Of a DNA stretch of 32,246 nt, positions 1 to 32,246 are shown one piece after another (the stretch's first letter is position 1; each line of letters opens with the position of its first letter). The notes under the pieces are model-generated. The model was not told the origin of the DNA. It worked only from the letters and a program-made list of their open reading frames with translations, and did not search any database. Source of the stretch: Nesterenkonia sp. F (GTDB lineage Bacteria > Actinomycetota > Actinomycetes > Actinomycetales > Micrococcaceae); assembly GCF_000220985.1 (NCBI RefSeq), contig NZ_AFRW01000091.1, positions 1 to 32,246 of the forward strand, given 5' to 3'. A program made the translations under genes and the position numbers.

Positions 1-2
1 CG

Positions 3-674
3 CTGACCTCGGTGAGCGACCTGCCCGAACCGGACGACGCCCGGGTCCCGCTGGTGACCATGCCGCTCTACGACGAGGCGATGCGCGGCATCGGGGCGCT
101 GGCCTCGGCCGGCCCCGAGTACGAGATCATCTCCCGCCTGGCCGATCTGGGCCACCGCCGCTTCCTGCACCTGGCGGGCAACTATGCGCACGCCGGCGCC
201 GTGCGGCGCCGCGACATGTACCTGCAGACCCTCGAGGAGCTCGGCCTGGAGTCCGCCGGCGTGGTCGACTGCGGCTGGGACGGCGCCGCCGCGCGCCGGG
301 CCGTCCTCGACCTCCCCGCCGACAGCGGGATCACCGCGATCATCGCCGCCAACGACATCCTCGCCACCGCGGCGGTCAGCGGGGCGATCCGTCGCGGCTG
401 GAGCGTCCCGGAGGACCTCAGCATCACCGGCTGGGACGACACCCGCGTCGCGGCGGTGACCACGCCGTCGATGACCACCGTCGCAGTCCACCACGCGGAG
501 CTCGGCCGGCGGCTGATGCGCCACCTGCTCGACGTCGTCGCCTCTCGGCGCCGCGGCGCCGACGGCGAGACGGATCCGGCGCCGTCGCCGCTGGAGGGCG
601 ATTGGCGGCTGGCCGAGGTCATCTGGCGCGAGTCCACGGGCCCGGCGCCGCAGCCGCCCCACCGCACACGATGA
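3..674 (+). CDS. LacI-family transcriptional regulator, C-terminal part (5' end outside window)
   Basis: The reading frame is open from the window edge, so the helix-turn-helix domain lies upstream and only the effector-binding (periplasmic-binding-protein-like) half is visible. Typical LacI/GalR signatures are seen: GHRRFLHLAG, the stretch ITAIIAANDILATAAV, and the late block VPEDLSITGWDDTRVA followed by PSMTTVAVHHAELGRRL. A GTG at 12 is in frame but would start inside the domain, so it is not the real start. The gene converges on the beta-galactosidase operon, so control of that operon by a galactoside-responsive repressor is a reasonable inference. The effector itself cannot be read from the sequence. 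Family assignment is firm; the target is inferred. Confidence 0.9.
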   Translation: MTSVSDLPEPDDARVPLVTMPLYDEAMRGIGALASAGPEYEIISRLADLGHRRFLHLAGNYAHAGAVRRRDMYLQTLEELGLESAGVVDCGWDGAAARRAVLDLPADSGITAIIAANDILATAAVSGAIRRGWSVPEDLSITGWDDTRVAAVTTPSMTTVAVHHAELGRRLMRHLLDVVASRRRGADGETDPAPSPLEGDWRLAEVIWRESTGPAPQPPHRTR

Positions 675-730
675 GTCCGTGGAAGCTGTCGGAAAGACGC
701 AGCATTCCCACACCTTCCACGGACTCATCG
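669..730. terminator. Long inverted repeat between convergent genes (bidirectional terminator)
   Basis: A perfect 17-bp inverted repeat (arms 669-685 and 714-730, beginning CGATGAGTCCGTGG) encloses a 28-nt loop. It contains the stop codon of the LacI-family gene and ends 7 bp before the stop of the convergent beta-galactosidase gene. There is no T tract. The position argues for a two-way terminator or 3'-end stabiliser. Confidence 0.65.
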
Positions 731-736
731 CCGGGC

Positions 737-5731
<4,995 letters not shown>

Positions 5732-5735
<4 letters not shown>

Positions 5736-7093
5736 CGCTCGGCCCTCCGGATCGTCAGCCCCTTCTCGCGGAAGACCTCCATGGTGTCCGCCTCCGCCCG
5801 GACGACGGCGTCGACCAGGGACGTGCCGCCGGCCTTGGCGCGGAACGCGTCGGCGAGCACGTTGAACGTCTGCTGGGTGGTCGGCCACCACTGCCAGTCC
5901 GGGTTCTGCTGCTCGGCGGCGGGGGCGAAGACCTCGGTGTTGTAGGCCTGCCCGCCGAAGAACTCGCTGCCACCCTGCCGGGGCGCGCCGATGTGGTCGG
6001 GGTTCGCCGACCAGCCGATCCCGCTGTGTTCGATGAGCCCGTCGATGCCGGCGGCGCTGGAGTTCAGCCACACCGCGAACTCCATGGCCTCCCGGGGGTG
6101 CGTGCTGTTGGCCAGCACCGCCGTGGTGGATCCGCCCAGCTGGGCCGATCCGTAGCCGTCGGGCCACTGAGGCAGCGGGGCCACCCGCCACTTCCCCTCG
6201 GCGCCGCTGACGCCCTCCAGCAGAGCGTCGCCCCAGGAGGCGCTCATCAGCGTGGCGATCCGGCCCTCCGCGGCGGCGGCGAACCAGCCGGGCGAGAAGG
6301 GCTGCAGCTGGGTGGAGACGATCTCGTCGTCGATGGCGGCGTCGAAGAACCGGGCGACGTCCAGAGTGGACTCGCCGGCCATGTCGATGACCCAGCCGTC
6401 GTCCTCGGCGTTCAGCCAGACGGCGCCGGCCTGCATGGCATGGGCGGCGAAGACGGACGTGTCGGCCAGGGGGAAGGTGCCCATGAATCGTCCGGCGTCG
6501 CGAACCTCCGCGCCGATCTCGGCCCATTCCTGCCAGGTCTCCGGTGGAGCGGCACCGACGTCGTCGAGGAGGTCGGGGCGGTGGTAGAGCGCCGTGGGCC
6601 CGGAGTCCTGGGGGACGCCGTAGACCCCGCCGGCGAAGCTGACCTGGCCCCAGAGCGTGGGGTCGAAGCGGTCGGCATACTCGTCGATGCCGTAGCGACT
6701 GAGATCGACCACCCCGTCGACCAGCATGAACTCGGGAACGCTGCGCATCTCCACCTGCGCCAGGTCCGGCCCCGAACCGGCGGCGAGCGCGCTGTACAGC
6801 TTCTGGTAGCCGCCGTCGTTGCCGCCGGGGATCCAGGAGATCTCGACCTGGACCCGGGGGTTCTCCGCGTTCCAGAGGTCGGCGACGGCCTGCAGCTCCT
6901 TCAGCCAGGCCCAGCAGGTCAGCGTGACAGTCTCTCCCGAGTCGGCGGCCGGGATCGTCGGCTCGGCGTTCACCGAGGAGGTCCCCGGCACCGAGCAGCC
7001 GGCCAGCGCGGCCGCACCGGCGCCGACCCCCAGACCCAGCCCGCCGCGGAGCAGCCCGCGTCGGGTCAGCGGCGGGCGCGGTCGGGCCTTCAT
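5732..7093 (-). CDS. Sugar ABC transporter solute-binding lipoprotein
   Basis: Extracytoplasmic sugar-binding protein of the family-1 type, 453 residues from the ATG at 7093. The N-terminus carries a twin-arginine-like RRGLL at 11-15, a hydrophobic Gly/Ala segment and a lipobox LAGC with the acylated Cys at 33, so it should be exported and lipid-anchored. Family features include TLTCWAWLKELQAVADLWN, PRVQVEISWIPGG and the later YHRPDLLDDVG. An in-frame GTG at 7129 would add 12 residues. The ATG is preferred because it gives a clean signal peptide and is preceded by GGGGA. It is the first gene of the binding protein/permease/permease/beta-galactosidase operon and probably binds a beta-galactoside. 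Confidence 0.92.
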
Positions 7094-7202
7094 GCGCGTC
7101 CCCGTCGCGGCGAGCCGGTCGCCGTACACGTCATCGACAGTCCTCCCGCCTGGTCAGGGCCCCTCGCCCGACGATTCACACAGAAATGAACAGGTGCGAT
7201 CA

Positions 7203-7231
7203 ACTATCAACGAGAGGCGTCACCGTGTCAA
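7203..7231 (-). promoter_or_regulatory. Promoter of the galactoside transport operon
   Basis: On the minus strand a perfect TTGACA (7231-7226) is followed after 17 nt by GATAGT (7208-7203), placing transcription start near 7196 with a leader of about 100 nt. GTGAC is directly repeated on both sides of the -35 box, GTTGAT is repeated across the -10 box, and a TTCA(8)TGAA half-site pair lies just downstream (about 7175-7190). Any of these could be a LacI-type operator, but none is a convincing long palindrome. Confidence 0.7.
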
Positions 7232-7284
7232 GAGTCACATTCGTGTCCATCTCGATCCGCCGGACCTGCTCTCCGCAGTCGTCG

Positions 7285-7319
7285 TTGCCGTCCGACCGCC
7301 GGCGCGCCAGACTGGCAGG
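7285..7319 (+). promoter_or_regulatory. Leaderless promoter of the nitrilase-family gene
   Basis: TTGCCG (7285-7290), 17-nt spacer, CAGACT (7308-7313), then 6 nt to the ATG at 7320. Transcription should begin at or next to the A of ATG, and no Shine-Dalgarno at proper distance exists. Confidence 0.65.
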
Positions 7320-8180
7320 ATGCGCATCGCTCTGCTGCAGGCCGCCGCCGTCCCGCTCGACGTCGACCACGACCTGGCCGTCGTCGACGCCGCCGCGGCC
7401 GACGCCGCCGCCCGCGGCGCCGAGCTGCTGCTCACCCCGGAGCTCTTCCCGGTCGGCTACGCCCCGGCGCGGATCCGCACCGAGCTCGCCGACGCCGTGA
7501 TCGACGACGCCGCCGCGCGCCTGGCGGCGATCGCCCGGCGCCACGGCGTCGCCCTGGTGCACAGCCTCCCCTCGCACGCCGACCCGCGCCGCGGGATCAC
7601 CGCGACGCTGGTCGACGACGCGGGAGCGGTCCGTGCCGTCCACACGAAGACCCACCTCTTCGGCCCCGCCGAGCAGGAGGCCTTCAGCCCCGGTCAGGCG
7701 CGGCCGCCCCTGGTCAAGCTCGGCGGTCTGACCCTGGGACTGCTGATCTGCTATGAAGTCGAGTTCCCCGAGACGGTGCGCGATCTGGCCGTCCGCGGGG
7801 CCGACGTCGTGCTGGTCCCGACCGCGCTGGCGGGCTGCCCGACCGTGGCGCGCACGCTGGTGCCGGCGCGGGCCGTCGAGAACGGGATCACCGTCGCCTA
7901 CGCCAATCACTGCGGAGCCGAGGAGGGGCTGGTCTTCGACGGCGAGAGCGTCATCGCCGGCCCCGACGGCGCCCCGGCGCCGCGCCTCGAGGCAGGTCCC
8001 GAACCGGCGATGCGCGCCGGAGAGATCACGCCGGCCCGCGCCGGAAGCGAGCCGGAGCTGCTGGTCGCCGAGGTCGGCCCCGCCCGCGGGCGCATCACCC
8101 CTCAGCAGGACCCGGACGGCCCCTGGTACCTGAACGACCGCCGACCCGCGCTCTACCGCCGCTGGGCGGAGGAGGACTGA
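7320..8180 (+). CDS. Carbon-nitrogen hydrolase (nitrilase superfamily amidase)
   Basis: This 286-residue cytoplasmic protein has the complete Glu-Lys-Cys triad of the nitrilase superfamily: E41 in LLTPELFPVGY, K110 in HTKTHLFG and C144 in LLICYEVEFPE. Length and motif spacing fit the aliphatic amidase/omega-amidase-like branches that hydrolyse small amides or carbamoyl groups. The substrate cannot be assigned. The start is set by an ATG 6 nt after a CAGACT -10 box (leaderless). The gene is divergent from the sugar-binding-protein gene, and a strong hairpin follows its stop, so it appears monocistronic. Confidence 0.9.
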   Translation: MRIALLQAAAVPLDVDHDLAVVDAAAADAAARGAELLLTPELFPVGYAPARIRTELADAVIDDAAARLAAIARRHGVALVHSLPSHADPRRGITATLVDDAGAVRAVHTKTHLFGPAEQEAFSPGQARPPLVKLGGLTLGLLICYEVEFPETVRDLAVRGADVVLVPTALAGCPTVARTLVPARAVENGITVAYANHCGAEEGLVFDGESVIAGPDGAPAPRLEAGPEPAMRAGEITPARAGSEPELLVAEVGPARGRITPQQDPDGPWYLNDRRPALYRRWAEED

Positions 8181-8196
8181 CGACCAAGCCGGTCAC

Positions 8197-8234
8197 GTCG
8201 GCGCGGAATCAGCCTTCGGGCTGATGGCGCCGAC
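8197..8234 (+). terminator. Two-tier hairpin with UUCG tetraloop
   Basis: The outer 8-bp stem GTCGGCGC/GCGCCGAC (8197-8204 with 8227-8234) and the inner 7-bp stem ATCAGCC/GGCTGAT (8208-8214 with 8219-8225) are closed by a TTCG tetraloop. The structure is extremely stable, starts 17 bp after the nitrilase-family stop codon and lacks a T tract. Confidence 0.7.
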
Positions 8235-8259
8235 TCAGTGCTCGGTCAGGATGGACCCC

Positions 8260-8808
8260 ATGATCGAGCTGCTCTCCGCCGACGCCCTGCTGGCCGCCCA
8301 GTCCGCCAGCCTGCCCGAGGACCACTGGATCGGCCAGCTGCAGCGCTGGGCCGATTCGCTGCCCGACGCCCTGCAGTGGCTGGGCATCGTCCTCATCTCC
8401 GCGATCCCCTTCGTGGAGTCCTACTTCGGTGCGCCCATCGGCGTGATCGTCGGCCTGCATCCGGCGGTCGCGGTGGCGACGGCGACAGTGGGCAACATGC
8501 TCTCGCTGATCGTCGTCGTGTATCTGGCCCACTGGGTGCGCACCGCGATCCTGCACCGCCGCGACCCCGACCGCACGACGACCGACTCGCCGAAGCGTGA
8601 ACGGGTGCAGAAGATCTTCGACCGCTTCGGCGTCCCCGGAGTGAGCATCCTGGGGCCGCTGGCGCTGCCGAGCCAGATCACCGCGCCGCTGATGGTCTCC
8701 TTCGGCGCGAACCGGCGTGCGGTGATGGCCTGGATGCTGGTCTCGGTGATCCTCTGGGGCACCGGCTTCGCCCTGCTGGGCGTCGGCCTGCTGCGCCTCA
8801 TCGCCTGA
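8260..8808 (+). CDS. Small multidrug-export / DedA-like membrane protein
   Basis: About 182 residues with four to five hydrophobic segments: LGIVLISAIPFVESYFGAPI, a following VATATVGNMLSLIVVVYLA helix, and two near the C-terminus. The pattern AIPFVESYFGAP together with RFGVPGVSILGPLALPSQIT matches the small multi-drug export protein family (Sm_multidrug_ex, related in layout to DedA). Members are poorly characterised inner-membrane proteins, and actual drug export is unproven. Start choice: ATG at 8260 has GGATGG 5 nt upstream, while ATG at 8251 (three residues longer) lacks a spaced ribosome site. It converges on the membrane protein gene ending at 8842. Confidence 0.8.
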   Translation: MIELLSADALLAAQSASLPEDHWIGQLQRWADSLPDALQWLGIVLISAIPFVESYFGAPIGVIVGLHPAVAVATATVGNMLSLIVVVYLAHWVRTAILHRRDPDRTTTDSPKRERVQKIFDRFGVPGVSILGPLALPSQITAPLMVSFGANRRAVMAWMLVSVILWGTGFALLGVGLLRLIA

Positions 8809-8845
8809 CGGCCCGGCACCGCTCCGGCCGCACGGCCGTCGTCAG
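8805..8845. terminator. Convergent-gene hairpin pairing the two stop codons
   Basis: CTGAC (8805-8809) pairs with GTCAG (8841-8845). GGC/GCC continues the stem past a 3-nt bulge, and an inner CGGCC/GGCCG can also form. Both flanking stop codons lie in the stem. Candidate two-way terminator. Confidence 0.5.
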
Positions 8846-9981
8846 CGCTGCTCGGCGTCGCGCGGGTAGCGGAGCTGCTCGCGGCTGCCCTGGGTGAGGT
8901 TCTCCAGATCGGTCTCCGGGTCGAAGTTCGACCCGACCGCCCCGGCGACGGTGCCCATCGAGGCCGCCAGCCAGGCGATGTCGACGTAGTTCATCAGCGT
9001 GCCGTCCAGCCCTTCCTGAGTCTGTGCCATATACGTCGGATCGATCAGCAGCAGCGAGATCGTCAGGATCCCGGCGAAGAGCAGCAGGTAGAGCACAGCG
9101 ACGCTGACCAGCAGGCTGAGCACCGTGGCCACGGAGTACATCGCCGCCAGCCGGCGGCCGCCGGCCGAACCGGGACCGTCCCAGAGGCGGTTGCGCAGCA
9201 TCAGCCACAGCACGAGACCGAGGACCGCCAGCACCGTGATGACCGCCAGCCGCCAGCTGGGCAGCGCCTCGGCGATCCCCCAGATCGAGCCGTAGAAGAC
9301 GCCGAAGGCCCCGGTGGCGCTGGCCGCGGCGAAGACTCCGGAGAGCTTCGGCAGCGAGAGCAGCGGCTCGTTGCTCACCGCGATGCCCAGCGTCATCCAG
9401 ACGCGGGCCGGCCAGGTGAAGCGCGGGGTGATGTAGGCGGAGTCCCGCTCGCCGTCCTGCTCCAGTCGCCAGCCGACGCGCAGGTGCTCCACGGGGTCGA
9501 GAGAGTGCCGGCGCAGCGTGACCAGGGCGCGGTCGAGCTCGTGCCGCAGCCCGTGCAGCACGCGCACCGGCCCCTGCACCGGCAGGGAGATGACCGCCAG
9601 CCGCTCCGAGAAGTGCAGCTCCGCCGACTTCGGCCCGCTGGCGCCGATCCGCGGGATCTCGGTGATGACCACCGTCATCGACGCGCTCTCCTCGCGCGCC
9701 CACTCCTGGGCGACGTCGACGTCGAGGGTCCCGTCGGAGCGCAGCGGCAGCCGCTTCTGCCGATGGGTGATCTCGTGCTCCTCGCCCCACTGCTGCGGTC
9801 CGCGCCGCAGCAGGCGCCGGACCAGGTAGGACGTGCGTCCCGGGTCGGAGATGATGGTGACCCGCCCGCCGCGCAGCGAGCTCTCCTCCACCGCCTCCTC
9901 GGCGCGCTCCTCCCCGGACCGTCCGACGTCCTCCCGGGACGACGAGCCGTTCGACTCCGGCTGCTCATGCTCCACGGACAC
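8842..9981 (-). CDS. Unknown four-helix membrane protein with long cytosolic N-terminus
   Basis: I do not recognise a family. The 379-residue protein has an acidic Ser/Glu-rich leader (1-35), a soluble region to about 200 containing RRLLRRGPQQWGEE and SMTVVITEIPRIG, then predicted membrane segments near 209-236, 244-262, 282-312 and 332-350, ending in a charged tail. The start is the GTG at 9981, preceded by GGGAGG with 7-nt spacing; a second GTG two codons later is also possible. A TAGGAT (minus strand, near 10045) could be a -10 box. The gene stands alone, convergent with the DedA-like gene. Confidence 0.75.
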   Translation of the reverse strand: MSVEHEQPESNGSSSREDVGRSGEERAEEAVEESSLRGGRVTIISDPGRTSYLVRRLLRRGPQQWGEEHEITHRQKRLPLRSDGTLDVDVAQEWAREESASMTVVITEIPRIGASGPKSAELHFSERLAVISLPVQGPVRVLHGLRHELDRALVTLRRHSLDPVEHLRVGWRLEQDGERDSAYITPRFTWPARVWMTLGIAVSNEPLLSLPKLSGVFAAASATGAFGVFYGSIWGIAEALPSWRLAVITVLAVLGLVLWLMLRNRLWDGPGSAGGRRLAAMYSVATVLSLLVSVAVLYLLLFAGILTISLLLIDPTYMAQTQEGLDGTLMNYVDIAWLAASMGTVAGAVGSNFDPETDLENLTQGSREQLRYPRDAEQR

Positions 9982-10138
9982 GTTCCTCCCTCCCGGGCCG
10001 ATCGCGAGGATCACGCCGGACGACGGTGCTGACGACGCCACCATCCTAGCCAGCCCCGCCGGAGAGCGCACCGGACGGCGCGACGTCGGACCTCGGCCCG
10101 GCAGTGCCCGGACCGCCCCTCGAGGCGCCGCCGACCGC

Positions 10139-11212
10139 TCAGGACTCGGAGAGCATGTCCAGCACCAGCGGCCTGACCTTCGAGCCGTAGAGCTCGACGG
10201 CGCGCAGCATGTGCTCGTGGGCGAGCGAACCGTTGCCGTACTTCAGGCCGAAGCGCGAGATGCCCAGGAGCTTCTGCGAGCGCACGATCTTGCGCGCGAC
10301 CGTCTCCGGCGAGCCGACGTAGAGCGAGCCGTGCTCGACCTCCTCGGCGAACTGGTCACGGCCCGGCCGGCCGCCGCCCCAGCCGCGCTCCCGGCCGAGC
10401 TGGGCCATGGTGTCGGCCCAGGACGGGTAGAAGATCTCGCGAGCCTCGTCGTCGGTGTCGGCGACGAAGCCGTGGGAGTGCATCGCCACTCGACGATCGT
10501 CCGCGAAGCCGAACTCGCCGAGCGCGCGGTGGTAGAGCTCGACCAGCGGGCGGAAGCGCTGCGGGGCGCCCCCGATGACCGCCAGCTCCAGACCGAGTCC
10601 GTGCCGGGCGGCGCGGACCGCCGAGGCCGGAGTGCCGCCGACGGCGACCCAGGCGGGCAGCCCGTGCTCATGGGCGGTCTTCGGGTAGATCTGCTGATCT
10701 TTCAGCGCCGGGCGCATCGTCCCCTCCCAGGACACCGGCCCCTCGGAGCGCAGTCGGGCGAAGAGATCGAGCTTCTCCTCGAAGAGCCGCTCGTAGTCGG
10801 AGAGCTCGTAGCCGAAGAGACCGTAGGACTCGATGAAGGAGCCGCGGCCGAGCGAGACTTCGGCGCGCCCGCCGGTGAGCCCGTCGATGGTCGCGAAGCG
10901 CTGGTAGACCCGGACCGGGTCGTCGGAGGAGAGCACCGTGACCGCGGAGATGAGCTTGAGCCGCTCGGTGGCCGCGCCGACGGCGGAGAGGACGACGTCG
11001 GGCGAGGAGATCGCATAGTCGGGGCGATGGTGCTCTCCGACGCCGAGGACGTCGACGCCGGTCTCGTCGGCCATGCGCGCCTCGGCGAGGACGTTGCGCA
11101 GGACCTCCGGCTGGGTCAGGGTCCGCGAGCCGTCGGCGGAGGCGGTGACGTCGCCGAAGGTGTGCAGGCCCAGTTCGAACTGGTCGTGGTGGCGCTCTGT
11201 GCTGATGCTCAT
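10139..11212 (-). CDS. LLM-class flavin-dependent oxidoreductase (luciferase-like)
   Basis: This 357-residue protein belongs to the bacterial-luciferase-like TIM-barrel family, which uses reduced FMN or F420. Visible family features are the N-terminal ELGLHTFGDV strand, ADETGVDVLGVGEHHRPDY, TERLKLISAVTVLSSDDPVRVYQRFATIDGL-type barrel strands (LSSDDPVRVYQ, FATIDGLTGGRAEVSLGRGS) and the late YVGSPETVARKIV. The GEHHR segment is typical of the FMN-type group. The substrate is unknown. The ATG at 11212 has GAGG 5 nt upstream. The gene is divergent from the DEAD-box helicase, across an unusually AT-rich block. Confidence 0.9.
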   Translation of the reverse strand: MSISTERHHDQFELGLHTFGDVTASADGSRTLTQPEVLRNVLAEARMADETGVDVLGVGEHHRPDYAISSPDVVLSAVGAATERLKLISAVTVLSSDDPVRVYQRFATIDGLTGGRAEVSLGRGSFIESYGLFGYELSDYERLFEEKLDLFARLRSEGPVSWEGTMRPALKDQQIYPKTAHEHGLPAWVAVGGTPASAVRAARHGLGLELAVIGGAPQRFRPLVELYHRALGEFGFADDRRVAMHSHGFVADTDDEAREIFYPSWADTMAQLGRERGWGGGRPGRDQFAEEVEHGSLYVGSPETVARKIVRSQKLLGISRFGLKYGNGSLAHEHMLRAVELYGSKVRPLVLDMLSES

Positions 11213-11247
11213 GACCGCCTCAACAGCCGCGTCCCGGCCGCCATTCC

Positions 11248-11265
11248 TTGAAATTTGAAATTCGA
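11248..11265. repeat. AT-rich tandem repeat TTGAAAT-TTGAAAT-TCGA between divergent genes
   Basis: TTGAAAT is repeated head to tail at 11248-11254 and 11255-11261, followed by TCGA. It is the most AT-rich stretch of the neighbourhood and lies 36 bp upstream of the luciferase-like gene. It could be a promoter or operator for that gene. No matching regulator is identified. Confidence 0.4.
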
Positions 11266-11349
11266 GGGCGGCGCCCGTGCTCCGATGATCGGTCCTGCTC
11301 GCCGAGGCCCTCCGCGGACACCGATGCCGGCGGATTCGCCTCGAGCAGG

Positions 11350-11355
11350 TAGACT
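11350..11355 (+). promoter_or_regulatory. Probable -10 box for the DEAD-box helicase inside an inverted repeat
   Basis: TAGACT at 11350-11355 matches the -10 boxes seen elsewhere in this window. It lies within GCAGGT (11345-11350) and ACCTGC (11362-11367), a 6-bp inverted repeat that could be an operator. Transcription would start near 11362, leaving a leader of about 190 nt. No good -35 box is seen. Confidence 0.45.
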
Positions 11356-11415
11356 GGTCGAACCTGCGGACCCGCCCCGGGTCCCCTGCGTCGACTGGAC
11401 GCCCCGCCCGACGCC

Positions 11416-11530
11416 GCCGGCATTCCGCCGGCCCGGGCTCGGAAGCTTCTCACTCGGCGAGAAGAGAGCACCACACCGTGCTCCCGCCACCGTGCCGGAT
11501 CCGCGCGCCGCCCTGAGACGGCGAGCCGCG
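11416..11530 (+). promoter_or_regulatory. Structured 5' leader of the DEAD-box helicase mRNA
   Basis: Four hairpins follow one another: GCCGGC/GCCGGC (11416-11432), CTTCTC/GAGAAG (11446-11464), GAGCAC/GTGCTC (11466-11483) and CGCCG/CGGCG (11506-11523), the last possibly extended by outer CGCG pairs. The 342 bp between the luciferase-like gene and the helicase start hold only this leader, the AT-rich block and the -10 candidate. Helicases of this family are often autoregulated through leader structure; that is an inference here. Confidence 0.45.
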
Positions 11531-11554
11531 CGCCGGCCCTTCGAAAGGTCCCTC

Positions 11555-13081
11555 ATCACGACTTCGCAGACCACCACCTTCGCCGCCCTGGGCGTGCCCG
11601 CACCGCTGGTGCAGGTCCTGGACGCGGCCGGCAAGACCTCCGCCTTCCCCATCCAGCAGGACACCCTGCCGGACACGCTCGACGGCCGGGACGTCCTCGG
11701 CCGCGGCAAGACCGGCTCCGGCAAGACGCTGGCCTTCTCCATCCCGCTGGCCGCCCGCCTGGCCGCCTCCGGCGCCGGCCCCGCGGCCCCGCGCCGTCCC
11801 CGCGGCCTGGTGCTCGCCCCCACCCGCGAGCTGGCCACCCAGATCGCCGAGGCCCTGGCCCCGCTGGCCGAGGCCTACGGCATGCGCACCACCACCATCT
11901 ACGGCGGGGTGAACCAGAAGCGGCAGACCGATGCGCTGGCCCGCGGCGTCGACGTCGTCGTCGCCTGCCCCGGCCGTCTGGAGGACCTGCTCGGCCAGGG
12001 CGAACTGAGCCTGGGCGACGTCGAGGTCACCGTCCTCGACGAGGCCGACCACATGGCCGACCTCGGCTTCCTGCCGGGCGTCACGCGGATCCTGGCGCAG
12101 ACTCCGGACACCGGTCAGCGGCTGTTCTTCTCCGCCACGCTGGACAAGGAGGTCGACAAGCTCGTCCGCCGGTTCCTCCACGACGAGGTGCTGCACTCGG
12201 TCGACGACCCGACCTCGCACGTCTCGGCGATGACCCACCACGTCTTCGAGGTCTCCGCCGACGACAAGAAGCCGCTGGTCCAGGCGCTGGCCTCCGGCCG
12301 CGGCAAGCGACTGCTGTTCACCCGCACCAAGCACCAGGCCAAGCGCCTGGCCAAGCAGCTGACCACCCAGGGCATCCCTGCAGTGGATCTGCACGGCAAC
12401 CTCTCGCAGAACCAGCGCGACCGCAGCCTGGCCGCCTTCGGCCAGGGCGACGTGCAGGTGCTGGTGGCCACCGACGTCGCCGCCCGCGGTGTGCACGTCG
12501 ACGCGATCGAGCTGGTCGTCCACGTGGACCCGCCGGCCGAGCACAAGGCGTACCTGCACCGCTCGGGCCGCACCGCCCGCGCCGGCAGCGCCGGCGACGT
12601 CGTCACGGTGATGCTGCCCGAGCAGCGCCGCGACACCGAGCAGCTGCTGCGCAAGGCCGCGATCGACGCGAAGCCCGTCTCCGTCACCCCAGACTCGACC
12701 GCCGTCGCCGAACTGGTGGGCGAGCAGGCCGCGCACGTGGAGCCCGCGCCCCGCGGCGCCTCCGGCGGCGCGCCGAAGGGCGGGCAGAACGGCGGACAGA
12801 AGGGCTCGCGGAACGGCTCCGGCGGCTCGCGGGGCGGCTCGCGCGGGTCCTCCGGGAAGGGCCGTGGCCGTGGATCGGAGCGCGGCTCCGGCCAGAGCTC
12901 GGGTCAGGGACAGGGCTCGGGCCAGTCCCGCGGCGCCCGGAGCTCCGGGCAGAACTCCGGCACGCCGGCCGGCCAGGGCGCAGGACGGGGATCGTCCCGC
13001 GGACGTCGCGGCGGACGCGGTCAGGGCGACCAGGGCGGTCGTCGTGCCTCGGCTCCGGCGGGCTCGCCGGCCCGCGGCTGA
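11555..13081 (+). CDS. DEAD-box ATP-dependent RNA helicase
   Basis: About 508 residues from 11555. Motifs in order: Q-motif FPIQQDTLPD (31-40), Walker A RGKTGSGKT (50-58), PTRELATQ, DEAD at 162-165, SAT 193-195, HGNLSQNQRDRSLAAF, ATDVAARGVHVD and HRSGRTARAG (335-344). It unwinds structured RNA using ATP, as in cold adaptation or ribosome/RNA turnover. From about 395 there is a Gly/Ser/Arg/Gln-rich tail with RGG-like repeats, probably RNA-binding. Start: the frame is open from ATG 11255, but the only well-placed ribosome site (AAAGG, 6-nt gap) points to an ATC at 11555, which also gives the usual N-terminal length. GTG 11492 is the first conventional start downstream of the presumed promoter but lacks a ribosome site. 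Confidence 0.9.
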   Translation: MTTSQTTTFAALGVPAPLVQVLDAAGKTSAFPIQQDTLPDTLDGRDVLGRGKTGSGKTLAFSIPLAARLAASGAGPAAPRRPRGLVLAPTRELATQIAEALAPLAEAYGMRTTTIYGGVNQKRQTDALARGVDVVVACPGRLEDLLGQGELSLGDVEVTVLDEADHMADLGFLPGVTRILAQTPDTGQRLFFSATLDKEVDKLVRRFLHDEVLHSVDDPTSHVSAMTHHVFEVSADDKKPLVQALASGRGKRLLFTRTKHQAKRLAKQLTTQGIPAVDLHGNLSQNQRDRSLAAFGQGDVQVLVATDVAARGVHVDAIELVVHVDPPAEHKAYLHRSGRTARAGSAGDVVTVMLPEQRRDTEQLLRKAAIDAKPVSVTPDSTAVAELVGEQAAHVEPAPRGASGGAPKGGQNGGQKGSRNGSGGSRGGSRGSSGKGRGRGSERGSGQSSGQGQGSGQSRGARSSGQNSGTPAGQGAGRGSSRGRRGGRGQGDQGGRRASAPAGSPARG

Positions 13082-13121
13082 GCGCACCATGACGCGGCGC
13101 TGATCCGGCGCCGCCCCGCGA

Positions 13122-13170
13122 CGACGGCGGCGCGCCGGCGGAGGATCTGCCCCTCGGCGCGCCGCCGTCG
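13122..13170 (+). terminator. 15-bp stem terminator after the helicase gene
   Basis: Perfect arms 13122-13136 and 13156-13170 (CGACGGCGGCGCGCC and its complement) with a 19-nt loop, 40 bp after the helicase stop. No T tract follows. Confidence 0.7.
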
Positions 13171-13181
13171 ATCCATCGTCC

Positions 13182-13235
13182 CTGAGGTTTCGCAGGATCA
13201 TCGTGATAGAGCACGGGGATCCTGCGAGAACTCGG
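13182..13235. terminator. Second extended hairpin between the convergent helicase and LysR genes
   Basis: TCGCAGGATC (13190-13199) pairs with GATCCTGCGA (13218-13227), and an outer CTGAG/CTCGG stem (13182-13186 with 13231-13235, one G-T pair) extends it across a short internal loop. It probably serves the LysR-type gene arriving from the other side. Confidence 0.5.
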
Positions 13236-13296
13236 GGACACCAGGAGCTCCACGACAGGCCCGCGACAGGCCCGCGACCGTCGAACCCGCCGCACC

Positions 13297-14178
13297 TCAG
13301 GCCATGCGCGCCGCGGCGCGCCGCACCGTCTCGGTGAGTCGGTCCAGCGCCGGAGTGCCGGTGGTCCAGCGCTGCCAGTGCAGATGCGCCTCGGTCGGTC
13401 CGATCTCCTCGACGAGCACCAGATCCGGATGCTCGCCCTCCATCACGCCGGCCGGCATCATCCCCTCGGGGATCATCCCCCAGCCCAGCCCGTGGGCGAC
13501 GGCGGCGTTGTAGGCCTCCACCGAGGGGATCAGATGCGTCACCCGCGGGGAGACGCCGAGACGCCGCAGTCCGCTGCGCTGCAGCGAGTCGCGGATGCTG
13601 TAGTCCACCTGCGGCACGCGCGCCCAGTCGACGACGCCGTCGCCGCCGCGGTGCCGATCCAGCAGCTCCGCGCTGGCCACCGGCCAGTAGCGCATGGTCC
13701 CCAGCACCGTCGCCCGACAGCCGGAGACCGGGGTCGGCGTCTCGGTCACCGCCGCGGAGACGGTGCCCCCGCGCAGCAGCTCATGGGTGTGCTCCTGATC
13801 CTCGGCGTGCAGGTGCAGCTCGACGTCGTCCCAGGTCGCCGCCTCCTGCAGCACCCGCTGGAACCAGGTGTAGAGCGAGTCGGCGTTGACCGCCGCCGAC
13901 AGCGTGATGACCTCGTCGCCGGCGTCGCGGAAGCCCAGACTGCGTCGGGCCTCGTCCTCCAGCAGCGTCATCTGACGCGCGGTGCGCAGCAGTGCGGCTC
14001 CGGCCTCGGTGGGACGCACCGGCACTGTGCGGGTGAGCAGCACCTGCCCGACCTCCTTCTCCAGGGCCTTGACCCGCTGGGAGAACGCCGAGCCGGAGAT
14101 CCCCAGCAGCGCTGAGGCGGCCTCGAAGGTGCCCTCGTCGACGGCGGTGACGAAGGCTCGCAGATGGTCGGTGTTCAT
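13297..14178 (-). CDS. lysG: LysR-family regulator, LysG/ArgP type
   Basis: This 293-residue DNA-binding activator has an N-terminal winged helix-turn-helix (residues 1-60: HLRAFVTAVDEGTFEAASALLGIS-type sequence, then FSQRVKALEKEVGQVLLTR) and a C-terminal effector domain. The motifs SAFSQRVKALE and GWGMIPEGM resemble ArgP/LysG, which activate basic-amino-acid exporters in response to lysine or arginine. The divergent neighbour is a LysE exporter, the classic lysG-lysE arrangement of Corynebacterium. The ATG at 14178 is preceded by a GAGGGGGG ribosome site. A palindrome lies in the shared promoter region. The gene symbol is by homology and context. Confidence 0.9.
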   Translation of the reverse strand: MNTDHLRAFVTAVDEGTFEAASALLGISGSAFSQRVKALEKEVGQVLLTRTVPVRPTEAGAALLRTARQMTLLEDEARRSLGFRDAGDEVITLSAAVNADSLYTWFQRVLQEAATWDDVELHLHAEDQEHTHELLRGGTVSAAVTETPTPVSGCRATVLGTMRYWPVASAELLDRHRGGDGVVDWARVPQVDYSIRDSLQRSGLRRLGVSPRVTHLIPSVEAYNAAVAHGLGWGMIPEGMMPAGVMEGEHPDLVLVEEIGPTEAHLHWQRWTTGTPALDRLTETVRRAAARMA

Positions 14179-14248
14179 GCTCGCCCCCCTCGATCGCGCG
14201 GTCCGCCCCGGGGGCTCGTCACCGGAGCGGCTCGCCGTCATCCTATCT

Positions 14249-14261
14249 GAAGCGATGCTTC
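14249..14261. promoter_or_regulatory. Palindromic LysG operator candidate GAAGC-GAT-GCTTC
   Basis: A perfect 5-bp inverted repeat with 3-bp centre lies in the 140-bp region between the divergent regulator and exporter genes. On the minus strand TTCACT and GATAGG, 18 bp apart, flank it as a possible lysG promoter, so binding there could give autorepression while activating lysE on the other side. Confidence 0.5.
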
Positions 14262-14318
14262 GGACAGTGAAGAATCATGCGCTGGTGCGGATGCACTCGG
14301 CTGAGGAGGATGGAGTCC

Positions 14319-15104
14319 ATGACGACCCTGCTGACCGGATTCTTCACCTGCCTGGCCCTGATCATGGCGATCGGCGCGCAGAGTGCCTGGCTGCTGCGCC
14401 AGGGCCTGCGCCGCGACCGCGTGGGCACGGCGGTGCTCGTCTGCCTCATCGGCGACCTGATCCTCATCGGACTGGGCACCCTCGGTGTGGGCACCGTCCT
14501 GGACCACACGCCGTGGCTGATGGAGATCGTCCGCTGGCTCGGCGTGACCTACCTGGTGTGGTTCGCCGTGCGCTCCTTCGCCTCCGCCCGCACCGCCGAC
14601 CAGGGACTGACTGTCGAGGAACCGGAGGCGGGCGCGTCGGAGGCCGGCCGGTCCCGGACCGACGGCGAGCGCGGCACGGACCGCGAGCCCGCCGTCGTCG
14701 CCGGATCCGCCGATCCGGACGCGACGCCGGGCACCACCACGACACAGACCCGGACGGTGCGACTGACCTCGCCGTCCTCCGACGAATCCGGGAAGGCCCC
14801 GGCGCGTTCCCTCTCTCCGGTCCTCTCGGTGGTCGCCGCCGGCCTGATGGTCAGCCTGCTCAACCCGCACGCCTGGGTCGACACCATGGTGGTCATCGGG
14901 TCGATGGCCACCAGCTTCGGCTCCGAGAAGTGGATCTTCTCCGCCGGGGCGGTGCTGGGCTCGCTCTCCTGGTTCCTGCTGCTGGCCTACGGCGGCCGGG
15001 CCCTGGCTCCGGTCTTGAATCGGCCGCGCACCTGGCAGATCATCGACATCGGCGTCGGGGTCACGATGCTGGTGGTCGCCGGGCTGCTGGCCTTCGGCGG
15101 CTGA
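14319..15104 (+). CDS. lysE: LysE-family amino-acid exporter
   Basis: This 261-residue membrane protein of the LysE/RhtB superfamily exports lysine or arginine. The N-terminus TGFFTCLALIMAIGAQSAWLLRQGL and the later LLNPHAWVDTMVVIGS match the family's conserved GAQ and NPH-DT regions. There are about five to six membrane helices. Between the third and fourth helices (about 88-165) lies a hydrophilic, low-complexity insertion that makes the protein longer than typical LysE (about 200-235 residues). The ATG at 14319 has AGGAGG and GGAG upstream. It is divergent from the LysG-type regulator, with the operator candidate between them. Confidence 0.9.
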   Translation: MTTLLTGFFTCLALIMAIGAQSAWLLRQGLRRDRVGTAVLVCLIGDLILIGLGTLGVGTVLDHTPWLMEIVRWLGVTYLVWFAVRSFASARTADQGLTVEEPEAGASEAGRSRTDGERGTDREPAVVAGSADPDATPGTTTTQTRTVRLTSPSSDESGKAPARSLSPVLSVVAAGLMVSLLNPHAWVDTMVVIGSMATSFGSEKWIFSAGAVLGSLSWFLLLAYGGRALAPVLNRPRTWQIIDIGVGVTMLVVAGLLAFGG

Positions 15105-15142
15105 ACCGGGGCGTCTGACCCCGGCCGAACGCCTCTCAGCCG
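15098..15142. terminator. Convergent-gene hairpin containing both stop codons
   Basis: CGGCTGA (15098-15104) and TCAGCCG (15136-15142) are perfect complements and include both stop codons. Inside, CCGGGG/CCCCGG (15106-15111 with 15119-15124) adds a second stem. Candidate bidirectional terminator for lysE and the FAD oxidoreductase. Confidence 0.65.
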
Positions 15143-16716
15143 TGCCGCTGCAGCGCCGCGTGCGCGGCGTGCCAGCCGTTCATCCCGTGGGCGCCGCCGC
15201 CGGGAGGCGTCGAGGACGAGCAGAGATACACACCGTCCACACCGGTGGTGTACGGCGCGCCGGCCGTCGGCCGGGCCAGGAACTGCGGCAGCGTCGGCAC
15301 TCCCCCGCTGATCGAGCCGCCGACCAGGTTCGCGTCCATGGACTGCAGATCCTGCGGGGACCAGACCTGCTCGGCCAGCACCCGAGCCCCGAAGCCCGGG
15401 GCCTGGGACTCGATCTCCGCGCGGATCGCCGCGGCCGCCCGCTCGACGCCGCGCCCGGAGAGCCCGTGCGGCACATGGGCGTACGCCCAGGCCACCGACT
15501 GACCGGCCGGGGCGCGCGTCGCATCGGCCGCGCTCGGCTGGGCCAGCAGCACATAGGGCCTGCTGGCCAGCACGCCGCGGGAGGCGGCGGCCTCGGAGCC
15601 GGCGATCTGTGCGCCCGAGCCGCCCAGATGGACGGTCGAAGCGCGGCCCAGCTCCGGATGCCTCCAGGGGATCTCGCCGTCGAGCAGCAGATCGATCTTC
15701 ACGATCCCGGGCCCGTGCGTCCAGCGGCGCAGCGCACGACGGCGCGCTGTCGGCAGCGCCAGCCCCTCCAGGTCCAGCAGCTGCCGGGTGTCGAGGTCCA
15801 GCAGCACGACGTCGACGGGCCGACCGCTGCGCTCGCGTCCGGCTGAGTCGACGCCTTCAACCCGACGCGGCCGGGGCCCGGCCGGCGCCGTCGTCGGCAC
15901 TGTCGGGGCACCGGGCAGCGAACCGACGCTGACCTCGCTGACGCCGGTGACGCGCATGTCGGTCTCCACGCGGCCGCCGTGTCCGGCGAGCTCGGCGAGC
16001 AGCGCGTCGACGATCGCCTGGGAGCCGCCGCGGGCGACCGGCCAGCCGGTGCTGTGCGCCGCCGCGCCGAAGAGCACCCCGAACGCCCCGGTCAGCGGCT
16101 GATGGAAGGGGGCCGTCGAGTGGGCGGCGAGCCCGGCGAAGAGCGCCTTCGCCCGCTCGGTGCCGAAGAGCCGCAGCACCGCCGACGCCGGCCAGGCGCC
16201 GCGGGCGCCCAGCGAGGCCATCGCCGCCAGCCGGGCGGTGCCGTGCGGGTCGTTGCTGCGCAGCTGGTCGCAGATCTCGTCCAGCGTGGAGAACGGCGGA
16301 CCGAAGGCCGAGTCGGCGATGGAGTCCCAGCGCCGCGCGGGCCCGCCCATCAGCAGCCGCCAGATGCCGGCGTCCTCGCCGAGGGCGGCGGCGGTCTGCT
16401 GCAGCGAATCGTGCAGCAGAGCGGGAGGTTCGTCGTCGAGCGCATGCGCGGCGGGGATCGGCGCATGGACCCATTCGAGGCCGTGGGAGGCCAGGTCCAG
16501 GGCGGCGAAGGCCGGCGAGGCCGCGCCGATCGGGTGGACGCTGGCGCCGAGGTCGCTGACGACGTCGTCGCTCAGCAGCCGCTGCGAGCGCATCGCTCCG
16601 CCCGGCACCGCGGCGGCCTCGTGGACGGTGACCTCCCACCCGGCGCGCGCGAGCACGCAGGCCGCGGTGAGCCCGTTGGGGCCGGAGCCGACGACGGCGA
16701 CGCTGCGCTGGGTCAT
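15136..16716 (-). CDS. FAD-dependent oxidoreductase (phytoene desaturase/PYROXD2-like)
   Basis: This 526-residue flavoprotein begins with a dinucleotide-binding fold: VAVVGSGPNGLTAACVLARA (7-26) followed by the ribose-binding Glu at about 33 and the GGAMRS motif. The C-terminus has the second FAD-contact region VYLCSSSTPPGGGAHGMNGW. The layout matches the CrtI/PYROXD2-like NAD(P)/FAD family, which includes carotene desaturases and many uncharacterised members. No carotenoid genes are nearby, so a carotenoid role is not supported. The ATG at 16716 sits 6 nt after a TAGAGT -10 box, suggesting a leaderless mRNA. Its stop pairs with that of lysE in a shared hairpin. Confidence 0.88.
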   Translation of the reverse strand: MTQRSVAVVGSGPNGLTAACVLARAGWEVTVHEAAAVPGGAMRSQRLLSDDVVSDLGASVHPIGAASPAFAALDLASHGLEWVHAPIPAAHALDDEPPALLHDSLQQTAAALGEDAGIWRLLMGGPARRWDSIADSAFGPPFSTLDEICDQLRSNDPHGTARLAAMASLGARGAWPASAVLRLFGTERAKALFAGLAAHSTAPFHQPLTGAFGVLFGAAAHSTGWPVARGGSQAIVDALLAELAGHGGRVETDMRVTGVSEVSVGSLPGAPTVPTTAPAGPRPRRVEGVDSAGRERSGRPVDVVLLDLDTRQLLDLEGLALPTARRRALRRWTHGPGIVKIDLLLDGEIPWRHPELGRASTVHLGGSGAQIAGSEAAASRGVLASRPYVLLAQPSAADATRAPAGQSVAWAYAHVPHGLSGRGVERAAAAIRAEIESQAPGFGARVLAEQVWSPQDLQSMDANLVGGSISGGVPTLPQFLARPTAGAPYTTGVDGVYLCSSSTPPGGGAHGMNGWHAAHAALQRHG

Positions 16717-16722
16717 GCCCCG

Positions 16723-16728
16723 ACTCTA
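16723..16728 (-). promoter_or_regulatory. -10 box (TAGAGT) of the leaderless FAD oxidoreductase gene
   Basis: TAGAGT on the minus strand, then 6 nt to the ATG at 16716. The -35 region (TCGTCC, 17 nt further up) is weak. Confidence 0.5.
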
Positions 16729-16784
16729 GTCGGCCTCGGCGCCGAGGACGACGGGGCCGCAGTCGGCGCCGGACGGACACGGCG

Positions 16785-16855
16785 AACGACGTCCCGATCC
16801 GAGTCATATCTCAGCGCGTGACGGGCCGAGATATGACTCGGATCGGGACATCGTT
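16785..16855 (-). terminator. Very long inverted repeat (22 bp perfect, 27 of 28 overall)
   Basis: Arms 16791-16812 and 16828-16849 are perfect complements around a 15-nt loop. After one C-A mismatch, five more pairs (AACGA/TCGTT) extend the stem to 16785 and 16855. It begins 2 bp beyond the stop of the truncated methyltransferase and lies upstream of the FAD oxidoreductase promoter. It is the longest palindrome in the window. It could be a terminator, or the footprint of an inserted palindromic element. Confidence 0.65.
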
Positions 16856-16857
16856 GC

Positions 16858-17184
16858 TCAGCGGGCCGTCGCAGCCGGCAGCGCGGCGGCGTCGCTCTGC
16901 AGGAACTCCGGCGCCTCCCACTGCGAGCGCGCCGCGGCGATCATCTCCGCCGAGACGTCGACGCCGAGCACCTCGCGGCCGCCCTCGGCCAGCAGCGCCG
17001 TCCAGTGGCCGGGTCCGCAGCCGACGTCGAGCATCGGCCCGCGGGTCGCATCCCGCCAGCGGGTGATCAGCGCGCGATCCTCGGCCGCCATCTGCTCCAG
17101 CGAGCCGAGCCGCGCGATGTACTCGGCGGCGCGGGCGTCGTAGGCGGAGGCGACGTCGTCGCCGGACTGCTCATCCGTCGGCAT
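16858..17184 (-). CDS. Truncated class I SAM-dependent methyltransferase (possible pseudogene)
   Basis: Only 108 residues are encoded. The N-terminal half of a class I methyltransferase is normal: YDARAAEYIARL, then SAM-binding motif I MLDVGCGPGHWTALLAE (51-67), the acidic end of strand 2 in VLGVDVSAEMI, and SDAAALP. The frame stops after PAATAR, exactly where motifs II-III should begin, so roughly 100 residues of a usual 200-220-residue enzyme are missing. The stop lies 2 bp from the 22-bp inverted repeat. No remnant of the lost part is visible downstream. The ATG at 17184 follows CAGACT by 6 nt (leaderless). Catalytic activity is doubtful. Confidence 0.7.
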   Translation of the reverse strand: MPTDEQSGDDVASAYDARAAEYIARLGSLEQMAAEDRALITRWRDATRGPMLDVGCGPGHWTALLAEGGREVLGVDVSAEMIAAARSQWEAPEFLQSDAAALPAATAR

Positions 17185-17190
17185 GCCCCC

Positions 17191-17196
17191 AGTCTG
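17191..17196 (-). promoter_or_regulatory. -10 box (CAGACT) of the truncated methyltransferase gene
   Basis: CAGACT on the minus strand, then GGGGGC and the ATG at 17184. The same box-to-start arrangement occurs at five other genes here. Confidence 0.5.
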
Positions 17197-17243
17197 CCCG
17201 GGCAGAGGTGCCTCCCGTTCCCGACGCTCCGCTCCGGGCCGGT

Positions 17244-18236
17244 TCACCGCCCCGCGACCGTCGAGGCGCGCACCACCAGCGACGGCGCGGCCACCTCGGT
17301 CTGGACGCCGCGTCCGGCCAGCAGCTCGCCCAGCTGGGCCATCGCCGCTCGCCCCATCGCCCCGCGCGGCTGATCGACGCTGGTCAGCCCGGGACGCAGC
17401 AGACCGGCGAGCTCGGTGTTGTCATATCCGACGACGGCGAGATCCTCCGGCGCCGCCAGCCCCCGGTCCAGCGCCTCGCCGAGCAGACCGGCTGCGATCC
17501 GGTCGTTGGAGGCGAAGACCGCCGTCGGCCCCTCCCCGGCGCCGACGGCCGCCAGCAGCCGCTCGACGCCGCGGTCGCGGGCGTCGAACTCCTGGGCGAC
17601 GACGCCGGCGGCCGCCATCTCCTCCCGCCAGGCGTCGCGGCGCGCCGAGGCGGCCGGCCGATCCGAACCGCGGAGCATCGCGATCCGCCGGTGCCCCAGC
17701 GACTGCAGATGCGCCGTCGCCAGCCGGGCGCCGGCCGCGTCGTCGTTGCGCACCTGCCCGACGCCGTCGGGGACGCCGACCGGACGGCCGACCACGACCA
17801 TCGGCGCCCGCGCGGACGCCGCGGCGAGGTCCTCCGGCGGCAGGTGCGAGGTGACGGCGATGACGCCGTCGACGCCGAGGTCCACCAGCTCGTCGAGGTG
17901 CCGATGCAGCAGCGCCCGGTCCCGTCGGCCGTGGCGCAGCAGCACGCCCAGGCCGGCCTCGGCGGCGGCGTCCTCGATCCCGTTGACGATGTCGGTGTGG
18001 TACGCATTGCGCAGGTCGGTGAGCAGCACGCCGATCAGCTGACTGCGCCCGCTGACCAGCCGCTGGGCCCAGCCGTTCTTCCGATAGCCCAGCCGCTCCG
18101 CGGCCGCGAGGACGCGGTCGCGGCTTTCGCCGCTGACGCCGGAGTCGCCGCGCAGGGCGGCCGAGACCTGAGACTTCGAGACCCCTGCGGCGCGGGCGAC
18201 GTCGATGATCGTGGGGCGGGCTGACTCCGGAGGCAT
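17244..18236 (-). CDS. LacI-family transcriptional regulator
   Basis: A complete 330-residue LacI/GalR protein. The N-terminal helix-turn-helix (TIIDVARAAGVSKSQVSAAL, 9-28) and hinge region (NGWAQRLVSGRS) are followed by a periplasmic-binding-protein-like effector domain with GHRRIAMLRG, GPTAVFASNDRIAAGLLGEA and DLAVVGYDNTELA. The ATG at 18236 has GGAGG just upstream. The gene is divergent from the HAD-ECF operon, and two copies of the palindrome GGAACGTTCC lie in front of and inside the first gene of that operon, so it is very likely the local repressor. The effector is unknown; family members usually sense sugars or nucleosides. Confidence 0.93.
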   Translation of the reverse strand: MPPESARPTIIDVARAAGVSKSQVSAALRGDSGVSGESRDRVLAAAERLGYRKNGWAQRLVSGRSQLIGVLLTDLRNAYHTDIVNGIEDAAAEAGLGVLLRHGRRDRALLHRHLDELVDLGVDGVIAVTSHLPPEDLAAASARAPMVVVGRPVGVPDGVGQVRNDDAAGARLATAHLQSLGHRRIAMLRGSDRPAASARRDAWREEMAAAGVVAQEFDARDRGVERLLAAVGAGEGPTAVFASNDRIAAGLLGEALDRGLAAPEDLAVVGYDNTELAGLLRPGLTSVDQPRGAMGRAAMAQLGELLAGRGVQTEVAAPSLVVRASTVAGR

Positions 18237-18285
18237 CACCCTCCGTTCTACCACTGCGGCGCGGGCGGCGGAGGGATCGTCGCCG

Positions 18286-18302
18286 ACGTTCCGGAACGTT
18301 CC
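18286..18302. promoter_or_regulatory. Operator O1 of the divergent LacI regulator
   Basis: It contains the 14-bp perfect palindrome ACGTTCCGGAACGT (18286-18299) and the overlapping palindrome GGAACGTTCC (18293-18302). It sits 50 bp upstream of the LacI-family start and about 60 bp upstream of the HAD gene, with TTGTCC and CCTACT (a weak promoter) between it and that gene. Confidence 0.75.
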
Positions 18303-18359
18303 AGTCGTCGTCACCTGCGGTTGTCCCGGATGCCACGTGATCGGCCTACTGTCGACGAC

Positions 18360-19997
18360 ATGACCATCGAACCCCTCCTCCGGAACGTTCCGGAAGCGCT
18401 GCTGCTGGACTTCGGCGGCGTCATCGTCGAGACCCGCAAGCACCCCGACGGTCGGGACCGACTGGCCGGACTGCTCACCGAGCGGCTCCGCCGGGCGCTG
18501 CTCCCCGCCGACGCGCGGGAGATCCGCCGCTCGTTGGACGCGGCGCTGACCGCACTGAAGCACTGGAAGCACGCCCAGAGCCGACGCCCTGCGCCGCAGG
18601 AGATGAGCCCCCGCGAGGTCGTCGCCGATTTCCTGGCCGCCGATCTGCCGACGCCGGCGCGCACGCTGCTCACCGTCGAAGCCGACGAGGTGCTGGCCGA
18701 GGTCACCTGCACCCTCTCCGCCCATGACCTGCGACCGGGCGTCGAGGAGCTGCTCGATCTCGCCGATTCCCGAGGCCTGCCCGTCGGGGTCGTGTCCAAC
18801 GCCCACTCCGGCCGCAGCCACCGGATGCTGCTCGACCAGCTCGGGCTCGCCGACCGGATCGCCGTGCAGTGCTACTCCGACGAGATCGGCCTGCGGAAGC
18901 CCCACCCGGGGCTGATCGAGCTCGCCGCCGAGGCGCTGGGCACCGCACCGGAACGCTGCTGGTACGTCGGCGACACACAGGATCGCGACGTCGTCGCCGG
19001 TCGACGCGCCGGCGCCGGCGTCGTCGTGCTCACCCGCAGCCATCACACCGACCACCCGCCCTTCGCCGTCGCCGATCAGGCCGACGCGGTGCTGGAGACC
19101 CCGGCCGAGCTCGCGACTGCGCTGCGCGAGACCCTCGACGCCGCCCCGACGACTGCGGGCCCTCCCGCGTCGAACTCCACGGGCGGCGGCGACGGCGACG
19201 CCGTCGACGAGGTCGACAGTGCGGCCACGCCGTCCCGCGGGGCCCTGCTCATCGACCACGGCGGGGTGATCTCCACCTCCGCCCCGGATCCCGAGGCGCT
19301 GGAGCAGATGCTGGGCCACCTGACCCGACTGCTCGACCACCGGGCACCTGAGCCTCCGCTCGGCCGCGCCGGGGTCCTGGAGCGGCTCACCGCCGCCCGA
19401 GCCGAGCACAAGTCCGCCAAACGACGGGACCCCCTCCAGGAGATCTCCCCGCGGACCTTCTGGCACGCCTGGTTCGGCGCCGAACTGTCGGCGCGCCGCC
19501 GCGCCCTCCTCGCCGCCGAGGCCACGGACCTGATGGCCCGCTGGGGCGCGGCCAAGTCGCGACGACTGCTGCGCCGGGGCGTGCGGGCCCTGCTGGAGGA
19601 GTGCTTCCAGGCCGGTCGACCGGTCGTGGTCGTCTCCAACACCGTCAGCGGCCGATCCGTGCGCTCCGCCTGCGCCGCCCACGGGATCGACCATCTGATC
19701 GCGGCCAGCGTCTGCTCCGACGAGGCCGGGTGGAGGAAGCCGGATTCCGCCATGGTCCGCGAGGCGCTCCAGCTCGCCGACGCCGATCCGTCGCGCAGCA
19801 TCTTCTACGGCGACAAGCCGCAGAACGACGCCGTCGCCGCCCGGGCCTGCGGCATCGGCCGCAGAGTCCTGGTCCGCGGCGGCTCCACCGAGGACGCGGC
19901 CCTCGACGCCGCCCTCGCCGAAGGACTGGCCACCGACGTGGTCGCCGAGGCCGACGAGCTGATCGCCCTCCTCGGGACGCCGGCCCGCGCCGCCTGA
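18360..19997 (+). CDS. Tandem HAD-family hydrolase (two fused HAD domains)
   Basis: 545 residues carry two complete HAD units joined by an Ala/Gly/Asp-rich linker (about 256-292). Unit 1: nucleophile D17 (LLLDFGGVIVE), S146 (VVSNAHSGRS), K180 (GLRKPHPG), D205/D210 (YVGDTQDRD). Unit 2: D299 (LLIDHGGVIST), S426 (VVSNTVSGRS), K460 (GWRKPDSA), D485/D490 (YGDKPQND). Both have Gly two residues after the nucleophile, as in YihX-like phosphatases. Cap regions also match (PQEMSPR versus LQEISPR), so the protein arose by duplication. It is likely a cytosolic phosphatase. The ATG at 18360 lacks a ribosome site and is 7 nt after TACTGT, possibly leaderless. It heads the ECF operon. Confidence 0.88.
   Translation: MTIEPLLRNVPEALLLDFGGVIVETRKHPDGRDRLAGLLTERLRRALLPADAREIRRSLDAALTALKHWKHAQSRRPAPQEMSPREVVADFLAADLPTPARTLLTVEADEVLAEVTCTLSAHDLRPGVEELLDLADSRGLPVGVVSNAHSGRSHRMLLDQLGLADRIAVQCYSDEIGLRKPHPGLIELAAEALGTAPERCWYVGDTQDRDVVAGRRAGAGVVVLTRSHHTDHPPFAVADQADAVLETPAELATALRETLDAAPTTAGPPASNSTGGGDGDAVDEVDSAATPSRGALLIDHGGVISTSAPDPEALEQMLGHLTRLLDHRAPEPPLGRAGVLERLTAARAEHKSAKRRDPLQEISPRTFWHAWFGAELSARRRALLAAEATDLMARWGAAKSRRLLRRGVRALLEECFQAGRPVVVVSNTVSGRSVRSACAAHGIDHLIAASVCSDEAGWRKPDSAMVREALQLADADPSRSIFYGDKPQNDAVAARACGIGRRVLVRGGSTEDAALDAALAEGLATDVVAEADELIALLGTPARAA
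18379..18394. promoter_or_regulatory. Operator O2 inside the start of the HAD gene
   Basis: A perfect 16-bp palindrome, TCCGGAACGTTCCGGA, covers codons 7-12 of the HAD gene. Its core GGAACGTTCC is identical to O1 and is centred 89 bp away, a spacing compatible with repression by looping. CG-centred symmetry is typical of LacI-family operators. Confidence 0.75.
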
Positions 19998-20111
19998 GGC
20001 CTGCCGGGGCGCCGCCCCACAGGACCTCGTCCGCCGCACGACCGCCCGCCCCACATGCTGTCCGTCCCGCACCGCACCGCCCGTCCCCGCGCATCTCCGG
20101 AGGAGAATCCC

Positions 20112-21017
20112 ATGACCACCACGTACGACGCCCGCCGCGGCACGCTGCGCGGCACCGCCGGTCCGACGTCCTCGACGTCGCAGAACCTGATGATCTTCGT
20201 GCTCTCCATGAGCCTGTTCGGCCTCTCCAACATCCTGCTGGAGGTCATTCCGGACGTCAGTCTCGGCCCGGTCGAGATCTCGGTCAGCTACTTCGTCTTC
20301 ATCCCGCTGACGCTGGCCGCGCTGCTCTCACCCTTCTGGGTGGCCCTCGGCGCCCCGCTGGGCGAGATCGTGTTCACCGACCTGCTGATGGGCGACTTCT
20401 CCGGACTCGCCGAGGTCGAGGGCTTCATCCAGATGTTCCTGGCGGTGTTCATCGCCGGCTCGCTGATCCGGAACCCGCGCAGCAGGGTCCAGCTCGTCCT
20501 CGGCGCGCTGCTGGTGGTCGGCATCGACAAGCTCCTCTCCGCGGCGGTCGACCTCGCCAAGGTCTGGGTCGGCGTCGAGGAGGCCGAGCTGGTCGCCGGA
20601 CTGCCCGAGTCGATCCTGCTGCTGGAGGGCATCGGATTCGTCGTCGACCTGCTGATGTCCGGGGTGCTCTTCGGCGTCGTCCCCGCCCTGTGGCTGGTGC
20701 CGCAGCTGCACGGGCGCCTCGAGCCGCTGCTCGGTCTGCAGCCGCGCGAGCCCGGCCGCCCCGTCCCCGGCTCGGCGCCGCGAGCGACCTGGTTCGTGGT
20801 GGTCGCCGTGCTGGCCGGAGCCGGCTCCTTCTTCTTCGCGTTCCTCGAGGAGGTCGACATGTCGCCGGGCGCCCTCGATGCCGAGCTCGACGCCTCCTTC
20901 CTGTGGATCAGCGCCGGCGCCGCCGCGGTGCTGCTGACGATCGCCGCGGTCCTCTTCGCCGTGCACCGGCGTCGTGCCGCGGCCACCTCGACCCTCCGGG
21001 ACGAGGACGCGGCATGA
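20112..21017 (+). CDS. ECF transporter S component (substrate-binding membrane subunit), unknown substrate
   Basis: 301 residues with an N-terminal hydrophilic leader and six or more hydrophobic segments, including LMIFVLSMSLFGLSNILLEV, YFVFIPLTLAALLSPFWVAL and LLLEGIGFVVDLLMSGVLFG. The ALLSPFWVALGAPLGEIVFTD region and the acidic loop LLMGDFSGLAEVEGF resemble S components of energy-coupling-factor importers. Position directly before the ECF ATPase and EcfT genes supports this. It is longer than most S components (about 180-220), with an extra C-terminal helix pair and a basic tail. The ATG at 20112 has GGAGGAG upstream. The stop overlaps the ATPase start (ATGA). Substrate specificity cannot be read; no TPP riboswitch is seen in the 114-bp upstream gap. 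Confidence 0.75.
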   Translation: MTTTYDARRGTLRGTAGPTSSTSQNLMIFVLSMSLFGLSNILLEVIPDVSLGPVEISVSYFVFIPLTLAALLSPFWVALGAPLGEIVFTDLLMGDFSGLAEVEGFIQMFLAVFIAGSLIRNPRSRVQLVLGALLVVGIDKLLSAAVDLAKVWVGVEEAELVAGLPESILLLEGIGFVVDLLMSGVLFGVVPALWLVPQLHGRLEPLLGLQPREPGRPVPGSAPRATWFVVVAVLAGAGSFFFAFLEEVDMSPGALDAELDASFLWISAGAAAVLLTIAAVLFAVHRRRAAATSTLRDEDAA

Positions 21018-22771
21018 GCGCGCCGATCATCGCGGCCGAGGCGCTGAGCTTCCGCTACCCCGGCGCCCCGACCGACACGCTGCGCAACGTGGACCTGCGG
21101 ATCGAGCGCGGCGACTTCGTCGCCGTCGTCGGCGGCAACGGCTCCGGCAAGACCACGCTGTGCAAGACCTTCAACGGCCTGGTGCCGCACTACTGGTCCG
21201 GAGAGTTCGCCGGCCGGGTGACCGTGGACGGACAGGACACCTTCACCTCCTCGGTGGCGGAGCTCTCGCAGACCGTCGGCTACGTCTATCAGGACTTCCA
21301 GAACCAGCTGGTCCGTCCCACCGTGCGCGACGAGGTCTCCTTCGGGCCGGTGAACTTCGGTCGCCCGGACCACGCCGAGCGCACCGCCGAGGCGCTGGAG
21401 ATGGTCGGCATCGAGCACCTGGCCGAGAAGTTCGTCTGGCAGCTCTCCGGCGGCCAGTCCCATCTGGTGGCCCTGGCCTCCGTGCTCGCGCTGCGCCCGG
21501 AGGTCATCGTCGTCGACGAGCCGGTCGCCGAGCTCGACCCGGCGGCGGCCGAGGAGGTCTATCGCCGACTCACGGCATTGAACCGCGATCACGGACTGAC
21601 GGTCATCACCATCGAGCACCACGCCGAGTTCATCGCCGCCCACGCCCGATCGGTGCTGCTGATGAGCGACGGATCCCCGGTCTGGCACCTGCCGACCGAC
21701 CAGGCCCTGGCCCGGGCGGACGAGCTGAGCCGCCACGGCATCCCGGCGCCGCAGATCGTCGACGCCGCCGCCCGGCTGGGGCTGCCGCAGGTTCCACAGT
21801 CGGTCGCCGACGCCGCCGCGATGCTGAGCGAGCACCGCCGGGCCCCGTACCCCGACCCGGCGACGACGACGGCGACGACGGCGACGGCGCCGCGGGATCG
21901 TCCCGCGACCGGCGAGCGCTCCGTCGTCGTCGCCGAGGGGATCCGCCACGCCCACCGCGGCGTGCGCGGGGAGCTGCGGCCGGTGCTCGACGATCTCGAC
22001 CTGCAGCTGCATGCCGGCGACCGCGTCGCGCTGATCGGCGGCAACGGAGCGGGCAAGACCACATTGATGAAGCTGCTGGCCGGCATCGCCGTCCCACGCG
22101 CCGGCGAGATCCTGCTGGAGGGGATCAGCACCCGCTCGCGGAGCGCCCGTCGGCTGGCCGACCAGGCCTGCTATCTGGACCAGCGGCCGGAACGGATGTT
22201 CCTGAAGGACTCCGTGCGCGCCGACGTCGCGCTCTTCCCGCGCGGCCGCGGCGTCGACGACGCCGAGCAGCTGGTCGATCGCATCCTGCGGCGTGTGCGG
22301 CTGGAGCAGCTCTCCGACCGCGACGGCCGCACGCTCTCCGGAGGACAGCAGCGCCGCGCGACCCTGGGGATCGGGCTGGCCATGCGCCCGAGCCTGCTGC
22401 TGCTCGACGAACCCACCGCCTCGCTGGACGTCGCCAGCCGCGACGACGTGATCACCATGCTCGACGAGCTCTCCGACGACATCGCCTGCTCGGTCGTCGC
22501 CACCCACGACATGCACCTGGTCGCCGAATGGGCCACCCGGGTGATCGCCCTGGAGCACGGACGCGTGCTGGCCGACATGGCCCCGGCGGAGCTCTTCGCC
22601 AGCCCCGAGATCATGCGGCGGGCCCGACTGGTGCCGCCGCAGGTCGTCGAGCTGGGGCTGGCGCTGGGCATGGAGCCGCCGCCGTTGAGCGTCGCGGAGC
22701 TGCTGGACGCCTGCGCCGACCGCACCGAGCCGACCGCCGACCGCACCGAGGAGGCCCCCGCATGGCGCTGA
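21014..22771 (+). CDS. ECF transporter ATPase, two nucleotide-binding domains fused
   Basis: 585 residues hold two ABC ATPase domains in one chain, equivalent to EcfA plus EcfA'. Domain 1: Walker A GGNGSGKTT (K46), Q93, signature LSGGQ (144-148), Walker B VIVVDEP (D168, E169), switch region EHH at 201-203. Linker about 270-300 is Thr/Ala-rich (GAC/GGC triplet runs). Domain 2: Walker A GGNGAGKTT (K348), signature LSGGQQRR, Walker B LLLLDEPT (D465, E466), H498. Domain 1 reads LSGGQSH where family members usually have LSGGQ followed by Lys/Arg-Gln-Arg. The S, fused-ATPase, T gene order equals that of ykoEDC-type ECF importers. The start overlaps the S-component stop by 4 bp. Confidence 0.93.
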   Translation: MSAPIIAAEALSFRYPGAPTDTLRNVDLRIERGDFVAVVGGNGSGKTTLCKTFNGLVPHYWSGEFAGRVTVDGQDTFTSSVAELSQTVGYVYQDFQNQLVRPTVRDEVSFGPVNFGRPDHAERTAEALEMVGIEHLAEKFVWQLSGGQSHLVALASVLALRPEVIVVDEPVAELDPAAAEEVYRRLTALNRDHGLTVITIEHHAEFIAAHARSVLLMSDGSPVWHLPTDQALARADELSRHGIPAPQIVDAAARLGLPQVPQSVADAAAMLSEHRRAPYPDPATTTATTATAPRDRPATGERSVVVAEGIRHAHRGVRGELRPVLDDLDLQLHAGDRVALIGGNGAGKTTLMKLLAGIAVPRAGEILLEGISTRSRSARRLADQACYLDQRPERMFLKDSVRADVALFPRGRGVDDAEQLVDRILRRVRLEQLSDRDGRTLSGGQQRRATLGIGLAMRPSLLLLDEPTASLDVASRDDVITMLDELSDDIACSVVATHDMHLVAEWATRVIALEHGRVLADMAPAELFASPEIMRRARLVPPQVVELGLALGMEPPPLSVAELLDACADRTEPTADRTEEAPAWR

Positions 22772-23595
22772 CCCGCACCACCCACGATGTGCTCTCGGTG
22801 GAGTGGATCAAGCTGGAGCTGATCCGCACCGCCTACGCCACCCGCGGCGGACTCGTCGCCCGTATGGACCCGCGCGTGGTCCTGGGCTGGTACGCCCTGC
22901 TCGCCCTGGCGCCGTGGTTCACCCACAACCTGACCACGCTCGGCGCGCTGTTCGTCCTCGCCGCGGTCTTCGTCGTGCTGGCCCGCGTCGGTCCGCTGGT
23001 GCTGGGACTCTTCGTCATCGGGCTCATCTCCGAGATGGTCTACCTGGCGGTGGCCGCGCTGTTCTTCGACGGCGACCTCGACACCGTCCTGGCGCTGACC
23101 GAGGTCACCCTCAAGCTCGGCGTCGTCTCGCTGGCCAGTCTGGCCGCCTTCGTCTCGCTGGATCCCGAGAAGCTCTCCGACGCGCTGCTGGCGCTGCGCA
23201 TGCCGGCGACGGCGGCCTTCGCCGTCAGCTACGGATACCGGATGATGCCGATCCTCGTCGAGGAGTTCTCCACCGTGCTGGAGAGCGCCCGGCTGCGCGA
23301 GCCCGCGCCCTCCCGCGGCGGGGTGCTGGGGTGGCGGCATCTGGTGCACTGGGCGACGCTGGTGGTGCGGGCCTTCTACCCGATCTTCCTCAACACCGCG
23401 AAGTCGGTGCGCACGACGGTGGAGGCCCTGGAGGCTCGCGGGTTCACCGCGGCGACGATCGACCCGCGGGCACGTGCGATCCGCCTGGCCTCGCTGCGCG
23501 TGACCGGGCTGGACCTCGCCGTCGTCGCCGCCACGCTCGCCGCCGTCGTCGGCTGCCACCTCATCGGCGCGCAGTGGCCGCTGCACCGCGGCTGA
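22762..23595 (+). CDS. ECF transporter transmembrane component EcfT (CbiQ-like)
   Basis: 277 residues with about five to six membrane helices. The cytoplasmic coupling region holds the two Ala-Arg motifs that contact the ATPases: SARLRE (175-180) and EARGF (224-228), the latter after RTTVEALEA. The fold and motif spacing match EcfT/CbiQ. It joins the S component and double ATPase to form the importer. The ATG at 22762 has GAGGAG 8 nt upstream and overlaps the ATPase gene by 10 bp, so all three transporter genes are translationally coupled. It is the last gene of the operon, and its stop pairs with that of the convergent gene. Confidence 0.93.
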   Translation: MALTRTTHDVLSVEWIKLELIRTAYATRGGLVARMDPRVVLGWYALLALAPWFTHNLTTLGALFVLAAVFVVLARVGPLVLGLFVIGLISEMVYLAVAALFFDGDLDTVLALTEVTLKLGVVSLASLAAFVSLDPEKLSDALLALRMPATAAFAVSYGYRMMPILVEEFSTVLESARLREPAPSRGGVLGWRHLVHWATLVVRAFYPIFLNTAKSVRTTVEALEARGFTAATIDPRARAIRLASLRVTGLDLAVVAATLAAVVGCHLIGAQWPLHRG

Positions 23596-23620
23596 TCCGG
23601 CTCCCGGCGCCGAGTCAGCC
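23590..23620. terminator. Convergent-gene hairpin built from both stop codons
   Basis: GGCTGA (23590-23595) pairs with TCAGCC (23615-23620), and CGGC/GCCG adds an inner stem. The two genes end only 19 bp apart, and their stop codons are opposite each other in the stem. Confidence 0.6.
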
Positions 23621-25024
23621 CCGCCCGGCCGGCGAGGCCGCCGACCCGCCGAACAGCGCCGGCACTCCCGGTGCGCCGGGGATCTCGGCGACCGCGGCGA
23701 CGGTGCGGATGAACACGATCAGCCAGAAGAACAGCACGCCGGCGGCGATGAGCTCCAGCGAGGTGAGGTTGTAGTAGCCGATCGGCTTCCAGAGCGTGAT
23801 CGCGAAGATCAGCCCGCCGGCGGCCAGCCAGCTCATCAGGTACGTCGCCCGCGGGAATCCGGGCAGCCAGTACGGCAGGCCGACCAGCAGACCGATGAAG
23901 AAGAAGCCGAAGCCGCTGGTGAAGGTCGAGTGCAGCTGATCGTGGAAGTTGATCGGCACCAGCCCGACGCCGGCCAGCGAGATGCCCATCCCGATCATCG
24001 CGATGCGCACCGCCCCGATCCGCGGAGTGTGCACATGGCGGCTGACGGCGATCCGCAGCCGCTCGGAGGCCCCCACGCGGCCGCGCAGCGCCCGGTCGAT
24101 CTCCTCGCGGCGACGCAGCCGCTCCTGGTGCCGGGAACGGGTCCGCTCGGCCCAGATGCGCAGGTCGCGGGTGATGAAGGCGGTCAGCGTGGTGATGATG
24201 ACCCCGGAGACCACCAGCGTGGTGTTGAAGGTCCAGAACGAGGTCATCCCGGCCTGGCCGGTGCCCAGCTCGGAGAACATCACCTGCCACCAGTAGGGGT
24301 TCTCGGCGTAGAGCATCGAGACCAGCACCCCGGAGGCCATGAAGATGCCCAGCAGCGAGGAGACCGAGAAGGCGGTGAGCCGCGCGCCGGAGTTGAAGCT
24401 GAAGTATGCGGCGACGACGCCGACGACGCCCAGCAGCGCCGAACCGGCCAGGTAGTCCACGCGCAGGCCGACGAAGGCCTCCTGGAACACCCGGAAGATG
24501 CCCAGCGCACCCATCACCGCGATGGAGGAGTGCACGACGAGCAGCGCGACGGTGTCGAGGAGCTGACGGACCTTGGGGCGCTGGCCCAGCCACAGATTCG
24601 CCATCCGCGCGTTGAGCGAATAGCCCAGCAGGAAGGCCGCGCCGGCGGCCGCGCCGCCGACGATCGAGGCGTAGAACTGGATGGACTGCTCGCCGGCGAG
24701 CTCGGGGTGCCTCCCGGGGAAGACCACGAGCCCGGAGACCACGCCCAGCACGCCGCCGAGGATCGCGCTGAGCACCGCCCGAGACTCGATGAGCACCTGC
24801 AGCCGCGCCTGCGACTCCTGCTGACGGACCGTGGTGGTCGTCGGATGGGCGGCCTCCTCGGCCGCGGCGACGGCGGCCAGCCGGCGGGCCGACCCGTGGC
24901 TGGGCAGCCGGTCGGAGGGGTCCGGCAGCGGCTCATGGGCGACGTCGCCGTCGAAGCCGCCGGGCAGCAGTCCGACCCGCCGCATCCAGCCGCGGACTCC
25001 GCGTCCGGCATCCTCCTGGGACAT
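23615..25024 (-). CDS. Unknown membrane protein with about ten predicted helices
   Basis: 469 residues. I do not recognise a named family with confidence; the layout recalls DUF998-type proteins. A hydrophilic N-terminus (1-80) is followed by about ten hydrophobic segments, such as VLSAILGGVLGVVSGLVVF, LLGVVGVVAAYFSF, NTTLVVSGVIITTLTAFI and IAAGVLFFWLIVFIRTVAA. A basic cytosolic loop (ERTRSRHQERLRRREEIDR) lies in the middle. Two similar halves are conceivable. No transporter signature motif is evident. The ATG at 25024 has GGGAGG 4 nt upstream. It stands alone, convergent with the ECF operon and divergent from the SRPBCC gene. Confidence 0.75.
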   Translation of the reverse strand: MSQEDAGRGVRGWMRRVGLLPGGFDGDVAHEPLPDPSDRLPSHGSARRLAAVAAAEEAAHPTTTTVRQQESQARLQVLIESRAVLSAILGGVLGVVSGLVVFPGRHPELAGEQSIQFYASIVGGAAAGAAFLLGYSLNARMANLWLGQRPKVRQLLDTVALLVVHSSIAVMGALGIFRVFQEAFVGLRVDYLAGSALLGVVGVVAAYFSFNSGARLTAFSVSSLLGIFMASGVLVSMLYAENPYWWQVMFSELGTGQAGMTSFWTFNTTLVVSGVIITTLTAFITRDLRIWAERTRSRHQERLRRREEIDRALRGRVGASERLRIAVSRHVHTPRIGAVRIAMIGMGISLAGVGLVPINFHDQLHSTFTSGFGFFFIGLLVGLPYWLPGFPRATYLMSWLAAGGLIFAITLWKPIGYYNLTSLELIAAGVLFFWLIVFIRTVAAVAEIPGAPGVPALFGGSAASPAGRG

Positions 25025-25114
25025 CGCGCCTCCCTTCCTCGCCGCGCGCTCGGAGCTCCCATTCTGCCAAGCGATCCTGACAGCGCCGAGTCGCCGGCAT
25101 TGAGCGGCCGGCGG

Positions 25115-25150
25115 GGACACGGACGAGCGCCGAGGCCTAGACTGACGTCC
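25115..25150 (+). promoter_or_regulatory. Leaderless promoter of the SRPBCC gene
   Basis: TAGACT (25138-25143) then 7 nt to the ATG at 25151, with a weak GGACAC (25115-25120) 17 nt further upstream. No ribosome site precedes the ATG. Confidence 0.6.
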
Positions 25151-25621
25151 ATGAGTCGGTCCCCGCAGCGCCTCGACCGCGGCGAGCACATCATCGCCTG
25201 GTCCATCACCGTGAACACGTCGGCCTCGGAGCTCTACGCGGTCATCGCCTGCCCGCACCGCCACCACGAGCTGGACGGCTCGGGCACGGTGCGCTCCACC
25301 GCGATCGGCCCCCGTCAGCTGATCGAGGGCGATCGGTTCCGCGTGGACATGCGGATGAAGGGCATCCGCTACGCGCTGACCATGGTCACCACCGCCGCCG
25401 TCACGGACCGGCTGGTGGAGTGGCGTCACCCCGGCGGACACCGGTGGCGCTGGGAGCTCGAGCCCGTGTCGCAGGGCGTAACACGGATCACAGAGAGCTA
25501 CGATTTCCGCGGCCAGCCCGCGCCGCTGCGCCGCCTGCTCGGCATGACGGGGTCCCATGCCGCCAACGACCAGGGAATCCGCAGGTCGTTGCAGAAGGTA
25601 CATGATCGCTTCGACTCCTGA
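25151..25621 (+). CDS. SRPBCC (START/Bet v1-like) ligand-binding protein
   Basis: 156 residues with the polyketide-cyclase/START-like pattern: an N-terminal strand with ITVNTSASELYAVIACPHRHHELDG, central antiparallel strands (FRVDMRMKGIRYALTM, VEWRHPGGHRWRWELEP) and a long C-terminal helix ending QKVHDRFDS. These small cytosolic proteins bind a hydrophobic ligand in a deep cavity; the ligand is unknown. The ATG at 25151 follows TAGACT by 7 nt (leaderless). It stands alone; a small GC hairpin follows. Confidence 0.85.
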   Translation: MSRSPQRLDRGEHIIAWSITVNTSASELYAVIACPHRHHELDGSGTVRSTAIGPRQLIEGDRFRVDMRMKGIRYALTMVTTAAVTDRLVEWRHPGGHRWRWELEPVSQGVTRITESYDFRGQPAPLRRLLGMTGSHAANDQGIRRSLQKVHDRFDS

Positions 25622-25649
25622 AGTCGAGGCGGGCATGCGCCGTCCGACG

Positions 25650-25664
25650 CGCGCGGATCGCGCG
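25650..25664 (+). terminator. GC hairpin CGCGCG-GAT-CGCGCG
   Basis: A 6-bp perfect stem with a 3-nt loop, 28 bp after the SRPBCC stop. Such CG runs are common in this composition, so it is only a weak terminator candidate. Confidence 0.3.
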
Positions 25665-25737
25665 ACTGGCGCGTGTCATAGTCACCACCGTCGCGAAGAA
25701 TATCCATCTCGCTCATGCCGTCAGGGCCGTGTCTCGT

Positions 25738-25743
25738 TACACT
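25738..25743 (+). promoter_or_regulatory. -10 box candidate (TACACT) for the CGNR gene
   Basis: TACACT lies about 76 bp upstream of the ATG at 25820, next to a small GTGT/ACAC inverted repeat. No good -35 box is seen. Confidence 0.35.
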
Positions 25744-25819
25744 GAAGACACCTGTTGCACCAGGCGTCTCCGCGCACCGTTCCCGCGGGGCCGCCGACAC
25801 GACCCGTCAGGAGAACTGC

Positions 25820-26611
25820 ATGTTCCACGCAGAGATCAACCGGACCCTGACCGCAGCCGTCAATCTGATGAACACCGCCGAGGGCCTGCACAGCGCGAAG
25901 CCCAGCCCCGATGAGATCACCAGCATCGAGAGCCTGAGGAAGTTCGTCGCCGCCCAGGACCCTGAGCTGAAGTGGCCGTCCTCCGGCCTCGACCGCTCCC
26001 AGGTGGACGGCATCATCGAGCTGCGGGACACCCTGCGAGAGATCTGGTCCGCCGCCCCGATCACCGGCGGCCGGCCGGTCGAGCAGATCAACGAGCTGCT
26101 CGACGGGGTGAGCACCAAGCTGGTGCGCACCGACGAGACCTCCACGACGCCGGAGTACCGGGCCGCCCCGATCCCGGTGAGCAGCCAGCTGGTCGACGTC
26201 GTCACCGCCGCCGTCGGCGATGCGCTGAAGTTCCTGCTGGTCAACGATGAGACCAGCCGGATGCGCACCTGCCGCGGCGACGACTGCGACGCCGTGATCA
26301 TCGATCTGACCCGCAACCGCTCGAAGCTGTTCTGCGACTTCGGCAACTGCGCCAATCGGGCCCATGTGCGCGCCTACCGCGCTCGGCAGGCCGCGCTGCG
26401 CGAGGCCGGCAAGCAGGCGCTGAAGCAGTCGGAGACCGAGGACAAGCTGGCCAGGCCCTCGGCCGCGGAGAAGGCCGCCGAGCTCGACGAGCCGACCTCG
26501 GAGTCCGGCGTCGCGGCGAAGCAGTTCCGCAGCGCCATGCGCGACGAGCTGATGGATCAGCGCGACAAGAAGGGCGGCAAGAAGAAGAAAAAGAAGAAGA
26601 GCAAGAAGTGA
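25820..26611 (+). CDS. CGNR zinc-finger domain protein with poly-lysine tail
   Basis: 263 residues. The N-terminal half is the alpha-helical ABATE-type region (ALKFLL, SSQLVDVVTAAVGD). The zinc finger has ligands C151, C156, C172 and C177 in CRGDDCDAVIIDLTRN and FCDFGNCANRAHVRAYRAR. The hallmark Cys-Gly-Asn-Arg reads Cys-Ala-Asn-Arg here. Family members are thought to be stress-linked transcriptional regulators. A charged linker leads to a C-terminal tail KKGGKKKKKKKSKK encoded by an A-rich run (26578-26605) unlike the rest of the window. The ATG has AGGAG 6 nt upstream. A strong hairpin follows. Confidence 0.85.
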   Translation: MFHAEINRTLTAAVNLMNTAEGLHSAKPSPDEITSIESLRKFVAAQDPELKWPSSGLDRSQVDGIIELRDTLREIWSAAPITGGRPVEQINELLDGVSTKLVRTDETSTTPEYRAAPIPVSSQLVDVVTAAVGDALKFLLVNDETSRMRTCRGDDCDAVIIDLTRNRSKLFCDFGNCANRAHVRAYRARQAALREAGKQALKQSETEDKLARPSAAEKAAELDEPTSESGVAAKQFRSAMRDELMDQRDKKGGKKKKKKKSKK

Positions 26612-26666
26612 GCGGAGCCCGGTGAGCGGGCGCGGCTGATCGTCGTCGCCTCATCGGCCGCGCAGA

Positions 26667-26702
26667 GTTCGGGCGGGCCCCATGACAGGGGCCCGCCCGA
26701 AT
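26667..26702. terminator. Strong bidirectional terminator hairpin
   Basis: A 13-bp perfect GC stem (TCGGGCGGGCCCC at 26669-26681 with its complement at 26688-26700), extended by T-A and G-T pairs, closes a 6-nt loop. It lies between the convergent CGNR and zinc-ribbon genes. Confidence 0.8.
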
Positions 26703-26747
26703 GCGTCGGCGGTCGGAGCTCGGCCGGTCAGCGGCCTCCGACGGGGC

Positions 26748-26984
26748 TCAGACCCGGTCGGTGGCCTGCGTCGCGCCGGCCTCGCGCGCGCAGTGCGCGC
26801 AGCAGTACATCGCGCCCGAGACGGACTCGACGCCGTGGCCGAGGATCCGACACTCGCAGTGACCACAGCGGGGAGCCATGGCGTGGGCGGCGCATTCGAA
26901 GCTGTCGAAGACGCCGCGTGCCTCCCCCTGGGTGATGGTGAACGGCTTGTCGTACTCGTTGCCGCAGACGTCGCAGGCTGCCAT
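26748..26984 (-). CDS. Small Cys-rich zinc-ribbon protein
   Basis: 78 residues with metal-ligand pairs C4-x2-C7, C31-x2-H34, C40-x2-C43 (and C45), H50 and C61-C62-x2-C65. The pattern MAACDVCGNEYDKPF, FDSFECAAHAMAP, CGHC, and ESVSGAMYCCAHCA is familiar from short conserved hypothetical proteins of actinobacteria and proteobacteria, probably binding zinc structurally. Function unknown. The start ATG overlaps the stop of a 41-codon ORF (TGATG), so the two are co-translated. It may act as a metal buffer or protein-binding module; neither is shown. Confidence 0.85.
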   Translation of the reverse strand: MAACDVCGNEYDKPFTITQGEARGVFDSFECAAHAMAPRCGHCECRILGHGVESVSGAMYCCAHCAREAGATQATDRV

Positions 26985-27109
26985 CAGCGATCCACCTCCG
27001 CTCCGAGGCGCCGCGACAGCAGGCTCTTCGCCTGCTCGGCGGACGGGATGAGGTTGTCGTCCGTGCCCTTCGTTCCGGTGACCTGGCCGCCTTCGACTGC
27101 GTCAGTCAT
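26984..27109 (-). CDS. 41-residue small protein coupled to the zinc-ribbon protein
   Basis: A short ORF, MTDAVEGGQVTGTKGTDD followed by NLIPSAEQAKSLLSRRLGAEVDR-type sequence split here as NLIPSAEQAKSLLSR and RLGAEVDR. An excellent GGAGG stands 5 nt before the ATG at 27109, and the stop overlaps the next gene's ATG by one base (TGATG). The C-terminal half could form an amphipathic helix. No family is recognised. The ribosome site and coupling are the reasons to accept it as coding. Confidence 0.7.
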   Translation of the reverse strand: MTDAVEGGQVTGTKGTDDNLIPSAEQAKSLLSRRLGAEVDR

Positions 27110-27173
27110 GGCCGCCTCCTTCCTCGACGCGCATGGCGCGACGTCGGTGAGTGGCATGGAATGGCATCGGTCC

Positions 27174-27192
27174 GTGACGCTCATGGCGTCAC
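27174..27192. promoter_or_regulatory. Inverted repeat GTGACGC-N5-GCGTCAC between divergent genes
   Basis: Perfect 7-bp arms (27174-27180 and 27186-27192) around TCATG. Next to it TGGCAT occurs twice (about 27152 and 27161). It lies between the small-protein operon and the aldehyde dehydrogenase, so it may be an operator for either. Confidence 0.45.
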
Positions 27193-27252
27193 TCAGGACG
27201 CTAACGCCCACTCCTCGCGAGGCCAAGGGCCGGCCGGCCGGTCGAGGCCCCC

Positions 27253-27288
27253 TTCACACGGCCCGGCGGTCGGCCCCAGAGTGGGGGC
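27253..27288 (+). promoter_or_regulatory. Leaderless promoter of the aldehyde dehydrogenase gene
   Basis: TTCACA (27253-27258), 18-nt spacer, CAGAGT (27277-27282), 6 nt, then the ATG at 27289. Confidence 0.65.
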
Positions 27289-28665
27289 ATGGCGACATAT
27301 CGGACGACCAACCCGACCACAGGACGCACCGAGACGGACTTCCCCACGCTCGACGACGGTCAGGTCGAGCACATCCTCAGCCGCTCGGACGCGGCGTTCA
27401 GCACCTGGCGGACGACGCCCGCGCAGCAGCGTGCCGCGGCCCTGACCCGGGTCGCCGACGCCTACGAGGCCCGCGCCGAGGAACTGGGACGACTCATCGC
27501 CACGGAGATGGGCAAGCCGCTCGCCCAGGGGATCGGCGAAGCGCAGCTGGCCGGCTCGATCTACCGCTGGTACGCCACGCACGGACCGGACCTCCTGGAG
27601 TCCGAGCAGCTCGACCCCCAGGGCGCCCGGGAGTCCCTCGTGCAGACCGAGCCGATCGGGCCTCTCGTCGGCGTCATGCCGTGGAACTACCCCTACTACC
27701 AGGTGGCCCGCTTCGTCGCGCCCAACCTCATGGCCGGCAACACGATCGTGCTCAAGCATGCCGAGATCTGTGCGGCCTCCTCCGAGGTCATGGCCCGGAT
27801 GCTGCACGACGCCGGAGTGCCCGAGGACGCCTACATCAACGTCTTCGCCGGCCATGAGCAGATCGCCGCCATGATCGCCGACCCGCGGGTGCGCGGCGTC
27901 TCGCTCACCGGCAGCGAGCGGGCCGGATCGGCCGTCGCCGGCACCGCCGGCGAGCACCTGAAGAAGGCGGTGCTGGAGCTCGGCGGCTCGGATCCGCTCA
28001 TCGTCCTGGACGACGTCGACGTCGAGCACGTCGCCGGCATCGTGGCGAAGGCGCGGCTCTCGAACGCCGGCCAGGCCTGCAACTCGCCGAAGAGGATGTT
28101 CGTGCCCCGGGAGATGACCGAGACCTTCCTGGAGACGGTGATCGCGACCTTCGAGCAGGCCACAGTCGGCGATCCCCTGGACGAGGACGTCGACGTCGGC
28201 CCGCTCTCCTCGGTGGAGGCCCGCGACGGCGTCGTCGAGCAGGTCGCCCGCGCCGTGGAGCAGGGCGCGACGCTGCACACCGGCGGCGTGGCGCTCTCCG
28301 GAGAGGGCGCCTTCATGCGCCCTGCCGTGCTGACCGGGGTCACGCGGGAGATGGATGCCTACTGGGAGGAGATCTTCGGGCCCGTGGCGGTGATCCACAG
28401 CGTCAGCTCCGTCGACGAGGCCGTGGAGCTGGCCGACGACGTCGACTTCGGGCTCAGCGGCTCCGTGTGGGGCCGGGATCTCGACCGCGCCCAGCAGGTC
28501 GCCGACCGGCTGGAGGTCGGCATGGCCTATGTGAACGAGCACGGCACCACGCTCCCCGGCCTGCCCTTCGGCGGCGTGAAGCGGTCCGGCTTCGGCCGGG
28601 AGCTCGCCCGCTGGGGCATGGGCGAGTTCGTCAACGTCCGGCTGCGCCGCACTTCGGCACTCTGA
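27289..28665 (+). CDS. NAD(P)-dependent aldehyde dehydrogenase, succinate-semialdehyde type
   Basis: 458 residues of the aldehyde dehydrogenase superfamily. Catalytic Cys264 lies in NAGQACNSPKRM, the general base Glu230 in VLELGGSDP and Asn133 in MPWNYPYY. The short length and the motifs PTTGRTE and GMAYVNEHGTTLPGLPFGGVKRSGFGRE match the succinate-semialdehyde dehydrogenase (GabD-like) subgroup that oxidises small acid aldehydes. The exact substrate is not provable. The ATG follows CAGAGT by 6 nt (leaderless). It is monocistronic and convergent with a small membrane-protein gene. The final residues FVNVRLRR are the family's usual C-terminus. Confidence 0.9.
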   Translation: MATYRTTNPTTGRTETDFPTLDDGQVEHILSRSDAAFSTWRTTPAQQRAAALTRVADAYEARAEELGRLIATEMGKPLAQGIGEAQLAGSIYRWYATHGPDLLESEQLDPQGARESLVQTEPIGPLVGVMPWNYPYYQVARFVAPNLMAGNTIVLKHAEICAASSEVMARMLHDAGVPEDAYINVFAGHEQIAAMIADPRVRGVSLTGSERAGSAVAGTAGEHLKKAVLELGGSDPLIVLDDVDVEHVAGIVAKARLSNAGQACNSPKRMFVPREMTETFLETVIATFEQATVGDPLDEDVDVGPLSSVEARDGVVEQVARAVEQGATLHTGGVALSGEGAFMRPAVLTGVTREMDAYWEEIFGPVAVIHSVSSVDEAVELADDVDFGLSGSVWGRDLDRAQQVADRLEVGMAYVNEHGTTLPGLPFGGVKRSGFGRELARWGMGEFVNVRLRRTSAL

Positions 28666-28685
28666 TCCCGGAGGCGGCCGCGCCC

Positions 28686-28715
28686 CGAGCCGGTCAGTCG
28701 CGAGCCGGTCAGTCC
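28686..28715. repeat. 15-bp tandem duplication at the end of the minus-strand gene
   Basis: CGAGCCGGTCAGTCG is followed directly by CGAGCCGGTCAGTCC. The second copy contains the stop codon of the gene ending at 28709. Its GGTCAG can pair with the CTGA-CC around the aldehyde dehydrogenase stop (28662-28668). Confidence 0.7.
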
Positions 28716-29218
28716 CGGCGGTCGCCCTCGGCGTCGTCGGATGCGGCGTCGTCGGATGCGGTGTCGTCGGATGCGGTGTCGTCGGATGCGGTGTCGTCGG
28801 GTGCTGTGCCGTCGGATGCTGCGCCGCCGTCCGCCGCGGCGTCGGCGGCGCGGCCGAACTCCGGCTCGCCCTCGGCCTCGCGGGCCTCGCGGGCCTTCTG
28901 CCGGGCGGCCTCGCGCCGCCGTTCGGCGACCTGCTGGCGGTAGAGCTCCTCGGAGTCGCGGTTCACGCCCGATCCCTCGGCGAGCTCGTCGGGGTTCTCC
29001 CGCGCGGCGAGCTGCAGCATCGAGACGAGCAGCAGCGCGACGATGAAGGCCACGCCGAAGGCGATCAGCGCCAGGTCCACGCGCGGCTCGGCCTCAGTGC
29101 CGCCGGAGGCGGTGACCAGGGTGACGAGGGCGGCGACGACGCCCAGGGCCGCGGAGAAGATCAGCGGCGCCTTGACCGTCTCGATCAGCGAGCGACGCTC
29201 CTTGGAGTGGTCAGCCAC
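28709..29218 (-). CDS. Two-helix membrane protein with repetitive acidic tail
   Basis: 169 residues from the GTG at 29218 (GAGGAG 4 nt upstream). Two membrane helices (about 20-42 and 52-75: PLIFSAALGVVAALVTLVTA and ALIAFGVAFIVALLLVSMLQ) are followed by a charged coiled-coil-like stretch (VAERRREAARQKAREAREAE) and a disordered tail of Thr-Ala-Ser-Asp-Asp repeats. The family is not recognised. The tail is made by six tandem 15-bp units (28731-28820), so its length may vary between strains. A TAGAAT -10 box lies about 86 bp upstream. Confidence 0.75.
   Translation of the reverse strand: MADHSKERRSLIETVKAPLIFSAALGVVAALVTLVTASGGTEAEPRVDLALIAFGVAFIVALLLVSMLQLAARENPDELAEGSGVNRDSEELYRQQVAERRREAARQKAREAREAEGEPEFGRAADAAADGGAASDGTAPDDTASDDTASDDTASDDAASDDAEGDRRD
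28731..28820 (-). repeat. Six tandem 15-bp repeats encoding TASDD
   Basis: Units starting at 28731, 28746, 28761, 28776, 28791 and 28806 follow the pattern G(C/T)G(T/C)CGTCGGATGC(G/T). The first four are nearly identical and the last two have drifted. The period is in frame. Confidence 0.9.
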
Positions 29219-29303
29219 GGGTCTCCTCGTTCCTGGTCGGATCGGTGGGCCCGGCATCATCCGCAGATCCTGCGGGCGGGGTGCACCCGCCGGGCCGTCA
29301 TCC

Positions 29304-29309
29304 ATTCTA
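29304..29309 (-). promoter_or_regulatory. -10 box (TAGAAT) for the acidic-tail membrane protein gene
   Basis: A minus-strand TAGAAT lies next to the inverted repeat CTACGC/GCGTAG (about 29308-29319). Transcription would start near 29297 and give a leader of about 80 nt. Confidence 0.45.
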
Positions 29310-29340
29310 CGCCGCGTAGTAGAGCGGCGGCGAGCCGGGC

Positions 29341-29904
29341 TCAGCCGGCCGCGCGGCGGGCTTCATGGGTCATCGAGGCCCCGCTGATCATCAGCAGCAC
29401 CGCCAGGATCACCAGCCCCATGCCGGCGATCCCGAGGATGCCGTGCACGTCCAGCCGCATGCCCGCCAGCAGCCCGACGCCGGTGGCCATCCCGACGCCG
29501 CCCTGGACCAGCAGATCCCGGGCGGGGACGAAGTCCGGCCGGCCGCGCAGGCCGGCGATCAGCTCGGCCAGCCCCATGCCGAGGAAGCCGGCGGCGGCGA
29601 CGATCGCTCCCGCCGTCGCCGAGGGGACGAAGATCACGCCGACGCCGACCAGCACCCACAGCGCCGCGCCGGAGGCCAGCGGCCCGCGGACGGCGTCGGG
29701 GACCACGACGGTGTCCTTGGCGTAGTCCCAGACGGCGGTGCCGGCCAGCACGAAGTAGGCGGCCAGCGAGATCTTGAGCAGCAGCAGGGTCTCGCCCTGC
29801 CAGAAGATGGTCACCAGCGCCAGCAGGGCGGTGACGGCGGCGCGCAGCCAGACGGGGCGGGCCAGCTGCTCGGCGGTCGCGGCGGGGATTCTCTGCACAG
29901 GCAC
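29341..29904 (-). CDS. Small multi-pass membrane protein (DUF308-like)
   Basis: 187 residues with about six membrane segments: LRAAVTALLALVTIFW, LLLKISLAAYFVLAGTAVWD, SGAALWVLVGVGVIF, AGAIVAAAGFLGMGLAELIA, DLLVQGGVGMATGVGLLAG and GILGIAGMGLVILAVLLMIS. The six-helix, acid-resistance HdeD-like (DUF308) layout is a possible match. Function unknown. The start is a GTG at 29904, 7 nt after TAGAAT, so the mRNA is probably leaderless. An in-frame GTG two codons later is an alternative. Confidence 0.8.
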   Translation of the reverse strand: MPVQRIPAATAEQLARPVWLRAAVTALLALVTIFWQGETLLLLKISLAAYFVLAGTAVWDYAKDTVVVPDAVRGPLASGAALWVLVGVGVIFVPSATAGAIVAAAGFLGMGLAELIAGLRGRPDFVPARDLLVQGGVGMATGVGLLAGMRLDVHGILGIAGMGLVILAVLLMISGASMTHEARRAAG

Positions 29905-29911
29905 GCCGGCG

Positions 29912-29917
29912 ATTCTA
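29912..29917 (-). promoter_or_regulatory. -10 box (TAGAAT) of a leaderless GTG-start gene
   Basis: TAGAAT on the minus strand, then 7 nt to the GTG at 29904. It is the best -10 match in the set. Confidence 0.55.
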
Positions 29918-29976
29918 CGCTCCCTCGCCCGCGGCGCTCACTCGAGCGGCGGGCGCGACGTCGCCTGGCGAGACCC

Positions 29977-31395
29977 TCACGCGGCGTCGCCGCCGACCAT
30001 CCAGGCCTCGCCGCGAGCGCGCACGCCCAGCGTCAGCGCCCGGGCGCCGATGAAGACCACGCCGTAGCCGACCCACAGCCACACCACGGAGGCGGTGCCG
30101 GTCAGCCCGGCGGAGCTGATCCAGTACAGCGCCGGGGCGTAGAGAGCCAGGTTCACCAGCCCGGCCAGCGCAAGGTAGCGCACGTCGCCGGCGCCCATGA
30201 GCACGCCGTCGAGCACGAAGACCAGCCCGGCGATCGGCTGCGCGGCGGCGACGACCAGCAGCGCGGCGCCGATGGCCGAGGCGACGGCGTCGTCCGGGGT
30301 GAACAGCGGCGCGCTCAGCGGGCCGACGACGGCGATCGCCGCGCCGGTGATCACGCCGAAGCCGACGCCCCAGAGCACCATGGTCCGGGTCAGCCGTGCC
30401 GCCGTCTCCAGCCGGTGGGCGCCGAGCTCCTTGCCGATCAGCGCCTGGGCGGCGATGGCCAGCGCATCGAGGATGAAGGCCAGCGTGGAGAAGACGGTGA
30501 AGGTCACCTGATGGGCGGCCAGCGTGTCCGGGCCCAGGTCGGTGGCCACCAGCACGGTCGCGACCATCGCCGCGCGCAGGCTCAGCGTGCGCAGCAGCAT
30601 CCAGGACCCCACGGAGAAGGCCTTCCGCAGCCCCATCGGGTCGGCGGCCAGCGGCACTGAATGCTCGCGCAGCCGCGGGAGAAGCAGCGTCAGGTAGACG
30701 AGCGCCATGCCCCATTGGGCGATGGAGGTGCCCAGCGCCGCACCGGCGACGCCGAGGCCCGCCGGGTGGACCAGGATCAGGTTCAGCAGGATGTTGCCGC
30801 CGAACCCGCAGCCGGCGACGACCAGCGGAGTGGTGGTGTCCTGCAGCCCGCGCAGCACCCCGGTGGCGGCGAAGACCAGCAGGATCGCCGGGATCCCGGG
30901 CAGCGACCAGAGCAGATACGCCCAGGCCTGGTCGCGCATCGCGCCGTCGGCGCCCATCAGCTGCAGCAGCGGCTCGCCGGCGGCCAGCCCGGCGGCGGCC
31001 AGCACGACGCCGATGATCACCGAGAGCCAGACGCCGTCGCGGCCGGCGGCCAGCGCCCGGGACATCCGCCCGGCCCCGACGGAGCGGGCGACCTGCGGCG
31101 TCGTCGAATAGGCCAGGAAGATCATCAGTCCGGTGACCGTCTGCATCACCGTCAGGCCGAGTGCGGCCCCGGCGAGCTCCTCGACGCCGAGCCGGCCGAT
31201 GATCGCGGTGTCGGCCAGCAGGAACAGCGGCTCGGCCACCAGGGCGCCCAGCGCCGGGACCGCCAGCGCGAGGATCCGGCGCGGCAGCGAGCGCCGGTCG
31301 GTCGCCGCGGGGACGTGCTCGGCCGGCCCGCTCTGCTCGGTCTGTCCGATCTGCTCCTGCGGTCCGGCGCGCTCGTCGTCGTGCCGCGGGCTCAT
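29977..31395 (-). CDS. MATE-family efflux transporter (DinF-like)
   Basis: 472 residues with about 12 membrane helices arranged as two related halves. Family signatures: VPALGALVAEPLFLLADTAIIGRLG (first helix, given here as VAEPLFLLADTAIIGRLG), TVMQTVTGLMIFLAYSTTPQVAR and, in the second half, LAIAAQALIGKELGAH. The set fits the DinF-type MATE subgroup, Na+- or H+-coupled exporters of drugs or metabolites. The N-terminal 35 residues are a hydrophilic, Gln/Glu-rich extension. The ATG at 31395 overlaps the stop of the CPBP protease gene (ATGA), so the two are translationally coupled. Confidence 0.92.
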   Translation of the reverse strand: MSPRHDDERAGPQEQIGQTEQSGPAEHVPAATDRRSLPRRILALAVPALGALVAEPLFLLADTAIIGRLGVEELAGAALGLTVMQTVTGLMIFLAYSTTPQVARSVGAGRMSRALAAGRDGVWLSVIIGVVLAAAGLAAGEPLLQLMGADGAMRDQAWAYLLWSLPGIPAILLVFAATGVLRGLQDTTTPLVVAGCGFGGNILLNLILVHPAGLGVAGAALGTSIAQWGMALVYLTLLLPRLREHSVPLAADPMGLRKAFSVGSWMLLRTLSLRAAMVATVLVATDLGPDTLAAHQVTFTVFSTLAFILDALAIAAQALIGKELGAHRLETAARLTRTMVLWGVGFGVITGAAIAVVGPLSAPLFTPDDAVASAIGAALLVVAAAQPIAGLVFVLDGVLMGAGDVRYLALAGLVNLALYAPALYWISSAGLTGTASVVWLWVGYGVVFIGARALTLGVRARGEAWMVGGDAA

Positions 31396-32246
31396 CCCGC
31401 CAGCACCGGTCCCAGCACCGGCGCGGCCGCCGTGCCGAGCAGGCCCAGCACTGCGACGCCGCCGTCGGGCATCGTGTCGGGCAGCTGCTCGGTGAACTCC
31501 TTCAGCGGGCCCTGCAGCAGGTACTGCAGGCTGACCGCCACCGAGTTGTTGAAGGCATGCAGCAGCCAGGAGTACAGCAGCGAGCGGCCGGAGAGGATGT
31601 AGCCCAGGGTGAAGACCAGGCCCATGGTCACGTAGGGCACCAGCGTCGCGATCGAGAGGTCGTCGGTCAGCCCGATCAGGGCGGGGATGAAGTGGATCAT
31701 CGGGAAGACCGCCACGGAGATCGCTGCGCAGATCCAGATGTTCAGATGCCGGGAGAGCTTGCCGACGAGCAGGTGGCGGAAGAAGAACTCCTCCACCAGC
31801 GGCCCCAGCAGGCCGAGCACCACCAGTGCGCCCAGATACGGCACGGCGCCGAGCATCTGCTCGATGGCCTGCTGGTTCGCCGAGACCTGCGGCTGGTCGC
31901 TGATCAGCGAGACCAGCGTGGCGTTGACGATGATGATCGCCAGCCAGCTGACCGGCACCAGCAGCAGCTTCAGCCACCACAGCGGGGCGAAGGTGCGCAC
32001 TGCGCGCGCCAGAGCCGGTCCGGCCAGCAGCAGCACCACCAGCGCCATGAGCACATAGGCGCCGGCGTTGACCAGGAACTGCGAGAGGGCCATCTGGTCG
32101 GCGTCGCCGCTGATCATCATCCGGCGGACCGGCGGCACGAAGGCCGCGACGAGGCCCGCCCCGCCGATCACGAAGGTCGCCAGGTAGAGCACGACGGCGC
32201 CCAGGTCCCACCAGCTGAAGCGGCCCGGCTCGGCGTCGCGCTGGCG
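31392..32246 (-). CDS. CPBP-family intramembrane protease (5' end outside window)
   Basis: At least 284 residues; the frame is open to the window edge (preceding residues read FSWWDLGAV), so the GTG at 32192 is probably internal. Several membrane helices precede the CPBP signature LVEEFFFRHLL (Glu-Glu-x3-Arg), followed by FPMIHFIPAL (His) and WLLHAFNNS (His, Asn), the putative active-site set of CAAX-processing/bacteriocin-immunity-type intramembrane endopeptidases. The target is unknown. It is coupled to the MATE gene by a 4-bp overlap. Confidence 0.88.
   Translation of the reverse strand, partial: RQRDAEPGRFSWWDLGAVVLYLATFVIGGAGLVAAFVPPVRRMMISGDADQMALSQFLVNAGAYVLMALVVLLLAGPALARAVRTFAPLWWLKLLLVPVSWLAIIIVNATLVSLISDQPQVSANQQAIEQMLGAVPYLGALVVLGLLGPLVEEFFFRHLLVGKLSRHLNIWICAAISVAVFPMIHFIPALIGLTDDLSIATLVPYVTMGLVFTLGYILSGRSLLYSWLLHAFNNSVAVSLQYLLQGPLKEFTEQLPDTMPDGGVAVLGLLGTAAAPVLGPVLAG

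Follow-up and report, generated by a model that had tools for sequence, protein, structure and literature searches.

A LacI-controlled ECF transporter cassette with a tandem HAD phosphatase in Nesterenkonia: a candidate importer of phosphate esters

The cassette and its boundaries

The stretch of DNA analysed (the window: all 32,246 nucleotides of contig NZ_AFRW01000091.1 from Nesterenkonia sp. F) carries a compact set of five genes, with two palindromes at its regulatory end:

17244..18239, minus strand: LacI-family regulator, 331 aa (GTG start at 18239; ATG at 18236 also possible)
18291..18304, no strand: operator 1, CCGGAACGTTCCAG, in the intergenic region between the LacI and HAD genes
18360..19997, plus strand: tandem HAD phosphatase, 545 aa (profiles, alignment, AF2 model)
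18380..18393, no strand: operator 2, CCGGAACGTTCCGG, within the opening codons of the HAD gene
20112..21017, plus strand: ECF S component, 301 aa, a six-helix S-component core with two extra C-terminal helices
21014..22771, plus strand: fused double ECF ATPase EcfAA', 585 aa (profile matches)
22762..23595, plus strand: EcfT transmembrane component, 277 aa (Pfam profile match)
17146..23610, no strand: inserted segment, approximate extent, absent from the relative G1003 (L128)

The five parts lie where the first-pass annotation had placed them, LacI divergent from HAD-HAD, S, fused double ATPase and EcfT; the overlapping starts it saw within the transporter amount, by coordinates, to four bases between S and AA' and ten between AA' and T. 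The length of the S component, on which it had remarked, is also confirmed, and in the structure model the protein carries two helices beyond the six-helix core. The neighbourhood, whose conservation had been made a touchstone of that annotation, recurs in other actinobacteria: order and strands of all five genes, the divergent LacI orthologue and the dedicated phosphatase included, are identical in 36 of 41 related loci. Four of the five deviating loci are interrupted by contig ends, and at L037 the divergent LacI is missing. Decay of the L037 HAD gene was considered and dropped, as its sole stop codon is the end of the gene. Beyond the five genes, no protein cluster represented at three or more loci crosses genera, in flanks of up to 9 kb.

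A relative about 90% identical, G1003 (L128), has a cassette-free site: homology with it ends at about 17145 and restarts at about 23583-23615. The empty site in so close a relative marks the cassette as an acquired unit, and on sequence grounds we take the five genes to be horizontally acquired and self-regulated.

An ECF-type transporter

EcfAA' matches TIGR04520 at 354 bits (cut-off 315) in two stretches of a single fused chain, which supplies both ATPases; EcfT matches CbiQ (PF02361) at 38.1 bits (cut-off 25). The S component is recognized by fold: no Pfam or NCBIfam family matched it, and a PDB sequence search gave a single chance-level match (E 0.13), but the 15 best PDB structure matches to its AF2 model (pLDDT 75.5) are all S components, at probabilities of 0.82-1.00 with E 0.045-0.81 and TM to target of 0.48-0.66. 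The same model had zero matches to S components in a viral library. By these profiles and this model the transporter is of ECF type (S, A, A', T), with ATP-driven import predicted. Firm clustering of the S component with a vitamin group would have told against the earlier annotation; by Pfam and NCBIfam profiles it stands outside the known vitamin groups. Acidic residues predominate among those conserved on its presumed outer face: E103, D147, E159 and E172 are invariant and E44 and E85 nearly so, with one lysine, K150, among them.

The tandem HAD protein

The two halves of the HAD protein are 36% identical to each other (E 9e-28), pointing to internal duplication. Each half retains the HAD-IA nucleophile Asp, the Lys and the metal Asp pair (D17, K180 and D205/D210 in the first; D299, K460 and D485/D490 in the second), each with at most one deviating row among the 45 full-length of 48 aligned rows. 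The second Asp of motif I (DxD) serves as general acid in HAD enzymes; it is absent here (DFGGV and DHGGV in the two halves), and the catalytic mode, as read from the alignment, is uncertain. Foldseek matches to the AF2 model (pLDDT 88.1) are mostly HAD enzymes; several sugar-phosphate phosphatases appear among the structure and profile matches, and the profile matches to named phosphatases all score under their cut-offs.

Regulator and operators

The regulator has both domains of the LacI family, the helix-turn-helix (Pfam LacI, 50.3 bits; cut-off 27) and the periplasmic-binding-like domain (Peripla_BP_3, 110.2 bits; cut-off 26.5). Palindromes with the central CG typical of such operators lie near the expected target and are conserved, as predicted sites. 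Both operators reported earlier are there, although the second falls within the HAD reading frame (R-N-V-P codons) if ATG 18360 is the start. Exact matches to CNGGAACGTTCCNG in the genome (2.8 Mb, 93% complete) are the two cassette palindromes only; TGGAACGTTCCA, allowed one mismatch, has a single location in it, at 18292-18303. With up to two mismatches, the operator core is found in 33 of the 47 regions between LacI and HAD genes; the rate in shuffled regions is 0.6%. The comparison is to be read knowing that the core was picked after the sequences had been seen and that, of the 47, L097 is a second copy of L036 and L098 of L007. Together with the divergent orthologue at 36 of 41 loci, these predicted sites agree with the proposed LacI control of the importer. 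A wider regulon that might have named the substrate was rejected: in this genome the operator was found at the cassette locus only.

Residues R197, N246 and D274, which we take to be the sugar-contact triad, are kept in 46, 42 and 42 of 46 aligned sequences. The alignment also has arginines aligned with V150 (46/46) and F293 (45/46). An extra pocket arginine at S191 was present in one alignment and gone in another, and was dropped.

Exchange of partners among relatives

The tandem HAD and the S component co-occur in an identical set of 9 of 345 class genomes. Further afield, S-AA'-T homologues accompany a PHP-like protein in all 13 S-positive genomes of the class of G110 (14 of 296 overall); a homologous transporter in Niallia lies with an RpiR-like regulator and PHP; and three haloarchaeal plasmids carry one with ComB, PHP or inositol monophosphatase. 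Inositol monophosphatase is present in L093 and L112. Judged by homology, then, the transporter family reaches other lineages, Niallia and haloarchaea included, with unrelated phosphatases. As these phosphoesterases are unrelated to HAD-HAD, the substrate of the distant transporters may differ from that of the cassette. No phosphatase lies near the shorter and more remote S homologues L060-L062 and L113.

Exchange runs in the other direction as well. In G361 and G374, both Nesterenkonia, a LacI of the cassette clade and a tandem HAD accompany an Opp-type ABC importer; by homology, the same regulator and phosphatase also serve another, ABC-type importer. Single-HAD relatives number eight (L135, L136, L154-L159), from overlapping samples of 197 and 345 genomes in which the best 4-7 candidates per genome were scored, and all lie inside ABC-importer operons. 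Inositol monophosphatase is present in seven of the eight (L159 being the one without), MINPP-type phytase in four, and adjoining iolD and a phosphate permease in three. These related operons include a phytase with a lipoprotein-like start, and iolD/iolB links. The tandem HADs group with these iol- and MINPP-linked single HADs (0.948). At L135 and L136 the LacI groups with that of the cassette (0.921), and the operator core occurs twice upstream with one mismatch; at the other six loci the core is missing at up to one mismatch, and no LacI homologue is among the listed neighbours. For the L135 binding protein no solved structure matched, and no kinship with sugar-phosphate binders was found.

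What the cassette may import

The reading that best fits this company of genes is that the cassette takes up a polyol or sugar in phosphorylated form, inositol phosphates derived from phytate being the likeliest, and strips it; we hold this tentatively, at just under an even chance. That is, the S component, whose fold comes from the model, would capture the ligand outside the cell; ATP hydrolysis by EcfAA'T would carry the loaded S component across, as in the ECF family mechanism; once the ligand is in the cytoplasm the tandem HAD would strip its phosphate, with one of the halves perhaps standing in for the inositol monophosphatase of the single-HAD operons; finally, LacI would bind ligand or product and release the two operators, which, from their observed sites and uniqueness, would gate only this cassette in this genome. 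The earlier proposal of a sugar- or nucleoside-like compound or a cofactor thus survives in its first part: context favours a phosphorylated polyol or sugar, and nothing was found for a nucleoside or cofactor. Its suggestion that the HAD protein handles a phosphorylated form is sharpened, to predicted removal of phosphate from an imported ester after uptake.

In favour of inositol phosphates stand the conserved unit, the empty site and the tandem HAD/S co-occurrence; the varied phosphoesterases beside S-AA'-T homologues and the swap of transporter beside LacI/HAD; the phytase, inositol monophosphatase and iolD of the single-HAD operons; the HAD grouping and, at L135 and L136, the shared LacI group and operator core; and the LacI triad. 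Against them, the presumed outer side of the S component is acidic, where an anionic ligand would not be expected except through a bridging metal. A tblastn search of the window and of the LacI-HAD-ECF loci found neither MINPP-type phytase nor inositol monophosphatase. The six single-HAD loci without the operator core and L159 without inositol monophosphatase weigh on the same side, as do the unrelated phosphatases of the distant lineages, the missing LacI at L037 and the shorter S homologues that lack a phosphatase. iolE scored above cut-off in none of 42 genomes, and co-occurrence gave no clear support; sub-cut-off iolE matches of 120-156 bits occur in 13 of the 42, the host included, and in none of G110's class. 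Sharing of LacI and operator with only two of eight single-HAD operons, and the lack of a link to sugar-phosphate binders, slightly lowered our estimate.

A broader proposal falls somewhat short of an even chance: that an ECF family with an eight-helix S component, spanning both domains and without a published account in our literature search, takes up phosphate esters, which in actinomycetes would be inositol phosphates. In each lineage it would have been re-equipped with whatever phosphatase fold was available (tandem HAD, PHP, inositol monophosphatase or ComB), the bacterial members also gaining a regulator of sugar type, LacI or RpiR.

Alternative substrates

The same import-and-strip mechanism might act on an organophosphate other than inositol phosphate, for instance a hexose phosphate, a heptose phosphate or a sugar-1-phosphate; we regard this as unlikely, yet a serious rival. 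Sugars or their phosphates are the typical effectors of LacI and RpiR/SIS regulators, and sugar-phosphate phosphatases are among the HAD structure and profile matches, the named profiles below cut-off. Intact hexose and heptose phosphates are imported by an ABC system, AfuABC, according to the part of PMC4546632 consulted. Common hexose phosphates, however, require no phosphatase once imported, and the links to phytase, inositol monophosphatase and iolD/iolB point to inositol.

A second alternative, distinctly less probable, supposes that the cargo is unphosphorylated (a neutral or cationic polyol, an amino sugar or other) and that the phosphatases clean up wrongly phosphorylated forms inside the cell. 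In its favour, known ECF substrates are mostly unphosphorylated, and the residues conserved on the presumed outer side of the S component are rich in acids; but phosphatase linkage recurs with unrelated folds, and a phytase of the related operons, from its lipoprotein-like start, would yield lower phosphate esters extracellularly.

Import of a phosphorylated vitamin or cofactor, pyridoxal phosphate for example, dephosphorylated to feed cofactor pools, is very unlikely. Vitamins are the usual ECF cargo, and pyridoxal phosphate is known to have an ABC importer of its own (PMC8427247, the portion consulted); against this, no cluster of at least three loci other than the five genes spans genera, Rfam is empty in the window, the regulators are of sugar type, and related operons carry phytase and iol links.

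Finally, a YkoEDC-type importer of thiamine or a thiamine precursor that lost its riboswitch would share the order S, fused AA', T, but is close to refuted: none of 18 S members matches YkoE in Pfam up to E 10; Rfam gives zero matches in the window, hence no TPP riboswitch upstream; and a YkoE-like gene (the name is our own reading) lies elsewhere in the host genome, with a TPP riboswitch detected before it as a control. The first-pass annotation thus holds both in noting that riboswitch's absence and in setting this importer apart from YkoEDC.

Implications

ECF transporters are regarded as vitamin and metal importers. If the broader proposal is right, phosphorylated polyols would have their first ECF system. 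A family found in both domains, with phosphatases of its own and tied through shared enzymes and regulators to phytate-type operons, would extend ECF transport to organophosphates, and microbes of soil and gut, as well as halophiles, would have a direct route to phytate-derived phosphate and inositol. Our literature search, thin in its coverage of subscription journals, found no account of an ECF system with LacI, RpiR, PHP or HAD partners, and none of inositol-phosphate importers. In the consulted text of a LacI-regulon study (PMC4052901) 'ECF' and 'energy-coupling' occur 0 times, and the uptake systems named in the accessible part of PMC7618129 are two, a transporter for inositol and a system for phosphate. 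The swapping is two-way, one transporter with several phosphatases and one phosphatase and regulator with another transporter; it yields a clear prediction that assays of binding, enzyme activity and operators could check at low cost.

Comparison with known systems

The single-HAD ABC operons share with the cassette a homologous HAD and, in L135 and L136, a LacI of the same group and the same operator core. They differ in their unrelated transporter and, in some, in including phytase or iol genes; the cassette has a second HAD domain where they have inositol monophosphatase. AfuABC, as far as the consulted part of its description goes, would resemble the cassette in ATP-driven uptake of intact phosphate esters, if the inositol-phosphate reading holds; the likeness would be one of function. 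For the L135 binding protein no sequence link to it was found, and the cassette is unlike it in being an ECF system that dispenses with a solute-binding protein and includes phosphatases and a regulator. YkoEDC-type group I ECF transporters, in the part of PMC5037267 consulted, likewise have an operon of their own that encodes an S component, a fused double ATPase and a T component; the S component of the cassette is unrelated in sequence and has two extra C-terminal helices, and where those systems have a TPP riboswitch the cassette has LacI operators, together with a phosphatase partner.

The cassette and its phosphatase

A LacI-family gene is divergent from a run of four genes that include an ECF importer.

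17244-18239, minus strand: LacI-family regulator, divergent from the four-gene run
18360-19997, plus strand: tandem HAD phosphatase, first of the four tightly packed genes
20112-21017, plus strand: S component, overlapping the EcfAA' gene
21014-22771, plus strand: fused EcfAA', overlapping the S and EcfT genes
22762-23595, plus strand: EcfT, overlapping the EcfAA' gene

The first-pass annotation had read the genes in just this way: LacI divergent from HAD-HAD, S, EcfAA' and EcfT, with overlaps at S/AA' and AA'/T. The two halves of the phosphatase are 36% identical (E 9e-28). The nucleophile Asp, the Lys and the Asp pair that binds metal are present in each half; of the 48 rows aligned, 45 are full-length, and among these no more than one row deviates at any of the positions. 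Motif I is DFGGV in one half and DHGGV in the other, the usual second Asp being absent; the structural matches of its model (pLDDT 88.1) are mostly HAD enzymes.

Distribution and site of insertion

A search with S-component peptides through 84,980 species genomes yielded 41 loci, 36 with the five genes in identical order and strands; the genera include Microbacterium, Kocuria, Cellulomonas, Yaniella, Brachybacterium, Brevibacterium, Corynebacterium, Rhodococcus and Jonesia. Contig ends interrupt four of the five deviating loci; the fifth, from a Nesterenkonia (L037:9001-14284), has no LacI gene that could be found, and its HAD gene is intact, inverted and downstream, 3' of EcfT. Among protein clusters found in at least three loci, with flanks of up to 9 kb, only the five cassette genes cross genera. 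All five are also found on a Streptomyces plasmid.

A relative (G1003, DNA identity about 90-93%) has the same neighbour gene order and lacks the cassette: homology with the window ends at about 17145 and restarts at about 23583-23615, with no obvious target duplication at the insertion junctions in this comparison. Four other relatives (L129-L132) were compared at the site: in L131 and L132 the outer neighbours adjoin each other; in L130 they lie 3.5 kb apart, and the intervening DNA has no cassette match; in L129 only the right flank is visible. The S gene is present in 3 of 11 same-genus genomes of the family sample, and the window's S component is 74% identical to a Kocuria copy, as against 66 and 58% to two other Nesterenkonia copies. 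At the left insertion edge (16858-17184) lies a short methyltransferase-like gene of 108 aa, the 5' end of which is unlike that of the cassette-free relative.

Exchange of the phosphatase

The transporter keeps other company elsewhere. In the class of G110, taken as Coriobacteriia, 13 of the 296 genomes have S and 14 have a PHP-like protein: the same 13 and G459, which retains a truncated AA', T, PHP and RpiR. The 13 loci examined have the order S-AA'-T-PHP-RpiR, save L090, where RpiR was not called by the gene finder, and L093, with an inositol monophosphatase between PHP and RpiR; in three (L059, L085, L087) a single HAD lies close to S. The PHP label is soft: the two proteins scanned reach 24-25 bits, where the Pfam cut-off is 26.4; PHP_C is above cut-off in L059. 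In Niallia taxi the S, AA' and T genes come with PHP (31.9 bits) and an RpiR-like gene (27.9 bits against a cut-off of 28.3).

S-AA'-T is also present on three haloarchaeal plasmids: on the first beside ComB and a distant CbiR-like TIM-barrel protein; on the second beside ComB and PHP; on the third with two inositol monophosphatases and a protein read as PHP-like that matches no family. One haloarchaeal neighbour of the S gene (L110:8035-8820) resembles the cobamide phosphodiesterase CbiR at 70 bits, below the cut-off of 105. Six plasmid records match S; in the sixth, a Rubrobacter plasmid, S is short and the listed neighbours include no phosphatase. Across 72,556 plasmids, the single record with a tandem HAD (E 1e-15) and the single record with the PHP protein (E 1e-8) each carry the transporter, as do two of three with this kind of ComB. 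A distant sister branch (L060-L062, L113; one on a Rubrobacter plasmid) has S components of 188-193 aa with fused AA' and T, and no phosphatase was seen nearby.

Exchange of the transporter

Among 197 family genomes S was matched in ten, strongly in eight and weakly in two; all eight of the former have the tandem HAD (in one, split across two contigs), and the latter have a short S and no tandem HAD. S and tandem HAD mark the identical nine of 345 class genomes. Two family genomes (G361, G374) have the tandem HAD without S: an Opp-type ABC importer adjoins the phosphatase and a LacI from within the cassette clade (0.886 with L038). The importer's binding protein is closest to a putative oligopeptide-binding protein, then to pectin-binding SPH1118, then to an alpha-galactoside binder (papers tied to these matches: PMC9314435, PMC7055323).

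Single HAD relatives, at 38-46% identity, were found in at least eight of the family and class genomes (L135, L136, L154-L159), a lower bound, as scoring was limited to the top 4 to 7 candidates in each genome. All eight stand in a run with an ABC importer, whose permease is a relative of the L135 permease, at 27% in L159 and 50-82% elsewhere. Seven loci have an inositol monophosphatase and four (L135, L136, L156, L157) a histidine phosphatase; family scans covered the proteins of L135, L154, L156 and L159, and other loci were assigned by alignment to these or by matching sequence starts. The L135 histidine phosphatase has a lipoprotein-like start and matches a solved multiple inositol-polyphosphate phosphatase (MINPP; E 9e-85). 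The run of ABC importer, HAD, inositol monophosphatase and MINPP-type phytase (L135:5731-13989, L136, L156, L157) is by itself a candidate operon for phytate utilisation. Three loci (L154, L155, L158) lie next to iolD and a phosphate permease, and two of them also next to iolB, the contig of the third ending there; in L154, IolD reaches 904.6 bits (cut-off 715) and IolB 291.1 (cut-off 205). The tight run at L154:7994-17730, and similarly in the other two, reads iolB, iolD, phosphate permease, DUF47, ABC permease and ATPase, HAD, inositol monophosphatase and Cof-type HAD; no binding-protein gene was called beside it.

A HAD tree was given an arbitrary root, the HADs of L059, L085 and L087. In it the two tandem halves share one clade (0.956), consistent with a single duplication, and this clade adjoins the iol- and MINPP-linked single HADs (0.948). 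The L135/L136 LacI groups with the cassette LacI proteins, apart from four other LacI proteins (0.921); support for its placing, as their sister or inside, is low (0.248). Two operator cores with one mismatch lie upstream of the L135/L136 operon; none was found within one mismatch at the other six single-HAD loci.

Regulator and operators

The core TGGAACGTTCCA, with up to two mismatches, occurs in 33 of 47 LacI-HAD intergenic regions and in 0.6% of shuffles; it was picked after the sequences were seen, and 2 of the 47 regions are duplicate loci. A second core, TGCAGATCTGCA, was examined in 14 regions selected for lacking TGGAACGTTCCA or having only a variant; it is exact in six (L025, L029, L031, L033, L040, L043) and within two mismatches in a seventh (L042). 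The recognition helix varies in step: precisely the six proteins with the exact TGCAGATCTGCA site have VSAS, and VSKS is found in the window's LacI and in every other cassette LacI row from outside the 14; regulator and site appear to have co-evolved. Since the operator occurs in the host assembly at the cassette locus only, the LacI protein appears to regulate locally. The second operator (18380-18393) overlaps the HAD coding sequence, itself encoding R-N-V-P, and a site lies at a similar distance in several related loci. Of 46 LacI rows, 46, 42 and 42 retain the residues aligned with R197, N246 and D274, which form the sugar-contact triad of the E. coli protein.

The S component

The window's S component matches nothing in Pfam at E ≤1 and gives a single NCBIfam match, a motif hit far below cut-off; among 18 diverse members searched against Pfam at E ≤10, no family is common to more than two. 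The AlphaFold model (pLDDT 75.5, pTM 0.66) has a core of six helices, the first followed by a short pair of strands, and two additional helices at the C-terminus. All 15 best PDB matches are ECF S components, FolT, PanT, ThiT, RibU and BioY among them; with weak E-values (0.045-0.81) and a TM to target of 0.48-0.66, these matches are evidence for the fold, not for any specificity. No S-component match came from a viral structure library. E103, D147, K150, E159 and E172 are among the residues invariant in actinobacterial, Niallia and haloarchaeal members; judged by helix order, these would sit at the presumed outer, ligand-binding ends.

Substrate and comparison with known importers

What seems to stay constant while partners are swapped on both sides is uptake of something that is then dephosphorylated. 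Inositol phosphates are the best single candidate, because of the links to phytase, inositol monophosphatase and iol genes. Counting against them are the acid-rich face of the S component; the LacI-HAD-ECF loci, in which neither phytase nor inositol monophosphatase was found; and iolE, for which none of 42 genomes has a match above cut-off: 13, the host among them, have sub-cut-off matches of 120-156 bits, and of the 14 in G110's class 3 have weak partial ones. Next would rank phosphates of other sugars or polyols, and in the distant lineages, bacterial and haloarchaeal, the cargo may be a different phosphate ester.

The cassette was also considered as a YkoEDC importer and rejected: an Rfam search of the window matched zero families, and the host, which also has a BioY-like gene, carries a separate YkoE-like gene elsewhere (both named by sequence reading), behind a TPP riboswitch.
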